From the NCBI RefSeq assembly GCF_000807775.2, contig NZ_CP047385.1, forward strand, positions 2,170,001 to 2,234,000: a stretch of 64,000 bases of DNA. The letters are read 5' to 3'. Shown in pieces: positions 1-64,000 of this stretch. Under the pieces are notes generated by a model, which saw nothing but the letters and a program-made list of their open reading frames with translations, did not search any database and had not been told where the DNA came from. Source of the DNA: Pandoraea fibrosis. Its GTDB lineage: Bacteria; Pseudomonadota; Gammaproteobacteria; Burkholderiales; Burkholderiaceae. The position numbers and the translations under genes are program-made. Position 1 is the stretch's first letter; every line of letters starts with the position of its first letter.

Positions 1-935
<935 letters not shown>

Positions 936-1078
936 CTATAACCAGTGTGTTTTCCCTGGTTTGAGTGACGTGTGTGCCCCAATGGCGCTGATACGCTCAC
1001 AACCCAATTACATGTAGTACTACGCTTCTTCTGAATTGGTTTTGTTGCACGCCTAGTGCAGCAAGACATACAAGTTAT

Positions 1079-1192
1079 GCCTGATGACCATAGCGAGTTG
1101 GAACCACCCCTTCCCATCCCGAACAGGACCGTGAAACGACTCCACGCCGATGATAGTGCGGATACCCGTGTGAAAGTAGGTAATCGTCAGGC
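1079..1192 (+). rRNA. rrf: 5S ribosomal RNA
   Basis: A complete 5S rRNA of about 114 nt. It starts GCCTGATGACC and ends GGTAATCGTCAGGC, so the two ends pair as the terminal helix. The internal stretch with CCCATCCCGAACAGG and the CGATGATAGTG segment are the usual 5S loops. It follows the 23S gene by about 140 nt with no tRNA between them, and it is the last gene of the rRNA operon. Confidence 0.96.
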
Positions 1193-1198
1193 TCCCCT

Positions 1199-1240
1199 AA
1201 AAACCCCTTGCTACAACGCGTAGCAAGGGGTTTTTGCTTT
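1199..1240 (+). terminator. rRNA operon terminator (probably bidirectional)
   Basis: A perfect 15-bp stem: AAAAACCCCTTGCTA (1199-1213) pairs with its mirror at 1221-1235 around a 7-nt loop, followed by T-rich sequence. It lies 7 nt after 5S. Both ends carry A/T runs, so it can also stop minus-strand transcription from the acetyltransferase at 1340-1816. Confidence 0.93.
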
Positions 1241-1339
1241 GTGCGCCCGCTTTATCCTGTGACTTGCGGAGTAGCTGAAGTGTTGGGCAAGCGTGCTGGC
1301 ACTGATGGTCTAGCGCTTGTATCGACACCTTGACTCACC

Positions 1340-1816
1340 CTATCCCAACGCAGCCTTCGACGTTCGCTTTCTGAAGAAGACAACGCGTTCTGTCTCTTCG
1401 AAGCCGAGTGCACGGTGTAACGCCTGAACGCCGTCATTCCGAACATCCGTATCTGATGCAAACTCTTCGCACGCGTGAAGGGCGCCCCATTGCTCGGCGT
1501 ATTCGAACAGTGCCTTGGCAACGCCTTGACGACGTGCCTCAGGCACCACATAAATGCCTTCAAGGAATAGCACCGGCGACGTATCGCATCCATTCACATA
1601 GTCGTGTCGTATCGATGCCTCGGCGAAGCCAAGTGCCGCCTTCGCCGTCGAAAATGCGATGAATGTGGCGTAACGTTCCGGACTGGAAAGTATCTCTGCC
1701 ATCTCGCGGTCATGCTCATCCGCGCTGGCCTGGGGCCAAAGACAATGTCTGAGCGTACGCCACGCAGGAATGTCATCGGGGCCAATCGGCTGGACGGAGT
1801 ACGTGGTGGATGTCAT
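1340..1816 (-). CDS. AAC(6')-I-like aminoglycoside N-acetyltransferase (GNAT)
   Basis: A 158-residue GNAT-fold acetyltransferase that would transfer acetyl from acetyl-CoA to an amine. It resembles the AAC(6')-I aminoglycoside acetyltransferases rather than generic GNATs. Seen here are an N-terminal WRTLRHCLWP segment, RHDYVNGC near residue 70, the acetyl-CoA loop VVPEARRQGVAKAL near 92-105, FASDTDVRN, and the C-terminal ALHRALGFEETERVVFF signature. The length is normal for the family. It is a lone gene between the rRNA terminator and the terminator of the large operon, so it should have its own promoter. Resistance is inferred from family resemblance only; a different amine substrate is possible. 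Confidence 0.8.
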   Translation of the reverse strand: MTSTTYSVQPIGPDDIPAWRTLRHCLWPQASADEHDREMAEILSSPERYATFIAFSTAKAALGFAEASIRHDYVNGCDTSPVLFLEGIYVVPEARRQGVAKALFEYAEQWGALHACEEFASDTDVRNDGVQALHRALGFEETERVVFFRKRTSKAALG

Positions 1817-1881
1817 TGCTCAAGCCTTGAGGATGTCCGCGCAGAGCGGGTAAAAGGCTTCAGCCTATACCACTTGTTCAA

Positions 1882-1913
1882 TAAAAAAGCGCTGCCCGGA
1901 AGAACAGCGCTTT
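1882..1913 (-). terminator. Rho-independent terminator of the 10-gene operon
   Basis: The 9-bp stem AAAGCGCTG/CAGCGCTTT (1886-1894 with 1905-1913) has a 10-nt loop. Read on the minus strand it is followed by TTTTTAT. It lies 65 nt after the stop of the last operon gene and separates that operon from the acetyltransferase. Confidence 0.85.
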
Positions 1914-1977
1914 AGCGCACAACCTTATTGGAACTGACGAAACGCGCCAACGTCTCGCCGCGATCGAGGTTCCAGCC

Positions 1978-2577
1978 TCAGACAGCAGGCACCGTTTCCG
2001 GGAACACCGGCTCACCGAGGTTAAGCATCAGTCGGTTCGCCCACGCAAAGATCGCGATGGAGTGAATCAAATCCAGAATTTCGGCGTCCGTGAGACCCAC
2101 ATCGCGAAGCGCCTGTAACTGCTCCGGACGCACATCACCCGGCTTTTCCGTCAAGGCGATCGAGAACTGAGAGATGGCCTTTTCGCGATCCGTCGTACCG
2201 GCGGTGCGCGGCTCGTCGAAGACTTCCCGGATCACATCGTTGCGCTTTGCCAGTTGCTCGAAGCGCTGCGCATGCACCGACGCGCAATACACACAGCCAT
2301 TGATTCGCGAGACGACCGTCGTCGACAACTCGCGCTCGGCGCGCGGCATACCGCCAGGCGCATACATGATGGCGTTGAACGCTGCCGAGCGTTGGCGAAG
2401 AATTTCGGGTTGATGCACGAGGAAAAGATAGTAATCCGACGTCTTGGCCTTCGGATGGCTCTCTTCCAGTACTGCAACCTGTTCCGGCGTCGCCTTGTCG
2501 AGTTCCACGACGTCGAGCCATGCATCCCAGTCGAGCGACTCGTTAGTAAACCCATGCGAACGGATGATGTCGCTCAT
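1978..2577 (-). CDS. Alkylhydroperoxidase (AhpD/CMD fold) domain protein
   Basis: A 199-residue protein of the carboxymuconolactone decarboxylase/AhpD superfamily. The redox motif CVYCASVH near residues 96-103 is the CxxC plus His centre of AhpD-type peroxidases, preceded by the usual RAERELSTTVVSRING. It resembles the peroxidase-related family I know as Avi_7169 (TIGR04030), which travels with a partner CMD protein and a peptide-type ABC transporter, as it does here. It is the last gene of the operon, and its start overlaps the stop of the upstream CMD gene by 4 nt (ATGA). The likely role is peroxide or reactive-intermediate detoxification tied to oxidation of the imported substrate; this is inferred. 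Confidence 0.85.
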   Translation of the reverse strand: MSDIIRSHGFTNESLDWDAWLDVVELDKATPEQVAVLEESHPKAKTSDYYLFLVHQPEILRQRSAAFNAIMYAPGGMPRAERELSTTVVSRINGCVYCASVHAQRFEQLAKRNDVIREVFDEPRTAGTTDREKAISQFSIALTEKPGDVRPEQLQALRDVGLTDAEILDLIHSIAIFAWANRLMLNLGEPVFPETVPAV

Positions 2578-3110
2578 GCTGTCGTCTCCTGCGGTGCAAG
2601 TTGTTTGAGGGCTTGCAGACCCGCGACCAGACGCGTCTGATACGACAGGAATGCGATCAGTTGGGCGAGCGCGACCACCGCAGGCGTCGTCAGCCCAGCC
2701 GCCGGCAGCTTTTGCAAAGCCGCCTTGTCCCCTTCCACCGGATTCTCGATGAGCGTGCGGGTGAACGTCAGGATCGCGCGCAGGCGCTCGTCTGCCACCT
2801 CTTCCGGCTGCCCGGTTTCGACGGCGCTCAGTTGCGCAGCGTCGACCGTATGCCTGGCCAATTCGGCGCGATAGTGAGCCGCCAGCGAAGGCGAGGGCGT
2901 CAGACGGCTCGCGTACAGCGCCACGAGCAGACGCTCCACCAACGAAATCCCTTCGAGCGCCGGATCGAACAGCCCTTCATAGCTACCCTGCGTTGCCACA
3001 GCAACCTTGTCGCGTGCATGACGCAACGTGTGGGTCGCCGTGCCGGGTGTCAGACCGGCGACGCGATCGACGAGATCGTTTGCGATGTCGTATTGAGTAT
3101 TGACGGTCAT
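2574..3110 (-). CDS. CMD-domain protein, partner of the AhpD-like protein
   Basis: A 178-residue protein beginning MTVNTQYDIANDLVDRVAGL. I chose this ATG over longer in-frame starts because it forms an ATGA overlap with the upstream hydrolase stop. The helical pattern (SLVERLLVALYASRL, then ALAQLIAFLSYQTRLVAGL near the C-terminus) matches the CMD-domain family I know as Avi_7170 (TIGR04029). It lacks the CxxC of its neighbour, so it is probably a non-redox partner or scaffold. It overlaps the next gene by 4 nt as well, implying coupled translation and perhaps a complex of the two proteins. Confidence 0.83.
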   Translation of the reverse strand: MTVNTQYDIANDLVDRVAGLTPGTATHTLRHARDKVAVATQGSYEGLFDPALEGISLVERLLVALYASRLTPSPSLAAHYRAELARHTVDAAQLSAVETGQPEEVADERLRAILTFTRTLIENPVEGDKAALQKLPAAGLTTPAVVALAQLIAFLSYQTRLVAGLQALKQLAPQETTA

Positions 3111-4465
3111 GATTGTCCTTGTGATTGGGCGCGCTCGGCCACCGCCTGCGCGAGGAATGCCTGTACTGCGCTCCAGGAACGCTCGTCCGCAAGTGCGTTC
3201 GCCGACGGCTCGCCGCCCCCGGTGCTGATCTTCCCGGAGACCGGATGTGCATAAACGAGCTGCGTCGTCGGAACATACGGGAACACGATGGCGTGTCCTG
3301 CATTGTCGAAATCGAGATGCTCGACCGGGTACGGATGGGCGCGTGCAGCGAGCCGCTCCGTCACCATCCGTGAATAGCGGCTTGACGGCCACGAACCGTC
3401 ATCCTCAGCGGAAAGCAGCATGACCGGACCGCGAATCTTTTCCACCGGAATGCGAGCGCGTTCCACCGCGTCGGGATCGTCCAGTGCGGTCAGCATCGCC
3501 TTGGCATGCCGATGCGGCGGCGGGCCTTCGTCGAACGGTGCCCACGACGCCGTCCGGTTGTTTTCCCAGATGTGCGGCAAGGGCTTGCCTTCGAGCAGCC
3601 ACGTCGGGCCCTCGCGTCCGATTGCCGGATCGCAGGCGTTCTGTGCGCTGTGAATCAACGCGCTCGGCACATATCCGATGACGGCCGACACGGCGTCCGG
3701 GAACGTGGCGCCGAGCAGCAGCACCAACTCGCCGCCACGCGATTGTCCCGAGAGCGCCACGAAGTCATGCGCGGGCTTCACCGTGCGGCGCAGCCAGTCC
3801 ATGCCCTTCGCGAAGTACTCGAGAGGGGTATTGGAAATGTAGTCGGGCAGTCCCGGTCCCTTGAAGTAACCGAGCGCAAACGCGGCATAACCGTGCGATG
3901 CATACAGCGCAGCGCGCGGCTCGTTGATGCCACCGCCAGAACCATTGAGAATCATCACGGCCGGGTGCGGACCGTCGCCGGGCGGCAGGTAGAGCGTGCC
4001 GACGAGTCCGTCTTCGCGCACCTCTCGTCGCGTCACGCCATCGGCGGCAAGTCGCTGCGTGAAAGATACGGAAGAGGATACGGAAGACGGCACCGCGACG
4101 TTGTCCGCTTCGTGCCCTGCCGAATGCCTTGCCTGAGCGACGACCGTCGTCACGAGCGGCGCGATGACGGGCTGCGGAAACACGTCGCGGCTCTTGCCGT
4201 CTTCCGGCACCTGCGACCAGATGAGGCCCATTGCCGAGACGCCTCGATAGCTGCCGCTGACCGGCGCGTCGCGCGAGGCATCGACAACGCCGTCGGCGTC
4301 GGCCACGAAGGTCGCCTCGGCATGCCAGACCACGCCACCCGCCCGCGCGGTGCGGGCGGTGAGCGTCACGTGTGCGCCGGGCGCCGCGCCGCGCACCACA
4401 AGGTGGCGCGGCACGTCGATCAGCGCGTCGGCAGGGGGTGCCGTGAGAATGAGCGATGACGTCAT
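3107..4465 (-). CDS. Acyl-CoA thioester hydrolase/BAAT-like alpha/beta hydrolase
   Basis: A 452-residue protein in two parts. The N-terminal half (about 1-170) is an Ig-like acyl-CoA thioesterase/bile-acid-CoA amino-acid transferase domain (LVVRGAAPGAHVTLTA, then GLIWSQVP). The C-terminal half is an alpha/beta hydrolase with nucleophile motif GQSRGGE, an acid candidate in LLSAEDDGSW and a His in DNAGHAIVF. The oxyanion-hole region MILNGSGGGI is visible. Bacterial members hydrolyse acyl thioesters or esters; the substrate is unknown. There is no signal peptide, so it is cytoplasmic. It starts 16 nt after the binding-protein gene and its stop overlaps the CMD gene. It probably processes an acylated compound delivered by the transporter. 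Confidence 0.85.
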   Translation of the reverse strand: MTSSLILTAPPADALIDVPRHLVVRGAAPGAHVTLTARTARAGGVVWHAEATFVADADGVVDASRDAPVSGSYRGVSAMGLIWSQVPEDGKSRDVFPQPVIAPLVTTVVAQARHSAGHEADNVAVPSSVSSSVSFTQRLAADGVTRREVREDGLVGTLYLPPGDGPHPAVMILNGSGGGINEPRAALYASHGYAAFALGYFKGPGLPDYISNTPLEYFAKGMDWLRRTVKPAHDFVALSGQSRGGELVLLLGATFPDAVSAVIGYVPSALIHSAQNACDPAIGREGPTWLLEGKPLPHIWENNRTASWAPFDEGPPPHRHAKAMLTALDDPDAVERARIPVEKIRGPVMLLSAEDDGSWPSSRYSRMVTERLAARAHPYPVEHLDFDNAGHAIVFPYVPTTQLVYAHPVSGKISTGGGEPSANALADERSWSAVQAFLAQAVAERAQSQGQS

Positions 4466-4481
4466 AACGCGGCGGGCCGGC

Positions 4482-6050
4482 TTACTTGGCTGCCTTGGTC
4501 ACTTGCATCGCAACGGTGCGATCGCTCGTGAACGGCGTGACCTTCAGACCTTTGCGGGCGGCCCAGATGTTCTGGTAGTGGTACAGCGGGATCGTGCCGA
4601 CGTCGTCCGTCTCGATCTTGACCGACTGACGCAGGATCGCTTCGCGCTTGCCTTCGTCGAACTCGGCGGTCGACGCGTCGAGTGCCTTGTCGATCGCCGG
4701 GTTGCTGTAGTGACCCCAGTTCGAAGCGCCGAGGCCCTTCTTGGTATCGACCGTTGCCAGCACATTCACCAGCGCGTAGCTGGCTTCACCCGTACCGTTA
4801 CCCCAGGCAAGCATGGTCATGGCGTATTCGTTCTTGTTCGCGCGACCCGAGTACACGGCCCAAGGCACCACTTCCACCTGCGTCTTCACACCGATGCGCG
4901 TCCAGAATTGCGCCACCGCCTGTGCGGTCTCCGGACCCTGCGGATAGCGGTCGTTCGGCACATGCATCGTCAGCTTGAAGCCGTCGGGGAAGCCGGCTTC
5001 GGCGAGCAGTTTTTTAGCTTGCGCGGCATCGAACGGAATGTCCTTCACGTCGGGGTTATAGCCGAACGTGTCCTTCGGCATCCACTGGTTCGCCACGCTG
5101 GCCGTGCCCTGCATGATGCGCGTGACGACAGCCTCGCGGTTGATGGCGAGCGAGAGCGCACGGCGAACGCGCACGTCGAGCAGCGGATTCTTCGCGAGCG
5201 GCTTGCCGGCGTTATCGGTGATGTACTGATTCGAGCCTTCACGGAAGGTCGGTTGCAGCAGCATCACGCGCAGACCCGGATACGGAAACACCGTCACGTT
5301 CGGCGCTTTCTTCAGACGCGGAATGTCCGAGGCCGAGACCTTGTCGATCACGTCCACGTCGCCTGCCAGCAGCGCAGCCGTGCGAGCGGCACCGTTGTTG
5401 ATGTAGCGGTAATCGACCTTTTCCCACTCCGACTTGCCTGCCCAGTAGTTGTCGTTACGCACCATTTCCACGCGGTCGCCCGGTGTGTAGGAGACGTACT
5501 TGAACGGGCCCGTGCCGACCATGGCGCGTCCGGCGTTGTAGTCGTCGGTGTTCGACTTCTCGCCCACGTGTTTGCTCACGATATGCACCGAGGCAAGGTT
5601 GAGCGGCAGATCCGGATTCGGAATCTTGGTCTTGACGACGAGTGTGAGCGGGTCCGGCGCGCTCATCGTGTCGATGGTGCGCAGATAGCCTGCGAACGTG
5701 GCCACGCTGCCCGGCACGTTACGCGCGCGTTGATACGAGTAGATGACGTCGGCGGCGGTGAACGGCTGGCCGTCATGCCACTTCACGTTCGGGCGCAGCT
5801 TGAACTCCCAGGTCTTGGCGTCGAGGGCTTTCCACGACACGGCCAGACCCGGTTGCAGCTTGTTCCACTTGTTCTCGACGAGCAGATCCCAGAAGTGCAG
5901 GTCGACCGAGCGGTCGCCCGCGTGGTTGTTCAGTTGGGGGTCGAGCGACGAGAGCGGGTCGGCAAAGGCGATGCGCAGCGTCTGGGCAGAAGCGGCCGCG
6001 CTCGTCACGAGCAGTGCAGCAGCCAGCGAGGACAACAAGAAGCGTTTCAT
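4482..6050 (-). CDS. ABC transporter periplasmic substrate-binding protein (SBP family 5)
   Basis: A 522-residue DppA/OppA-type binding protein. It has a clear signal peptide (MKRFLLSSLAAALLVTSAAASA, cut near residue 22) and family-5 landmarks: DPQLNNHAGD near the mature N-terminus, WEFKLRPNVKWHDG, FTAADVIYSYQRA, VGTGPFKYVSY and RRALSLAINRE. The ATG at 6050 has AGGA about 10 nt upstream and an 80-nt gap to the ATPase gene, the widest in the operon. It delivers a peptide-like or other small ligand to the permeases. The gene set suggests the KPN_01854-type group (TIGR04028) that co-occurs with CMD/AhpD partners, so the ligand may not be a peptide. Confidence 0.92.
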   Translation of the reverse strand: MKRFLLSSLAAALLVTSAAASAQTLRIAFADPLSSLDPQLNNHAGDRSVDLHFWDLLVENKWNKLQPGLAVSWKALDAKTWEFKLRPNVKWHDGQPFTAADVIYSYQRARNVPGSVATFAGYLRTIDTMSAPDPLTLVVKTKIPNPDLPLNLASVHIVSKHVGEKSNTDDYNAGRAMVGTGPFKYVSYTPGDRVEMVRNDNYWAGKSEWEKVDYRYINNGAARTAALLAGDVDVIDKVSASDIPRLKKAPNVTVFPYPGLRVMLLQPTFREGSNQYITDNAGKPLAKNPLLDVRVRRALSLAINREAVVTRIMQGTASVANQWMPKDTFGYNPDVKDIPFDAAQAKKLLAEAGFPDGFKLTMHVPNDRYPQGPETAQAVAQFWTRIGVKTQVEVVPWAVYSGRANKNEYAMTMLAWGNGTGEASYALVNVLATVDTKKGLGASNWGHYSNPAIDKALDASTAEFDEGKREAILRQSVKIETDDVGTIPLYHYQNIWAARKGLKVTPFTSDRTVAMQVTKAAK

Positions 6051-6130
6051 TATCGGCAATCCTGGTCGTTGATGATGAAGAGAAGAGACAGACGCCGTCG
6101 TGAGCATCGAGAGCGGCGCCTGCGGGCCTG

Positions 6131-7201
6131 TCAGGTGTCGTTCAGATGACACGCACTCACATGATTGATGGCCACGCCACGAAGCGTCGGCACCTCCGTG
6201 CGGCAACGCGGCATGGCGTGCGGACATCGCGGATGGAAGTGACAGCCACTGGGCGGGGCAATCGGGCTCGGAATTTCGCCGCGAATGGCGGAGAACGTCT
6301 TGTGCCGCACGTCGATGCGCGGAATCTCGGCGAGCAGCGCCTGCGTGTACGGATGATTCGGGCGACGGAACACTTCCTCGACCGGCGCGCTTTCCACGAT
6401 GCGGCCGAGATACATGATCACCACGCGATCGGACAAATGCTCGACCACGCCAAGGTCATGGCTGATGAACACATACGTCAGACGCAGTTGTTCGCGCAGA
6501 TCCATGAACAGATTGAGAATTTGCGCCTGAATCGACACGTCGAGCGCCGCGACCGCCTCGTCGCACACGAGCAGATCGGGCGAGACGGCCAGCGCCCGTG
6601 CGATGCCGATGCGCTGACGCTGACCGCCGCTGAACTGGTGCGGGTAGCGATGGCGCAGCGCCGGATCCAGTCCGGCACGCTGCAATTGTGCGCTCACGTA
6701 GTCGTCGAAGCCTGCACGATCGGTCAGGCCATGCACGAGCGCGCCTTCGCCAACGATGCGGTCGACCCGCAGGCGTGGATTGAGGCTCGCATACGGGTCC
6801 TGAAAGATCATCTGGATCTTCAGACGCGCATCGCGCTGTTCCTGCGCGGAAAGCGATTCGGCCGGGCGACCGTGAATCTGCACCTCGCCCGAGGTCGGCT
6901 TGAGCAACCCGGCGAGCATGCGCCCGAGCGTGGATTTGCCGCAGCCCGACTCGCCCACAAGACCCACGACCTCGCCCGGTTTGACGACGAGATCCACGTT
7001 ATCGACGGCCCGCACCACGGCAGGCGGATGCGCCAGTCCGGCGCGTTCGAGCAGTCGCCCGGCGGGACCGACGTGACGCTCGCCAAAGCGCTTGCTCACA
7101 CCGCGCAACGCCACGATGGGTACGGGCAGCGTGGCGCTCGGGATGTTCGATTTGCCGTAGCCGGTGCTGACAGGCTGACTTTGCGGCAGCGGCGTGTTCA
7201 T
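6131..7201 (-). CDS. Peptide-type ABC transporter ATPase, second subunit (DppF/OppF-like)
   Basis: A 356-residue ATPase starting [13 protein letters not shown]; this start overlaps the previous gene by 4 nt. Walker A is GESGCGKST, the Q-loop is in [10 protein letters not shown], the signature is [15 protein letters not shown], Walker B is [12 protein letters not shown], and the switch His is in [12 protein letters not shown]. The C-terminal oligopeptide-transporter extension has a Cys/His cluster ([15 protein letters not shown]). Walker B reads CDEAVAALD rather than CDEPVSALD, but the catalytic Glu is kept. It pairs with the ATPase encoded just upstream. Confidence 0.95.
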
Positions 7202-8205
7202 ACCATCTCCTTTTGCAACGCAGCGCCCGGGTGGAAGCAGCGCACGAGGCGGCCCGGCGATACCTGCGTCATCTCGGGGCGCACGGCGCAGGCGGCGCTC
7301 GCGTAGGCGCATCGTGAAGCGAATGCGCATCCGGCCGGCATGGCGAGCAGATTCGGCGTCATGCCGGGAATCTGGCGCAGACGCTGGCCGCGTTTGTTCA
7401 GACTGGGCAGGCTGCCGATGAGGCCCGACGTGTACGGGTGTTGCGGTGCGTCGAGCACAGCGTCGACCGCCCCTTGTTCGACGATGCGTCCCGCGTACAT
7501 CACCGCGAGCGTATCGGCCAGCCCCGCCACGACCGACAGGTCGTGCGTAATCCAGATGAGTGCCGTGCCGTGCTGACGCGCCAGCTTCTGTACTTCCGAG
7601 AGGATCTGCGCTTGTATCGTGACGTCGAGCGCTGTGGTCGGCTCGTCGGCAATGATCAGATCGGGCCGGTGCAGCATGGCGATGGCAATCGCCACGCGTT
7701 GGCGCATGCCACCGGAGAGCTGATGCGGATAGGCGCGAAGACGCTCGTCGGGGCTCGGAATCCCCATCATGCCGAGTGTGTCGCGTGCGAGTTCGCGCGC
7801 CTGCGCCTTCGACACGCGCTGATGCGCACGCACGGCCTCGATCATCTGCACGTCGACGCGCAACACCGGGTTGAGCGTCATCATCGGGTCCTGAAAAATC
7901 ATCGCGATGCGATTGCCTTGCAGGTGACGCAATTCGGCCGCCGACATCTTCGTGAGATCGCGTCCTTGAAACAACACTTCACCGCCGACGATCCGGCCCG
8001 GCGCGTCGACCAGTCCCATGATCGAGAAGCCGGTCACCGACTTGCCCGACCCCGACTCGCCGACGAGGCCCATGATGTGGCCCGGCGGCAGCGAGAAGGA
8101 AACGTCGTCCACCGCCGGCAACGTGCCGGCGCGGGTGATGAACTGCGTGCGCAGATGGCGCACTTCCAATGTGAGGGGAGACGTGGGGGACACTGCGCCG
8201 CTCAT
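7198..8205 (-). CDS. Peptide-type ABC transporter ATPase, first subunit (DppD/OppD-like)
   Basis: A 335-residue ATPase starting [15 protein letters not shown]. The frame is open further upstream, but this ATG overlaps the permease stop by 4 nt like the other junctions. Walker A is GESGSGKS, signature [15 protein letters not shown], Walker [13 protein letters not shown], and H-loop [13 protein letters not shown]. The C-terminal substrate-family extension ([16 protein letters not shown]) is Cys-rich as usual. It energises import together with the neighbouring ATPase. Confidence 0.95.
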
Positions 8206-9146
8206 TTCTGCAACCTTGGATTGAACACATCGCGCAGGCGGTCGCCCACGAGATTGATGGCGACGACCGTGACGAGCAGCGCGAGGCCCGGATACAGACT
8301 GATCCAGTATTCGCCGGAGAGCATCGTCTGATAACCGTTGGCGATGAGCAGGCCGAGCGACGGCTCCGTTACCGGTACCCCCAGCCCAAGAAACGACAGG
8401 GTGGCTTCGAGCGTGATGGCGCGAGCGACTTGCAGCGAGCCCACGACGATCAGCGGCGGCAGGCAGTTCGGCAGAATATGACCGAGCACGATGCGCCAGT
8501 TCGGAATGGCCTGGCAGCGGGCGGCTTCCACATACTCGCGCCGCGATTCGACCAGCGCCTGCCCGCGGGCGGTGCGCGCGAAATAGGCCCATTCGAGTAC
8601 CACGAGCGTAAGCACCACGTTGCCGATACCTTTGCCCACGTAAGCGAGGATCATCAGCGCCACGAGAATCGACGGGAACGACAGCAACAGGTCGACCAGA
8701 CGCATGATCGCGGCGTCGACGCGTCCGCCTGCGTAGGCGGCGACCAGCCCGAGAATCGTGCCGAGAATGCCGGCGATGAGCGCGGAACCCACCCCAACGC
8801 CCAGACTGATTCGCAATCCATAGATGATGCCGGACAGCAGATCGCGGCCCTGCCCATCGGTGCCGAGCCAGTACGTATACGTGGCGGCGCCGTTGGCTGT
8901 CGCGGGCGGCAAACGCGCATCCATCACGTCGAGCTGCATCAGGTCATACGGATTCTGCGGCGTGATCCATGGCGCAGAAAGGGCGGCAACGATCAGCACC
9001 ACGAATACGACGAGGCCGAGCACGGCGCTCTTCGAGCGGGCGAACTCGCGCATGCCTTGCTGCCAGGGCGATTCGCGGCGCACGGGCACCGGCTCGGGCG
9101 CGAGCGCCGTGGCGGGCGTGCCGTTAGGAGAGAGGTTGGACGACAT
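8202..9146 (-). CDS. Peptide-type ABC transporter permease (DppC/OppC-like)
   Basis: A 314-residue inner-membrane permease starting MSSNLSPNGTPATALAPE. It has a cytoplasmic N-terminal tail, TM1 (SAVLGLVVFVVLIVAALSAP), a periplasmic loop with the GTDGQGRDLLSGIIYG motif, and TM2-6. The EAA-like loop is EAARCQAIPNWRIVLGHILPN. The start shares one base with the upstream permease stop (TGATG), showing translational coupling. It forms the heterodimeric channel with that permease. Confidence 0.94.
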   Translation of the reverse strand: MSSNLSPNGTPATALAPEPVPVRRESPWQQGMREFARSKSAVLGLVVFVVLIVAALSAPWITPQNPYDLMQLDVMDARLPPATANGAATYTYWLGTDGQGRDLLSGIIYGLRISLGVGVGSALIAGILGTILGLVAAYAGGRVDAAIMRLVDLLLSFPSILVALMILAYVGKGIGNVVLTLVVLEWAYFARTARGQALVESRREYVEAARCQAIPNWRIVLGHILPNCLPPLIVVGSLQVARAITLEATLSFLGLGVPVTEPSLGLLIANGYQTMLSGEYWISLYPGLALLVTVVAINLVGDRLRDVFNPRLQK

Positions 9147-10120
9147 CAGGCAGCGGCCTCCACGCGCACACGCGGATCGAGCCATTTATAGAGCACGTCC
9201 ACGATCAGATTGAGCGATACGAACAGGCACACCACGACGATGAGATACGCCACGATCACCGGGCGGTCGAGCGAGTTGATGCTGTCGAGAATGAGCTTGC
9301 CGGCGCCGGGCCACGAGAACACGCTCTCCGTTACCACGGCGAACGCAATGGTTGAACCGAACTCGAGGCCGAGCACCGTCACGAGCGGAATCAGCGTGTT
9401 GCGCAGCACATGCACGAGCACGACACGTAACGGCGAGAGCCCCTTGGCGCGGGCAAACTTCACGTAGTCCTGCGGCAGCACTTCGGAGACACCGGCACGC
9501 GTGAGACGCAATACCAGCGAGATCTTGAACAACGCCAGATTGAGCGCGGGCAGAATCAGGTGGCGCAGGCCGTCGATCGTCAGAAACGACCATTCCACGC
9601 CGAATACGCGCACCGTCTCGCCCCGGCCGCTCGCGGGCAGCACGCCCAGATGCACCGAGAAGAACATGATGAGCATGAGCCCGACCCAGAACGTCGGCAG
9701 TGAGAAGCCGACGATGCTGCCGGTCATCAGGAGTTTCGAGATCGGATTGCGCGGGTACAGGCCGGCGAAGAGACCGAGCGGAATGCCGATGAACACCGCG
9801 AGGATGAGGGCGGCGAAAGCCAGCTCCAGCGTGGCGGGCAGGCGCTGCAAAATCAGTTGGATCGCCGGCACGTTGTAGACGAAGCTGTTGCCCAGCTCGC
9901 CGTGCAGCGCGCCACCGAGGAACGACAGGTACTGGCGCCACAACGGCTGGTCGAGGCCGAGTTGCGCAATGATGCGTGCGCGGTCGACCTGATCGACGTC
10001 CTGACCGATCAGGATGTCGACGGGATTGCCGATCGCATGCAGGCCGACGAACACAATCAGTGTCATCAGCCAGACGACGAAAACCGCTTGCAGCGCGCGG
10101 CGCAGAATCCAGGCGGTCAT
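9146..10120 (-). CDS. Peptide-type ABC transporter permease (DppB/OppB-like)
   Basis: A 324-residue permease. TM1 is AVFVVWLMTLIVFVGLH, followed by a periplasmic domain with LGLDQPLWRQYLSFL and the family motif GNSFVYN. Then come TM segments around LELAFAALILAVFIGIPLG and PTFWVGLMLIMFFSV, and the EAA loop KFARAKGLSPLRVVLVHVLRN. It is a normal length for DppB. Its ATG overlaps the monooxygenase stop by 4 nt, so the transporter is translated with the oxidising enzyme. Confidence 0.94.
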   Translation of the reverse strand: MTAWILRRALQAVFVVWLMTLIVFVGLHAIGNPVDILIGQDVDQVDRARIIAQLGLDQPLWRQYLSFLGGALHGELGNSFVYNVPAIQLILQRLPATLELAFAALILAVFIGIPLGLFAGLYPRNPISKLLMTGSIVGFSLPTFWVGLMLIMFFSVHLGVLPASGRGETVRVFGVEWSFLTIDGLRHLILPALNLALFKISLVLRLTRAGVSEVLPQDYVKFARAKGLSPLRVVLVHVLRNTLIPLVTVLGLEFGSTIAFAVVTESVFSWPGAGKLILDSINSLDRPVIVAYLIVVVCLFVSLNLIVDVLYKWLDPRVRVEAAA

Positions 10121-11616
10121 GCGATGCGCTCCTCGCCCTTCGTGGCGGTGGCGGTCTCACCGTTCAGCGCGGGCGGCGGCGGTGCAGGCGTCCACTCGTC
10201 ACCGTAGACTTCCGGCTCGGCGTAAGCCTCCATGTTCGCGTAATGGTGCGCAACGTCTTCACGATAGAAGGTGCCCGCGAGCGCTTGTGCCAGACGCTTC
10301 GCACCTTCGCTCACGGCCGGGATATCGCCCGAGACGGCGCCGTGCGAGAGCGTGGCCGGCGCGCAGAAGCAATGGATGCGCTCAAGCCCCGGGCAAGCGC
10401 CGGGTGTCTTCTCGAGGAATTCGAAGGCCGGGCCAAGGTCGGGCGAGTCGGACAGTTCGACGTCCTCGTCCCCGGCGGCCGGGGTATAGCGGTCGCTCCA
10501 CTTGCGCACGAATTTCGAGAATGTGGCGAATTCCGGACGCCCTTCGATATCGATGCGAAAGCCCGTCGCGAAGACGAGAAAGTCGAGCACGAAGGTGCCC
10601 TTCGCGGTGCGCACATGCAGAACGTCGCCGACCGGCGTGACGTCGAGGATCGGTGCGCCGAGATTGAAGCGCGCATTGTCGTGACGCGAGACACGCAGCG
10701 TGCTGCCGCGCGGCGGCGGAACCTGCTGCACGTTGACGTAGTGACGGATGCGCCACTTCCATTCGTCCGGCAGATGGATGTGGCCGTGCGTGAGGCCCGG
10801 GTTGCCCGCGCCCTTACCCTTGTTGACGCGCGGGATATCGGCGCGGCGAATGAGCAGGTCGACGCTGGCGGCACCGGCTTCGAGTGCGGTGGCGGCGCTG
10901 TCCATGGCGGAGGCCCCGGCACCGATCACGCCGACGCGCTTGCCGCGCAGCGTTGCATAGTCCATGGCATCCGACGAATGCGCCCAGAAGCGGCGTGGCA
11001 ACTCGCGCGCAAACGCGGGTACGGTCGGGCCGCCGAGACCGTCGCGGCCGGTGGCGAGCACCACATGGCGCGCGTAGACGGTAGACGTGCCATCGGGCGA
11101 GGTGAGCGACAGTGCCACGAGACCGTCGGCACCGAGCGGCGTCACGGCGGTGATGCGGTGGTCGTTGCGCACGTCGATGGCGAGCACCTCGCGATACCAG
11201 CGCAGGTAGTCCATCCATTGCAGACGCGGGATCTTGTCGAGGGCATCCCACGCTTCGAGACCGAACTGGGCTTCGAACCACGCGCGGAACGTGAGCGCGG
11301 GAAGGCCGAGCGCCGGGCCGGTGAGTTGCTTGGGCGAGCGCAGGGTTTCCATGCGCGCGGTGGTGGCCCACGGGCCTTCGTAGCCGCGCGGCGATTGATC
11401 GAAGATCACGGCGCCCACGCCGAGATGCGTGAGCGACGCGGCAGCGGCCAGCCCGGCCATGCCGCCGCCGATGATGGCGACGTCGAGCACGGGCTGACCG
11501 TTGTGCGTGCGCTCGGGCACCCAGGGCTTGGCGGGTAATTCGAGCCAGGCGAGGTCCTGACGCAGGCGCGCTTCGAGCGCGGGCAGGCCGGTGGCGAGTG
11601 TCGGGGACTGGGTCAT
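10117..11616 (-). CDS. Flavin-containing monooxygenase-like NAD(P)/FAD oxidoreductase
   Basis: A 499-residue two-dinucleotide-fold flavoprotein. The FAD motif is AIIGGGMAGLAAA near residues 48-60 and the NAD(P)H motif is VGVIGAGASAMDSA near 228-241. VVLATG and LVFATGF mark the flavoprotein monooxygenase family. The start was chosen for its 4-nt overlap with the LysR stop. There is no signal peptide, so it is cytoplasmic. Known relatives oxygenate N, S or ketone groups with NADPH and O2; the substrate here is unknown. Being the first enzyme of an import operon, it probably oxidises the transported compound, with the downstream hydrolase and AhpD-like proteins acting afterwards. The C-terminus has a Pro-rich stretch (PAPPPPAL). 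Confidence 0.88.
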   Translation of the reverse strand: MTQSPTLATGLPALEARLRQDLAWLELPAKPWVPERTHNGQPVLDVAIIGGGMAGLAAAASLTHLGVGAVIFDQSPRGYEGPWATTARMETLRSPKQLTGPALGLPALTFRAWFEAQFGLEAWDALDKIPRLQWMDYLRWYREVLAIDVRNDHRITAVTPLGADGLVALSLTSPDGTSTVYARHVVLATGRDGLGGPTVPAFARELPRRFWAHSSDAMDYATLRGKRVGVIGAGASAMDSAATALEAGAASVDLLIRRADIPRVNKGKGAGNPGLTHGHIHLPDEWKWRIRHYVNVQQVPPPRGSTLRVSRHDNARFNLGAPILDVTPVGDVLHVRTAKGTFVLDFLVFATGFRIDIEGRPEFATFSKFVRKWSDRYTPAAGDEDVELSDSPDLGPAFEFLEKTPGACPGLERIHCFCAPATLSHGAVSGDIPAVSEGAKRLAQALAGTFYREDVAHHYANMEAYAEPEVYGDEWTPAPPPPALNGETATATKGEERIA

Positions 11617-12593
11617 GACGACAGGGCTTCCTTGGGAGCGGGCAAGTCGCCGTAGAGCGACTGCAAGACTTGGGCGTGTTCGGTGGCGGCGCGCTGCACG
11701 AAGTCGGGCAGCAGATCGCGCGCGGCGTCGGCCAGCGCGCTGACAAAAGCGAGTGCGGCAGGCGATGGCTCGCGCGCGTCGCGGGTGATCACGCCGAAGA
11801 AGAACGGAATGTCGGCATCGATCGGGCGCACGGCAACGTCGGCGAGCGGCAATCCGTAAGCGGTGACCGGTTCGAGCACGGCGACACCGAGCCCCGCGCG
11901 AACCGCCGTCATCGCATTGATCGAGGCGTTGGTCTCGATGAGACCGGCTGGCGCAACGCCGGCCTGCGAGAACGCCTGATCGAGACGGCGGCGCAGCCGG
12001 TACGGGTTCTGCATGGTGATGATGCGACGGCCCACGCATGCCGCGAGCGGCAGCCGGTCGTGACTGGCCAGCGGATCGTCACTGCGCACGGCGGCCACGC
12101 AAGCCGATTCGCCGATCCAGTGCACAACGATGCCGCGATGTTCCAGCGGCAGACTGGTGACGCCGATATCGGCGGCACCGGTGAGCACCGCATGCACGAC
12201 CTGTTCGGGCGACGTACTGCGCATCTGGATCTGCACGGTGTCACGGGCGAGACCCGGCAACGCGAGCGCTGCGGGCACCAGGCCGGCGGCCAGTGCCGAC
12301 GTGGCGGCAATATGCAATGGACGTGTCTGGCCACGCGCGATTTCGTCGGCGCGTGCACGGATCTGCTGCAAGCCGGCGAGCACATGCTCGACGTCTTCGA
12401 AAAGCAGGAAACCCTGCTCGGTCGGGGTGACGCGCGGGCCACTGCGGGCGAACAGGGCGTAGCCGATTTCGGCTTCCAGCTCCTGAATCATCCGCGTGAT
12501 GGCGGGCTGCGAGCGTCCGAGCAGACGCCCGGCAGCAGTGATGCTGCCGGTCGACATGACCGCCGCGAAGGCTTCGAGTTGGCGTAATTCCAT
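11613..12593 (-). CDS. LysR-family transcriptional regulator heading the operon
   Basis: A 326-residue LysR regulator. The winged helix-turn-helix spans about 1-65 (MELRQLEAFAAVMSTGSITAAGRLLGRSQPAITRMIQELE), followed by a periplasmic-binding-like effector domain (for example VHAVLTGAADIGVTSLPLE and AVRAGLGVAVLEP). Unusually for LysR genes it is not divergent from its target. It is the first gene of the same operon and its stop overlaps the monooxygenase start by 4 nt. It therefore probably controls its own transcript, with the operator in 12594-12760. Confidence 0.93.
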   Translation of the reverse strand: MELRQLEAFAAVMSTGSITAAGRLLGRSQPAITRMIQELEAEIGYALFARSGPRVTPTEQGFLLFEDVEHVLAGLQQIRARADEIARGQTRPLHIAATSALAAGLVPAALALPGLARDTVQIQMRSTSPEQVVHAVLTGAADIGVTSLPLEHRGIVVHWIGESACVAAVRSDDPLASHDRLPLAACVGRRIITMQNPYRLRRRLDQAFSQAGVAPAGLIETNASINAMTAVRAGLGVAVLEPVTAYGLPLADVAVRPIDADIPFFFGVITRDAREPSPAALAFVSALADAARDLLPDFVQRAATEHAQVLQSLYGDLPAPKEALSS

Positions 12594-12953
12594 CTGGCTC
12601 TGTGTGGGGACGGGGGGCTGACGCGTACCCCACGCGCCGGTACCCCGGTCAGCGACGACGCCGAAGTCGCCGATATTGCAATGCCGTTTTGTATTCGGAT
12701 TGCGTATTCTTCGGCCTTTAGCATGCGTCTTGCAAATACTTAATATTTATATGCTCATTCCGAGGCGTGCAAAGGAGGGTTTTGCCTAGGTGGACGCCGG
12801 GGGAGAAATAAATGGGGGACGTGGCGAAGCCGCCGCGTTGTGCATGCGGGACGCGATGTCGGCGACGCCAGGGGCGTCTGGCCGGAGGGGAAGGGCGGTG
12901 ATGGGGGGCGTTGCGAGCGAAAGGATCGGACTGACATCCGATCCTTCCTGGAT
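12594..12953. other. Intergenic region holding the LysR operon promoter
   Basis: A 360-nt stretch with no convincing gene. The part near 12670-12765 is AT-richer than its surroundings and contains a perfect 8-bp palindrome ATTGCAAT (12675-12682), within reach of the LysR start. It is the likely promoter/operator zone for the 10-gene operon. The other end carries the hairpin after the nuclease gene. Confidence 0.55.
12921..12946 (-). terminator. Hairpin after the exonuclease/GIY-YIG gene
   Basis: A perfect 10-bp inverted repeat (AAGGATCGGA with its mirror, 6-nt loop) lies 7 nt after the stop codon of the minus-strand nuclease gene. On that strand only TTTC follows, so the U-tract is weak. It is a probable terminator or 3'-end protecting hairpin. 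Confidence 0.55.
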
Positions 12954-14642
12954 TCAATGGGCGTCGAACGGCAGACGAATTTGCGCCGGATCTTCGGGAC
13001 GCGGTTGTCGGCGACGCAACAACGCTACGGCGCGCTTCTTGGGGACCTCCCCGGGAGGTTCGACCGGACTCAGACGAAACGCCGGACGGCTGAGCGGCAG
13101 CACGACCAACGGGGAGAGAGGGCGGCGCGGCGGCGCTGGCGCTTCATCCGACGGTAGTGCCACGGCGGCGTCGGGCAGGCCCGGCTCGCTGGCCTGTCGG
13201 GACGCGGCAAGGCGCCGACCCAGCAGACGATAGATATCGGGATCGAAGCCCGTCACGGCAGGCATGCTGTCGACCAGGCGGTTCAACGCCTCGCGCGACG
13301 TCACGCTGCCAAGGTATTGCCAGCGGTCGATAACGTGGTACTCCACGTCATCGGCACGCGCGCCGGTGCCGTGTTCCTCAATGGCGATCGGACCGTCGTA
13401 GGGCCATGTGTCGAGTTGGAGTGTCGTGAGTGCTTCGCGAACCCGCTCGGTGTGCGCTGCCAGTGGCGCGTCGCCTACGCACACACCGTCGCATCGTTTG
13501 ACCTGATAGCCGAAACACGGCCGTCCGGCAGCGGTTTTCTCCAGCCCGAGTTGCGCACAACACAGACGATGTTCGTCCGCGAGTGCCCGAAGTGCATTCT
13601 CCGCGCTGGCGCGCGAGGAGAAGGTGCCGTACAACGCCTCGGCGCTGGCGAAGTCGACGGTCTTCGCACTGACGAGCTGTGGCGTGTCGCTATCGGCTGC
13701 GAGTTGCCAACTATAGAGATTCGACGCCCGTCGCAGTTGGCGGTTATGCACCGGCTGCAACTGCTTGACCAACTGCGACTCCAGCAACAACGCCCCCAGT
13801 TCACCCGTCGTTCGACGGGCCTCCACGCGGCGGATCTCCTGCGAGATACGCAGATCCTTCGCGACCTGGTGATCGCTGGAAAAATGCGAGCGCACACGTG
13901 ACCGGATATCGACACTCTTGCCGACGTAGAGCAGTGTGTCGCCCTCGCCGTAGAAGAGGTAAACGCCGGGGCTGTCGGGCAGCGCGTCGATGGCTTCGTC
14001 CGGCAACTGTGGTGGCTGGCTGGAGCGTTTGGTGACGCGTTGCACGGCTTGCTCGATCAGATCGGGCGCGTAGATCGTGTGGATCTTCTGCCAGAACTGC
14101 CAGAGCAGATCGGCGTCGGCGAGCGCACGGTGACGGCCTAGCGGGGCGAGGCCGAAACGCGCAATCAGTGCGTCCAGACCGTGGCGCGCTGCCGTAGGAA
14201 ACAGCAGGCGCGAGAGCCGCACGGTGCAAAGTACGTCAGCCTGAAAGCGGATGCCGGCGCGCCGGAATTCGTTCTTGAGGAAGCCGTAGTCGAAGCGCGC
14301 ATTGTGGGCGACGAACAGCTTGCCGTGCAGGCGTTCCGCCAACCCTTGGGCCAGCGTCTCGAACGAGGGCTGGCCACGCACCATCTCGTTGGTGATCCCG
14401 GTCAACTGCTGGATGAACGGCGGAATGGGTTCGGCGGGATCGAGCAGGGTGCTCCATTGTTCGATACCGTGCGGGCCGACTTCGACTACCCCGATTTCCG
14501 TAATGCGGTCATCGAGGGCGTTCCCGCCGGTCGTTTCCAGGTCGACGAAGACCATCGGCGCGGGCAGGGCGCGGGCGAGCGCATCCGGGTCCATGACCGC
14601 AATGGGTTGCGCGTTGGCGTCCTCGACAGCGAATTCGGGCAC
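12954..14642 (-). CDS. DnaQ-like 3'-5' exonuclease fused to GIY-YIG (UvrC/Cho-like) nuclease
   Basis: A 562-residue two-nuclease protein. The DEDDh exonuclease is at about 30-180: Exo I FVDLETTGG (D34, E36), Exo II HNARFDYGF (D118), Exo III HRALADAD (H171, D176). A GIY-YIG domain follows at about 222-300 (GVYLFYGEGDTLLYVGKSVDIRSRV). Then come a UvrC-like Cys cluster (near CFGYQVKRCDGVC) and a Pro/Arg-rich tail. The start is probably GTG at 14642, since a stop lies shortly upstream; an ATG at codon 17 is the alternative. It lies 39 nt after an unknown gene that has a LexA box. Cho, the E. coli GIY-YIG repair nuclease, is SOS-induced, so a DNA-repair incision role is likely. Confidence 0.9.
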   Translation of the reverse strand: MPEFAVEDANAQPIAVMDPDALARALPAPMVFVDLETTGGNALDDRITEIGVVEVGPHGIEQWSTLLDPAEPIPPFIQQLTGITNEMVRGQPSFETLAQGLAERLHGKLFVAHNARFDYGFLKNEFRRAGIRFQADVLCTVRLSRLLFPTAARHGLDALIARFGLAPLGRHRALADADLLWQFWQKIHTIYAPDLIEQAVQRVTKRSSQPPQLPDEAIDALPDSPGVYLFYGEGDTLLYVGKSVDIRSRVRSHFSSDHQVAKDLRISQEIRRVEARRTTGELGALLLESQLVKQLQPVHNRQLRRASNLYSWQLAADSDTPQLVSAKTVDFASAEALYGTFSSRASAENALRALADEHRLCCAQLGLEKTAAGRPCFGYQVKRCDGVCVGDAPLAAHTERVREALTTLQLDTWPYDGPIAIEEHGTGARADDVEYHVIDRWQYLGSVTSREALNRLVDSMPAVTGFDPDIYRLLGRRLAASRQASEPGLPDAAVALPSDEAPAPPRRPLSPLVVLPLSRPAFRLSPVEPPGEVPKKRAVALLRRRQPRPEDPAQIRLPFDAH

Positions 14643-14681
14643 TTCGTGAACCTCGTTGACCTTGGGTTTTTCGGGCGGCTT

Positions 14682-15209
14682 TCAGGCCGTACACGCCGGC
14701 CCATTCGACCCGGGACGACGCGCGGCGATGGGCAACGCCGAGGGATCGGCCACGAACGACGAGGCGTCGTCACTATGCGGGTCGTCACCGTTGCGGATGG
14801 CGTCGACAGCGGCGACGATGGCGCGAAATACCGCGGGTGCCGCAGCGTCCGGCCAGTGCAAATCGACGGGGGCGTCGAGCGGTGGCAGTTCGCCGTTGCG
14901 GCGCAAGGCTTCGTCGCCCGGCAGGCGCAGCAGACGCGCCAATACCCACGGCTCATGACGCGCGTGCAGCCCGATATCGGCCTCGGCCTCGTCGGCGATG
15001 GCCACGAGCGTGCGCCAGTCCAGCGTTGGCGCAGGCGCAGCGTCATCCGGTTCACCCGCTTCATCCGATGCGTTTGCGACATGCGGCGACACCGCCTCCG
15101 TCATGCCCAGGCGTTGTTGCGCATAACGCGCAGCGATCTCGCGCACGATACCGGCAAGGTCGCGTTCGGCGGCGCTCAGCGCCAGTTGATCCCAGTCGAT
15201 GGTTTCCAT
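14682..15209 (-). CDS. Unknown protein, first gene of the SOS-type unit
   Basis: A 175-residue protein I do not recognise. It starts METIDWDQLALSAAERDLAGIVREIAARYAQQRLG with a good ribosome site (GAGGA, 7 nt away). The sequence is mostly helical and acidic, with an Asp/Ala/Pro-rich linker near 50-62 and a C-terminal tail ending GPACTA. There is no signal peptide or catalytic motif. It sits directly behind a LexA box and is followed after 39 nt by the DnaQ/GIY-YIG nuclease, so the two are probably co-induced by DNA damage. It may be a partner or regulator of that nuclease; this is inference from position only. Confidence 0.72.
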   Translation of the reverse strand: METIDWDQLALSAAERDLAGIVREIAARYAQQRLGMTEAVSPHVANASDEAGEPDDAAPAPTLDWRTLVAIADEAEADIGLHARHEPWVLARLLRLPGDEALRRNGELPPLDAPVDLHWPDAAAPAVFRAIVAAVDAIRNGDDPHSDDASSFVADPSALPIAARRPGSNGPACTA

Positions 15210-15238
15210 AAGACATTCCTCGATTGGGGGATATTCTA

Positions 15239-15254
15239 CTGTATAAAATCACAG
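15239..15254. promoter_or_regulatory. LexA (SOS) box
   Basis: CTGT-ATAAAATC-ACAG matches the proteobacterial LexA consensus CTGT-N8-ACAG exactly in both half-sites. It ends 29 nt upstream of the minus-strand start at 15209 and sits beside a -10-like TAGAAT (15233-15238, minus strand). It most probably represses the 15209-12954 transcript. The plus-strand gene at 15354 is 100 nt away and less likely to be the target. Confidence 0.85.
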
Positions 15255-15353
15255 TGCGCGAGTGACGTGACCGCCTCGATCGGCCGGGGTCGCCGCCGAC
15301 GTCGCCGCATGTAATACTCAGCGCCATTCCCATTGCGCAGGAGCCTGCTCCCG

Positions 15354-16073
15354 ATGTTGACCCTGTACACCTTCGGCCCGGCATTCGGGCTTCCGGATGC
15401 CAGCCCGTTCGTCGTCAAAGCGGAAATGCTGCTCAAGCTCGCGGGATTGCCATATCAGACGAATCGTGGCGGTTTTCGGCGCGCCCCCAAGGGCAAGCTG
15501 CCCTATATCGACGATGACGGCGAGATCGTGGCGGACTCGACATTGATCCGGCTGCATATCGAACGCAAATATGGCTTCGACTTCGACGCGGGCCTGACCC
15601 CCGAACAACGTGGGGCGGCCTGGATGTTCGAGAAGGCGCTGGAGGATCACTTCTATTGGCATGTGGTGCAGGCGCGCTGGTGTGACGCGGAGAACTTCGC
15701 CAAAGGCCCGGCTTCGTTCTTCAAGGCCATTCCCTGGCCGGTGCGTCCGGTCGCGCAGGCCGTTATCCGTCGCAAGATCCGGGGCACCTTACACGGGCAG
15801 GGGACGGGCCGCTTCACACCGCAGGAGCAAGCGCAATTGCTCAGGCGTGGCGCGCAGGCGGCGGCCCAACTGCTGGGCGACAAGCCGTACTTTTTCGGAC
15901 AGTCGCCATGCGGTGCCGACGCCACGGCCTTCGGATTCATCGCGAGCGCGATGTCGCCGCATTTCCGCATGACGCTGCGTGACGAGATCGAGAATCATCC
16001 AAATCTGACGGCGTATGTAGCGCGCCTGCGCCGTGAGTTCTTCGTGGATGCGAGCGACGGCTCGCACGCCTGA
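15354..16073 (+). CDS. Glutathione S-transferase-like protein
   Basis: A 239-residue protein of the GST superfamily. The N-terminal thioredoxin-like half has DASPFVVKAEMLLKLAGLPY and a GKLPYIDDDGEIVADSTLI segment, the usual cis-Pro and SNAIL-like position. The helical C-terminal half carries GDKPYFFGQSPCGADATAFGF. This resembles the metaxin/Faxc-like branch rather than classical detoxifying GSTs. CAGGAG lies about 10 nt before the ATG. No operon partner; the substrate is unknown. Confidence 0.85.
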   Translation: MLTLYTFGPAFGLPDASPFVVKAEMLLKLAGLPYQTNRGGFRRAPKGKLPYIDDDGEIVADSTLIRLHIERKYGFDFDAGLTPEQRGAAWMFEKALEDHFYWHVVQARWCDAENFAKGPASFFKAIPWPVRPVAQAVIRRKIRGTLHGQGTGRFTPQEQAQLLRRGAQAAAQLLGDKPYFFGQSPCGADATAFGFIASAMSPHFRMTLRDEIENHPNLTAYVARLRREFFVDASDGSHA

Positions 16074-16134
16074 GCCGGAACGGCACAGGCAGACGGGCGA
16101 CGTGAGTGACGTCGGCGAGGTGGAGTGCGCTGAC

Positions 16135-17313
16135 TCAGCCCGCCTCGGACGCGGTCTCGTCGCTCGATAGCACGTCGGACAGCACGAGGTTACGTCCCGA
16201 AATCTTCGCGGCGTACAGCGCGCGGTCGGCGCGCATGCATAGCGCCTCGAGGCTTTCGTGTTCGTGCCACGTCGCGACGCCGCCGCTGAGCGTGTAATGA
16301 CACACGCCGAATGGTCCGGCGACCAGATGACGACTCGCCTGTGCACGCAGCCGCTCGGCAATACGGATGGCGCCCGGCGTATCCGTGCCGGGCAGCAACA
16401 CCGCGAATTCCTCTCCGCCCAATCGCCCGAACGCGTCGCCCTCTCGCAGGCCGTCGCGCACGAGCTTCACGAATTCGCGCAGCACCGTGTCGCCGCCGGC
16501 ATGGCCGTGCGTGTCGTTGATTTGTTTGAAGTGGTCGAGATCGATGATCACGATCGACAGTGGCCAGCCGCGCGCGAGCGCGCGTGCCATTTCCTGACGG
16601 GCGAGCAGGTCGAAGTGTTTGCGTGACAGCGCGCCGGTCAGGTAGTCGCGATTGGCCGCCTCTTCGGCGGTCGCGAGCATGGCGTCGTGGATCATCATGA
16701 CCGCGCCCATCGTCATGGCGGGCATGACAATCGTGCCGATCGTCAGCATCGCGGCGTTGAATGCCGTCGGGGCAAACAATTCCGGACCGGGCGCCGGCGT
16801 CAGGCCGAAGACCATGCCGCGCACCGCGTGCCCGATAGCGAACACTGCGGCAAGGCTTGCCGTGAGCCAATAGTGATAGGGATGACGGCGCGGCGGGATG
16901 TGCCGTGCAATGAGCAAGGCTATGGCCAGCAGCATCGTGGCGTGATAGGCAGAGACCACGACCACGCGCACTTGTGGATTGTCCGTGCCGTAGAACCAGA
17001 CCAGCATCGCCGCGGCAAGCACGCCCAGCGATGCACCCATCACCCGCCAGTGCGTCGGCTGCCCCAGAAAGCGAGCGCAGCCGGCGTAGTAAAACAGCAA
17101 GCCGCTGGCGAGCGCGATATTGGCAATGGGTATGGACAGGAAGTCGGGCACGACGCCGCGCAGGGCGAACAGCGGCAGGGCGATGAGGACAGCGACATTG
17201 GCGATGCACCATTCGCGCACGCCCGCCACGCGAGAGCGCAGGAGAGAGCCCACGATCAGCAACATCATGAAGCTGAGCAATGAGGTGATCGCGAGCAGGG
17301 ACGTCGTCAACAT
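16135..17313 (-). CDS. Membrane diguanylate cyclase (GGDEF)
   Basis: A protein of about 392 residues with six predicted membrane segments (about 5-200) and a cytoplasmic GGDEF domain. The active-site motif is GRLGGEEFAVLLPG; the catalytic A-site is GGEEF, a functional variant of GGDEF. The product-inhibition I-site RxxD (REGD) lies 5 residues before it. RDYLTGALSRKHF opens the domain and DLDHFKQINDTHGH binds metal. It should make c-di-GMP from two GTP. The frame opens slightly earlier with a TTG; I prefer the ATG at 17313. Convergent with the GST gene; no partner effector nearby. Confidence 0.93.
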   Translation of the reverse strand: MLTTSLLAITSLLSFMMLLIVGSLLRSRVAGVREWCIANVAVLIALPLFALRGVVPDFLSIPIANIALASGLLFYYAGCARFLGQPTHWRVMGASLGVLAAAMLVWFYGTDNPQVRVVVVSAYHATMLLAIALLIARHIPPRRHPYHYWLTASLAAVFAIGHAVRGMVFGLTPAPGPELFAPTAFNAAMLTIGTIVMPAMTMGAVMMIHDAMLATAEEAANRDYLTGALSRKHFDLLARQEMARALARGWPLSIVIIDLDHFKQINDTHGHAGGDTVLREFVKLVRDGLREGDAFGRLGGEEFAVLLPGTDTPGAIRIAERLRAQASRHLVAGPFGVCHYTLSGGVATWHEHESLEALCMRADRALYAAKISGRNLVLSDVLSSDETASEAG

Positions 17314-17432
17314 GGCGATGACCAACGGGGGGAAACGGATACGTGTTGTGCATTGTAATGTACGCCGCTGTGCGCGTTACACGCCAGTAGAATGATCGGG
17401 TTAGTCTTTTTCGTTTCAAGGAGTTTGCGTCA

Positions 17433-17993
17433 ATGTCGACGACTCAGTTTTTCGCGTCACATCGTCCCCGTCGCTTTCGCCGTTTCGGTGTCTTGCGCGC
17501 TTTGGCGCTGGCCGCCGGCGTGATCGGTTGTCTGAGTGCTTTGCCGGTGCAGGCGCAACAGGAGCCATCGCAACGCCGCAAGACGCAGCCGCCGCTTTTT
17601 TCCATACCCGCCAGCGGCGTGACGGCGCCGGCCGCCGACATCAATCGCGACGTGCGCGCAGCGCTCGAGGGGGCCAACCTCTGGCTCGGACTCACCGATA
17701 TCAATCGTGGGACGCAAAGCTGGGAGCAAGCTGCGCCGGTGTTTCAGCGCGCGATCTCGGCCGAAGACTGGGCGCAAAGCCTTCAGGCCGCGCGTTTGCC
17801 GCTGGGCAAAGTGAAGTCACGCAAGACCAAGGACGCGGTATTCACGCGCACGCTTCCGGGGCAGCCGGATGGTGAGTACGTCGTCATTCAGTACGACACG
17901 GTCTTCGAGAAGAAGGCCGAGGCCCATGAGATGGTGACGATGGTGTTCGGCATTGACAGCCGTTGGCGGGTGGCGGGCTATCTGGTGCGCTGA
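17433..17993 (+). CDS. DUF4019-type exported protein
   Basis: A 186-residue protein with a strong ribosome site (AAGGAG about 8 nt upstream). Its Arg-rich start and hydrophobic stretch (VLRALALAAGVIGCLSALPVQAQ) form a signal peptide cut near residue 42. The mature part (ANLWLGLTDINRGTQSWEQAAPVFQRAISAEDWAQSL, then EYVVIQYDTVFEKKAEAHEMVTMV) matches the DUF4019 pattern, found in many proteobacteria and without known function. It is probably periplasmic. No operon partner; it is convergent with the GntR gene. Confidence 0.85.
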   Translation: MSTTQFFASHRPRRFRRFGVLRALALAAGVIGCLSALPVQAQQEPSQRRKTQPPLFSIPASGVTAPAADINRDVRAALEGANLWLGLTDINRGTQSWEQAAPVFQRAISAEDWAQSLQAARLPLGKVKSRKTKDAVFTRTLPGQPDGEYVVIQYDTVFEKKAEAHEMVTMVFGIDSRWRVAGYLVR

Positions 17994-18035
17994 GGCCGAT
18001 ATTGATGGGCACCAGCCCTGTGACGCGTCGCGGCG

Positions 18036-18692
18036 TCAGCGCGGCAATGCGGGCTCGACGATGCCTCGCGTCGTCTCGACGTGCGCGCGCGCGATTTGCT
18101 CGGCCTGTTCCTCGTCGCGCGCGCGCAGGGCGGCGAGCAATGCGCGATGCTGGGCGTTGGTCGCGCTCAGCTGTTCGTCCGAGAACATCACGGGGATGCG
18201 CAACGCCCAGTAATAGAACTGCGTGCGTTCGTAAAACTGCGTCAACACCACGTTATCGGCGGCCTTCACGATCAGATCGTGAAATTCCGTGTTCAGGCGA
18301 TTGATGGTCAGGCGTGGCAGATGACTGCCCGGCTCCATCTGCTCGATGAGTGCGGCCAGCGCTTCGCACACTTCCGGGGTGATTTTGCGCGCGGCGAGTC
18401 GCGCCGTTTCGGCTTCGATGGCCACACGGCTTTCGAAGATCGCATGGACTTGCAGATGGTCGATGCCCTGAACTTCCCAGCCGCGATTGCGGGCGATGAA
18501 CCCCTCGCCTTGCAGGATGAGTAAGGCCTCACGTACCGGCGTGCGGCCAACACCGAGCCGCTGAATCAGATCGTCTTCGATGAGGCGCTGCCCCGGTCTG
18601 AGTTCCGACGCGAGAATCATGCTGCGGATTTTGGACCGCACTTCTCCAGTGATCAGGTTGCTGGGCGCTTTCATCCGATGCTTGTCTTCCAT
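18036..18692 (-). CDS. GntR-family regulator, FadR/FCD type
   Basis: A protein of about 218 residues. The N-terminal winged helix (ITGEVRSKIRSMILASELRPGQRLIEDDLIQRLGVGRTPVREALLILQGEGFI) is followed by an all-helical FCD effector domain with metal-ligand type residues in FHDLI and QHRALLAALRARDEEQA. ATG codons at 18755, 18692 and 18674 are possible; 18692 or 18674 fits the family length best. No catabolic operon is attached. It reads away from a 430-nt gap that contains a 16-bp palindrome, a candidate operator. Confidence 0.88.
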   Translation of the reverse strand: MEDKHRMKAPSNLITGEVRSKIRSMILASELRPGQRLIEDDLIQRLGVGRTPVREALLILQGEGFIARNRGWEVQGIDHLQVHAIFESRVAIEAETARLAARKITPEVCEALAALIEQMEPGSHLPRLTINRLNTEFHDLIVKAADNVVLTQFYERTQFYYWALRIPVMFSDEQLSATNAQHRALLAALRARDEEQAEQIARAHVETTRGIVEPALPR

Positions 18693-19123
18693 TGAGCGGC
18701 GCGCGCGCCGTGTACTTCGGCGAGACGCCGCAGCCATCCCCGGTGTCTCGGACACGGGCGGCCTTCAGCCGGCACCCCCATGCCGCAGCGGATTTTACCG
18801 AGTTTCTTTCCGCGCCTTCAAAACCCTTCCGGAGGACGTCAAAGCGATCGCAGTCATGCGTGCAGCGCATCAATGGTGTCCGATTTTGCGCAATTCTTTC
18901 GGTTTCCGAAGCGAGCGCTCGCTTATACGCACGTTTGAAGTGCTCGAAAAGTACCATAATGCCCGCTGTCACGGGGTTCGCGCTCACTCACTTGTGACGC
19001 ACTTGTGATGTGAGTACCCACCGCCCTAGCGTTGCGGGCGCCGAAACATGCGTCGTGCGGGGGGCGGGCAGAAATAGTGAAGATGTGAAGCAGTGAGGGA
19101 GAATAACCACAGGTTCTCAAGGG
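18693..19123. other. Intergenic region upstream of the GntR gene
   Basis: About 430 nt with no credible gene; the short frames here have no ribosome site or family resemblance. Its main structure is the palindrome at 18909-18924. The remainder shows nothing I can name. Confidence 0.5.
18909..18924. repeat. 16-bp perfect palindrome, candidate operator
   Basis: AAGCGAGCGCTCGCTT is perfectly self-complementary with no spacer. It lies about 215 nt upstream of the GntR start. A zero-spacer palindrome fits a dimeric regulator site better than a terminator, since no U-tract follows. Confidence 0.5.
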
Positions 19124-19402
19124 TTATAGATCGGCATCGAGTTTCTTCTCAACGCACCAGATGCCACGTTCCCCGGTGGGTTTGAGTCGCCAGTGTTTGG
19201 CAGGAAGCTGCGTGCCGGCCACGGTCCGGTATGGCGCGACATCCAGTGTCAGCGAACCATCGGCGAAAGACTGATAGTGGCCGACGCTACCTGCGCCATC
19301 GCTGAATTCCAGAATGACATCGCCTGCCGGCGCCTTCGGCCCGTCGAGTGCTGTCAGTCTTGCCCCAGGGTAGAGATGGGTGTGGTGCACGTGAAATCGC
19401 AT
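19124..19402 (-). CDS. Small unknown protein
   Basis: A 92-residue protein starting MRFHVHHTHLYPGARLTALDGP, with a mostly beta-strand pattern (GDVILEFSDGAGSVGHYQSF, then GSLTLDVAPYRTVAG). I do not recognise a family. It has no signal peptide, and the only Cys is near the C-terminus (IWCVEKKL). It is divergent from a DUF4148 gene across an AT-rich 143-nt gap, which supports a real promoter. His residues cluster at the N-terminus (HVHHTH), possibly metal-binding; this is only suggestive. Confidence 0.6.
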   Translation of the reverse strand: MRFHVHHTHLYPGARLTALDGPKAPAGDVILEFSDGAGSVGHYQSFADGSLTLDVAPYRTVAGTQLPAKHWRLKPTGERGIWCVEKKLDADL

Positions 19403-19545
19403 TCGCCCCTCTTGAGATCAATTATTGTTGATTTAGAAATAAACGATTATAAATCTTCGTATTTATTATCAAAGTGCGCACTAATAGACTGTAACTGTCG
19501 ACGATGAATCAAGCATCGCCCCCTTCAATAGACAGGAGAAAGACC

Positions 19546-19854
19546 ATGAAGCGCACACTTATTACCTCTGCTCTGATTTCCGCCATGCTGGCCGTGTCGG
19601 CCGGTTCGGCCTTTGCCAGCGATGCTTTCGACGGCCCGTCGGAGTTTTCGTGGGTGCCGCAAACCAGCGTGCTCACCCGTGCTCAGGTACGTGAAGAACT
19701 GATTCAAGCCCAGAAGGCGGGTCTCGTCGTTCAACACGATACCGTGTATCCGAAGGCAGCGCCCAGCGCCCAACCGGCAACGCCCGCCGCGCCGGTGACG
19801 GCCGGCTCGGTCGGTGGCCTGCAACGCGCCGGCACGACCTACTTCGGTAACTAA
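19546..19854 (+). CDS. DUF4148-type small exported protein
   Basis: A 102-residue protein with a signal peptide (MKRTLITSALISAMLAVSAGSAFA, cut near residue 24). The short mature part has the DUF4148 core LTRAQVREELIQAQKAG and an Ala/Pro-rich linker before ATTYFGN. The ATG at 19546 has ACAGGAGA 6 nt upstream, which decides it over the earlier in-frame ATG. Such proteins are numerous in Burkholderiales and have no known function; they are periplasmic. Confidence 0.9.
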   Translation: MKRTLITSALISAMLAVSAGSAFASDAFDGPSEFSWVPQTSVLTRAQVREELIQAQKAGLVVQHDTVYPKAAPSAQPATPAAPVTAGSVGGLQRAGTTYFGN

Positions 19855-20184
19855 GCCTCACCACGGCACGCGTGGCCGCCCCGGATTGCCGGGCGCCACC
19901 GCGTGCCGCTTGCATTGCGGCGTTGACGTTCCTTTCGGGAACGCCGACGCCGGAGTCCAGACCGTTTGACATCTCATCGCGATCTCTCGGCATCGTTCGC
20001 GATCCCGAAGGGAACGCCGCTGATCTTCTGCTGGCTCCTGTCGCTGTGCGTGGTTTCATGCACAGGACTTTCCCGTCGCGCTTGCGGCGGGCTTTTTGCG
20101 TGGCCCTCATGAGGGAAGACAGCGTGGCACAATCGACCCATTCTGTTTTGTGCCACTTCGCGTGCTACGGCACGCCTCTCTCCC
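19855..20184. other. Intergenic region
   Basis: A 330-nt gap between the DUF4148 gene and the alpha/beta hydrolase. The reading frame of the downstream gene's neighbours runs through it, but no start, ribosome site or family signal supports a gene. GCGCTTGCGGCGGGCTTTTTGCG near 20077-20099 could be a weak terminator; otherwise nothing is seen. Confidence 0.4.
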
Positions 20185-21294
20185 ATGACGTCATTGCTTC
20201 GCCAGTGCATGCGCCGTGTGTCGCAACAAACCGTTGCAACGCTACGTGCAGGTGCCTTCGTCAGCCTCATCTCCCTTGGGGTTTCGAACGCCGCCCTGAT
20301 CGCCGCGCCCGCGCGCGCCGCAGACCCCGCATCGGACAACGCCCAAAGCAATGCCGGTCCGGCCTACGGTCCCGAGTTGCAGGGCTTCGACTATCCCTAT
20401 CCGGTCAACCGGTTCGACTTCACGTCGCAGCGCCTGCCGCTGCATATGGCGTATCTCGATGTGAAACCCGCGCAGGCCAACGGACGAACCGTCGTGCTGC
20501 TGCACGGCAAGAATTTCTGTGCCGCGACCTGGCGAGAGACCATCGATACGTTGGCCGGGGCGGGCTATCGCGTGATTGCGCCGGATCAGATCGGCTTCTG
20601 CAAGTCGAGCAAGCCGGCTCAGTATCAATACAGCTTCCAGCAACTCGCCAACAACACGCATGCGCTGCTGGCTTCGCTGGGCATCAAGACAGCGACCATC
20701 GTGGGCCATTCGACGGGCGGCATGCTGGCCGTGCGCTATGCGCTGATGTATCCGAACGAGACGCAGCAACTCGTGCTCGTCAATCCGATCGGTCTGGAAG
20801 ACTGGAAGGCATTGGGCGTGCCGTCGAAGACGGTGGACGAATGGTATGACCGCGAGCTGCGCACCACGGCGGCGGGCATTCGCCGTTACGAGCAGGCCAC
20901 GTACTACGCCGGACAATGGAGTGATCGCTACGAACCGTGGGTGCAGATGCTGGCGGGAATGTATCGAGGACAGGGCAAGCGCATCGTTGCGTGGAACTCG
21001 GCGTTGCTCTACGACATGATCTATACGCAACCGGTGGTGTACGAACTGGGTTTGATTCGCGTGCCGACGCTGTTGCTCATCGGTGATAAGGACACGACCG
21101 CCATCGGCAAGGATTTTTCTCCGCCGGAAGTGCAGGCCCGGATTGGACACTACCCCGCGCTCGCGAAGGCGACGCAAGCCGCCATTCCCGGCGCGACGCT
21201 CGTGGAGTTCCCAGAACTGGGTCACGCGCCGCAAATGCAGGATCCGGCGACGTTCCACAAAGCGCTGCTCAGCGGTCTGGCGGCGCTGCACTAA
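20185..21294 (+). CDS. Exported alpha/beta hydrolase
   Basis: A 369-residue hydrolase with an N-terminal export signal (hydrophobic run near 20-45, cut near APARAADP). The oxyanion motif is VLLHGKNFCAATW, the nucleophile elbow GHSTGG, the acid candidate Asp in LIGDKDTTAIGKD, and the base His in PELGHAPQMQ. The VIAPDQIGFCKSSKP segment resembles epoxide-hydrolase/haloperoxidase relatives. It probably acts in the periplasm on an ester or related bond; the substrate is unknown. It is a single gene convergent with the GNAT gene. Confidence 0.88.
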   Translation: MTSLLRQCMRRVSQQTVATLRAGAFVSLISLGVSNAALIAAPARAADPASDNAQSNAGPAYGPELQGFDYPYPVNRFDFTSQRLPLHMAYLDVKPAQANGRTVVLLHGKNFCAATWRETIDTLAGAGYRVIAPDQIGFCKSSKPAQYQYSFQQLANNTHALLASLGIKTATIVGHSTGGMLAVRYALMYPNETQQLVLVNPIGLEDWKALGVPSKTVDEWYDRELRTTAAGIRRYEQATYYAGQWSDRYEPWVQMLAGMYRGQGKRIVAWNSALLYDMIYTQPVVYELGLIRVPTLLLIGDKDTTAIGKDFSPPEVQARIGHYPALAKATQAAIPGATLVEFPELGHAPQMQDPATFHKALLSGLAALH

Positions 21295-21382
21295 GCGGTC
21301 ATTCAGGCCGCCGTGGTGGATGCCGCGCCACGCGCATTGGCGTTACGCCACGTTTCGCCGCGCGTGGGGCGTCGCGGACGCG

Positions 21383-21946
21383 TCAGAGGTGCTTGTAGTA
21401 GAACGTGGTGGCGCAGAACGCACCGTCGGGCATGAGCGCGAATTTCGGCACATCGCCCGCGCGCTGCCAGCCGCTGCGCTGGTAAAGCCGTTCGGCATCG
21501 CCGCCGGTCACGGTGTCGAGGACCAGCACATGACGGCCTTCGTCGCGCGCCACGTCGTCGATGGCTGCCATCAACCGCTGTGCAACGCCCTGACGCCGCG
21601 CCGAACGCTGCACGAGCATCTTTGCCACGTCTGCGCGATGCGGCTGGTTCTCGGGCAGATCGAGAACCAGTTGTACCGTGCCGACGATATCGCCATCGTT
21701 CGCCTCCTCATCCGACACACCCGATGCACGCCGGCGCGCTACGAGCAGCGCGCGCTCACCACGCGCCACGCTGTCGGCCACCTTGCGCCAGAACGCGGCG
21801 GCGCGCTCGCGCGTGAGCGGCAGCATGAAGCTCACCGATGCGCCGCCTTCCACGCAATCGATGAGCACATCGGTGAGTGCTTCGACGGCCGCGAGGGCTT
21901 GCGTGCCGTCGAGTCGTTGCAGGGCGATGGACGACGAAGCTGACAT
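21383..21946 (-). CDS. GNAT-family N-acetyltransferase
   Basis: A 187-residue acetyltransferase. The acetyl-CoA loop is VQRSARRQGVAQRLMAAIDDVA, followed by VLDTVTGGDAERLYQRSGWQRAGDVPKFAL, the family's C-terminal signature. The start is ATG at 21946, sharing a base with the regulator's stop, or GTG one codon earlier. It is the second gene of a regulator-acetyltransferase operon; the regulator has a cupin sensor. The substrate is unknown; small amines or antibiotics are typical of the family. Confidence 0.88.
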   Translation of the reverse strand: MSASSSIALQRLDGTQALAAVEALTDVLIDCVEGGASVSFMLPLTRERAAAFWRKVADSVARGERALLVARRRASGVSDEEANDGDIVGTVQLVLDLPENQPHRADVAKMLVQRSARRQGVAQRLMAAIDDVARDEGRHVLVLDTVTGGDAERLYQRSGWQRAGDVPKFALMPDGAFCATTFYYKHL

Positions 21947-22536
21947 CACTGAGATCTCCTTGGCGCAACGAACGGCAACGTGACGAGCCCGACGAGATAA
22001 TGCGCGCTCACCGACGTCGGGTTATGGAAGCCGATCGGTTGATCGAGCCGCATGGCCAGACAATCGCCGGTATCGAGCCGCCATGTGGCGTCGCCCAGCG
22101 TGATTTCGATGGTGCCGTCGATCATCCAGATCTGCTGCCAGACTTCGTTGTCCCGTGCGCCGGTGTCGTAGGCGACGCGCTCGCCTGCCGGGAATTGCAC
22201 TTCGACGAATTGCAGCGGCGACGGTTGCGCCGGCGAAAGATTGCGTCTCACGTAACCCGAATCCGGATCGGTCCACACCGGCTGATCGGCGTGGCGCGCG
22301 AGTGGCGAGGGCGGTGCGTCTTCCGGCGTGTGAGTATCGAACAGCGAGGCGAGCGTGACATCGAGCGCGGTGGCAAGCTTGTCGAGCACATTGGCCGTCG
22401 GGCTGGTCTGCGCACGCTCGATGAGCGAGATGCTCGAACGGCTGACGCCGCTGCGCTCGGCCAGAGTGTCGAGGGAATAGCCGCGCTCGCTGCGCAGATC
22501 GCGCACACGGCGGGCGATGCGTTCGTTGATATCCAT
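21946..22536 (-). CDS. XRE-cupin transcriptional regulator
   Basis: A 196-residue regulator. The helix-turn-helix is at about 5-62 (VRDLRSERGYSLDTLAERSGVSRSSISLIERAQTSPTANVLDKLATALDVTLASLF). A C-terminal cupin domain follows (VWQQIWMIDGTIEITLGDATWRLDTGDCLAMRLDQPIGFHNP). This architecture belongs to small-molecule-responsive repressors. The gene lies just behind a 22-bp perfect palindrome that also faces the divergent PAT-like gene. It probably represses itself, the GNAT gene and the divergent acetyltransferase. Confidence 0.92.
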   Translation of the reverse strand: MDINERIARRVRDLRSERGYSLDTLAERSGVSRSSISLIERAQTSPTANVLDKLATALDVTLASLFDTHTPEDAPPSPLARHADQPVWTDPDSGYVRRNLSPAQPSPLQFVEVQFPAGERVAYDTGARDNEVWQQIWMIDGTIEITLGDATWRLDTGDCLAMRLDQPIGFHNPTSVSAHYLVGLVTLPFVAPRRSQ

Positions 22537-22547
22537 GTCGTCCAGTC

Positions 22548-22569
22548 TACTGGAAATTAATTTCCAGTA
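22548..22569. promoter_or_regulatory. 22-bp perfect palindrome, candidate XRE operator
   Basis: The arm TACTGGAAATT is followed directly by its exact mirror AATTTCCAGTA. It sits 12 nt upstream of the regulator start and 58 nt before the divergent acetyltransferase, in a 91-nt AT-rich gap. No U-tract follows, so it is an operator rather than a terminator. Confidence 0.8.
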
Positions 22570-22627
22570 AAATAGATAACATCGTTCACACCGTCATCCA
22601 CGCTTCTTTGCTTGCGGGACCCACCAA

Positions 22628-23131
22628 ATGACTTCCTCGTTCATTGTTCGCGATGCTACCGACGCCGACCTCGCCGCCATTCGCGACATTTATAACGATG
22701 CCGTCGAGCACACGACCGCCATCTGGAACGACGTGCTCGTGGACATCGACAATCGGCGCGAGTGGTTAGCGGCACGCGTCGCGCGTGGATTTCCGGTGAT
22801 CGTGGCCGAGCGCGACGGCAAGGTCGCCGGGTATGCCTCGTTCGGCGACTGGCGCGCCTTCGACGGCTATCGCCATACCGTCGAGCATTCGATTTATGTC
22901 GACAAGCACACGCGTGGCGGCGGCATAGGCGAGACACTCATGCGCGCACTGATCGAACGTGCACGCGCGCTTGGCATTCACGTGATGATCGCGAGCATCG
23001 AAGCGCAGAACGCGCCGTCGATTCGTCTGCACGAAAAGCTTGGCTTCCGCATGGTCGGCACGTTCAAAGAAGTCGGCACGAAGTTCGGCCGCTGGCTCGA
23101 CCTGACGTGCATGGAACTGCATATCGATTGA
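22628..23131 (+). CDS. Phosphinothricin/methionine-sulfone acetyltransferase-like GNAT
   Basis: A 167-residue acetyltransferase of the PAT/MnaT group. Seen are RDATDADLAAIRDIYNDAVEHTTA at the start, GYASFGDWRAFDGYRHTVEHSIYV (the family's substrate region), the acetyl-CoA loop DKHTRGGGIGETLMRALIERA, and the C-terminal LHEKLGFRMVGTFKEVGTKFGRWLDL. Relatives acetylate phosphinothricin, methionine sulfone or sulfoximine. It is divergent from the XRE-cupin regulator and shares its palindromic operator, hinting at induction by the toxic substrate. Length is normal. Confidence 0.9.
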   Translation: MTSSFIVRDATDADLAAIRDIYNDAVEHTTAIWNDVLVDIDNRREWLAARVARGFPVIVAERDGKVAGYASFGDWRAFDGYRHTVEHSIYVDKHTRGGGIGETLMRALIERARALGIHVMIASIEAQNAPSIRLHEKLGFRMVGTFKEVGTKFGRWLDLTCMELHID

Positions 23132-23605
23132 ATGGATTGAACGGATTGAACGGAGCCGAACGCTCGGAAGATTGGGTGTGCAGACACAAAAAAAGCCGCA
23201 CTGCACCATCCATTCGATGCCGCTATGTCTCGTCCGATATAGCGGCATTTCTCATCGGGAATGGGCGGTATCACGCGATTCGAATATCGCCCGCTCTCCC
23301 CCGCTAAGTCGTGTGCAATGCGCGACATTTTGCGGATTTTCTCCCGCATTTGCGGCATGAACGACCTTGTCATTCCCATCATGGCCGTGTAGCCTTGGCA
23401 CGTCCGGTGTCACTCATGAAGCGTGTTCGCATAGAACTTCACGAGCGCATCACGGCAGGTGAATGTCACGCATTGTGAACATGCATCGTGGGTCGATGAC
23501 GAGAAGTCCGACGTTGCGGCCCCGTGAGCGTTGCAGTGCCGTCTTGTAGTTCGCGAGCTTTGTGATCGTGATACGTCCCCCCAAAACAAGACGGACGGAA
23601 CGCTT
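23132..23605. other. Intergenic region before the molybdenum hydroxylase
   Basis: About 470 nt without a convincing gene. The start holds a short tandem repeat of GAACGGATT-like units (near 23130-23152). A hairpin with 8-bp arms GCCGCTAT/ATAGCGGC (23219-23226 with 23239-23246) then leads into ATTTCT, a weak terminator for the acetyltransferase. The rest probably contains the promoter of the downstream operon, but no clear -35/-10 pair was found. Confidence 0.45.
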
Positions 23606-26600
23606 ATGCCGCGCCTGCCAAGAAAACACTGTCCTCCTGCGGCTGTGTCGAGCGATGACGCTCGTCCTGACGCCGCTTGCGAATTTCCCGAATCCTCCCA
23701 GTCTTCCCGAACGCAGAGTCCCGATGCGGCGCCCGGCTTCGCGATGTCGCGTCGCGGGTTCCTCAAGGCGTCGGTCATCGCGGGCATCTCCGTGTACATC
23801 GCGCCGTTGGGCAGCCGTGCATTTGCCGCGCTGTTCGAGGACAAGAACCTCACGCCCGTCGCGTGGGACGCCGCCAAGGGGCAAGCCAAATTCCGCATCG
23901 ACGGCACCGCCAAGGTGACCGGCGCCAAGATCTTTGCGCGCGACGTGCGCTCGCGCGACATGCCGGGCTGGCCCGCCCAGCAGGCCCACGCGTTTGTGTT
24001 GCGTGTGACGCGTGCGGATCGCCCATACCTCGGTTTCGATCTCTCGCGTCTGGATGACGATCTGCAACCGGATCGCGTGGTGACCGCCGACGATCTCGCG
24101 CGCGACGGTGTGGCATTCCCCGAGTTCTACGGCGACGACATGTTGCTGCCCGCAGGCAAGACGCCGGCGTATCTCGGCCATGCGGTGGCGATCCTGATCT
24201 ATCGCGATTTCGCGCGCTTCCGTTTCGCCAAGGACAAGCTCAAGTTCCACGACGAGATCATTCGCTACGGCGACGTGACGGGGCCGCTCGAGCGTGACCC
24301 GTGGGGTAGCTTCCGTTATGTGCGCGTGGGGGGCAAAACGGCCTACGACGACGACGTCTATTCGAGTCTGAAGGACGCGCCGATCTTCCCGAGCATGATG
24401 CGCAAGCACCTGCCTGTCTGGCCCGATGGCAACGACCACGGCAAGCTCGACGAGCAAGGCATGGCGTATGCCGGCAAGATCGGGGCGTCGCTCGCGCAGC
24501 CGCCCGCGAACTGGCTGGTGATGTCGCGCGAGTACCGCACGCAGTCGGTCGATACGGCGGCACTCGAGCCGGATAACGCCAACTGCTGGTACGACGCCGG
24601 CACGCAAACGCTGCACATGGTCGTGCCCACGCAATCGCCCTCCGAAGTTGCCGAAAACGCAGCGGCGATGGCGGCCAAGGGCCACTTCCCGGTCAAGCGC
24701 CTGATCGTCTACCCGTGCTACACGGTGGGCTATGGCTCGAAGGACCACTACAACATGCCGTTCTACGGGCTGGCCGCTGCGATGTATGGCGATGGCTTGC
24801 CGGTGCGCCTCGCCAACGACCGCTACGAACAGTTCCAGACATCGCTCAAGCGGCACGCGTTCACCATGCGGTATCGCATCGGTGTCGACAAGGAAAGCGG
24901 CTTGCTTCAGGCGTTTACGGCCGACATGGAGTGCAACGGCGGCGGACGGATGAACTTCTCGCCGTCGGTGGCGATGGTGGGGGCGACAGCCGCCCAGTCG
25001 ATCTATTACTTCCCCCAGAGCGATCTGGCGAGCGTGGCGATTGCCTCGCGTGCGATCGACGCCGGTTCGGCGCGCGGTTACGGCACGTTGCAGTCGATGG
25101 CCGCCACCGAAATGATGATCGATGAGATGGCGGCGCAACTGGGCGTCGATGCCATCGATTTCCGTCTCAAGAACGCGCTGCGCTCGGGCATGAAGAACAC
25201 GCAGGGGGCGATCCCGGCGGGGGCGGTGCGCGTAGACGAAGTGCTCGCGCGTGCCAAGGCCCATCCGTTGTGGACGCAGCGCGACAAGAAGAAGGCGGAG
25301 TACGAGGCTGCGCATCCCGGACATCGCTACGGCGTGGGTTTTGCCTGTGTGCAAAAGGACTTCGGCACCGGTGCCGAGACCTCGTTCGCACGCGTCGAAA
25401 TCGATGAGACCGGCAAGATTTCGCTGCATCACACGGCGGCCGAGATCGGCACGGGGGTATCGACGTCGCAGGCGGTCGCTGTGGCGAAATGGCTGGGCAT
25501 GCCTGCTACGGACGTGCACATCGCGATCACCGACTGGCCGGAGCTGCCTGTCGTGACGAGCGGCGATCCGTATCTGATGTCGCAGGCCGATCAGGACAAG
25601 CTGGCGGCGAACCCGCGTTGGTCGCCGGGGTATGCATCGCCATCGAGCGCCACGAATTCGGCGTTCTATTTCACGCACAGCACGCGCGAAGCGGCGCGAT
25701 TGTTGTTCTTGCAGGGCTTGTGGCCGGCGGCGCTGTCGATCTGGCGTCGTGGACTCGGCGGCGGTCAGGCGGCCCCGCTCGTGGTACGCGCGGAAGACGC
25801 CCGCTGGGTCGAGGGCAAGCTCTCGGCCGCCGGGCTCGAAGCGCTGCCATTGCCCATGCTCGCGAAGACGGCACACGAGTTGGGACTGGTGACCGGCGCA
25901 ACGGTGCACGTCTTCAATCGCTGGCAGTGGGCGGAAGCCGATTGGGATCTGGGCGATGGTGTGACGCAGCGGCTGCCGGTCGACGGCATTGCGCTGCGCT
26001 TCGGCAAGGGCGTTGCGAATGGCGCGTCGGCCGCCGGGCAAACGCCTGCCACGCAGACGCCTACGGCGAAAGCGGCTCATCGTAGTGGCAATGCTCCTGC
26101 GAAATCCGCGTCTGCGGCGGCTGCCGCGGCGGGCAAGGGGACAACGGGAACTAAGGGAGCGGCCGACATACAGGTTGCAGCGCCCACACCGGGCACCGGC
26201 TACCGCACGATCGATCGCAAGCGCGTGTATTACCCGCCGGTGCAGCGTAACAACGCGGCGGTGACGTACTACAGCGCGGTAGGCACGCTCGTGGAGTTGT
26301 CGGTGCACGAGGCCACGGGCAAGGTCGAACTGCTCACGCACCATTCCATCATGGAGTGCGGCAACCAGATTTCGCCGCAACTCGTTTCGGGCCAGTTGCA
26401 GGGGGGACTCGCGATGGGCATCGGTCATGCATTGCACGAGTACTTGCCGCTGTATGAAGACGGTCCGGGCAATGGCACGTGGAACTTCAATCGCTATCAC
26501 TTGCCGCGCGCGGTCGACGTCGCGGTGTGGACGCAAACGGGCGAAGTGTTGCCGCCGATCTCCGAGACGGATGTGCCCAAGGGCATCGCAGAAGTGGTGA

Positions 26601-26707
26601 TGATCCCCGTGGTGGGAGCGATTGTGAACGGCCTCGCGCATGCGATCGGCCATCGATTTACGGATTTGCCGGTGACACCGGAGAAGATCCAGGAGGTACT
26701 GGCATGA
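23606..26707 (+). CDS. Molybdopterin subunit of a xanthine/aldehyde-oxidase-type hydroxylase, Tat-exported
   Basis: A 1033-residue large subunit. A twin-arginine motif SRRGFLKAS lies near residues 48-56 with a hydrophobic run after it, so export is folded and Tat-dependent. Family features are GTAKVTGAKIFARD near the start of the mature protein, HHTAAEIGTG, and the catalytic-Glu region PKGIAEVVMIPVVGAIVNG near the C-terminus. It is closest in style to isoquinoline 1-oxidoreductase or membrane-associated aldehyde dehydrogenases that pass electrons to a cytochrome. A low-complexity Ala/Lys/Thr insert near 815-855 (SASAAAAAAGKGTTGTKG) is unusual. The stop overlaps the 2Fe-2S subunit start by 4 nt. 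The substrate is unknown. Confidence 0.92.
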   Translation: MPRLPRKHCPPAAVSSDDARPDAACEFPESSQSSRTQSPDAAPGFAMSRRGFLKASVIAGISVYIAPLGSRAFAALFEDKNLTPVAWDAAKGQAKFRIDGTAKVTGAKIFARDVRSRDMPGWPAQQAHAFVLRVTRADRPYLGFDLSRLDDDLQPDRVVTADDLARDGVAFPEFYGDDMLLPAGKTPAYLGHAVAILIYRDFARFRFAKDKLKFHDEIIRYGDVTGPLERDPWGSFRYVRVGGKTAYDDDVYSSLKDAPIFPSMMRKHLPVWPDGNDHGKLDEQGMAYAGKIGASLAQPPANWLVMSREYRTQSVDTAALEPDNANCWYDAGTQTLHMVVPTQSPSEVAENAAAMAAKGHFPVKRLIVYPCYTVGYGSKDHYNMPFYGLAAAMYGDGLPVRLANDRYEQFQTSLKRHAFTMRYRIGVDKESGLLQAFTADMECNGGGRMNFSPSVAMVGATAAQSIYYFPQSDLASVAIASRAIDAGSARGYGTLQSMAATEMMIDEMAAQLGVDAIDFRLKNALRSGMKNTQGAIPAGAVRVDEVLARAKAHPLWTQRDKKKAEYEAAHPGHRYGVGFACVQKDFGTGAETSFARVEIDETGKISLHHTAAEIGTGVSTSQAVAVAKWLGMPATDVHIAITDWPELPVVTSGDPYLMSQADQDKLAANPRWSPGYASPSSATNSAFYFTHSTREAARLLFLQGLWPAALSIWRRGLGGGQAAPLVVRAEDARWVEGKLSAAGLEALPLPMLAKTAHELGLVTGATVHVFNRWQWAEADWDLGDGVTQRLPVDGIALRFGKGVANGASAAGQTPATQTPTAKAAHRSGNAPAKSASAAAAAAGKGTTGTKGAADIQVAAPTPGTGYRTIDRKRVYYPPVQRNNAAVTYYSAVGTLVELSVHEATGKVELLTHHSIMECGNQISPQLVSGQLQGGLAMGIGHALHEYLPLYEDGPGNGTWNFNRYHLPRAVDVAVWTQTGEVLPPISETDVPKGIAEVVMIPVVGAIVNGLAHAIGHRFTDLPVTPEKIQEVLA

Positions 26708-27375
26708 CGGACGTTTCGAGCGCACCGCAAGCCGCGTCGGACGCCACGGCGACGACGGGCGCGGGACAGAACATGAGCGGCGCGAGCGCTGCATCGGCAG
26801 CACCGGCAGCGTCGGCGAGCGGCAGGCAGCCGTGGGAAACGCTGCCGGTGACCGTGAAGGTCAACGGCGAATCGCATGGGCCGGTGGACGTGCCGGCGGG
26901 GCTGATGATGATCGACTTCCTGCACGAGACGCTGGGACTCACGGGGTCGCGTCTGGGCTGCGGGCAGGGCATCTGCCACGCGTGCGTGGTGATCGTCGAT
27001 CACGCAGACGGCAGCAGCGAGACCGTGCGTACCTGTATCACCGGCGCGAATTACTTCGACGGCAAGACCGTTCGCACGGTGGAAGGGCATGCGGTGCGCG
27101 ATGCCGACGGCAAGCTCACGCTCGCGCCGATCCAGCAGGCGTTTCTCGATCACTTCAGCTTCCAGTGCGGCTACTGCACGCCGGGCTTCGTGAATGCGGC
27201 GACGGTGTTGATCGAGGGGCTCAAGCGCAATCCGGTCGCGCGCGCCGATCTCGAGGCCGCGATCACGGCGGGGCTGAACGATCAGATTTGCCGGTGTACG
27301 GGTTATGTGCGCTACTACGAGGCCGTGCGTGACGTCATCTTGAAGACGCCCGGTTGTCTCAAGGATGCGAAATGA
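26704..27375 (+). CDS. 2Fe-2S subunit of the molybdenum hydroxylase
   Basis: A 223-residue small subunit with a non-conserved Ala/Ser/Thr-rich N-terminal extension of about 45 residues. The plant-type ferredoxin domain has the Cys motif GCGQGICHAC with a fourth Cys in RTCITG. The second, all-helical 2Fe-2S domain has FQCGYCTPGF and CRCTGY. It carries electrons from the Mo centre towards the cytochrome encoded next. It has no signal of its own and is probably co-exported with the Tat-bearing large subunit. The start forms ATGA with the upstream stop. Confidence 0.95.
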   Translation: MTDVSSAPQAASDATATTGAGQNMSGASAASAAPAASASGRQPWETLPVTVKVNGESHGPVDVPAGLMMIDFLHETLGLTGSRLGCGQGICHACVVIVDHADGSSETVRTCITGANYFDGKTVRTVEGHAVRDADGKLTLAPIQQAFLDHFSFQCGYCTPGFVNAATVLIEGLKRNPVARADLEAAITAGLNDQICRCTGYVRYYEAVRDVILKTPGCLKDAK

Positions 27376-27400
27376 AGGACGCGAAATGAGGGGATATGCC

Positions 27401-28801
27401 ATGAGCCTGAATCGCGTCACCCGATGGAGTGCGCGTGCGGCATGGGTTGCCGCAGTGCTGCTCGTTGCCGCGTGCAACGATTCGAGCACGCCCAAGCCTC
27501 CGGCGCCTGCGCAGCCGCCGACGCCGAAGACGTCGATGATGCCGTCTCTCGTCACGAGCGCGATGGCGGCAGACGGACCTAACGCTACCGCGTCGGCGGC
27601 CAGCGGTGCAGCGGCGTCTGCCGCACCGGCAGCTCCGGCAGCACCGACATCTGCGCCGTCGGCCAACGCGTCTTCCGAACTGATCGCTCGCGGCAAGTAT
27701 CTGGCGCGTGCGGCTGACTGTGCGGCGTGCCATACGAGTGCGCAGGGCGCGCCGTTCGCGGGCGGTGTGCCGCTCAAGTCGCCGTTCGGCACGTTCTACG
27801 GCACGAACATCACACCGGACAAGACGAACGGCATTGGCGGCTGGACATCGGACGATTTCTACCGCGCGTTGCACGACGGTGTGGCGCCGGACAAGGCGTT
27901 GTATCCGGCCATGCCGTACACGTCGTATCGCCAGATGACCCGTGCGGACAGCGACGCGATCTATGCGTATCTGATGTCGGTGAAGCCGGCGGCGGTGCCC
28001 AACCGCAAGCACGAGCTTTCGTTCCCGTACAACATGCGTTTTGGCATGCGGGTGTGGGACTGGATGTTCCTGAAGGACACGTTGCCCGACGCGTCGAAGG
28101 GGCAATCGGCCGACTGGCTGCGCGGACGCTATCTCGCCAACGCGCTGGGTCACTGCGCGGAATGTCATACGCCGCGCGGCACGTTCGGTCAGTTGGACAA
28201 CGCAAAGCCGCTTGGCGGTGCAGCGCTCGCGCGTATTGCCGCGCCCGATCTGACGCCCGAGGCGCTCGCCGCGCGCGGCTGGACGGTGAAGGATCTGCAA
28301 ACGTTCTTCGGCACGGGGATCGCGCCGCAAGGCTCGGCGTTCGGCGAGATGTATCCGGTAGTGCATCTGAGTACGCAATACCTCACGCCTGACGATCTGC
28401 GTTCGTTGTCGACGTATCTGCTGGGCGATGCTGCGCCGGCGCCGAAGCCGTTGCCGGACAATCCCGACACGAGCAAGCTGACGGCGGGCCGCAATCTGTA
28501 TCTCGCCGTTTGCGCGGGATGTCACGCTGCCGATGGCACGGGCAAGCCGCACGTCGCGGTGTCGATGCTGGGGAATTCGACGGTGCGTCAAAAGGACCCG
28601 CGCAATCTGATCGTCGCGATCCTCGACGGCATCGAGCCGCAGAAATTCCCGAGGCTTGAGGCGATGCAGGATATGCCCGGCTTCGATAAGCGGCTCACCG
28701 ACGCGCAGATTGCCGAGTTGAGCAATTACCTGCGCGTGGCCTACGGCGGGCAGGCGGGCGACGTGAACTCCGAGATCGTCAAGCAACTGCGCCAGAAGTA
28801 A
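27401..28801 (+). CDS. Tri-heme cytochrome c lipoprotein, electron acceptor subunit
   Basis: A 466-residue protein. The ATG at 27401 is preferred because GAGGGG lies 7 nt before it. The N-terminus is lipoprotein-like (LLVAAC, Cys25), followed by a long Ala/Pro/Ser linker to about residue 90. Three heme c motifs are present: CAACH (107-111), CAECH and CAGCH. This matches the membrane-bound cytochrome subunit of aldehyde/alcohol/nicotinate dehydrogenase complexes, passing electrons to the respiratory chain. It lies 25 nt after the 2Fe-2S gene and completes a three-gene operon. Confidence 0.93.
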   Translation: MSLNRVTRWSARAAWVAAVLLVAACNDSSTPKPPAPAQPPTPKTSMMPSLVTSAMAADGPNATASAASGAAASAAPAAPAAPTSAPSANASSELIARGKYLARAADCAACHTSAQGAPFAGGVPLKSPFGTFYGTNITPDKTNGIGGWTSDDFYRALHDGVAPDKALYPAMPYTSYRQMTRADSDAIYAYLMSVKPAAVPNRKHELSFPYNMRFGMRVWDWMFLKDTLPDASKGQSADWLRGRYLANALGHCAECHTPRGTFGQLDNAKPLGGAALARIAAPDLTPEALAARGWTVKDLQTFFGTGIAPQGSAFGEMYPVVHLSTQYLTPDDLRSLSTYLLGDAAPAPKPLPDNPDTSKLTAGRNLYLAVCAGCHAADGTGKPHVAVSMLGNSTVRQKDPRNLIVAILDGIEPQKFPRLEAMQDMPGFDKRLTDAQIAELSNYLRVAYGGQAGDVNSEIVKQLRQK

Positions 28802-28847
28802 TCGGGTGCCTCACCTCGCGGATCGGCATGGCGCATAATGACGCGCC

Positions 28848-29531
28848 ATGTCCCGCACACAACGTCTCTTCTCCCTGATGCAGTTGCTGCGCCGCCACCG
28901 TTACCCGGTGGCGGGCGCGGCGCTGGCCGACTCGCTTGGCGTGAGTCTGCGCACGCTCTACCGGGACATCGCGGTATTGCAGGCGCAGGGCGCGCACATC
29001 GAGGGGGCGCCAGGACTGGGCTACGTGCTCAAACCGGGGTTTCTCCTGCCACCGCTGATGTTCTCGGAGGAGGAGATCGAGGCCATCGTGCTGGGGTCGC
29101 GCTGGGTGGCCAAGCGCACCGACGGCGCGCTGGCCGAAGCGGCGGCGAATGCGCTGGCCAAGATCGCGGCGGTGCTCCCGTCGGATCTGCGCACGTCGCT
29201 CGAGGCGTCGACATTGCTCATCGGCCCGGGCGACCCGCTGCCGCCGATGATTGTCGATCTGACCGTCATTCGCGAGGCCATTCGTGCCGAGCGCAAACTC
29301 CAGTTGTCCTATCGTGATGAAGCGGGGCGTGTGTCCGAGCGCCTCATCTGGCCGTTCGCGCTGGGTTTCTTCGACCGTGTGCGCATGATCGTTGCGTGGT
29401 GCGAACTGCGTGACGGCTTTCGCCACTTCCGTGCGGATCGGATCGAAGCCATGACCGTGACCGAAACGCGCTACCCGCGCGGGCGGCGAGCATTGCTCAA
29501 AGCATGGCGCGAAACGACCAGCAGACAGTGA
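28848..29531 (+). CDS. WYL-domain (YafY-type) transcriptional regulator
   Basis: A 227-residue regulator. The winged helix is at 1-60 (RTQRLFSLMQLLRRHRYPVAGAALADSLGVSLRTLYRDIAVLQAQGA), followed by a WYL sensing domain (IREAIRAERKLQLSYRDEAGRVSERLIWPFALGFFDRVRMIVAWCELRDGFRHFRADRI). Such genes usually control an adjacent VOC-family gene, which follows here after 159 nt. The gap contains two ACTGACA repeats that could be its operator. Confidence 0.92.
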   Translation: MSRTQRLFSLMQLLRRHRYPVAGAALADSLGVSLRTLYRDIAVLQAQGAHIEGAPGLGYVLKPGFLLPPLMFSEEEIEAIVLGSRWVAKRTDGALAEAAANALAKIAAVLPSDLRTSLEASTLLIGPGDPLPPMIVDLTVIREAIRAERKLQLSYRDEAGRVSERLIWPFALGFFDRVRMIVAWCELRDGFRHFRADRIEAMTVTETRYPRGRRALLKAWRETTSRQ

Positions 29532-29572
29532 TGTGCGCGGGTCTGGGCGGTGTTTCGAATGGCCGTTCGGCT

Positions 29573-29589
29573 ACTGACAAAAACTGACA
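29573..29589. promoter_or_regulatory. Two direct repeats before the VOC gene
   Basis: ACTGACA occurs at 29573 and 29583, exactly one helical turn (10 nt) apart and about 100 nt before the VOC start. It is a candidate binding site for the WYL regulator encoded upstream. No experimental motif is known to me that proves it. Confidence 0.4.
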
Positions 29590-29690
29590 GCATCTCTCCT
29601 TACGATGGCATCCATGACAACGCGAGCCGGCACCCGAAATTCAGGGCCGGCGTGGCGGGTGTCATTGACAACAATCGACAGGAGCTAGTC

Positions 29691-30065
29691 ATGCTGCATC
29701 CGAACATGGTCAATCTGTATGTTGCGAGTCCCCCCGAGAGTGCGGCGTTTTATGCCGATCTGTTCGACCTGGAACCGGTCGAAGCGTCGCCCGGATTCGC
29801 GCTGTTCGTATTGCCCTCGGGGATGAAGCTGGGCTTGTGGGCGCGTTTTGCGGTGGCGCCGACGGCCATCGCGCCGCCGGGCGGCAGCGAAATCGTGATG
29901 CCGGTGGCGTCCAACGCCCATGTGGATGCCACCTGGGAAGACTGGAGCGCCCGGGGCATCACCATCGTGCAGGCGCCGACAACGATGGACTTCGGCCGCA
30001 CGTTCGTGGCGTCCGATCCCGACGGTCATCGTCTGCGCGTGTACAAGCTCGCTGAGAGTCGGTGA
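29691..30065 (+). CDS. VOC-superfamily (glyoxalase/bleomycin-resistance-like) protein
   Basis: A 124-residue VOC-fold protein with ACAGGAG 6 nt before its ATG. Typical segments are MVNLYVASPPESAAFYADLFDLEPVEASPGFALFVLPSG and FVASDPDGHRLRVYKL. The metal ligands of glyoxalases are not all evident, so it may bind and sequester a compound rather than turn it over. It is preceded by a WYL regulator, a frequent pairing. The substrate is unknown. Confidence 0.88.
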   Translation: MLHPNMVNLYVASPPESAAFYADLFDLEPVEASPGFALFVLPSGMKLGLWARFAVAPTAIAPPGGSEIVMPVASNAHVDATWEDWSARGITIVQAPTTMDFGRTFVASDPDGHRLRVYKLAESR

Positions 30066-30134
30066 TGCCTTGGGGCGAGAGTGAACCGCGGGCGTCCATG
30101 CGTTCACCCTCGCCGCGCTTGCTGCGGTGACGCC

Positions 30135-30932
30135 TTACTTCGTGGACGCCGTCTTCACGAGCACGGGGGTGTCGCGATACAGCGAGGGGAACAGACGCTT
30201 GAGATCGTTCACCTTCGGCAAATCGTTGATGACGATGTACGGATACGTCGGGTGCTCGGTCAGAAAGTCCTGATGATAGGTCTCGGCTGCATAGAAGCCG
30301 GTGTACTTCTCGACCTTGGTTGCGATAGGTTTGCGGTAGACGTGCGAGGCGTCGAGCTGAGCGATGTAGGCATTGGCGACATTACGCTGTGCATCGGTCA
30401 TCGGGAACACGGCCGAGCGGTATTGCGTGCCGCTGTCGGGCCCCTGACGGTTGAGCTCGGTCGGGTTGTGCGCCACGGAGAAGTAGATCTGCAGCAGCTT
30501 CCCGTAAGAGACTTGCTGCGGATCGAACGTGACTTCGACCGATTCGGCGTGGCCCGTCGCCCCGCCGCTGACCGTTTCGTAATCGGCGGTTTTTGCCGTG
30601 CCGCCGGCGTAACCCGACACGGCTTTCGTCACGCCCTTCACATGCTGGAACACCCCCTGCACGCCCCAAAAGCAGCCCCCCGCGAACACCGCCGTTTCGG
30701 TGCGGGCGCCCGTGGCGGGTTCGTCGAGTTTCGGTGCGGCGATGACGACCGCCGCTTCGGCGCCGCCGAACGCATAAGCGCCGACTTGCCAGACGAGCAC
30801 GCCCGCAATGGCCGCCGCGGCGCCGAGCAGCACGCGGCGAATGCGTGAGAGGGGAGATAGGAAGCGGCGCGAAGACTGGCCCGGCGTATCGCCGCGCGAT
30901 TGCGACGGGTGATGCGGATCGAATTGAGGCAT
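30135..30932 (-). CDS. msrA: Membrane-anchored peptide-methionine (S)-S-oxide reductase
   Basis: A 265-residue MsrA with an N-terminal signal anchor (about 33-57, VLLGAAAAIAGVLVWQVGAYAF), so the catalytic domain faces the periplasm. The active site GGCFWG has Cys87; GYAGG, GATGHAESVEVTFDP and YHQDFL are typical. The ATG at 30932 is preceded by GGGAG at 7 nt, which decides it over a very long upstream frame. It lies 128 nt after the dipZ-like gene that would supply reducing power. Lone cytoplasmic MsrA is the usual bacterial form, so this exported copy is notable. Confidence 0.93.
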   Translation of the reverse strand: MPQFDPHHPSQSRGDTPGQSSRRFLSPLSRIRRVLLGAAAAIAGVLVWQVGAYAFGGAEAAVVIAAPKLDEPATGARTETAVFAGGCFWGVQGVFQHVKGVTKAVSGYAGGTAKTADYETVSGGATGHAESVEVTFDPQQVSYGKLLQIYFSVAHNPTELNRQGPDSGTQYRSAVFPMTDAQRNVANAYIAQLDASHVYRKPIATKVEKYTGFYAAETYHQDFLTEHPTYPYIVINDLPKVNDLKRLFPSLYRDTPVLVKTASTK

Positions 30933-31060
30933 TTGAAAACTCCCGGCGTCTGTCGACGCCTCGGTGGAAATATCAATATCAATGGCAATGGAGATTCGAC
31001 GCGGGTTCTGTGCGGCGGGCATCAGATCGTGAGGTCGACCGGGCGGGCTCGCACGCGGAC

Positions 31061-32911
31061 TCAACCAAACGTAAAGGCATAAGCCGACACCCCCGAATCG
31101 AGAAACTCGATGGTGAACGTCCGGTCGCTCACATCGCCCGACTGGCGCACCAACTGGTACAGGCGTTGCGAGGTCACGGTGCCGGTGCCGTCGGCAGCGA
31201 CGTCGGTGCCATGAGCGGCGCCGGGCGCCTGACCGTCGACGCTCACGCGAAAGCGCACAGGTTTTCCGCTGACATCGGGGCCGAGCACCAGATGCAGATC
31301 GCGGGCATGGAAGCGGTAGACGATGCGTGCCCCCGCCTGAGTGGCCGTCGCTTGTTCCGCTCCAACGCGCCAGCCACCGGCCAGTCCCCATTGGTTGAGC
31401 GACGGTGCCGATGGCGCGCGATAGTCCGTGGCCTGATCGCGCACGGCACCGCCCGGAGAGGCGAAGTGATCGGCGCGCTCGTAACCGACATACGTTTCCG
31501 GCGAACCGACGTCGCGCATATCGGCGGCTTGCTGAACGCCGTTGGCCTGAACGTCGGCGATCCCTCCTGCGACCTGCTTGGCACCGGCTTCGCGCAACAG
31601 TTGTTGGATCACGCGCTCCGATTCGGCGTAATTGCCTTCGCCAAAGTGGTGGTAACGCATGCGACCCTGTGCGTCGATGAAGTAGTGCGCAGGCCAGTAC
31701 TGGTTGTTGAAACCGCGCCAGATGGCGTAGTTGTTGTCGATGGCGACCGGGTAGTCGACACCGAGATCGTGTACGGCCTTCTTTACGTTGCCGATATCGC
31801 GCTCGAACGCAAACTCGGGGGCATGCACGCCGATGACCACGAGACCCTGATCGCGATATTTCTCCGCCCATGCCTTCACATACGGCAGCGTGCGCAGGCA
31901 GTTGATGCAGGAGTACGTCCAGAAGTCGATGAGCACGACCTTGCCGCGCAGGGCTTGAGCGGTGAGCGGCGGCGAGTTCAGCCATTGCACTGCGCCGTCG
32001 AGCGAGGGCAATTGTCCTTCGACCGGTAGCGGAGCTGGCGCATCGACGGCCGCAAGCATCATTGCGTTGCCGGTGGCGGTCATGGCCGCGCCTGCGCCGG
32101 CCTGATCGGTTGCCGGGGTAGGTGGTGCGGGCGTCGTCGCGTTGACATTGGCCGCATCGTTACGGCGAGCCCCGAGCTGTTCCACGAGCTTTTGTTCGAT
32201 GCCCCCCGTCGAGGCCGTCGAGACCTGCGCGAGCACGCCGGTGTCGAGGCCGAATGCGATCGCGGCAACGCCTGCGAGCATCAATCCGCCAAGCACGCGG
32301 CGAATCCACTCGCCTGCGCCGAGCGAGCGCTTCATGGCGGCGAACACACGTCCGCCGACGAGCAGTGCCAGCGCGAGCGACGTGGCCGCGCCTGCGGCGT
32401 AAGCGACCAGCAGCAGCGTCGTGCCAACACTGGCGCCTTGCAGCGCAGCGCCCGTGAGCACCAGACCGAGAATCGGGCCGGCGCATGGCGCCCAGAGCAG
32501 GCCGGTGGCGATACCCAGCAGGAATGAGGCACCGGGGCGGGGGCCGGACGCTGTGTCGCCGGCGATCGTGCCGTCACTTTGCGCGGACTGCGACAGACGG
32601 TCGCCCAGCGACACGAGCGGATGCGTGAGTCGTTCGGCGAGTTTCGGGAAGAGCAGTGTGGCGCCGAAAAGGGCGACCAGCGCGAGCGCGAGCCAACGGC
32701 CGTATTGATTGGCCTGCACGACCCAGCTACCGCCCACGGCTGCGAGCGTCGCGACCAGCGCGAACATCAACACCATGCCGGCGAGCATGGGCAGCACGCT
32801 GCGCGAGAAGGATTGGCCGGCGCGCGAGAAGACGAACGGCAGCACCGGCAGAATGCACGGACTGACGATTGTCAGAATCCCGCCGAGATAGGCAAGGATG
32901 AGCAAGGTCAT
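31061..32911 (-). CDS. DipZ-like CcdA-thioredoxin fusion, periplasmic reductant supply
   Basis: A 616-residue protein in three parts. First is a CcdA/DsbD-type membrane domain (about 1-235) with the electron-carrying Cys residues in SPCILPV (C19) and WAPCAGP. Then comes a periplasmic thioredoxin/TlpA-like domain with CxxC in YSCINCLRT. The C-terminal beta-rich domain (about 470-616, YRFHARDLHLVLG, FRVSVDGQAPG) is of the DipZ-associated carbohydrate-binding-like type. Such proteins move electrons from cytoplasmic thioredoxin to periplasmic thiol enzymes. Flanked by exported MsrB and MsrA, it probably recycles them. Confidence 0.92.
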   Translation of the reverse strand: MTLLILAYLGGILTIVSPCILPVLPFVFSRAGQSFSRSVLPMLAGMVLMFALVATLAAVGGSWVVQANQYGRWLALALVALFGATLLFPKLAERLTHPLVSLGDRLSQSAQSDGTIAGDTASGPRPGASFLLGIATGLLWAPCAGPILGLVLTGAALQGASVGTTLLLVAYAAGAATSLALALLVGGRVFAAMKRSLGAGEWIRRVLGGLMLAGVAAIAFGLDTGVLAQVSTASTGGIEQKLVEQLGARRNDAANVNATTPAPPTPATDQAGAGAAMTATGNAMMLAAVDAPAPLPVEGQLPSLDGAVQWLNSPPLTAQALRGKVVLIDFWTYSCINCLRTLPYVKAWAEKYRDQGLVVIGVHAPEFAFERDIGNVKKAVHDLGVDYPVAIDNNYAIWRGFNNQYWPAHYFIDAQGRMRYHHFGEGNYAESERVIQQLLREAGAKQVAGGIADVQANGVQQAADMRDVGSPETYVGYERADHFASPGGAVRDQATDYRAPSAPSLNQWGLAGGWRVGAEQATATQAGARIVYRFHARDLHLVLGPDVSGKPVRFRVSVDGQAPGAAHGTDVAADGTGTVTSQRLYQLVRQSGDVSDRTFTIEFLDSGVSAYAFTFG

Positions 32912-33014
32912 GAAGCACTCCTGAAGCAGCGCCCGATCACCGGGCGGCGCGGATGTGAATGGGTTGGCGTTAATTGGGACCGGCCATGTGGCGTTGGCCA
33001 GCGGCGTGCCGATG

Positions 33015-33614
33015 TCAGGCGGCCTGCGGACTGAACGTCATCGCAAGGCCGTTCATGCAATAGCGCAAACCGGTCGGCTTCGGACCATCGTCGAACACAT
33101 GGCCCAGATGGCCGCCGCAACGCCGGCAATGCACTTCGGTGCGAACCATGCCGAAAGTCGTGTCGGTGTGCGTGCCCACGGCGTGCTCGAGCGGCGTCCA
33201 GAAGCTCGGCCAGCCGGTGTGGCTGTCGAACTTCGTGCGCGACGAGAAGAGCGGCAGCGCGCAACCGGCGCATGCGAAGGTGCCGGCACGATGTTCGTCG
33301 TTGAGCGGGCTCGAATAGGGACGCTCGGTCCCCGCTTTGCGCAGGATTTCGTACTGAGCGGGCGTCAGGCGCTTGCGCCACTCGGCGTCGCTATAGGCCA
33401 CTTCGAAGCGCTCGGGGCGGGCGTCGTCGGCCAGCGCCGGACGCACGAGCCGTGGCACCAGCCCGGCAGCGACGGCGGCCGCCGAGGCTGTGGCGCTCAA
33501 CAGGAACACCCGGCGCGAGGGCATCGGGCGGGGACTTGCTACACCTGCGCCATGCGGCCCGGACGGCTCGGAACGCTCAGGCAGGGGGCGCGGATCGTTT
33601 TCGGACAAACGCAT
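33015..33614 (-). CDS. msrB: Tat-exported peptide-methionine (R)-S-oxide reductase
   Basis: A 199-residue MsrB. The Tat signal is near residues 32-62 (MPSRRVFLLSATASAAAVAAG, RR at 34-35), with cleavage near ALADD. Structural zinc Cys pairs are CAGC (115/118) and CRRC (163/166). The catalytic Cys is C186 in GLRYCMNG, and GWPSFW is present. It would reduce the R-epimer of methionine sulfoxide in periplasmic proteins, complementing MsrA. First of three genes, divergent from a two-component system 244 nt away. Confidence 0.93.
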   Translation of the reverse strand: MRLSENDPRPLPERSEPSGPHGAGVASPRPMPSRRVFLLSATASAAAVAAGLVPRLVRPALADDARPERFEVAYSDAEWRKRLTPAQYEILRKAGTERPYSSPLNDEHRAGTFACAGCALPLFSSRTKFDSHTGWPSFWTPLEHAVGTHTDTTFGMVRTEVHCRRCGGHLGHVFDDGPKPTGLRYCMNGLAMTFSPQAA

Positions 33615-33857
33615 GACATCCTCCGGTCAGTAGGCCGATCCGGGGCGGGGCTGGCCCCGCCGTTACCTGTTTAGGGGGGGGCGGGCACGGCAGTGGTGCG
33701 GCACAGTGGAGATCCGCACCGGATCGATGCCTGAAGCGTAGTGCGCCAGCGATGGCAAAGTCCTCACGTAAAATTAAACAATTCGTGATACCTCGCGGTG
33801 CGTGAACTGCGCACAATGGGGGCTCCAAGACCCACTTTCCCGGGAGTTGTCCCTTCG

Positions 33858-34601
33858 ATGGAATCACCGCGCCGTGTCTTGCTCGTCGAAGACGACGTGC
33901 ATATCGCCGACTTGCTCACGCTGCATCTGCGCGACGAGCGGTTCGAAGTCGTGCATTGCGCCGACGGCGACGAGGGCTTGCGCCGGTTGTCCGAGGGCGG
34001 CTGGGATGCCCTGATTCTCGATCTGATGCTGCCGGGCGTCGACGGTCTGGAGATCTGCCGCCGGGCGCGGGAAATGACCCGCTACACGCCCATCATCATC
34101 ACGAGCGCGCGTTCCAGCGAAGTCCACCGGATTCTCGGGCTGGAACTGGGGGCCGACGACTATCTCGCCAAGCCGTTCTCGGTGCTGGAGCTGGTCGCAC
34201 GGGTCAAGGCGCTCATGCGACGCGTCGATGCGCTGGCCCGCAACGCGCGCATGGAGGCGGGCAGTCTGGCGGTTTCCGGACTGTTCATCGATCCGATCGC
34301 CCGCGAGGCGTCGCTCAGTGGCAAGCGGCTCGATCTCACCCCGCGCGAGTTCGACCTGCTGTACTTCTTCGCGCGCCAGCCCGGCAAGGTGTTCTCGCGC
34401 ATGGACCTGCTCAATGCCGTCTGGGGCTATCAGCATGAGGGCTACGAACATACCGTCAACACCCACATCAATCGACTGCGCGCCAAGATCGAGGCGGATC
34501 CGGCGCAGCCGACGCGCATCCTCACCGTCTGGGGACGGGGTTACAAGTTCGCGGCCGACGGCGCACCGGACGGCCAGAGTGCCGACGTAGGAGCCGCATG
34601 A
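33858..34601 (+). CDS. OmpR-family response regulator
   Basis: A 247-residue regulator. The receiver domain (1-120) has the phospho-acceptor Asp55 in LILDLMLPGVDG, acidic pocket EDD at 11-13, and KPF near residue 109. The C-terminal winged helix has LTPREFDLLYFFARQPGKVFSRMDLL and VNTHINRLRAKIE. The ATG at 33858 follows GGGAG by 11 nt. It is co-translated with the sensor kinase (4-nt overlap) and divergent from msrB, which makes the envelope Msr genes plausible targets. Confidence 0.94.
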   Translation: MESPRRVLLVEDDVHIADLLTLHLRDERFEVVHCADGDEGLRRLSEGGWDALILDLMLPGVDGLEICRRAREMTRYTPIIITSARSSEVHRILGLELGADDYLAKPFSVLELVARVKALMRRVDALARNARMEAGSLAVSGLFIDPIAREASLSGKRLDLTPREFDLLYFFARQPGKVFSRMDLLNAVWGYQHEGYEHTVNTHINRLRAKIEADPAQPTRILTVWGRGYKFAADGAPDGQSADVGAA

Positions 34602-36088
34602 TGCGCCGCTGGAATTTCACACTGACACAGCGCCTGTCGCTGGTTTTCGCGGTTCTGCTGCTGGTGTGCTGTGGCACGTCGGCATGGATGCAGGTGCGTG
34701 CCAACCGCATGCACGAAGCCGAAGTGATTCAGGGGCTCTCGCGCGGGCTGGCGGAGCACATCGCCGCCAATGCGCAGTTGATGGATTCGAACGGCATGAA
34801 GCCCGACGCCGTGCGGCGTCTGTTCGGCCAGTTGATGGTGGTGAATCCCAGCGTCGAAGTCTATCTGCTCGATGAGCAGGGGCGCATCACCGGTCATGCA
34901 GCGCCCGAGGGCCATTTGCGGCGCATGCAGGTCGATCTGGCGCCGGTGCACCGGCTGCTCGACGGCGAGGCGTTACCGATCTATGGCGACGATCCGCGTA
35001 ACACCGACGTTCGCAAGGTATTCAGTGCTGCGCCGCTGCGCGTGGATGGCCGCGAGGTCGGATACATCTACGTCGTGTTGCTCGGCGAAGCCCATGACCG
35101 ATTTGCCGAGCGCGGGGCGACGAGCGTTGCCCTCAATACCGCGCTGTGGTCCATCGGATTGGTCGCCGCGCTGTGCCTGATCGCCGGTCTGGCGGCATTT
35201 GCGCTCATCACCCGCCCATTGCGCCGCCTGACGGACGCCGTGCGCGAGTTCGATATCGACGCCGCCCCGGTGCCGCCGTTGCCGGCCGTCTCGGCGGATG
35301 TGTTGGCGTCGCAACAGGCGCGTCCGAGCGACGAAATCGCGGTGTTGGAGCGAGCCTTCCGGCAGATGGTCGAGCGGCTCGGTACGCAATGGCGCACGCT
35401 CACGCGTCAGGATCAGGAGCGGCGCGAGCTCATCGCCAATATTTCGCACGACTTGCGCACCCCGCTGTCGTCGCTGCACGGCTATCTCGAAACGCTATCG
35501 CTCAAGGACGCCACGCTCACTCCCGCCGAGCGGCGGCGCTATCTGGGCATTGCGCTCGATCAGAGCCGCAAGGTCGGCGCGCTGGCACAGTCGCTTTTCG
35601 AACTGGCGCGTCTCGAGCACGGATTCGTGCAGCCCGAGGCCGAGCCGTTTTCCGTGACGGATCTGATTCAGGACGTCTTCCAGAAATTCGAGCTGAGCGC
35701 CGAGTCGCGCGGGGTCACGTTGCGCGCGCAACTCGCGCCGCAGATTCCTGTTGCGCGTGCGGATCTTGGTCTGATCGAGCGGGTGTTTACCAACCTGCTC
35801 GATAACGCGTTGCGTTACACGCCATCGGGAGGGGAGATTACGGTGGCGGTGGCGCCGCTGGGCACGGAAATCGAGGTGCAGGTGAGCGATACGGGGCCGG
35901 GCATTCCGGAGAGCGCGCGCGAGGGGCTCTTCGAGCGGCCGTTCACGGTGGGCGGCGCCCGCCGCGAGGGCGGGCTGGGCTTGCGTATCGTGCACCGCAT
36001 TCTGCAACTGCACGGCCGGCGCATCACGCTGGCCCCGACCGGTCATGCCGGGCAGGGCGCCACGTTCCGCTTCACTTTGCCGACGTGA
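34598..36088 (+). CDS. Membrane sensor histidine kinase
   Basis: A 496-residue kinase. TM1 is at about 14-30, with a periplasmic sensor of about 150 residues, TM2 at about 183-205, and a HAMP linker (TRPLRRLTDAVREFD). The HisKA domain has phospho-acceptor His284 in ISHDLRTPLSSL. The HATPase domain has an N-box (LLDNALRYTP), G1 (DTGPGIP) and G2 (GGLGLRIV). The periplasmic part has no Cys pair; it may sense an envelope signal. The last 17 nt overlap the convergent lipoprotein gene. Confidence 0.94.
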   Translation: MMRRWNFTLTQRLSLVFAVLLLVCCGTSAWMQVRANRMHEAEVIQGLSRGLAEHIAANAQLMDSNGMKPDAVRRLFGQLMVVNPSVEVYLLDEQGRITGHAAPEGHLRRMQVDLAPVHRLLDGEALPIYGDDPRNTDVRKVFSAAPLRVDGREVGYIYVVLLGEAHDRFAERGATSVALNTALWSIGLVAALCLIAGLAAFALITRPLRRLTDAVREFDIDAAPVPPLPAVSADVLASQQARPSDEIAVLERAFRQMVERLGTQWRTLTRQDQERRELIANISHDLRTPLSSLHGYLETLSLKDATLTPAERRRYLGIALDQSRKVGALAQSLFELARLEHGFVQPEAEPFSVTDLIQDVFQKFELSAESRGVTLRAQLAPQIPVARADLGLIERVFTNLLDNALRYTPSGGEITVAVAPLGTEIEVQVSDTGPGIPESAREGLFERPFTVGGARREGGLGLRIVHRILQLHGRRITLAPTGHAGQGATFRFTLPT

Positions 36089-37160
36089 TCCGGTTGTCTG
36101 CCGAGACGCTCGGCGCGGTGTCGAAATACGTCAGCTTGCGCACGAAAACATTGGCGAACGGATCGATCTTTTCGCCGGGAACGGCGGGGGAGGTGATCAC
36201 CACCCGCACGATGTTGCCGTGGCTGTCGTACTTGTAGTGATACTCCGACACATGACGCTCGCCGGTGGCAGCGTCGGTGCGGGTCACCCGCGTCAACTCA
36301 TGACGTGGTGAGTATTCCGATACTTCGTTGTCCCATGCCAGCGGCAGCCATTGTCCGTCGATGAAGGCCGCAGCGCCGTTGTCGCGAACGATGCGGCTGC
36401 CGTCGGGCTTGCGCTCCACGCTGGCGAAGGTCCGGTAGGAGACGAGCTTCGGGGCGGGGCGTACCTTGCCGTCTGCCGTGATTACCTGACGGGCCTCGTT
36501 CGGTGCCTCCCATTGACGCGAGAGCGCGAAGCATTCGTCGTCGAACAGCCGGGCTTGCAGGCTACCTGCGCGGCGGTGATGCACGCCGTTCGCCGGGGCG
36601 ACGATGCGTCGCGTCCACTCCAGTTGGCCGTCGGTTTCCTGACGCACCTGTTCCTTCCACGTTCCGCGCTTTGTCGCGCCGCGCACGACCCAGGCGTCGG
36701 CACTCTGCCATTCGACGGGGGCGCCGTCGATACTGCGCAACCGGCCATCGTCGTCGTAGGCATAGCGGCCGCGATCGGTGCTCGAGAGCAGGTGACCTTG
36801 TGCGTCGAACTCCATCACGAAGCGGTTACCGTTGTCGAGCGGGCCGACTTTACCGGTGCTGCGATCATAGCTGGCGATGAAGCGCGTTTCGTCGATACGG
36901 CGAACGCCGGCGGGAATGCCGCCGAAGTTGCGCATCAGATCGTCTTCTTCACGCAGGGATGTCTGCACGCACCACGGCAGCGGGGCGGCCGCCTGCGGTG
37001 TGTCGGTTGTCGGTTCAAGGTTCGGGGCTGGCGGGGGCGACGTGCTTGCCACCGGGACGCTTGCCGGCGCTGAGCCCGACTGCGGACCGGCGCAGCCGGC
37101 CAGCGCAGTGGCCAGCGCGGCGAGTGCGAATGCACTACGGACAGGGCGTACCAAAAGCAT
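36072..37160 (-). CDS. Unknown lipoprotein with YD-repeat-like strands
   Basis: A protein of about 362 residues. The ATG at 37160 gives a standard lipoprotein signal with lipobox LAGC; earlier starts at 37196 and 37244 would leave an overlong leader. A Pro/Ala/Thr-rich linker precedes beta-strand repeats such as FVMEFDAQGHLLSSTDRGRYAYDDDGRLRSIDG and HYKYDSHGNIVRVVI, which recall YD/RHS strands. No polymorphic-toxin C-terminus is seen. Its stop overlaps the sensor kinase's end, tail to tail. Function unknown; probably anchored in the outer membrane. Confidence 0.75.
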   Translation of the reverse strand: MLLVRPVRSAFALAALATALAGCAGPQSGSAPASVPVASTSPPPAPNLEPTTDTPQAAAPLPWCVQTSLREEDDLMRNFGGIPAGVRRIDETRFIASYDRSTGKVGPLDNGNRFVMEFDAQGHLLSSTDRGRYAYDDDGRLRSIDGAPVEWQSADAWVVRGATKRGTWKEQVRQETDGQLEWTRRIVAPANGVHHRRAGSLQARLFDDECFALSRQWEAPNEARQVITADGKVRPAPKLVSYRTFASVERKPDGSRIVRDNGAAAFIDGQWLPLAWDNEVSEYSPRHELTRVTRTDAATGERHVSEYHYKYDSHGNIVRVVITSPAVPGEKIDPFANVFVRKLTYFDTAPSVSADNRITSAK

Positions 37161-37528
37161 GGATCGGACAGATCGGACAGGTAAAACGGACGTCATCGCA
37201 AGTGATTGCCGGAGGTATTTTTCCCTCGATTGTACCGGCTCCATGTGACGTTCCCATCTCCGGGCATGGAATCACCGATCAGGTGGGCAAGCCTGCGGGC
37301 CCCGGTGGGCCGCGGGCAAAGGCGCCGCTGGGAGGCTTGCCGCACGATTCGAAGGGGGATCTGGTTTGAAAAACCTGGACGGAAATGAAGGTTAGTGTTT
37401 CAGCGCGGAAATCTCTTTTCGAGGGTTGGCGATGAAGCGCAAACAGTACTCAGTCAGACGCCCCCAAGGGTTGGCGCTATGTCCAGTTATTGGGGGCAGT
37501 TCAAAGAATGCCTTTCTGATACGTCTCC
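37161..37528. other. Intergenic region at the left edge of the AT-rich island
   Basis: About 370 nt with no accepted gene. A short frame at 37432 begins MKRKQYSV, like the start of IS3-family transposase OrfA, but diverges at once. A hairpin with 8-bp arms GCCCCCAA/TTGGGGGC (37460-37467 with 37490-37497) lies past the end of the minus-strand Pro-rich gene and has no U-tract. Confidence 0.45.
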
Positions 37529-37930
37529 CTAGGCCCCTGGGGCACCCGGAGGGTAGGGAGGCGGAGGGGGGTAGGGAGGTGGAGGCGGGCGAGGGGATGA
37601 GGCTTCACTGTAGCGGTAGCCGTCCGCGGACGCACCGATAGCGCTGTAATGGGCGTTTTGGAGGTCGTATATCAATTTCGCATAAAAATGTGCTGACTCC
37701 TCCGAATCCGCTACCGCCTCGCTCGCTTTGTCCAATAGATTCTGTGCGGCTGTATTCTTAAGAGACGTGGTGCTGTTAGTACACGCCATCACATCAAGTG
37801 CTTCACGCACAGAGGCGTTGTTGAGCATTTCGCAAAGAAGAGAATCGTAATCTTTGGGTACATTCTCCTTTTTCACGACGGTTGTTTCGTAGGTTACAAA
37901 CCTATTGCCAATAGGGGGAATTAGAGACAT
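37529..37930 (-). CDS. Unknown protein with tyrosine-spaced polyproline tail; possible hydroxylase substrate
   Basis: A 133-residue protein of no family I recognise. I chose the ATG at 37930, with GAGGAAAG upstream, over a TTG at 37957. Residues 20-100 look helical and soluble (DYDSLLCEMLNNASVREALD, then SAHFYAKLIYDLQNAHY), with no signal peptide. Residues 113-133 form a striking tail: PRPPPPPY, PPPPPY, then PPGAPGA, two near-identical proline blocks each closed by Tyr and ending in a collagen-like GAPGA. The gene overlaps the end of the prolyl 4-hydroxylase gene by 29 nt, so the two are translationally coupled. The tail is an obvious candidate substrate for that enzyme; this is inference. 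Confidence 0.75.
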   Translation of the reverse strand: MSLIPPIGNRFVTYETTVVKKENVPKDYDSLLCEMLNNASVREALDVMACTNSTTSLKNTAAQNLLDKASEAVADSEESAHFYAKLIYDLQNAHYSAIGASADGYRYSEASSPRPPPPPYPPPPPYPPGAPGA

Positions 37931-38597
37931 TAGCTTCGCTTTCCTCAGATTTTCCAACAGTTAACCATTTTGTCGCCACCCATTTGGATCCCGTGATTAC
38001 CGGGGATCCGCCATGGAGCGTTCGCTTCGATTGATGTGTGTCAGGGTTAGGGTAAACAAAAAAAATGCCACTTCCCCGTCGAGGAAAAATCTCCAGAGGC
38101 ATCATCGGAAATATGGTGCCCCCACCGCAATCTGCTTCCTTGAGGTATATAACGAGAGTCGCTATGCGTTGGGCACGATTAGCGGGCGCCTTGCGAGAGG
38201 CGGTGTCAAAAAAATCATAGTGAGGCATGTACTGCTCGCCAGCTTTGTAACGAAGAATTTGCAGATCCTCCATCTGCTCAATTGGCCAATTGAGCAGCTT
38301 CGCTATCCGTTCGTCGAGCTTGCTGACTAGCTTGCAACTGTCTCCAGACAGAAAGACTCCATGACTGGTTCGCCTCTCGTCGACGTATCCATGAGGGCTT
38401 CCATCAGCCACTCTTGATCTTTCCAAGCGTTGAGATGCCATATCAATCAACGAACAGCACTCATCCTGATCCAGAATATTCTCCATAACTACTATTTCAG
38501 GATAGGTTGAGCGTGCAGCGATCTTTATTTTCAGATCATCAACTTCAATATGCGACGGCGAGTCTCTTAAGTTTGGTCCCGGTAGATTGAGTTTCAT
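37902..38597 (-). CDS. Prolyl 4-hydroxylase-type 2-oxoglutarate/Fe(II) dioxygenase
   Basis: A 231-residue dioxygenase. Iron ligands are His126 and Asp128 (PHYDFFD) and His195 (LHGGSPV), with the 2-oxoglutarate Lys205 (GSKWVATKW), all at P4H spacing. RRTSHGVFLSG and LQILRYKAGEQYMPHYD are also P4H-like, rather than AlkB- or PhyH-like. It would hydroxylate peptidyl proline using O2 and 2-oxoglutarate in the cytoplasm. AAAGGA abuts the ATG with almost no spacing, an odd ribosome site. Base composition is clearly AT-richer than the flanks. Downstream and overlapping lies the Pro-rich protein gene. The alternative known bacterial target is EF-Tu. Confidence 0.9.
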   Translation of the reverse strand: MKLNLPGPNLRDSPSHIEVDDLKIKIAARSTYPEIVVMENILDQDECCSLIDMASQRLERSRVADGSPHGYVDERRTSHGVFLSGDSCKLVSKLDERIAKLLNWPIEQMEDLQILRYKAGEQYMPHYDFFDTASRKAPANRAQRIATLVIYLKEADCGGGTIFPMMPLEIFPRRGSGIFFVYPNPDTHQSKRTLHGGSPVITGSKWVATKWLTVGKSEESEANVSNSPYWQ

Positions 38598-38674
38598 TCC
38601 TTTATAACTTATGTGGCGTCAATGGATATTCGTTGAATTGCCCTGACGTCTTGCGGTTAATTGATCTGTGATTT

Positions 38675-38709
38675 TTTATATTGTTAGTGATGCGAACTAA
38701 GATTGTCAA
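38675..38709 (-). promoter_or_regulatory. Possible promoter of the hydroxylase gene
   Basis: A consensus -35 TTGACA is present on the minus strand (38709-38704). AT-rich sequence follows at the right distance, but the -10 (TAACAA or TATAAA, depending on spacing) is weak. It is about 110 nt before the hydroxylase start. Confidence 0.35.
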
Positions 38710-38758
38710 GGGTGTGTTTAGACGTCTGCTTCCTGGATATTTTGAAATGTTTGTGGCC

Positions 38759-39268
38759 CTAAAGTCCGGAGGTTGGTATTGACTCGCGCCATGACGAAAA
38801 TCTATCGAGTGAAAAATAAGAATATTCCGACATACATTTCAAAAAAGTCGAAATAATTGGGCCTGTTGGTCGTTTATATTTAAAGGCCAATAACATTCCC
38901 TCGAATGGCGTAACCCCGGACTTCTCCCGAACAGGCAAACCCAAGAACAGCCCGTTTATCGAATCATCTAATGGCAATTTCCAGGATGAGTGCCTGAACG
39001 CGCACCGGTTCTTGTCATTGACGATGCGCGCGACAAGATCGAGTACTGGCGACAGGATTGCAGCGATTTCAGACCGCATGGCTCGCCAGGCACTCTGACC
39101 CCGTGCGAGTTTCGATGCGCACCCCTTGACGCCTGAAATCTCCCCCCAAAGTGCTCGATTAATTTTCACTTGGGCGCGTCTCGTACCCGCATCGCGGGCA
39201 GGCCACGCGTGGCGGCTCAACTCGATGCGTACGAACGTGCGTTTCGCCGCTTCCGCACTGCTTGCCAT
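38759..39268 (-). CDS. Unknown protein, doubtful
   Basis: A 169-codon frame with no recognised family. The second half (SPVLDLVARIVNDKNRCAFRHSSWKLPLDDSINGLFLGLPVREKSG) reads like a genuine folded protein and is AT-richer, while the N-terminal 60 residues are Arg/Ala-rich and look like read-through noise. A start at an internal Met near residue 64 is possible. It is upstream of the hydroxylase gene on the same strand. It could be a relic of transferred DNA. Confidence 0.3.
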   Translation of the reverse strand: MASSAEAAKRTFVRIELSRHAWPARDAGTRRAQVKINRALWGEISGVKGCASKLARGQSAWRAMRSEIAAILSPVLDLVARIVNDKNRCAFRHSSWKLPLDDSINGLFLGLPVREKSGVTPFEGMLLAFKYKRPTGPIISTFLKCMSEYSYFSLDRFSSWRESIPTSGL

Positions 39269-39553
39269 CGTTCACGAGAGCGAGCAAAAACCCACCTAGC
39301 ACACGGTTTTGTATGGGGTATGGCCAGATACCCACAGCGATTCACTGCACAAATTTCGTGCATGTTCGTCGCTTCGACCGTAGTCAACGTGGGTATGCCC
39401 ATCAGGGTTTAGAGCCGCGTTTTCCCTGTATGTTATTGATTTCATATGGGTTTTTGCGGCCGTTCAACTGGCGGGTGCAAAGTTGGGTGAACAAAGTTCT
39501 GAATTCAGTGAGTCTCGACAGAGGGAGATGCGTATAAGGGAAAACCCCGCGTC

Positions 39554-39582
39554 TTGAAATCGTAAAACCCCGTCCCTATAAT
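39554..39582 (+). promoter_or_regulatory. groESL promoter
   Basis: TTGAAA and TATAAT are separated by exactly 17 nt, close to the ideal sigma-70 promoter. CTTGAAA followed by CCCCGT could also serve the heat-shock sigma factor, but the spacing is short. The -10 directly abuts the CIRCE operator, so HrcA binding would block transcription. Confidence 0.85.
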
Positions 39583-39608
39583 TAGCACTCGTTGGCGCAG
39601 AGTGCTAA
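39582..39608. promoter_or_regulatory. CIRCE operator (HrcA site)
   Basis: TTAGCACTC, a 9-nt spacer, then GAGTGCTAA: a perfect match to the HrcA operator. It overlaps the groESL promoter's start region and lies 79 nt before groES. Confidence 0.97.
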
Positions 39609-39687
39609 CGCCATGAATTCACCCCATATGCAATTGGTTGCATATTTAGTTTTGACGATCTCACACTGAGAGAAAGAGGAGCTTGTA

Positions 39688-39978
39688 ATGAACCTTCGTC
39701 CCTTGCATGACCGCGTTATTGTCAAGCGCCTGGACAACGAAACGAAGACCGCATCGGGCATCGTTATCCCTGACGCCGCTGCTGAAAAGCCGGACCAGGG
39801 CGAGATCCTGGCTGTCGGCCCGGGCAAGCGCGATGATCAAGGCAAGTTGATCGCACTCGACGTGAAGGTGGGCGACCGTGTTCTGTTCGGCAAGTACGCC
39901 GGCCAGGCCGTCAAGGTCGATGGCCAGGAACTGCTGGTCATGCGCGAAGAAGACATCATGGCCGTCGTGGCCGCCTAA
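39688..39978 (+). CDS. groES: Co-chaperonin GroES
   Basis: A 96-residue Gro[31 protein letters not shown] is the canonical N-terminus including the mobile loop, and [11 protein letters not shown] is typical. GAAAGAGGAG precedes the ATG. It caps the GroEL cavity in the cytoplasm. It is first in the groESL operon, 50 nt before groEL, under HrcA/CIRCE control. Confidence 0.99.
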
Positions 39979-40007
39979 GTCTGTCTCCCCCCAGACATCC
40001 TACGTAA

Positions 40008-41675
<1,668 letters not shown>

Positions 41676-41779
41676 GTCTCGCAAGAGACTGCATGACGGG
41701 GCGTCGCAAGACGCCTCGAATGCCGGGTCGCCGGGCTTTTTCGCCGAATCTTCGATTCGGCGGCTGAAGCCCGCCCCAG

Positions 41780-41820
41780 AACGGCAACGAGTTCTTCGGA
41801 GTTCGTTGCCGTTTTTTTTC
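41780..41820 (+). terminator. groESL terminator
   Basis: An 11-bp stem (AACGGCAACGA with TCGTTGCCGTT, 41780-41790 and 41803-41813) with a 12-nt loop runs into eight T residues. A second hairpin (CGAATCTTCGATTCG, near 41743-41757) precedes it. Confidence 0.95.
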
Positions 41821-41828
41821 GCCTGAAT

Positions 41829-42788
41829 TTATGCCCGAGTGGGCGAGGTGGCGTCGTTGTCGCTCCGAATGCGCGGGGCGACGAGCGGTGGAGTGGCGGC
41901 GATCTCGTCCTGCATCCACTGCCAGAAGGCATGAATTGCGCGCTCGCGCGGATGATTCTCCCGCCAGTTCACGTGATATTCGAGGCTAGGCGCAATGCGT
42001 GCCTCGCCGATCTGCACCAATTCCCCCGCCGCCAGCGCATCGCGCACGAGCAAACTGCGCGTCGTAGCGACGCCCTGTCCCGCAATCGCCGCCCGCAAGA
42101 GCAAGCCCGAATCGTCGAAAATCGGCCCGCGCGTGGGTTCGTGCGGTGGCAAGCCGGCGGCGACCTGCCAGTCGCGCCACGACCGATGCGCGAAGCGCAG
42201 CATCGGCAATTTGTCGGTATCCGCCACCGTGAACCCCGGCACGCGCGCGATCAGATCGGGATGGCACACGGCGATGACGCAGTCGTCGAGCAATTTGCGT
42301 GTGACGAATCCCGTCGCTTCCACCCGTTGATGCCAAATGCCCACGTCGACCGAATACGGGTCGGGCGCGGCGATATCCGCATGAATCCGCAGCATCAGGT
42401 CAATGCCGGGGTGCTGTTCGCTGAAGCGGTCCAGCCGGGGGATCAGCCATTGCGCGGCCAGATCGGTCATGACGCTGACCTCAAGGCGCACGGTGACGGG
42501 CGACGCGCCGGGCGCCGTGCCGGCCCGCGCCTCGGTGAGCGCCTCGTCGAGTTCCGACATGCCGATACGCACCCGCTCGGCCAGACGCGCCCCAACGCTC
42601 GTCGGAATCATGCGGGCGCCCACGCGGCGGAACAGCACTGTGCCGAGTTGCTGTTCCAGCGAGCGCATGTGGTGGCTCACCGCACTGTGCGTCAAATTCA
42701 ATTCCTCCGCCGCGCGCGTAAAGCTACGGTGACGGGCGGCTGCCTCAAGCGCACGCAGTGATTGAAGGGGAGGGAGGTGTTGGATCAT
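41829..42788 (-). CDS. LysR-family regulator (GcvA-like)
   Basis: A 319-residue regulator with N-terminal helix-turn-helix (LRALEAAARHRSFTRAAEELNLTHSAVSHHMRSLEQQLGTVLF) and a periplasmic-binding-like effector domain (MTDLAAQWLIPRLDRFSEQHPGIDL, DVGIWH). The N-terminal PPLQSLRALEAAARH pattern is that of the GcvA/AmpR branch. It is divergent from an MFS transporter across about 100 nt and is probably its regulator. Confidence 0.92.
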   Translation of the reverse strand: MIQHLPPLQSLRALEAAARHRSFTRAAEELNLTHSAVSHHMRSLEQQLGTVLFRRVGARMIPTSVGARLAERVRIGMSELDEALTEARAGTAPGASPVTVRLEVSVMTDLAAQWLIPRLDRFSEQHPGIDLMLRIHADIAAPDPYSVDVGIWHQRVEATGFVTRKLLDDCVIAVCHPDLIARVPGFTVADTDKLPMLRFAHRSWRDWQVAAGLPPHEPTRGPIFDDSGLLLRAAIAGQGVATTRSLLVRDALAAGELVQIGEARIAPSLEYHVNWRENHPRERAIHAFWQWMQDEIAATPPLVAPRIRSDNDATSPTRA

Positions 42789-42891
42789 GATGTCAAATTC
42801 TACTCACAATGCGCGCGCAAAGGTTTCGTTGGCCTCACGACGAGGTTCCGCCGACAATCCATACCCAAGCAATTCACTAGGGTATAGCTCC

Positions 42892-44103
42892 ATGTCGAAG
42901 GCACTTCGCATCTTCGTGCTGTTCGCCTGCGGATACTTCGTCTCATACGTGTACCGCGGGGTGAACATCGGGTTCGCGCCGTTCATGACGCGTGAACTGG
43001 GTCTCTCGTCTGCCGATCTCGGTTTGCTGACGAGTCTTTATTTCCTCGGTTTCGCGGGCGCGCAATTGCCGGCCGGCGTACTGCTCGACAAATTCGGGCC
43101 GCGTCGGGTGGCGTCGCTCGTCCTGCTGCTCGCGGCGGCCGGTGCAGCCCTGTTCGGACTGGCGCAGGGGGTGGGCGCGCTAATGGTCGGGCGCCTGCTT
43201 ATCGGTGTGGGCGTGTCGGTGTGCCTGGGCAGCGCGTTCAAAGCGCTGGCGCAGTGGTTTCCGGTGGCGCGCCTGCCGTTGCTCAATGGTCTGGTGATGG
43301 CTGTGGGCGGCATGGGCGGGGTTGTCGTCGGCACGCCGCTGAACTGGCTGCTTGGCCTGACGGACTGGCGCAACGTGTCGTTCGGACTGGCGGCGCTGAC
43401 GGTCTTCATGTCGATCGCCCTGTGGTTCGGTGCGCCCGAGAAGCCGGGTTCGCATGCGCAAGGCGGTCTGTCCGAAGCGTTCAAGGGCGTTCGTCAGGTG
43501 CTGGGCAGCGGCATGTTCTGGAAAGTGACGTCGCTCTCGGGCATCACGCAGGGCGTGTTCTATGCGATGCAATCGCTGTGGATGGCGCCGTTCATGCGTG
43601 ACGTGGAAGGGTTGTCGGAGGCGCAGGCGGCATCGCTGGTGTCGGTCGTGGGGCTGGCGATGATGGCTGGCAGCGTGGTGTTCGGGGCGGCGGCGCGCTC
43701 GCTCGAGCGTCGCGGTGTGAGCGTGTTCGCGTTTTCCGGCGTCGGCATGGTGTTGTTCGTCGTGGTGCAGTTGTTGCTGATGATGCGTGCGCCGATGCCG
43801 CCGGTCGTGTTGTGGGCTGCGTATGGGATCTTCGGCGGCACGGGCATTCTGTCGTATGCGGTGCTCGCGGAGCATTTCCACGGCACGCTGATCGGACGCG
43901 TCAATACCTCGCTCACGCTGGTCATCTTCTTGCTGATTTTCTTCTGCCAGGTGGGCGTGGGGGCGATGCTCGGCGCCTACGCGGCACACAGTGCGCAGGC
44001 GCACTTCTCTGCCTGGACGGTACTGATCGTGCTGCAAGTGCTGGGCGCGGTGTGGTACTTCTGGCCGCAGCGTCAGCGTGTCGGCAACGTGGCTTCGGCG
44101 TGA
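42892..44103 (+). CDS. Major facilitator superfamily transporter
   Basis: A 403-residue, 12-TM transporter. The ATG at 42892 is chosen because TM1 (LRIFVLFACGYFVSYVYRGVNIGF) starts right after it; the earlier frame is not membrane-like. The A-motif is GVLLDKFGPRRV between TM2 and TM3, and GRLLIGVGVSVCLGSAFKALAQWFP resembles the anion/sugar-phosphate symporter branch. The inner-membrane substrate is unknown. Probably controlled by the divergent LysR protein. Confidence 0.9.
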   Translation: MSKALRIFVLFACGYFVSYVYRGVNIGFAPFMTRELGLSSADLGLLTSLYFLGFAGAQLPAGVLLDKFGPRRVASLVLLLAAAGAALFGLAQGVGALMVGRLLIGVGVSVCLGSAFKALAQWFPVARLPLLNGLVMAVGGMGGVVVGTPLNWLLGLTDWRNVSFGLAALTVFMSIALWFGAPEKPGSHAQGGLSEAFKGVRQVLGSGMFWKVTSLSGITQGVFYAMQSLWMAPFMRDVEGLSEAQAASLVSVVGLAMMAGSVVFGAAARSLERRGVSVFAFSGVGMVLFVVVQLLLMMRAPMPPVVLWAAYGIFGGTGILSYAVLAEHFHGTLIGRVNTSLTLVIFLLIFFCQVGVGAMLGAYAAHSAQAHFSAWTVLIVLQVLGAVWYFWPQRQRVGNVASA

Positions 44104-44153
44104 TCTAACAGTGATGTGATGCGGCAGCGCTGCACTGCCTGCCGCTGACGTCT

Positions 44154-44750
44154 TCAACGTCCCGCTTCAAGACCTTCTTCGCGTCCGGCTTCGAGCATGC
44201 GCAACCATGCGCTCAAGCCGGATTCGATGTCCGCGAGGGTGGCTTTCGTCAGTGGCGCCAGCATCCGGTGTTCGTTGGCGACGTGGGCCTCGACGGCCTG
44301 CTCGATCAACGCGAATCCGGCATCCGTCAGTTGTACCAGCAGGCTTCGGGCGTCGTCCGGATTGGCTACGCGGGCAATCCAGCCCCGAGCCTCCAGACGT
44401 TGCAATCGATGCGTCATCGTCCCCGACGTGACCATCAACGTCGAAAACAGGGCGGTCGGTGCGAGCCGGTAGGGCGCCCCCGAGCGACGCAATGTCGCCA
44501 GCATGTCGAATTCCCAACCACTCATGTCGAACTCGGCGAACGTCGCATCGAGTTGTTGCTGGACGAGCGCCGCGCAACGCTTGAGGCGACCGATGACGCC
44601 CATCGGCGATACATCCAGGTCGGGGCGTTCGCGATGCCATTGCGCAAGGATACTGTCGACCGCATCGCCGCCGTTCTGCGGCGATTGCCGAGCCTGATTA
44701 ATGCTTGCTGCGGCGCGCGTTGCGCGATTCCCCGTGGGCCGGTTTCCCAT
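44154..44750 (-). CDS. MarR-family transcriptional regulator
   Basis: A protein of about 198 residues whose first 40 may be extra; GTG/ATG alternatives exist inside. The winged helix (EFDMSGWEFDMLATLRRSGAPYRLAPTALFSTLMVTSGTMTHRLQRLEARGWIARVANPDDARSLLVQLTDAG) is clear. It is divergent from an EamA-type exporter gene. The 77-nt gap holds two inverted repeats sharing TATCTTGA-like halves, the likely operators. Confidence 0.9.
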   Translation of the reverse strand: MGNRPTGNRATRAAASINQARQSPQNGGDAVDSILAQWHRERPDLDVSPMGVIGRLKRCAALVQQQLDATFAEFDMSGWEFDMLATLRRSGAPYRLAPTALFSTLMVTSGTMTHRLQRLEARGWIARVANPDDARSLLVQLTDAGFALIEQAVEAHVANEHRMLAPLTKATLADIESGLSAWLRMLEAGREEGLEAGR

Positions 44751-44765
44751 GCGTAACTCCAGTTA

Positions 44766-44779
44766 TCTTGACTTCAAGA
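44766..44779. promoter_or_regulatory. Candidate MarR site 1
   Basis: TCTTGA and TCAAGA flank CT. It is the weaker of two sites sharing TATCTTGA, and is located 15 nt before the MarR start. Confidence 0.6.
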
Positions 44780-44797
44780 CAAAAGGATACCAAACTG

Positions 44798-44825
44798 CAA
44801 TTTATCTTGAATTGAAGATAAATTG
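44798..44825. promoter_or_regulatory. Candidate MarR site 2
   Basis: The 11-bp arms CAATTTATCTT and AAGATAAATTG flank a 6-nt centre. It ends 2 nt before the EamA start codon, so a bound MarR dimer would cover the ribosome site DNA and promoter start. This is typical MarR operator geometry. Confidence 0.75.
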
Positions 44826-44827
44826 CC

Positions 44828-45702
44828 ATGACGACTACGACGGTCTCTTTACCGGTGCGCTGGATCGACGCGCTGCTCACGGCATTGGCGCCGATGATCT
44901 GGGGCTCGACCTATATCGTGACGACGCAATTGTTGCCGCCCGACCGGCCATTTACCGCAGCGCTCATCCGTGTGCTGCCGTCGGGGCTGCTGCTGTTGCT
45001 CTATGCGCGACGTTGGCCGGGGCGTCGCGATTGGGGGCGCCTGGTGGTGCTCTCCGCGTTGAACATCGGTGCCTTTCAGGCGTTGCTGTTTGTCGCCGCG
45101 TATCGTTTGCCGGGCGGACTGGCGGCGGTGGTCGGCGCGATTCAGCCATTGCTTGTCATGGGGTGGCGTGGGGGTGGGAGCAGCGGCGTCCACTGGCGAC
45201 CACGGTATGGGCGGCACTCGCGGGCGTCGTCGGCATGGGAGTGCTGCTGTTGTCGCCCGGCACGGTGTTCGAGCCGGTGGGCATCGTGGCGGCGCTGGCG
45301 GGGGCGGCAAGTATGGCGACAGGCACCTATCTCACGCGCCGGTGGCGTCTGGAGATGCCGGTGCTGGCGCTCACCGGATGGCAGTTGCTGCTGGGGGGAT
45401 TGATGCTCGCACCCGTTGCGTGGCTGGCCGATGCGCCGCTTCCCGCGCTCACGATCTGGCAGACGCTGGGCTATCTGTATCTCTCGATCGCCGGGGCGTT
45501 GCTGGCTTACGCGTTGTGGTTTCGAGGCATTGGGCGTCTGGCGCCAGTTGCGGTGTCGTCGCTCGGTCTGCTGAGCCCGTTGACCGCCGTGGTTCTCGGT
45601 TGGGTATTGCTCGATCAGGCGATCAAGGGCTTTGCGTTCGTCGGACTCGTGACGGTGTTCGCGAGCATTCTGGCGGTGCAGTGGACAGCGTCGCGGACGT
45701 GA
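44828..45702 (+). pseudogene. EamA/DMT-family exporter, frameshifted
   Basis: A 10-TM drug/metabolite transporter split by a frameshift. From 44828 the frame gives MTTTTVSLPVRWIDALLTALAPMIWGSTYIVTTQLLPP through GAIQPLLVMG. Near 45160-45163 (a GGGG run) the reading must move by one base. The other frame then continues WGWEQRRPLATTVWAALAGVVGMG and ends normally at 45702 (TVFASILAVQWTASRT). Both halves are well conserved, so one G is missing relative to an intact gene. Either the gene is freshly broken or this is an assembly error. The intact protein would be about 291 residues, exporting a metabolite under MarR control. Confidence 0.82.
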
Positions 45703-45723
45703 CGCCGCTGCCCGAGAGCGCGC

Positions 45724-46203
45724 TTACGCCTGCGCTACCCAGTCGCCCGACTTGCCGCCGTGCTTTTCCAGCACGCGCACGTCGGTCATGGTCATGCCGC
45801 GGTCGACGGCCTTGCACATGTCGTAGATCGTCAGCAGGCCGACCTGAACGGCCGTGAGGGCTTCCATCTCGACACCCGTGCGGCCGATGGTCTCGACCTG
45901 CGCGCGGCAATGGACGGCGTTTGCGCTATCGTCCACCAGAAACTCCACCGTCACGCGCGTGAGCGCGAGCGGGTGGCACAGCGGAATCAGGTCGGCGGTT
46001 CGCTTCGCCCCCTGAATGGCGGCGATGCGGGCAATGCCCAGTACGTCACCTTTCTTGGCCGTGCCGGTGCGAATCAGCGCGAGCGTCTCCGGCTTCATCT
46101 GGATGGTGCCGCGTGCGACCGCGATGCGGTGCGTGCTGTCCTTGCCGCCGACGTCAACCATGTGGGCCTGTCCGGCGGTGTCGAAATGGGTGAGTTCTGC
46201 CAT
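45724..46203 (-). CDS. moaC: Cyclic pyranopterin monophosphate synthase
   Basis: A 159-residue MoaC. Characteristic are [16 protein letters not shown] near the start, [57 protein letters not shown], and the C-terminal [11 protein letters not shown]. It catalyses the second half of the first step of molybdopterin synthesis with MoaA, which is not in the window. It would supply cofactor to the Mo hydroxylase at 23606-28801, among others. Confidence 0.98.
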
Positions 46204-46492
46204 GAGTCGATGCTGAGAAGGTGTGACGGAAGTGCTGGCACGAAGGCGCAGTTGCGCCGCTGGCGAGCGTGAATTCGGATGGGTTTTGTCTGCATTCCGG
46301 ACGTCGAGGCGATGCCACGGAACGTCCACGTCTGGCTGCTATCATAGCAGCAGCCCCGAATGATCAGCGCCCTGCGGCGCCCATTTCCATGACGCGTTCG
46401 TCACGTTCGTTCAGCGCCTCCATCGGCATATCCCGCATGATTCCCGTGCTTCGCTTTTCTTCGTCGTGCTGTTCATGGCGCGGATGACCGTC

Positions 46493-48067
46493 ATGTCGAA
46501 GCTGCCACGTCAATCCCCCCGTCGCACGAGCGATGTCGCTCGCTGGCGGCGTGTTTTCGCGTGGGCGATGCTGCCAGTCATGACCGCAACGACGTTCGCT
46601 GCCGCCGTGCTTCCGACGCAGGCCGCAGCGCAGTCGTTGCCGACGCTCGGCCAAAGCTCGGCGGCCGATCTGTCGCCCGCGATGGAACGCAAGCTGGGCG
46701 AACGTGTGATGCGCGAGATTCGCGCCGATCCCGATTATCTGTCCGATCTGCTGCTCTCCGATTACGTCAATGCACTGGGCAGCAAGCTCGTGTCGGCCAC
46801 GCGCAAAGTCGGGCTCGATGCCAGTCAGAGTTTCGAATTCTTCGTTGTGCGCGATCCGGCGATCAACGCGTTTTCGCTGCCCGGCGGGTTCATCGGCATC
46901 AACACGGGACTGATCGTGACCACGCGCACCGAGTCGGAGCTGGCATCGGTGGTCGGGCACGAGACGGGGCACGTTTTGCAGCATCACATCGCGCGGATGC
47001 TCGGTCAGCAGTCGCAGAACTCATGGATCGCATTGGGTGGGTTGTTGCTCGGCCTGCTCGCGGGGATTGGTGCCCGCAGTTCGGATCTCGGCATGGGGAT
47101 TGCGATGGGGGGGCAGGGGCTGGCCGTGGATCGGCAATTACGGTTCTCGCGCGACGCGGAGCGTGAAGCCGATCGGGTGGGTTTCCAGTTGCTTCAGGCG
47201 GCGGGTTTCGACACATATGCGATGCCGACCTTCTTCGAGCGTTTGCAGCGTGCGGATTCCATCAACGAAGCCGGTGTGCCGGAATACGTGCGGACTCACC
47301 CGCTCACGACGGATCGCATTGCCGACATGCTCAATCGGTCGCGCAACGCCGGCTATCGTCAGCCGGAGCAGTCGCCCGAGTATGCGTTTGTGCGTGCGCG
47401 TTCGCTCGTGTTGCAGCAGAAGTCGGCGAGCGACTTTGCGATGATTGCCGACACGCAGCGCACGGCAATTCGTTCGCAGACGGCGCCGAGTGTCGCGGGG
47501 GCGTGGTATGCCGTGGCGTTGGCGGAGTTCAAGCAACGTCGTTGGGAGCCTGCGCGTGAGGCGCTTGAGAAGTCGCGCGCGGCATTTGGCGGCACGGGGC
47601 CGGGCACGCCGAGTCTGGCCGTATTGGCCTCGGATATCGCCCGTCTGTCGGGGCGCCCGGAGGAAGCGTTGCGTGTGGCTACGCAGGCACGCGCAGCGTT
47701 CCCGCTCTCTCAGGCGGCCGACATGGCCTATGCCGACGCGCTGGTCGCGAGCCAACGCATTCCCGAAGCGACGAAATTCCTTCAGGCGCAGGTCGAGCGC
47801 TATCGCAGCGAGCCGATCTGGTGGCGGGCGCTGGCGGGCGCGTGGGCTGCCGATGGCAAGCGGGCGCGCCAGCACGCCGCGCTGGCGGAGCAGTACGCAT
47901 TGCAAGGTCAGTGGATGGCTGCCGTCAGCCAGCTCAAACTCGCGCGCGACGCGGGCGACGCCGACTTCTACGAGATGTCGACCATCGACGCTCGACTGCA
48001 CGAGTTTCAACGTCGCTACCGGGAAGACAAGGAAGACGAGAAGGACTTCAACAAGCAGTTCGGGTGA
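46493..48067 (+). CDS. BepA-type periplasmic M48 metalloprotease with TPR region
   Basis: A protein of about 524 residues. Several in-frame starts exist (46466 GTG, 46475, 46484, 46493 ATG); the last gives the most normal signal peptide (FAWAMLPVMTATTFAAAVLPTQAAAQ). The zinc motif is VVGHETGHVLQHH, with the third ligand Glu in SRDAEREADRVG. The C-terminal 200 residues are helical TPR-like repeats (PSVAGAWYAVALAEFKQRRW, EALRVATQARAAFPLSQAADMAY). This matches BepA/YfgC, which degrades or folds LptD and Bam substrates in the periplasm. It is divergent from moaC. Confidence 0.93.
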   Translation: MSKLPRQSPRRTSDVARWRRVFAWAMLPVMTATTFAAAVLPTQAAAQSLPTLGQSSAADLSPAMERKLGERVMREIRADPDYLSDLLLSDYVNALGSKLVSATRKVGLDASQSFEFFVVRDPAINAFSLPGGFIGINTGLIVTTRTESELASVVGHETGHVLQHHIARMLGQQSQNSWIALGGLLLGLLAGIGARSSDLGMGIAMGGQGLAVDRQLRFSRDAEREADRVGFQLLQAAGFDTYAMPTFFERLQRADSINEAGVPEYVRTHPLTTDRIADMLNRSRNAGYRQPEQSPEYAFVRARSLVLQQKSASDFAMIADTQRTAIRSQTAPSVAGAWYAVALAEFKQRRWEPAREALEKSRAAFGGTGPGTPSLAVLASDIARLSGRPEEALRVATQARAAFPLSQAADMAYADALVASQRIPEATKFLQAQVERYRSEPIWWRALAGAWAADGKRARQHAALAEQYALQGQWMAAVSQLKLARDAGDADFYEMSTIDARLHEFQRRYREDKEDEKDFNKQFG

Positions 48068-48088
48068 GCGTGCGTACTACGTAGCTAC

Positions 48089-49552
48089 GTGCATTCTGTC
48101 GGCTGTCAGAGAATCTATCCTTTCGATCGGTCTGAGATTGCGTTCGATGCTGCCGTTGCGTCAAGTCTTTCATCGCCGCTCACGCATTCCCTTTCGCGTC
48201 ATGGTCGCCACGCCCGACACTCGGTCGTGGTGATTCTCCTGGCCTGCATCGTGCGCACATTTCTCGTTTACCTGTCGTTGGATTTCCTGCTGGCGGCCTA
48301 TCTCGGCATGTGGAACGCGACGGTGCCCATCGTGTTGCTCGGGCGGTTCGGTACGGCCGGTGTCGTCGCCTATGAGCTTGCACTTGCCGTGGGCGCAGTT
48401 ATCGCACTGCCTGTGGCCGCTTCATGGACTGAGCGTTTGTCGCGTGAGTGGGTGATGCGCTGGGCGAGCGTGATCATTGTGCTATCAGGCATATCGCGGT
48501 TGGTCATCGAGGCTGCAACGCACAGTGTGACTTTCTGGATACTGAATGACATGGTGGCTGTCGCCGCCTTCGCGGTCGTGCAACCCCTGCTTGGCGTCTA
48601 TCCCGCCGAGACGGTCGACGCCACTCGAACACTCTGCGCATTTCGTGCGAAGCGCGTCACGGTCAATCTCGGTCGTATCTGCGGCCCATTGTTGGCTGGC
48701 GCGGCTTTGCTGTTTTGTACACAGCAATATGCTTTGTGGTGTGTCGCAGCGCTGGGGTGTTGCGTACTACCTCTTCTGCCGCGACTCCCTATATTCCCCG
48801 TACTCCCGTCGTCGAGTCAGGGCGGAATATCCGAGCCTGCTTCGGTAAGACCATTGTTTCGTCGCGCCTTCGCTGGATTCACCTTGAAAATACGGCTACC
48901 GGCGGAAAGATTCTTTACGCTCTGCGACATCTTGCTGGGCGTTGCGACTGCGGGAATTGTGCCGCTGCTGATTCCTCAACTCGTGCGACAGGCGGCACTT
49001 CCGGAGTCGCAGGCAGGTTGGCTGATCGGCATATTCGTTGTTGGATCGATTGCGGGCGTTGTCGTCTTTCACACGATCCTCTCCGGCGCACTGCAACGCA
49101 GGCTGGGTTACGTCGCCGTCTGGGCGGCGCTGGGCATTAGCCTCGTAGCGGCAACTGCCGCGGACACCGCCGTCGTGTTGGGGATGTGTTTGATGTCAAC
49201 CGGGATCTTTGGCGCCTGTCTGTCGATGAACGGCATCGACCGGCGCGTGATCGCAATGCCATCGTCCGTGCGCATCAGGGTCGCCAGTGCAACGTTGCTG
49301 ACGACGCAGATGGCAAGCATGCTGTCCTTCACGCTATATGGCGTTTCGTATGCCGCAGACACCCTGGATGGACGATGGTGGTTGTTCGGCGGCTTGGTCT
49401 CTATCGCCGCATTGTCATCGTGTCTCGCCAGTGAGCCGTGGCAGCTACTTGGCGGGAAGGGCTCGGGTGAGCATACCGAGCGCTTTTACACCGACCGGTA
49501 TCCCGAGGTGTTTGACGACGCTGAACAAGTCCGAAGGGACGTCGCGGTGTAA
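48089..49552 (+). CDS. MFS-like multi-spanning transporter
   Basis: A protein of up to 487 residues; the GTG at 48089 may be too early, as TM1 (SVVVILLACIVRTFLVYLSLDFLLAAYLGM) begins near residue 44. About 12 hydrophobic segments follow with short loops (LPVAASWTERLSREWVMRW resembles the TM2-3 loop). The sequence is poorer in GC than its neighbours and has more Cys and Ser than usual for this genome, hinting at transfer. The substrate is unknown. It follows the BepA gene by 21 nt. Confidence 0.75.
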   Translation: MHSVGCQRIYPFDRSEIAFDAAVASSLSSPLTHSLSRHGRHARHSVVVILLACIVRTFLVYLSLDFLLAAYLGMWNATVPIVLLGRFGTAGVVAYELALAVGAVIALPVAASWTERLSREWVMRWASVIIVLSGISRLVIEAATHSVTFWILNDMVAVAAFAVVQPLLGVYPAETVDATRTLCAFRAKRVTVNLGRICGPLLAGAALLFCTQQYALWCVAALGCCVLPLLPRLPIFPVLPSSSQGGISEPASVRPLFRRAFAGFTLKIRLPAERFFTLCDILLGVATAGIVPLLIPQLVRQAALPESQAGWLIGIFVVGSIAGVVVFHTILSGALQRRLGYVAVWAALGISLVAATAADTAVVLGMCLMSTGIFGACLSMNGIDRRVIAMPSSVRIRVASATLLTTQMASMLSFTLYGVSYAADTLDGRWWLFGGLVSIAALSSCLASEPWQLLGGKGSGEHTERFYTDRYPEVFDDAEQVRRDVAV

Positions 49553-49556
49553 CCGC

Positions 49557-50222
49557 TCAGGCGCCTTGATCGTCTGCCTGTGGATCACGCTCGAAACCAT
49601 ACGTCTGCGGCAGACTCCCTGCGTGGACGGTCGCAAAGGGGAGGGTGGTGCCATTGCGCCAATGCAGGCGCACAGCCCCTTTGGCGTCGGCAGTATCGTC
49701 GGACGTTTGCGCGATCTCGAAGGCCTGCGCCAGATCGGAGACCTGCGTGAGCAAATCGATGTCGTGATCGTGTAGCAACGCGAGCGGTGCGTTTCCCATC
49801 GAGGCGTCTTCGCCCTCGCTGCCGGATGCCTCACCGACAAACGCCACATTCCCGTTTTCATCCAGCAGACACGCTTGCGGCACGAACGTATGCCCCAATT
49901 GATCCGTCAGCACCGGTGCGCCGCGACCCTCGTTCGCGGTGGCATCCCACGTAAGCCGCACTACGAACGGTGCATAGGCGAGCGCCACGTACACGCGCTG
50001 AGGCCCATTCTGGAAGTACCAGCGCCCGGCGTCGTCGCTGGCGTAGTTGCGCGCGATGAACGCGAGCAATGCCGCGTGACGGATCGGATCGCCAGCCGTA
50101 CCTGCCGCCTGCGCCGCTTCGTCGCGCATGCGCCACTGTCCACGCCGGTCAAGCGCGAGCCAGCCGTAGCAATGCGGTACGTTGGGCCATTTGGCCATCG
50201 CCTGTCGAACGATTTCATCCAT
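49557..50222 (-). CDS. Conserved unknown protein
   Basis: A 221-residue soluble protein beginning MDEIVRQAMAKWPNVPHCYGWLALDRRGQWRMRDE, a start I associate with a conserved Burkholderiales family of unknown function. RWYFQNGPQRVYVALAYAPFVVRL and TFVPQACLLDENGNVAFVG are beta-rich. No catalytic motif or signal peptide. It lies 9 nt after the YheT-like hydrolase gene, so the two are co-transcribed. Confidence 0.8.
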   Translation of the reverse strand: MDEIVRQAMAKWPNVPHCYGWLALDRRGQWRMRDEAAQAAGTAGDPIRHAALLAFIARNYASDDAGRWYFQNGPQRVYVALAYAPFVVRLTWDATANEGRGAPVLTDQLGHTFVPQACLLDENGNVAFVGEASGSEGEDASMGNAPLALLHDHDIDLLTQVSDLAQAFEIAQTSDDTADAKGAVRLHWRNGTTLPFATVHAGSLPQTYGFERDPQADDQGA

Positions 50223-50231
50223 GACGCATCC

Positions 50232-51263
50232 TCAGGCCGCACTCGGCAAAAATTGGCGAAAGTAGTCGACTACCGTGCGTGGCATCCATGTCATGCCGCC
50301 CGGAAACGGTCCGCTCATGAAGCCGACGTGTCCGCCATTCGCCGGTTGCAGCAGTTGTACATAGCGTCCGACATCGTCCTGACCGGGCAACGCACTGGGG
50401 GGCTGAAACGGGTCGTTACGCGCGTTGATCACCAGCGTCGGCACTTCGATGGCGGGCAGAATCGGCTTGCTCGACGCCCGCGTGTAATAGTCGAACGCGC
50501 TGTGATAGCCGTGCAACGGCGCGGTGACCACGTGATCGAATTCGCCGAGATCGCGCGCGGCCATCATCAGGTTCCGGTCGTATAGCCCCGGGTACTGGTC
50601 GAGCTTGGCGAGCGCCTTTTTCTTGAGCGTGCCCAGAAAGTTGCGCGTGTACACCATGTTGAATCCCCGCGAGAGCGCCAGTCCGCCCGCGCGTAAATCG
50701 AGCGGCGCGGAGATGGCGCACGCCGCACTCACGACCTGCGTCGCATGGCCCTCGCGCTCACCCAGCCAGCGCAGCAGCACATTGCCGCCCAGCGATACCC
50801 CTGCCGTGAAGATGGGGCCCGACGTGTTGGCGCGCAGCCGTTGCAAGATCCAGTCGACCTCGGTGCTGTCGCCCGAGTGATAGAAGCGCGGCGCACGGTT
50901 CATGCGGCCGCTGCAACTGCGAAAGTGGGGAATCACGCCGCGCCAGCCCTGTGCTTCGACCTCTCGCATCAGGGTGCGGGCGTAGTGACTGCCCGAGCCG
51001 CCTTCGAGCCCGTGAAACAGCACGACAAGCGGTGCTTCGACCAATCCGCCGGGAGCGGGAGGAGATTTCTCTGCGGCCGGTGGGGCCACCAGCCAATCGA
51101 CATCGACGAAGTCGCCATCAGGGGTGTCCCACGTCTCGCGCCGGAATTCGACCGACGGGCGACGACCCAGCAGCGCCGGGTAAATCGTCTGGCTGTGCCC
51201 GTCGGGCAGCCACCGGGGGGGCTGGTAATCCAGAGGAAGAAACGTCGCCTGACGCGCCGTCAT
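50232..51263 (-). CDS. YheT-family alpha/beta hydrolase
   Basis: A 343-residue hydrolase. PPRWLPDGHSQTIYPAL at the N-terminus and LVVLFHGLEGGSGSHYAR, HFRSCSGRMNRAPRFYHSGDSTEV and the nucleophile GVSLGGN are the YheT/ABHD1-3 signature. The acid is probably Asp in VINARNDPFQPP and the base His in NGGHVGF. It is cytoplasmic; relatives are esterases of unknown natural substrate. It starts an operon with the next unknown gene. Confidence 0.93.
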   Translation of the reverse strand: MTARQATFLPLDYQPPRWLPDGHSQTIYPALLGRRPSVEFRRETWDTPDGDFVDVDWLVAPPAAEKSPPAPGGLVEAPLVVLFHGLEGGSGSHYARTLMREVEAQGWRGVIPHFRSCSGRMNRAPRFYHSGDSTEVDWILQRLRANTSGPIFTAGVSLGGNVLLRWLGEREGHATQVVSAACAISAPLDLRAGGLALSRGFNMVYTRNFLGTLKKKALAKLDQYPGLYDRNLMMAARDLGEFDHVVTAPLHGYHSAFDYYTRASSKPILPAIEVPTLVINARNDPFQPPSALPGQDDVGRYVQLLQPANGGHVGFMSGPFPGGMTWMPRTVVDYFRQFLPSAA

Positions 51264-51279
51264 CGTCGTGCCGTACCTG

Positions 51280-51735
51280 TCAGTGCAGCCCGTCCGGACG
51301 CGCGTGCATCATCAGGCTGAATTGCTCGACGGCATGCGGCGGCAAGGGGCTGGAGTGGATGTGGGCGAAGCGCCAGTCGCCTTGCTCGTGTACCAGCACA
51401 TAGGTCGTGTGGATGAGCTGGGCGGTCGTCTGACCGGCGTCTTCCTTGCCAACGCGTATCGCTTCGGTGGCGGTGTGCACGACCGTGCCCACGGTGTCGT
51501 ATTCGGTCGTGTCCAGCGAATCGATCAGCACCACGCTCTGCGAGAACTGGGCGACCAGACCGCTGCGGATCTGCTCGAGACCATCCCAGCGGGTGCCGTC
51601 GGCGCGGATGTAGCTGACGAAATCCTCGTTCGCCCAGAGCGACATCACGCGATCCGTCTGCCCGCGGCGCAGCGCGTCGTAAAAGGCGGTGATGGTTTCA
51701 CTGGCGGCATCGAACAGACGGACAAAACGTGGCAT
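51280..51735 (-). CDS. SnoaL/NTF2-like protein (DUF4440 type)
   Basis: A 151-residue cone-fold protein. ASETITAFYDALRRGQTDRVMSLWANEDFVSYI and a C-terminal HTTYVLVHEQGDWRFAHIHSSPLP are typical of the DUF4440/ketosteroid-isomerase-like fold. Catalytic residues are not conserved enough to name a reaction. It lies 16 nt upstream of the YheT-like gene on the same strand, so it probably belongs to that operon. Confidence 0.85.
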   Translation of the reverse strand: MPRFVRLFDAASETITAFYDALRRGQTDRVMSLWANEDFVSYIRADGTRWDGLEQIRSGLVAQFSQSVVLIDSLDTTEYDTVGTVVHTATEAIRVGKEDAGQTTAQLIHTTYVLVHEQGDWRFAHIHSSPLPPHAVEQFSLMMHARPDGLH

Positions 51736-51779
51736 GAGGATTTACCGTTGAGTGTTACCGGGGGCGGGCTGAACGCGGA

Positions 51780-52805
51780 TCAGCGCTGCGTGAGCAATAT
51801 GTTGCGCACATTCGCGAATACATGCTCAGGCATCAGCTCGTTGAGGCAGCGTGTATGACCCAGCGGACATTCGCGGGCAAAACACGGGCTGCATTCCAAT
51901 TGTAGCCACAGGATATGCGCCTGGTCGGACAGCGGCGGTGTGTGGCGCGGATCGGACGAACCGAACAAGGCGATCTGCGGGCGGCGCAACGCCGCCGTCA
52001 CGTGCATCAGCCCCGAATCGTTGCTCACTACCGCATTGGCGCGGGCCAGCAGCGCACACGCCTCGGCCAGCGACGTCTGTCCGCACAGATTGCGCACAAA
52101 CGGCGCCTCGGCAGCGATCTGCTGCGCCAGCGCACCGTCCTTGCCCGAGCCGAGCGCGACGATCTGCGCATAGGGGAACGAACGGCGCACCAACTGCGCG
52201 AGCTGTGCGAAATGACCCGGCGGCCAGCGCTTGGCCGGGCCGAACTCGGCTCCGGGGCAGAACACCACCAGCGGCACACGCAGATCCAGCTCGAAGCGCG
52301 CGAACACCCGCGCCGATTCGTTCAGATCGGTTTCGATGCGCGGCGTGGGCAGCGTTTCGGGCAACTTGGCGCCCGGCGCGAACGCGAGTGCAGCGTAGTG
52401 CCGCACCATCGGCGGGCGCTCGTCCTTGCGCGGATTGGCGTGGCGCACGTTCAGCAGACCGTAGCGCTGCTCGCCCTTGTAGCCGATGCGCAACGGAATG
52501 CGCGCCAGCCACGGAATCAGCGCCGACTTCAGGGAGTTCGGCAGCACATAGGCGGCGTCGTAACCCTCGTCGGCGAGCACGCTCGCGAGCCGGTAACGCT
52601 CGAGCGGCTGCAATTTGCCGTGCGCGAGGTCGGTAGCGACCACGCGCGAAATCTCCGGCATGCGCTCCAGCACCGGGGCGACCCAGCCGGGGGCGATCGC
52701 GTCGATGGTCAGACGCGGATGCAGACGTTTGAGCAGGGTGAACAACGGCTGCGCCATCAGCGCGTCCCCAATCCAGTTGGGGGCGATCACCAAGGCTTTA
52801 TGCAT
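51780..52805 (-). CDS. waaF: ADP-heptose:LPS heptosyltransferase II
   Basis: A 341-residue GT-B glycosyltransferase of family GT9. ALVIAPNWIGDALMAQPLF is the canonical WaaF start; LPNSLKSALIPWLARIPLRIGYKGEQRYGLLN, CPGAEFGPAKRWP and NDSGLMHVTAALRRPQIALFGSSDPRHTPPLS are its acceptor and ADP-heptose sites. It adds the second heptose to LPS inner core at the inner membrane's cytoplasmic face. The start at 52805 fits WaaF; the longer frame is spurious. Confidence 0.96.
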   Translation of the reverse strand: MHKALVIAPNWIGDALMAQPLFTLLKRLHPRLTIDAIAPGWVAPVLERMPEISRVVATDLAHGKLQPLERYRLASVLADEGYDAAYVLPNSLKSALIPWLARIPLRIGYKGEQRYGLLNVRHANPRKDERPPMVRHYAALAFAPGAKLPETLPTPRIETDLNESARVFARFELDLRVPLVVFCPGAEFGPAKRWPPGHFAQLAQLVRRSFPYAQIVALGSGKDGALAQQIAAEAPFVRNLCGQTSLAEACALLARANAVVSNDSGLMHVTAALRRPQIALFGSSDPRHTPPLSDQAHILWLQLECSPCFARECPLGHTRCLNELMPEHVFANVRNILLTQR

Positions 52806-52917
52806 CGTGGCGGAGACTCTAAACGTTAAGCGTAACGATGAAACGGACGGGCGACCGGGCGGCGCATTGCGACAGCTTGACGCTGGGCCCGACCGGTCGG
52901 GTGGGGCGACGGGTGGC

Positions 52918-53115
52918 TCAGTGGTGGCCCTTGAGCACGACACCGGCCTTCACGCGATAACGCGTGCCGCAGTACGGGCAGGCCGCTTCGCCGTGCGTTA
53001 CATCGATGAACACACGCGGATGGGCGCTCCAGGCTTCCATCTTCGGATTCGGGCAGTGGACCGGCAGATCTTCGGCGCCGACTTCGACGACCGGCATTTG
53101 TTTGACTTCGCTCAT
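52918..53115 (-). CDS. Small zinc-finger domain protein (zf-CHCC)
   Basis: A 65-residue protein starting MSEVKQMPVVEVGAEDLPVHCP. The CHCC zinc set is Cys21, a His in DVTHGEA, and CPYCGTRYR, as in the NDUFS6-like zf-CHCC family found near waaF in Burkholderiales. The short start is chosen because residues before it in the longer frame are not conserved in style. Function unknown; 112 nt before waaF on the same strand. Confidence 0.9.
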   Translation of the reverse strand: MSEVKQMPVVEVGAEDLPVHCPNPKMEAWSAHPRVFIDVTHGEAACPYCGTRYRVKAGVVLKGHH

Positions 53116-53527
53116 GGGGTTCGGACCGTGATGGGTATTCGGAATTTTGGGGATTGCAGGGCGGGCGCCATGCATGAAAACGCTGGCTGCCTGCCCACCA
53201 AAAGACGCTATTGTAAAGCAGCCGCTGCCCTTTGCGGATGGCTCGCAGCGCCAGCGGACGCGCTGCATGCCCGTTCCGCCCCCGCTTATTGGTCACCGCG
53301 TGGTGCGTATGCGACACCTCGCGTGTTGCACCTGCAAAAACCAGACGATATCCGCAGATATGTACCGACGACGTAGTAAGCAACTATTTACCGTGGCTAT
53401 AATGGCCTGTCGCTCGCCGCCAATGATGAATATATTCAGGAGACACTCCGGCAACCCTGGCGGGCGCTATGGCCGCTAGCGGCCATCTTGGGCGTGCCGG
53501 GCGCCGTCGGGACCGCTTTGCCCCGCA
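53116..53527. other. Intergenic region between zinc-finger and azlC genes
   Basis: About 410 nt with no accepted gene. A TATAAT hexamer sits at 53398-53403 in the plus orientation, 125 nt before azlC, but no convincing -35 was found. The region must also hold the minus-strand promoter of the zinc-finger/waaF genes. Confidence 0.4.
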
Positions 53528-54418
53528 ATGCCAGACACTGCATCGAACGCTTCGGTGCTCGCCCCCCAACCGACCATGCCAATGCTTCGTCTGCCAGCCG
53601 CCGAACGTGATGGGTTCGCGGCCGGTTTCCGCATCATTTCGCCGCTTTTGCCTGCCATCTTCTCGTGGGGACTCGTGACCGGGGTCGCCATGAGCAAATC
53701 GATCCTGACGGTGCCTCAGGCCATCGGCATGAGCCTGATGCTTTACGCAGGCTCGGCCCAATTGGCGTCGCTACCGCTATTCGCCGCCGGCATGCCCCTG
53801 TGGACGATTCTGCTCACGGTCGGCATCGTCAATCTGCGTTTCGTGATCTTCAGTGCCGCACTCCAGCCGCATTTCTCCTATCTCTCGCTGCCCCGGCGCA
53901 TTGTGCTTGGCTACGTGAACGGCGATCTCGGCTTCGTGATGTTCATGAATCAGAACTTCGCGAACGGCTATGTGCCGGGCAAAGAAGGGACGTATTACGG
54001 CATTACGATCAGCAACTGGGCGGTGTGGCATGTCTCGTCGATCCTCGGCATCATGCTCGGCGCGCTCGTGCCCGATAGCTGGGGGCTGGGGTTCGCCGGC
54101 ACGCTGGCCCTCATTCCGATGATGGTTCACACGATCACCAGCCGCTCGACGATGCTGGCGGTGGCGCTCGCGTCCGTTATCGGTCTGCTCGCGTTCGATC
54201 TGCCTTACCGGCTCAACCTCGTGCTCGGGGTGCTCGGTGCGCTGGCCGCGGGCATGGTCTGCGACGAACTGGCCGCCCGTCACGCGAAACGTCTTGCGCT
54301 GGCGAGTCCGAAGGTAGCGGCGAACGACGACACCGCCCAAGCTGAGGCGGGCGACGTCGGACATGACCGCGCGCAGGAGCATTCACCGACCCGCGCCAAC
54401 GGGGAGCGTCGCTCATGA
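53528..54418 (+). CDS. azlC: Branched-chain amino acid exporter, large subunit (AzlC)
   Basis: A 296-residue membrane protein. GFRIISPLLPAIFSWGLVTGVAMSKSILTVPQAIGMSLMLYAGSAQLASLPL is the AzlC hallmark; further TMs follow to about 255, with a hydrophilic tail of 40 residues (AQAEAGDVGHDRAQEHS). It exports branched-chain or related amino acids with AzlD, whose start overlaps by 4 nt. Confidence 0.93.
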   Translation: MPDTASNASVLAPQPTMPMLRLPAAERDGFAAGFRIISPLLPAIFSWGLVTGVAMSKSILTVPQAIGMSLMLYAGSAQLASLPLFAAGMPLWTILLTVGIVNLRFVIFSAALQPHFSYLSLPRRIVLGYVNGDLGFVMFMNQNFANGYVPGKEGTYYGITISNWAVWHVSSILGIMLGALVPDSWGLGFAGTLALIPMMVHTITSRSTMLAVALASVIGLLAFDLPYRLNLVLGVLGALAAGMVCDELAARHAKRLALASPKVAANDDTAQAEAGDVGHDRAQEHSPTRANGERRS

Positions 54419-54738
54419 GCACTTTCGAGATCTGGTTCGCCTTTGTGGCGATGACGGCGATCACCATCGTCACCCGTACCTTCTTCCTGCTCGCGGGCGA
54501 CCGGGTGACGTTGCCGCAGCGACTGCAACGCGCGCTGCGCTATGCCCCGGCGGCGGCGCTTGCCGTGATCGTCGTGCCGGAGGTGCTGCTGCTCGATCAT
54601 CAGTTCGCGCTGCATCTGGGCAACCACAAGCTCGCGGCGGCCGTGGCGGCCACCGGCTGGTTCGTCTGGCGGCGCAACATGATCGAGATGATCGTCATCG
54701 GGATGGTCGTCTACACACTGGGCCGCCTGTTCCTGTAG
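54415..54738 (+). CDS. azlD: Branched-chain amino acid exporter, small subunit (AzlD)
   Basis: A 107-residue, four-TM protein (FEIWFAFVAMTAITIVTRTFFLLAG, LRYAPAAALAVIVVPEVLL, KLAAAVAATGWFVWRRNMIEMIVIGMVVYTLGRL). It is the usual AzlD partner length. ATGA overlap with azlC shows coupled translation of the exporter pair. Confidence 0.93.
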   Translation: MSTFEIWFAFVAMTAITIVTRTFFLLAGDRVTLPQRLQRALRYAPAAALAVIVVPEVLLLDHQFALHLGNHKLAAAVAATGWFVWRRNMIEMIVIGMVVYTLGRLFL

Positions 54739-54824
54739 GCAGAACCCCCAAGCCCCAAAATGGGCAACCGGACGGTCGGATCAGTTAAAATGCATGTTTT
54801 TCCCACCATTTATTCCGGATTCTC

Positions 54825-56030
54825 ATGGCTTCCGTCGTACGTCTTTCCGATTTGATCGCTCAAGGCCGCCTGGCTGGCAAACGTGTCTTCATCCGCGCCG
54901 ATTTGAACGTGCCGCAAGACGATGAGGGCCGTATCACGGAAGACACGCGTATCCGCGCCTCGGTGCCGGCCATCCAGATGGCGCTCGACGCCGGTGCTGC
55001 CGTAATGGTCACGTCGCACCTGGGCCGTCCGACCGAAGGCGAATTCAAGCCGGCCGACTCGCTTGCGCCCGTGGCGCAGCGCCTGTCGGAACTGCTCGGC
55101 CGTGAGGTGAAGCTGATCGCCGACTGGGTCGACGGTGGCTTCGACGTGGCGCCGGGCACGGTTGTGCTGCTGGAGAACTGCCGCGTCAATAAGGGCGAGA
55201 AGAAGGACAACGACGAACTGGCGCAGAAGATGGCCAAGCTTTGCGACGTCTATGTGAACGACGCATTCGGCACTGCCCACCGCGCCGAAGCCACGACGCA
55301 CGGCATTGCCAAGTACGCGCCGGTCGCCTGCGCCGGCCCGTTGCTCGCTGCCGAACTCGAGGCGCTCGGCAAGGCGCTGAACGCGCCGGCCCGCCCGCTC
55401 GTGGCCATCGTGGCAGGCTCGAAGGTCTCGACCAAGCTCACCATTCTCAAAACGCTCGCCGACAAGGTCGATCAACTGATCGTGGGCGGTGGCATTGCCA
55501 ACACGTTCATGTTGGCTGCCGGCCTGCCGATCGGCAAGTCGCTCGCCGAAGCCGATCTGGTTGGCGAGGCGAAGGCGATCATCGACGCCATGGCCGCACG
55601 CGGCGCGTCGGTGCCGATTCCGACGGATGTGGTGTGCGCCAAGGAATTCAGCGCCACGGCCGAAGCTACCGTGAAGGCGGCTGCCGACGTGGCCGCCGAC
55701 GACATGATCCTCGACATCGGCCCGCAAACGGCTGCCGAGCTGGCCGAGCAACTCTCGGGTGCCGGCACCATCGTGTGGAACGGCCCGGTCGGCGTGTTCG
55801 AATTCGACCAGTTCGGTCACGGCACCGAGACCCTGGCGCGCGCCATTGCCGCAGCCAAGGGGTTCTCGATCGCCGGCGGGGGCGACACGCTCGCCGCCAT
55901 CGCCAAGTACGGTATTGCCGATCAGGTCAGCTATATCTCGACCGGCGGTGGCGCTTTCCTCGAATTCCTCGAGGGCAAGACGCTGCCGGCTGTCGATGTG
56001 CTGCAACAACGCGCGGCACAAGCCAGTTGA
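54825..56030 (+). CDS. pgk: Phosphoglycerate kinase
   Basis: A 401-residue [59 protein letters not shown] and the C-terminal ATP-binding [20 protein letters not shown] with GGGDTLAA are canonical. It makes ATP and 3-phosphoglycerate in glycolysis. It heads a same-strand run pgk-pyk-fba; gaps of over 130 nt suggest internal promoters. Confidence 0.99.
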
Positions 56031-56263
56031 TCGCCTGAAGGCAGGTGGAGCGGGGCTCGCAGGCCGGTTCGACGGTCCGGAAACGGTTGGCAAATGGCGG
56101 TTTTGAGTGCCTTATTGCGAACATCAGAGATCGAATCAAACGATTTCGTACGGACAATACGAACTTTTTGGTTAACCTGCGGCGGCCTAAATGCGCTACA
56201 AACCTCTAAGCGCCAGCAATGTCGAACGCGCTGTTACCAAAAGAGGATGAAGAGATGGATGTA

Positions 56264-57697
56264 ATGAACCGCTCCACCAAGATCGTCGCCACTATCGGTC
56301 CGGCGTCCAGCACGCCGGAAGTGCTCTCGCGCATGATCGCCGCAGGCGTTGACGTTGTCCGGCTGAACTTCTCGCACGGCAAGGCGCAGGACCATATCGA
56401 GCGCGCCGAGATGGTGCGCGCGGCCGCCAAGGCAGCGGGCCGCGAAGTGGCCATCATGGCCGACCTTCAGGGCCCGAAGATTCGCGTCGGCAAGTTCGAG
56501 AACGGCAAGACCACGCTCGAAGCGGGTGCCAAGTTCATTCTGGACGCCGATTGCGAACTGGGTAACGACGAACGCGTCGGCCTGGACTACAAGGAACTGC
56601 CGCGCGACGTGCGTCCGGGCGACGTGCTGCTGCTCAACGACGGCCTGATCGTGCTGATCGTCGATCGCGTGTTGGGCACCGAGATCCATACGACCGTGAA
56701 GGTCGGCGGCGATCTCTCGAACAACAAGGGGATCAACCGCCAGGGCGGTGGGCTGACGGCACCGGCGCTCACGGCCAAGGACATGGAAGACATCAAGACG
56801 GCGATGGCGCTGGGCGCCGACTACGTCGCGGTCTCCTTCCCGAAGAACGCCACCGATATGGAAATGGCGCGCCGTCTGGCCAATGTGGCTGGCGAGCCGT
56901 ATGGCATCAAGCCGCGCATGATCGCCAAGATCGAGCGTGCCGAAGCCATCCCGGCGCTGGAAGAAATTCTGGCCGCGTCGGACTGCATCATGGTCGCCCG
57001 TGGCGATCTGGCCATCGAAGTGGGCAACGCCGCGGTGCCGGGTCTGCAAAAGCGCATGATCAAGCTCGCGCGTGAGATGAACAAGCTCACGATCACGGCC
57101 ACGCAGATGATGGAGTCGATGATCCACAACCCGGTGCCGACCCGCGCCGAGGTGTCGGACGTCGCCAACGCGGTGCTCGATGGGACCGACGCCGTCATGT
57201 TGTCGGCCGAGAGCGCGGCGGGCAAGTATCCGGTCGAGACGATCGAGACGATGGCCGCGATCTGCGTCGAAGCCGAGCGTTCGGAAACCGTGGAACTCGA
57301 TCGCGACTGGCTGAACCAAACTTTTACGCGCATCGACCAAACGATTGCGGCCGGCGCCCTGTTTACCGCGTATCATCTTGGCGCGAAAGCGATCGTGGCC
57401 CTGACGGAGTCGGGTTCGACCGCGCTGTGGGTGTCCCGCCACAGGATTCATGTGCCGATTTTTGCGCTGACGTCGCAACTCGGCAGCCATCGCAAGATGG
57501 CGCTGTACCGTAACGTCTACGCGATGCGTGCCGACGCTACGCTCGACCGCGATCAAGCGCTCAAGCAAGCCGAGCAATTGTTGCTCGCACGCGGCGTGGT
57601 CAAGCGCGGCGACACGATCGTGTTGACGGTAGGCGAGCCGATGGGGCAACCCGGCGGTACCAATACGTTGAAGATCGTCCAGGTGGGCCAGGCATGA
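56264..57697 (+). CDS. pyk: Pyruvate kinase
   Basis: A protein of about 477 residues from [16 protein letters not shown]; an ATG 9 nt earlier (56255), with AGAGGA at 8 nt, is an equal candidate. [34 protein letters not shown], the active-site [12 protein letters not shown] and [41 protein letters not shown] are canonical. It makes pyruvate and ATP, the last step of glycolysis. Confidence 0.98.
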
Positions 57698-57831
57698 CGA
57701 AGTGGGCCGCGCGAGCGCGGCGAGGCGCAGGAGCACCAGCTCACGCCGCGCCGCCCGCGAGCCGTCGTCATGAGGGGCGCCTCTGGATCGAGGAAAGATT
57801 TGCTTAGTTTTGTGATTCCAAGGAGAACATC

Positions 57832-58896
57832 ATGCCCCTAGTCTCTATGCGACAGCTGCTCGACCATGCCGCCGAAAACGGCTACGGTCTGCCGGCCTTC
57901 AACGTCAACAATCTGGAGCAGGTTTCCGCCATCATGGCTGCCGCCGACGAAGTCGGCGCGCCGGTCATCATGCAAGCCTCGGCAGGTGCCCGTAAGTACG
58001 CTGGCGAAGCGTTCCTGCGTCACCTGATCTCGGCGGCGGTGGAAGCCTATCCGCACATCCCGGTGGTGATGCACCAGGATCACGGCCAGTCGCCGGCCGT
58101 GTGTATGGCCGCGATCAAGAGCGGCTTCTCGAGCGTGATGATGGACGGTTCGCTCGAAGCCGACGGCAAGTCGGTTGCCAGCTACGAGTACAACGTCGAA
58201 GTGTCGAAGAAGGTGGTCGAGTTCTCGCACTACATCGGCGTGACGGTGGAAGCCGAGCTGGGCGTGCTGGGGTCGCTCGAAACGATGAAGGGCGACAAGG
58301 AAGACGGCCACGGTGCCGACGGCACGATGACCCGCGAGCAACTGCTAACCGATCCGGATCAGGCCGCCGACTTCGTGCATCAGACGCAGTGCGACGCGCT
58401 GGCCATTGCCATCGGTACCTCGCACGGCGCCTACAAGTTCAGCCGCAAGCCGACGGGCGACATTCTCGCCATCGACCGCATCAAGGAAATCCATCGTCGC
58501 ATTCCGAACACCCACCTGGTGATGCACGGTTCGTCGTCGGTGCCGCAGGAACTGCTCGCCGAGATCCGCGAATTCGGTGGCGACATGAAGGAAACGTATG
58601 GCGTGCCGGTCGAAGAGATCGTCGAAGGCATCAAGCACGGCGTGCGCAAGATCAACATCGATACCGATATCCGCCTCGCCATGACGGGCGCGATCCGTCG
58701 CTATCTGTTCGAGAACCCGAGCAAGTTCGACCCGCGCGATTACCTCAAGCCGGCTCGTGAAGCCGCCAAGCAGGTTTGCAAGGCGCGTTATCTGTCGTTC
58801 GGCTGCGAAGGTCAGGCCAGCAAGATCAAGACGGTTTCGCTCGACAAGATGGCCGAGAAGTACAAGAGCGGCGATCTCGCTCAGATCGTGAAGTAA
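57832..58896 (+). CDS. fba: Fructose-bisphosphate aldolase, class II (CbbA-like)
   Basis: A 354-residue zinc-dependent aldolase. [15 protein letters not shown], the zinc ligands in [54 protein letters not shown] and [17 protein letters not shown] are visible. It splits fructose 1,6-bisphosphate, and could also serve sedoheptulose bisphosphate as in the CbbA branch. AAGGAGA lies 6 nt before the ATG. Confidence 0.98.
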
Positions 58897-58995
58897 TCGA
58901 ACGCATCGCTGCCATGCCGGGCTCGCCCCGCATGGCAGGCTGCCCGGCCCGGGCAGCGGGGGATTGACGGGCTTATCCCGTCACATGCCTCGCGC

Positions 58996-59703
58996 TCAGG
59001 TCGCAGGCCCGGCTTTGGCCAGCACTCGCTGGAACAGAAGCCGGGCCTTTTCTTTTGGCATCTGCAACTGGAACTTGCCGCCCAGCTCGGAGCGGATCGT
59101 GGCGGTGAGCATTTCCACGCCGTCGACGATGAGCGTCATCGGTTCGTTCATGTGCTGGCGGGAGAAGTCGCGCATGCGGGTAGTCGCGCCGTCGCGCAGG
59201 CTCATCGTGATGACGACCTCGGTATCCGTCGGGGTGTCGCCTTTTTGTGCCGGGAACTGCAAGCCCAACTGCTCGATGTCGCGCGCCGCAAACAAGGCGA
59301 AGCGAGGAATATCGTCGTCGTTTTCCGGCGTGGCGATCGCGACGAGGCGCGGCAGCGCGGGCCGCTCGACGGTGTCGGTCGCGGTCGATGCAGGGCTCGG
59401 GGGGGCCGGGTGCGGCGTGCCGGGCCGATGGATCGGGGCATGGGCGGACGCTGCTGGCGGCGTCGCACCGGGGGAGGTCGACTGCGCAAACGCGGGCAGG
59501 CTGGCGAACGCCAGCGCGGCGCTCAGCGCCAGACGGGCGTGCCAATGCGTTTTCGGGAGCGGGCAGGGACGGGCGCCCGGTCGGACTTCGAGGCAGACGC
59601 CGCGGCGGCGCAAGGCACATTTGTCGGCGCAGGGCTGCCGGACAGTTTTCGGATTCGCGGCGTTCGTCACGGCAGTCCCCTCGGTTCGGGTGAGCATTTC
59701 CAT
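58996..59703 (-). CDS. Exported protein with SecD P1-head-like domain
   Basis: A protein of about 235 residues; the start is uncertain (ATG 59703, 59697 or GTG 59670). A signal peptide-like stretch (LALSAALAFASLPAFAQS) sits unusually far in, after a Cys/Arg-rich leader of about 65 residues. A Pro/Ala linker follows. The folded C-terminal part (ALFAARDIEQLGLQFPAQKG, TTRMRDFSRQHMNEPMTLIVDGVEMLTATIRSELGGKFQLQMP) resembles the periplasmic P1 head of SecD, where the VDG-containing strand is typical. Divergent from the unknown 520-residue protein. Function unknown. Confidence 0.68.
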   Translation of the reverse strand: MEMLTRTEGTAVTNAANPKTVRQPCADKCALRRRGVCLEVRPGARPCPLPKTHWHARLALSAALAFASLPAFAQSTSPGATPPAASAHAPIHRPGTPHPAPPSPASTATDTVERPALPRLVAIATPENDDDIPRFALFAARDIEQLGLQFPAQKGDTPTDTEVVITMSLRDGATTRMRDFSRQHMNEPMTLIVDGVEMLTATIRSELGGKFQLQMPKEKARLLFQRVLAKAGPAT

Positions 59704-59890
59704 TCTAGGCAACATCCGGGCAGGTCGAAGGACGGGAAATCCTAGCCCCCCGACCGGTGTGCGGTGGCGCCCGTGCCGGCGCAAATCGATAGTCATCCAC
59801 CCAATCCCGAAGTCCGGTGCCGGGCTGCGTGGGAGTCTCCCTGGCCCCCCGCTCATTCGCTCGCGCCCTCGCGGCCATCCGGAGATTGCC

Positions 59891-61453
59891 ATGCCCATGT
59901 CCCTGCCCAAAGTCGTTTCCCGTTGTCTGGGCATATCCAGCCCAAACGAAAATTCACCGCCATCGTCGGAGGGCAATTCCCTGGCGGGAGAGGTAACTTC
60001 GGTGTCTCATCGAGCGCAGACGACGGTGCGCGTCGCCGCAAGTGAGCCAACGCCCGGCCCTTCCGAGATCGCCATGACGACCATGGCCGCCGATTGGCGC
60101 GGCAGCGAGATCGGTGAAACCGCCGCACAGACGCACGCCAGCACACAAGTTCAACGCCGGGGAAGCGATGCCGCCGCGCAGGCAATGCCGCCGGCGATCG
60201 AGCAGGCGACGCAGGACTGGGCCGATCTGTATGGTGTTCATACCTCGCAATTGATCCGTCTGGGAAATCAATGCACGCGTTACGGCCTGATCGAGCTGGG
60301 CGGACATCGGTTCATCGTCGGGCCGACGGCGACGCCGGGAGAGGCGCGGGTGCTCACCCGCATGCTCAAAGCCCGCCCGCAGATCGGTGCGATCTTCTGT
60401 GTCGAACCCGGCGTGATGCAGCCCCCCGCCGACTCGGCGCACCTGTTGCGGGAGTCGCGTCAAACGGGGTACGCCGAGCGGCCCATTCACGAGTATTTTT
60501 CCAGCGTCATACATCGCAGCCCGCCGGCGTCGGATGCCGCTGCGACACGCGCGCAACCCGCCCCCGTTCCCCTTGATGGCGGACTGTCTCATGTGCAGTT
60601 CATGGAGTTTGTCGGCATGGAGCGATTCGATGCCGAGATTCCCCGCGAGGTGTTATGGGACGCCGGGCGCGGCGTTGCGGCGTTCATGCGCGAGAACCCC
60701 GGCAAGGTCGCGATGGTGTGTTCGGAGCGCGGCATCGCCCGGCCATGCGCCGTGATCGCGAGCGCGGCACTGCTGCTGACAAACGGCGATGCGGCGCTGC
60801 GCGCAAGCCTGCGCGAGCAGGTCGTCGGGCAACGCGCCAAGTACAGCGACCACCATATCAATCTGGCGGCCCGCAGCCTCGATCTGATTGCCGAATTCGC
60901 GAGACTGCTCGAGGTGCTTCGCACCCCCGGTCGAGGGGATCTCGATCAGGAACGCAAGATCCATTTGCTCAAGGCGCGGTTGCCGGCGCAGACCGTCGGT
61001 CAATATGGCGATGGGGACGAGGCTGGCGATGAAGCACGCCTGACTCTGGCGGCGCTCCTCGAAGACAATTTTGACCGTGTGTCACCGGCACTCATGTCTG
61101 GAGGATTGCCACCCGATACCGCGATGCTCTGGCTTTGCGACGAGTTCACTGTGCAGCGTGGCGTCCGGTTCCTGACGCCCAGCTACACCTACGGTCACGT
61201 CGACCGGATCTCCCAGGCGAGTATCGATCCGGACCATCGGAACGCGATCCGGCTGGTGTCCGTCGACGATGACGGGCTGACCTGCGACAACAAGTACTAC
61301 GACGCCGCTTCCGTGGCCGACTGGTACCGCCATTGCCGTCTTCGTTCCAATGTGATGTCGAATCCGGTCTCAAGGGCCCCGGTCGTGGCGCTGCTCGTGC
61401 ACGAGGGCGAACTGGCAAGGCTCGAGCCGCTATTCCGGCGCGGCACCGCCTGA
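59891..61453 (+). CDS. Unknown 520-residue protein, possibly secreted
   Basis: A 520-residue protein of no family I recognise. The ATG at 59891 has GGAGA 5 nt upstream; the longer frame before it is antisense to another gene. Residues 1-105 are Ser/Thr/Ala/Pro-rich and look disordered, like type III effector N-termini. The rest is globular: GHRFIVGPTATPGEARVLTRMLKA, ERPIHEYFSSVI, VAMVCSERGIARPCAVIASAALLL and LWLCDEFTVQRGVRFLTPSYTYGHVDR. VCSERGIAR recalls a phosphatase P-loop but has six residues between Cys and Arg instead of five. No signal peptide or TM. Secretion is inferred only from composition. Confidence 0.7.
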   Translation: MPMSLPKVVSRCLGISSPNENSPPSSEGNSLAGEVTSVSHRAQTTVRVAASEPTPGPSEIAMTTMAADWRGSEIGETAAQTHASTQVQRRGSDAAAQAMPPAIEQATQDWADLYGVHTSQLIRLGNQCTRYGLIELGGHRFIVGPTATPGEARVLTRMLKARPQIGAIFCVEPGVMQPPADSAHLLRESRQTGYAERPIHEYFSSVIHRSPPASDAAATRAQPAPVPLDGGLSHVQFMEFVGMERFDAEIPREVLWDAGRGVAAFMRENPGKVAMVCSERGIARPCAVIASAALLLTNGDAALRASLREQVVGQRAKYSDHHINLAARSLDLIAEFARLLEVLRTPGRGDLDQERKIHLLKARLPAQTVGQYGDGDEAGDEARLTLAALLEDNFDRVSPALMSGGLPPDTAMLWLCDEFTVQRGVRFLTPSYTYGHVDRISQASIDPDHRNAIRLVSVDDDGLTCDNKYYDAASVADWYRHCRLRSNVMSNPVSRAPVVALLVHEGELARLEPLFRRGTA

Positions 61454-61634
61454 GTCCGACGCCCCGTGTCGAGGGGCCGGGGGGGCGGCGTTCGACGGCG
61501 AGCGCCAGCGGGCGGAGCCGGCGTCGGTGCGCCGGCCTCCCGCCCCATGACACATCGGGGGGCGACATCTTCGTGAATCGCCCCCCGACGCGCGTATAAT
61601 TACGCCTTTGCCCTTCCTGACATTGGGTCCCGCC

Positions 61635-62540
61635 GTGACTACCCCCGCTCCGAACGCCCTGTACGAATCCTCCCTCAAGAGCCTACCGCTGCTCTCGCGC
61701 GGCAAAGTGCGCGATAACTATGCCGTCGGCGACGACAAGCTGCTGATCGTAACGACGGACCGCCTCTCGGCGTTCGACGTGATCATGGGCGAACCGATTC
61801 CGGGCAAGGGCCGTGTGCTCAACCAGATGGCCAACTTCTGGTTCGACAAGCTGGCGCACGTTGTGCCGAATCACCTGACGGGCGTGGCGCCCGAGACGGT
61901 CGTGTCCGCAGACGAAGCCGGGCAAGTTGCCGGCCGTGCGGTCGTCGTCAAGCGCCTCAAGCCGATTCTCGTGGAAGCGGTGGTGCGTGGCTACCTCGCC
62001 GGCAGCGGCTGGAAGGACTATCAGGCGACGGGCGCCGTGTGCGGCGTGAAGCTGCCCGCCGGTCTGCAAAACGCGCAACAACTGCCTGAACCGATCTTCA
62101 CCCCGGCGGCCAAGGCCGAGCTGGGCGAGCATGACGAGAACATCAGCTTCGACGACATGGTGAGCCGTATCGGCCGCGAACTCGCCGAGCAAATCCGCGA
62201 AATCTCGATTCGTCTGTACAAGGAAGCGGCGGCCTACGCGGCCACGCGCGGCATCATCATCGCCGACACGAAATTCGAATTCGGTCTGGACGACGATGGA
62301 AAGCTGCATCTGATGGACGAAGCGCTGACGGCCGATTCGTCGCGTTTCTGGCCTGCCGACTCTTACGCCGTGGGCAGCAACCCGCCGTCGTTCGACAAGC
62401 AGTTCGTGCGTGACTGGCTCGAGACCCAGCCGTGGGGCAAGACGCCGCCGGCACCGAAGCTGCCGGACGAGGTCGTCGAGAAGACGGCGGCCAAGTACCG
62501 CGAGGCGCTCGAGCGCCTGACCGGCCAGCAACTGGCCTGA
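61635..62540 (+). CDS. purC: SAICAR synthetase (phosphoribosylaminoimidazole-succinocarboxamide synthase)
   Basis: A 301-residue PurC starting at GTG 61635 ([14 protein letters not shown]); the earlier frame start is a TTG without support. [51 protein letters not shown] and [33 protein letters not shown] are the canonical motifs of the longer, fungal/betaproteobacterial type. It joins aspartate to CAIR in purine synthesis. It is 15 nt before purE. Confidence 0.98.
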
Positions 62541-62555
62541 GCAGGACACGACGAC

Positions 62556-63062
62556 ATGAGCGAGAAACAAGCCGTGGCCCCGCGCGTTGGCGTGGTAATG
62601 GGGTCCAACTCGGACTGGGAAGTGATGAAGAACGCGGCCGCGATTCTGGCCGAGTTCGGGGTGCCCTACGAAGCACAGGTCGTCTCCGCGCATCGCATGC
62701 CGGACGACATGTTCCGTTACGCCGAGGCCGCCCGCGAGCGAGGCCTCGTCGCGATCATCGCGGGGGCGGGCGGTGCCGCTCATCTGCCGGGCATGATCGC
62801 CGCCAAGACGACCGTGCCGGTGCTGGGTGTGCCGGTGCCGAGCAAGTACCTGCGTGGCGAAGATTCGCTGCTCTCGATCGTCCAGATGCCCAAGGGGGTG
62901 CCGGTCGCCACGTTCGCCATTGGCGAAGCCGGCGCCGCTAACGCGGCATTGTTCGCAGTCGCCATGCTGGCGGCCGGCGACAAGACGCTGGCCGACAAGC
63001 TCGATGCGTTCCGTGCGAAGCAGACCGAAGCCGCGCGCGGCATGACGCTGCCTGCGCTGTAA
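62556..63062 (+). CDS. purE: N5-CAIR mutase
   Basis: A 168-residue Pur[41 protein letters not shown] holds the active-site Ser/Asp and the SAHRMP loop; [17 protein letters not shown] and [23 protein letters not shown] follow. It converts N5-CAIR (from PurK) into CAIR, the PurC substrate. It sits in the purC-purE-purK operon. Confidence 0.99.
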
Positions 63063-63103
63063 AAGAAAAGTCCGTCCCCGCTACTGTCAGCGCCTCAACG
63101 AAG

Positions 63104-64000
63104 ATGAATTCTGCCTCCGCTACGCCTGTCCTTCCCGGCCAATGGCTGGGCATGCTGGGCGGCGGCCAACTCGGCCGCATGTTCTGTTTTGCCGCGCAAT
63201 CGATGGGTTACCGCGTCTGTGTGCTGGACCCGGACCCTCGCTGTCCGGCCGGCGCCGTTGCCGACCGTCTGATCGTTGCCGATTACCGTGACGAGACGGC
63301 GCTCACCGAGCTGGCCGCGCTGTGCCCGGCCGTGTCGACCGAGTTCGAAAATGTGCCGGCCCAGTCGCTCGACTTCCTCGCCGCTTCCACGACCGTGAGC
63401 CCTGCGGGGCGTTGCGTCGCGATTGCGCAGGATCGGGTGGCGGAAAAGCGATTCATCGAAAGCTGCGGCGTGCCCGTGGCCCCGCATCTGGTCATCGAAT
63501 CGAACGAGGCGCTTGCCGCCATCGGCGACGCCGCCATCGCGAGCGTGCTGCCGGGGATTCTGAAGACCGCGCGTCTGGGCTATGACGGCAAGGGGCAGGT
63601 GCGGGTGAATACCGTGGCCGAGGCCCGTGACGCTTATGCCGCGCTGGGCGGTGTGCCTTGCGTGCTGGAGAAGCGTTTGGCGCTGGCCTTCGAGGTCTCG
63701 GTGTTGAGCGCGCGCGGGGCCGATGGCACCGTGGCGACTTACCCGCTCGCACAGAACGTGCATATCGACGGCATTCTCGCCACCACGACGGTACCTGCTC
63801 CCGATGCCGACCCGGCCATTGCCGACGCGGCGCGCGCGGCAGCGGCGACGATTGCGTCGAAAATGGGCTACGTGGGCGTGCTGTGCGTCGAGTTCTTCAT
63901 TCTCAAGGACGGCTCGCTCGTCGCCAATGAAATGGCACCACGTCCGCACAACAGCGGTCACTACACCATCGATGCCTGCGCGGCCAGCCAGTTCGAGCAG
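63104..64000 (+). CDS. purK: N5-CAIR synthetase, cut by the window end
   Basis: The first 299 codons of PurK, open at the window edge. [39 protein letters not shown] is the classic N-terminus. The ATP-grasp core ([66 protein letters not shown]) is intact. It makes N5-CAIR from AIR, bicarbonate and ATP. The ATG at 63104 follows purE by 41 nt. Confidence 0.98.

Follow-up and report, generated by a model that had tools for sequence, protein, structure and literature searches.

Does a prolyl 4-hydroxylase (P4H) encoded in Pandoraea fibrosis modify the protein of the gene that overlaps it? In a stretch of 64,000 nucleotides of this genome (contig NZ_CP047385.1, positions 2,170,001 to 2,234,000 of the forward strand, hereafter the window), the P4H gene is followed by a gene whose product ends in proline blocks spaced by tyrosines. 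It was originally predicted that the two form an enzyme-substrate pair within a dedicated modification system. To our knowledge, bacterial prolyl hydroxylases have few known protein targets. The features of the locus are the following.

About 37251-39528, no strand: low-GC segment carrying the pair (GC content and comparison with relatives)
37529-37930, minus strand: partner gene, 133 aa, with a predicted helical body (residues about 1-105) and a Pro/Tyr tail (ORF and predicted structure)
37529-37594, minus strand: tail DNA including the stop codon, encoding PRPPPPPYPPPPPYPPGAPGA, with a C run between the two repeats (sequence)
37902-37930, minus strand: 29-nt overlap of the P4H and partner genes, with the partner ATG at 37930 within the last P4H codons, behind a GAGGA-type ribosome site (by eye)
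37902-38597, minus strand: prolyl 4-hydroxylase, 231 aa, a 2OG-Fe(II) oxygenase (PF13640, E 7.6e-14)
38820-39095, plus strand: degenerate transposase fragment (rve_3; PF13683, E 3.9e-8) in the segment, between P4H and groES

The hydroxylase, its partner and their island

The full P4H iron/2-oxoglutarate set that had been assigned to the enzyme (H126, D128, H195 and K205) is present and conserved. Across 55 aligned sequences both histidines are invariant and the other two residues at least 90% conserved, and all four align with residues of the Bacillus anthracis P4H, so that the HxD...H iron site and the 2OG-binding lysine of the class are in place. The class fold, a 2OG-Fe(II) domain with a double-stranded beta-helix, was found both by PF13640 and in the AlphaFold model (pTM 0.85), the best PDB matches of which are structures of the B. 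anthracis P4H (5hv0, 3itq and 5v7y; best Foldseek E 2.3e-21, 34-39% identity in the first 13 matches). A profile of five close relatives had the same enzyme as its top match (E 2.8e-51), which makes it the closest solved relative, followed by Chlamydomonas P4H-1 (2jig, also 3gze; 5.6e-34) and the chlorella virus P4H (5c5t; 1.6e-28), which are related enzymes but of eukaryotic or viral origin. The B. anthracis P4H belongs to the same family and carries the same H/D/H/K set as the window P4H. We know of no operonic Pro-tail partner for it, nor of a coupled partner for the Chlamydomonas or chlorella virus enzymes. According to an excerpt of a review, the B. anthracis P4H hydroxylates (PPG)n peptides (PMC8968730), and Chlamydomonas P4H-1 was solved with a (Ser-Pro)5 peptide, as stated in the title of the PDB entry.

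Directly upstream of the window P4H, its strand is free of ORFs of 60 aa or more as far as 38759. Downstream, the 29-nt overlap with the partner gene was recovered on recomputation. The partner belongs to no family in Pfam, PHROG or NCBIfam (best E 0.18, 0.052 and 0.067, respectively). Its predicted structure, of modest confidence, is a small helical bundle followed by a tail of low confidence, and a PDB fold search with this model (pTM 0.51) returned nothing below E 1. The proline-block tail with tyrosine spacing is as originally described, the protein ending in PRPPPPPYPPPPPYPPGAPGA. Its supposed likeness to collagen fails by eye, since Gly-X-Y runs are limited to PPGAPGA in the window tail and missing from that of Pandoraea pulmonicola; that to extensin holds for the Pro/Tyr spacing but not for Ser-Pro4, which neither tail contains. 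The tandem PPPY arrangement is rare. Of the 3122 stop-to-stop ORFs with 60 or more aa in the window and 61 loci (342 kb), two had it, both adjoining this P4H.

The pair had also been placed in an AT-richer and possibly transferred island; the first point is confirmed and the second supported. The low-GC segment of about 2.28 kb that is home to it (about 37251-39528) stands out by composition, since the GC content between 38 and 39 kb is 45.7%, versus about 64% for the bulk of the window, and third-position GC is 0.47 for the P4H and 0.54 for the partner body compared with 0.79 for groEL. Two genomes that are among the nearest relatives on groESL (G002 and G009) have 87-106 bp between the same flanks, a lipoprotein gene and the groES block, where the window has about 2.28 kb. 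Together with the transposase remnant, these observations support horizontal gain of the unit. The right edge of the island is uncertain because its last ~370 bp are also found in G006, G023 and G020, which align to the window from about 39161 onward; G014 aligns from 39414, and the P4H is absent from all four.

The region upstream of groES (about 37251-39538 in the window) varies among Pandoraea genomes (L043, L046, L053 and L060), by the ORFs as judged by eye, with the lipoprotein gene in two relatives and transposase-like or other ORFs elsewhere; it looks like a variable insertion site. At the start of the window, positions 1-937 (plus strand) are the end of a 23S rRNA gene and 1080-1192 (plus strand) a 5S rRNA gene, and the ORFs listed there are spurious.

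Recurrence in Pandoraea pulmonicola and size of the partner family

The P4H was found in 2 of 32 Pandoraea genomes, those of the window and of P. pulmonicola, and the partner in the same two. Since the other 30 have no match at E 0.001, the P4H is an accessory gene. On a groESL tree built from 30 of the 32 genomes, the two species do not group as sisters. Between them the P4Hs are 73% identical, whereas the partner bodies share only 25% identity. The bodies are homologous nevertheless: their Smith-Waterman score of 85 compares with a mean of 28.4 (SD 5.25) and a maximum of 61 in 2000 shuffles, and lies 10.8 SD above that mean. The P4H is under purifying selection, with dN 0.16 and dS 1.07 over 217 codons against the intact P. 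pulmonicola copy (dN/dS about 0.15).

P. pulmonicola carries two copies of the pair about 4 kb apart and in opposite orientation. The P4H of one copy lacks its N-terminal part, including the HxD residues, next to an intact partner gene (P0122, 142 aa). The other copy shows the opposite, a complete P4H (234 aa) followed by a decayed remnant of the partner gene, so that the genome retains one intact version of each gene. By eye, the partner start codon and ribosome site lie at the homologous place in the last P4H codons of both species, with an overlap of 8 nt in P. pulmonicola versus 29 nt in the window. P0122 ends in HPPPPPYPDPPPYPNPPPYPDPPPYPSSGRAVVKSSD, with four tandem PPPY repeats, and the tandem PPPY tails of the two species are encoded by different codons. 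Given bodies that are 25% identical, P4Hs that are 73% identical and a tandem tail in both, the partner evolves fast while its tail stays. In P. pulmonicola, an additional 96-aa ORF without a Pfam family (L005 11806-12096, plus strand) extends into the beginning of the intact P4H gene.

Partner homologues occurring without a P4H would have spoken against the pairing, and none was seen among these 32 genomes or in the family, where the partner body was found in 2 of 398 genomes, always immediately 3' of a P4H copy. On whether the tail can be lost while the P4H persists, the outcome is mixed: in P. pulmonicola the tail of the intact partner is retained and lengthened, but the other copy combines a complete P4H with a decayed partner gene, and a further partner relative, P0001, which may or may not adjoin a P4H, runs out of frame. 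P0001 matches 92% of the query at 95% identity; after the first repeat it leaves the tail frame and loses the second, its C-terminus corresponding to the next reading frame of the window after a change in the length of the C run. This is either loss of the tail, a slippage switch resembling phase variation, or an assembly error.

The partner family found thus amounts to three proteins, from two genomes and one contig of 9,085 bases; two of the three came from a search of 5.8 billion, in which a match needs shared 5-residue words. When the window partner served as sole query it retrieved only itself in 61 genomes and missed the P. pulmonicola homologue, so how firmly the partner can be called absent elsewhere depends on the searches. 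A search with the tail alone in 32 genomes gave its own tail (E 3.9e-7) and two others (E 0.23 and 0.37), a weak result that missed the real P. pulmonicola tail. An ORF with a PPY-PPY tail was found within about 1.5 kb of none of 28 loci of more distant P4Hs (E 3.6e-52 to 1.5e-48), these being the best-scoring loci in a family in which 141 of 398 genomes have a P4H match at E 1e-30; three of the 28 have a nearby Pro-rich ORF (9 or more Pro in 15 residues), and a PPY pair occurs in none of these. A P4H scan of GTDB contigs yielded no confirmed relative, and says little, as it used few peptide patterns and may leave out the window genome and its near kin. Viral contigs contained no confirmed relative of either protein. 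In the open-licence literature no operon of a P4H and a proline-tail protein appeared in titles or the starts of abstracts among the matches listed.

Other origins were considered and set aside. For a plasmid, there was no DNA match and the partner protein had no plasmid match; for a phage or plasmid source of the P4H, the 12 phage and 17 plasmid records were all below 60% identity. For anti-phage defence, a generic CRISPR-associated 2OG model matches the P4H (E 8.8e-18) and none matches the partner.

The two genes could also be chance neighbours in a decaying mobile island, with a tail that is a by-product of a C-rich repeat. The transposase remnant, the low GC content, the decayed P. pulmonicola copies and the out-of-frame tail of P0001 all fit such an origin, but gene order, overlap and tail are alike in two non-sister species, the tail codons differ and the P4H dN/dS is low. 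We regard this explanation as already disfavoured and very improbable: the pairing is not a matter of chance.

A type III secretion system in the same genomes

One type III secretion system (T3SS), together with its chaperone, was found in 2 of the 32 Pandoraea genomes, the two that also carry the pair.

L077 1-13500 (= G000:C1 about 4403000-4416500; also L005 and L079): SPI-1-like T3SS

Its SctV is 92% and its CesT chaperone 79% identical between the two, while SctV-like matches in other genomes of the genus reach at most 49% identity. The systems are collinear, with 85% DNA identity over 13.5 kb and an SPI-1-type secretin. Leaving phylogeny aside, the odds that two genomes out of 32 would match exactly are 1 in 496; the agreement was spotted post hoc. 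The P. pulmonicola copy with the intact P4H has a CesT-type chaperone gene about 2.7 kb away, an SctU-type gene 4.7 kb away and flagellar genes on the opposite side; the window genome has 95 bp at the site where P. pulmonicola has this copy within 2.46 kb, and its T3SS is 2.2 Mb from the pair. A 426-aa neighbour in P. pulmonicola shows a weak link (E 0.003) to a 547-aa protein near the T3SS of the window genome.

From this genomic association the partner is perhaps a type III effector, and the tail then lends itself to another use. Every repeat is a PPxY motif, two in the window and four in P. pulmonicola, and the tail may be a eukaryote-like PPxY array on an effector, i.e. a ligand for WW domains of the kind found in NEDD4-type ubiquitin ligases, with the P4H being a second effector or acting elsewhere and hydroxylation of the tail absent or incidental. 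Neither the T3SS link nor the PPxY nature of PPPPPY had entered the original prediction. Besides the motif itself, the co-occurrence with the T3SS and, in P. pulmonicola, the closeness to its genes and the chaperone favour this view, as does a known T3SS effector, Salmonella SteD, which hijacks NEDD4-family ligases through PPxY-WW contacts (PMC7342019 and PMC12720080, in excerpt). SteD differs in that it uses the PPxY of a host adaptor and the C2 domain of the ligase, and the excerpt of PMC12720080 mentions no hydroxylase. The PPxY-ligand view leaves unexplained why the gene stands behind a P4H in all three copies, and secretion of the partner is suggested by association. The N-terminus of the P. 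pulmonicola partner moreover has an acidic residue at position 3, which is unusual for one described class of type III signals. We consider the view unlikely, though worth keeping in mind.

The probable target of the hydroxylase

A housekeeping protein such as EF-Tu could instead be the target, the Pro-tail gene being an unrelated hitchhiker. Such a target is conceivable because PDB entry 5v7y bears the title 'Prolyl 4-Hydroxylase Interacts with and Modifies Elongation Factor Tu', according to which the B. anthracis P4H modifies EF-Tu. The Pseudomonas hydroxylase PPHD likewise acts on EF-Tu, according to an excerpt of PMC5701443, and is in this respect comparable as a bacterial prolyl hydroxylase with a protein target; it is more distant in fold (4iw3; E 1.9e-8, TM 0.54, 16% identity), and its target is a housekeeping one. 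EF-Tu was the sole protein target of bacterial prolyl hydroxylases met in the literature passages and titles at hand. Against such a target, 30 of 32 genomes of the genus lack a match to this enzyme at E 0.001, and the partner travels with it in both genomes that have it, starting at the same codon. We judge a housekeeping target improbable.

The reading that we prefer, tentatively and with a confidence somewhat short of even, is that the two genes form an enzyme-partner module, gained horizontally, whose P4H hydroxylates the tail of its partner. The recurrence of the pair in a more distant relative with the same rare T3SS suggests that the P4H may modify this tail. The module would consist of a P4H of the B. 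anthracis type and a small, fast-evolving and presumably helical protein whose C-terminus carries tandem (P3-5)Y repeats and whose translation would be coupled to that of the P4H in front of it. Within this module the P4H would most likely hydroxylate tail prolines, a Pro-rich stretch being the kind of peptide that the enzyme class takes, and the modified partner would probably have a host-directed role tied to the SPI-1-like T3SS. Against the module weigh the frame change in P0001, a family of three proteins, a T3SS 2.2 Mb away in the window genome and the alternative use of the tail as a PPxY ligand. The module and the PPxY-ligand view may overlap, since a hydroxylated PPxY tail would join both. 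In its most specific form, to which we give quite a low probability, the P4H would be a dedicated enzyme, dependent on oxygen and 2-oxoglutarate, that hydroxylates the tandem PPxY repeats of a type III effector translated together with it, and hydroxyproline would tune the choice of host WW-domain proteins that this effector binds.

A P4H with a conserved, overlapping, proline-tailed partner is a directly testable candidate enzyme-substrate pair. The link to one T3SS would connect proline hydroxylation with host-directed secretion and, if true, would reveal a secretion effector that is modified beforehand by its own prolyl hydroxylase.
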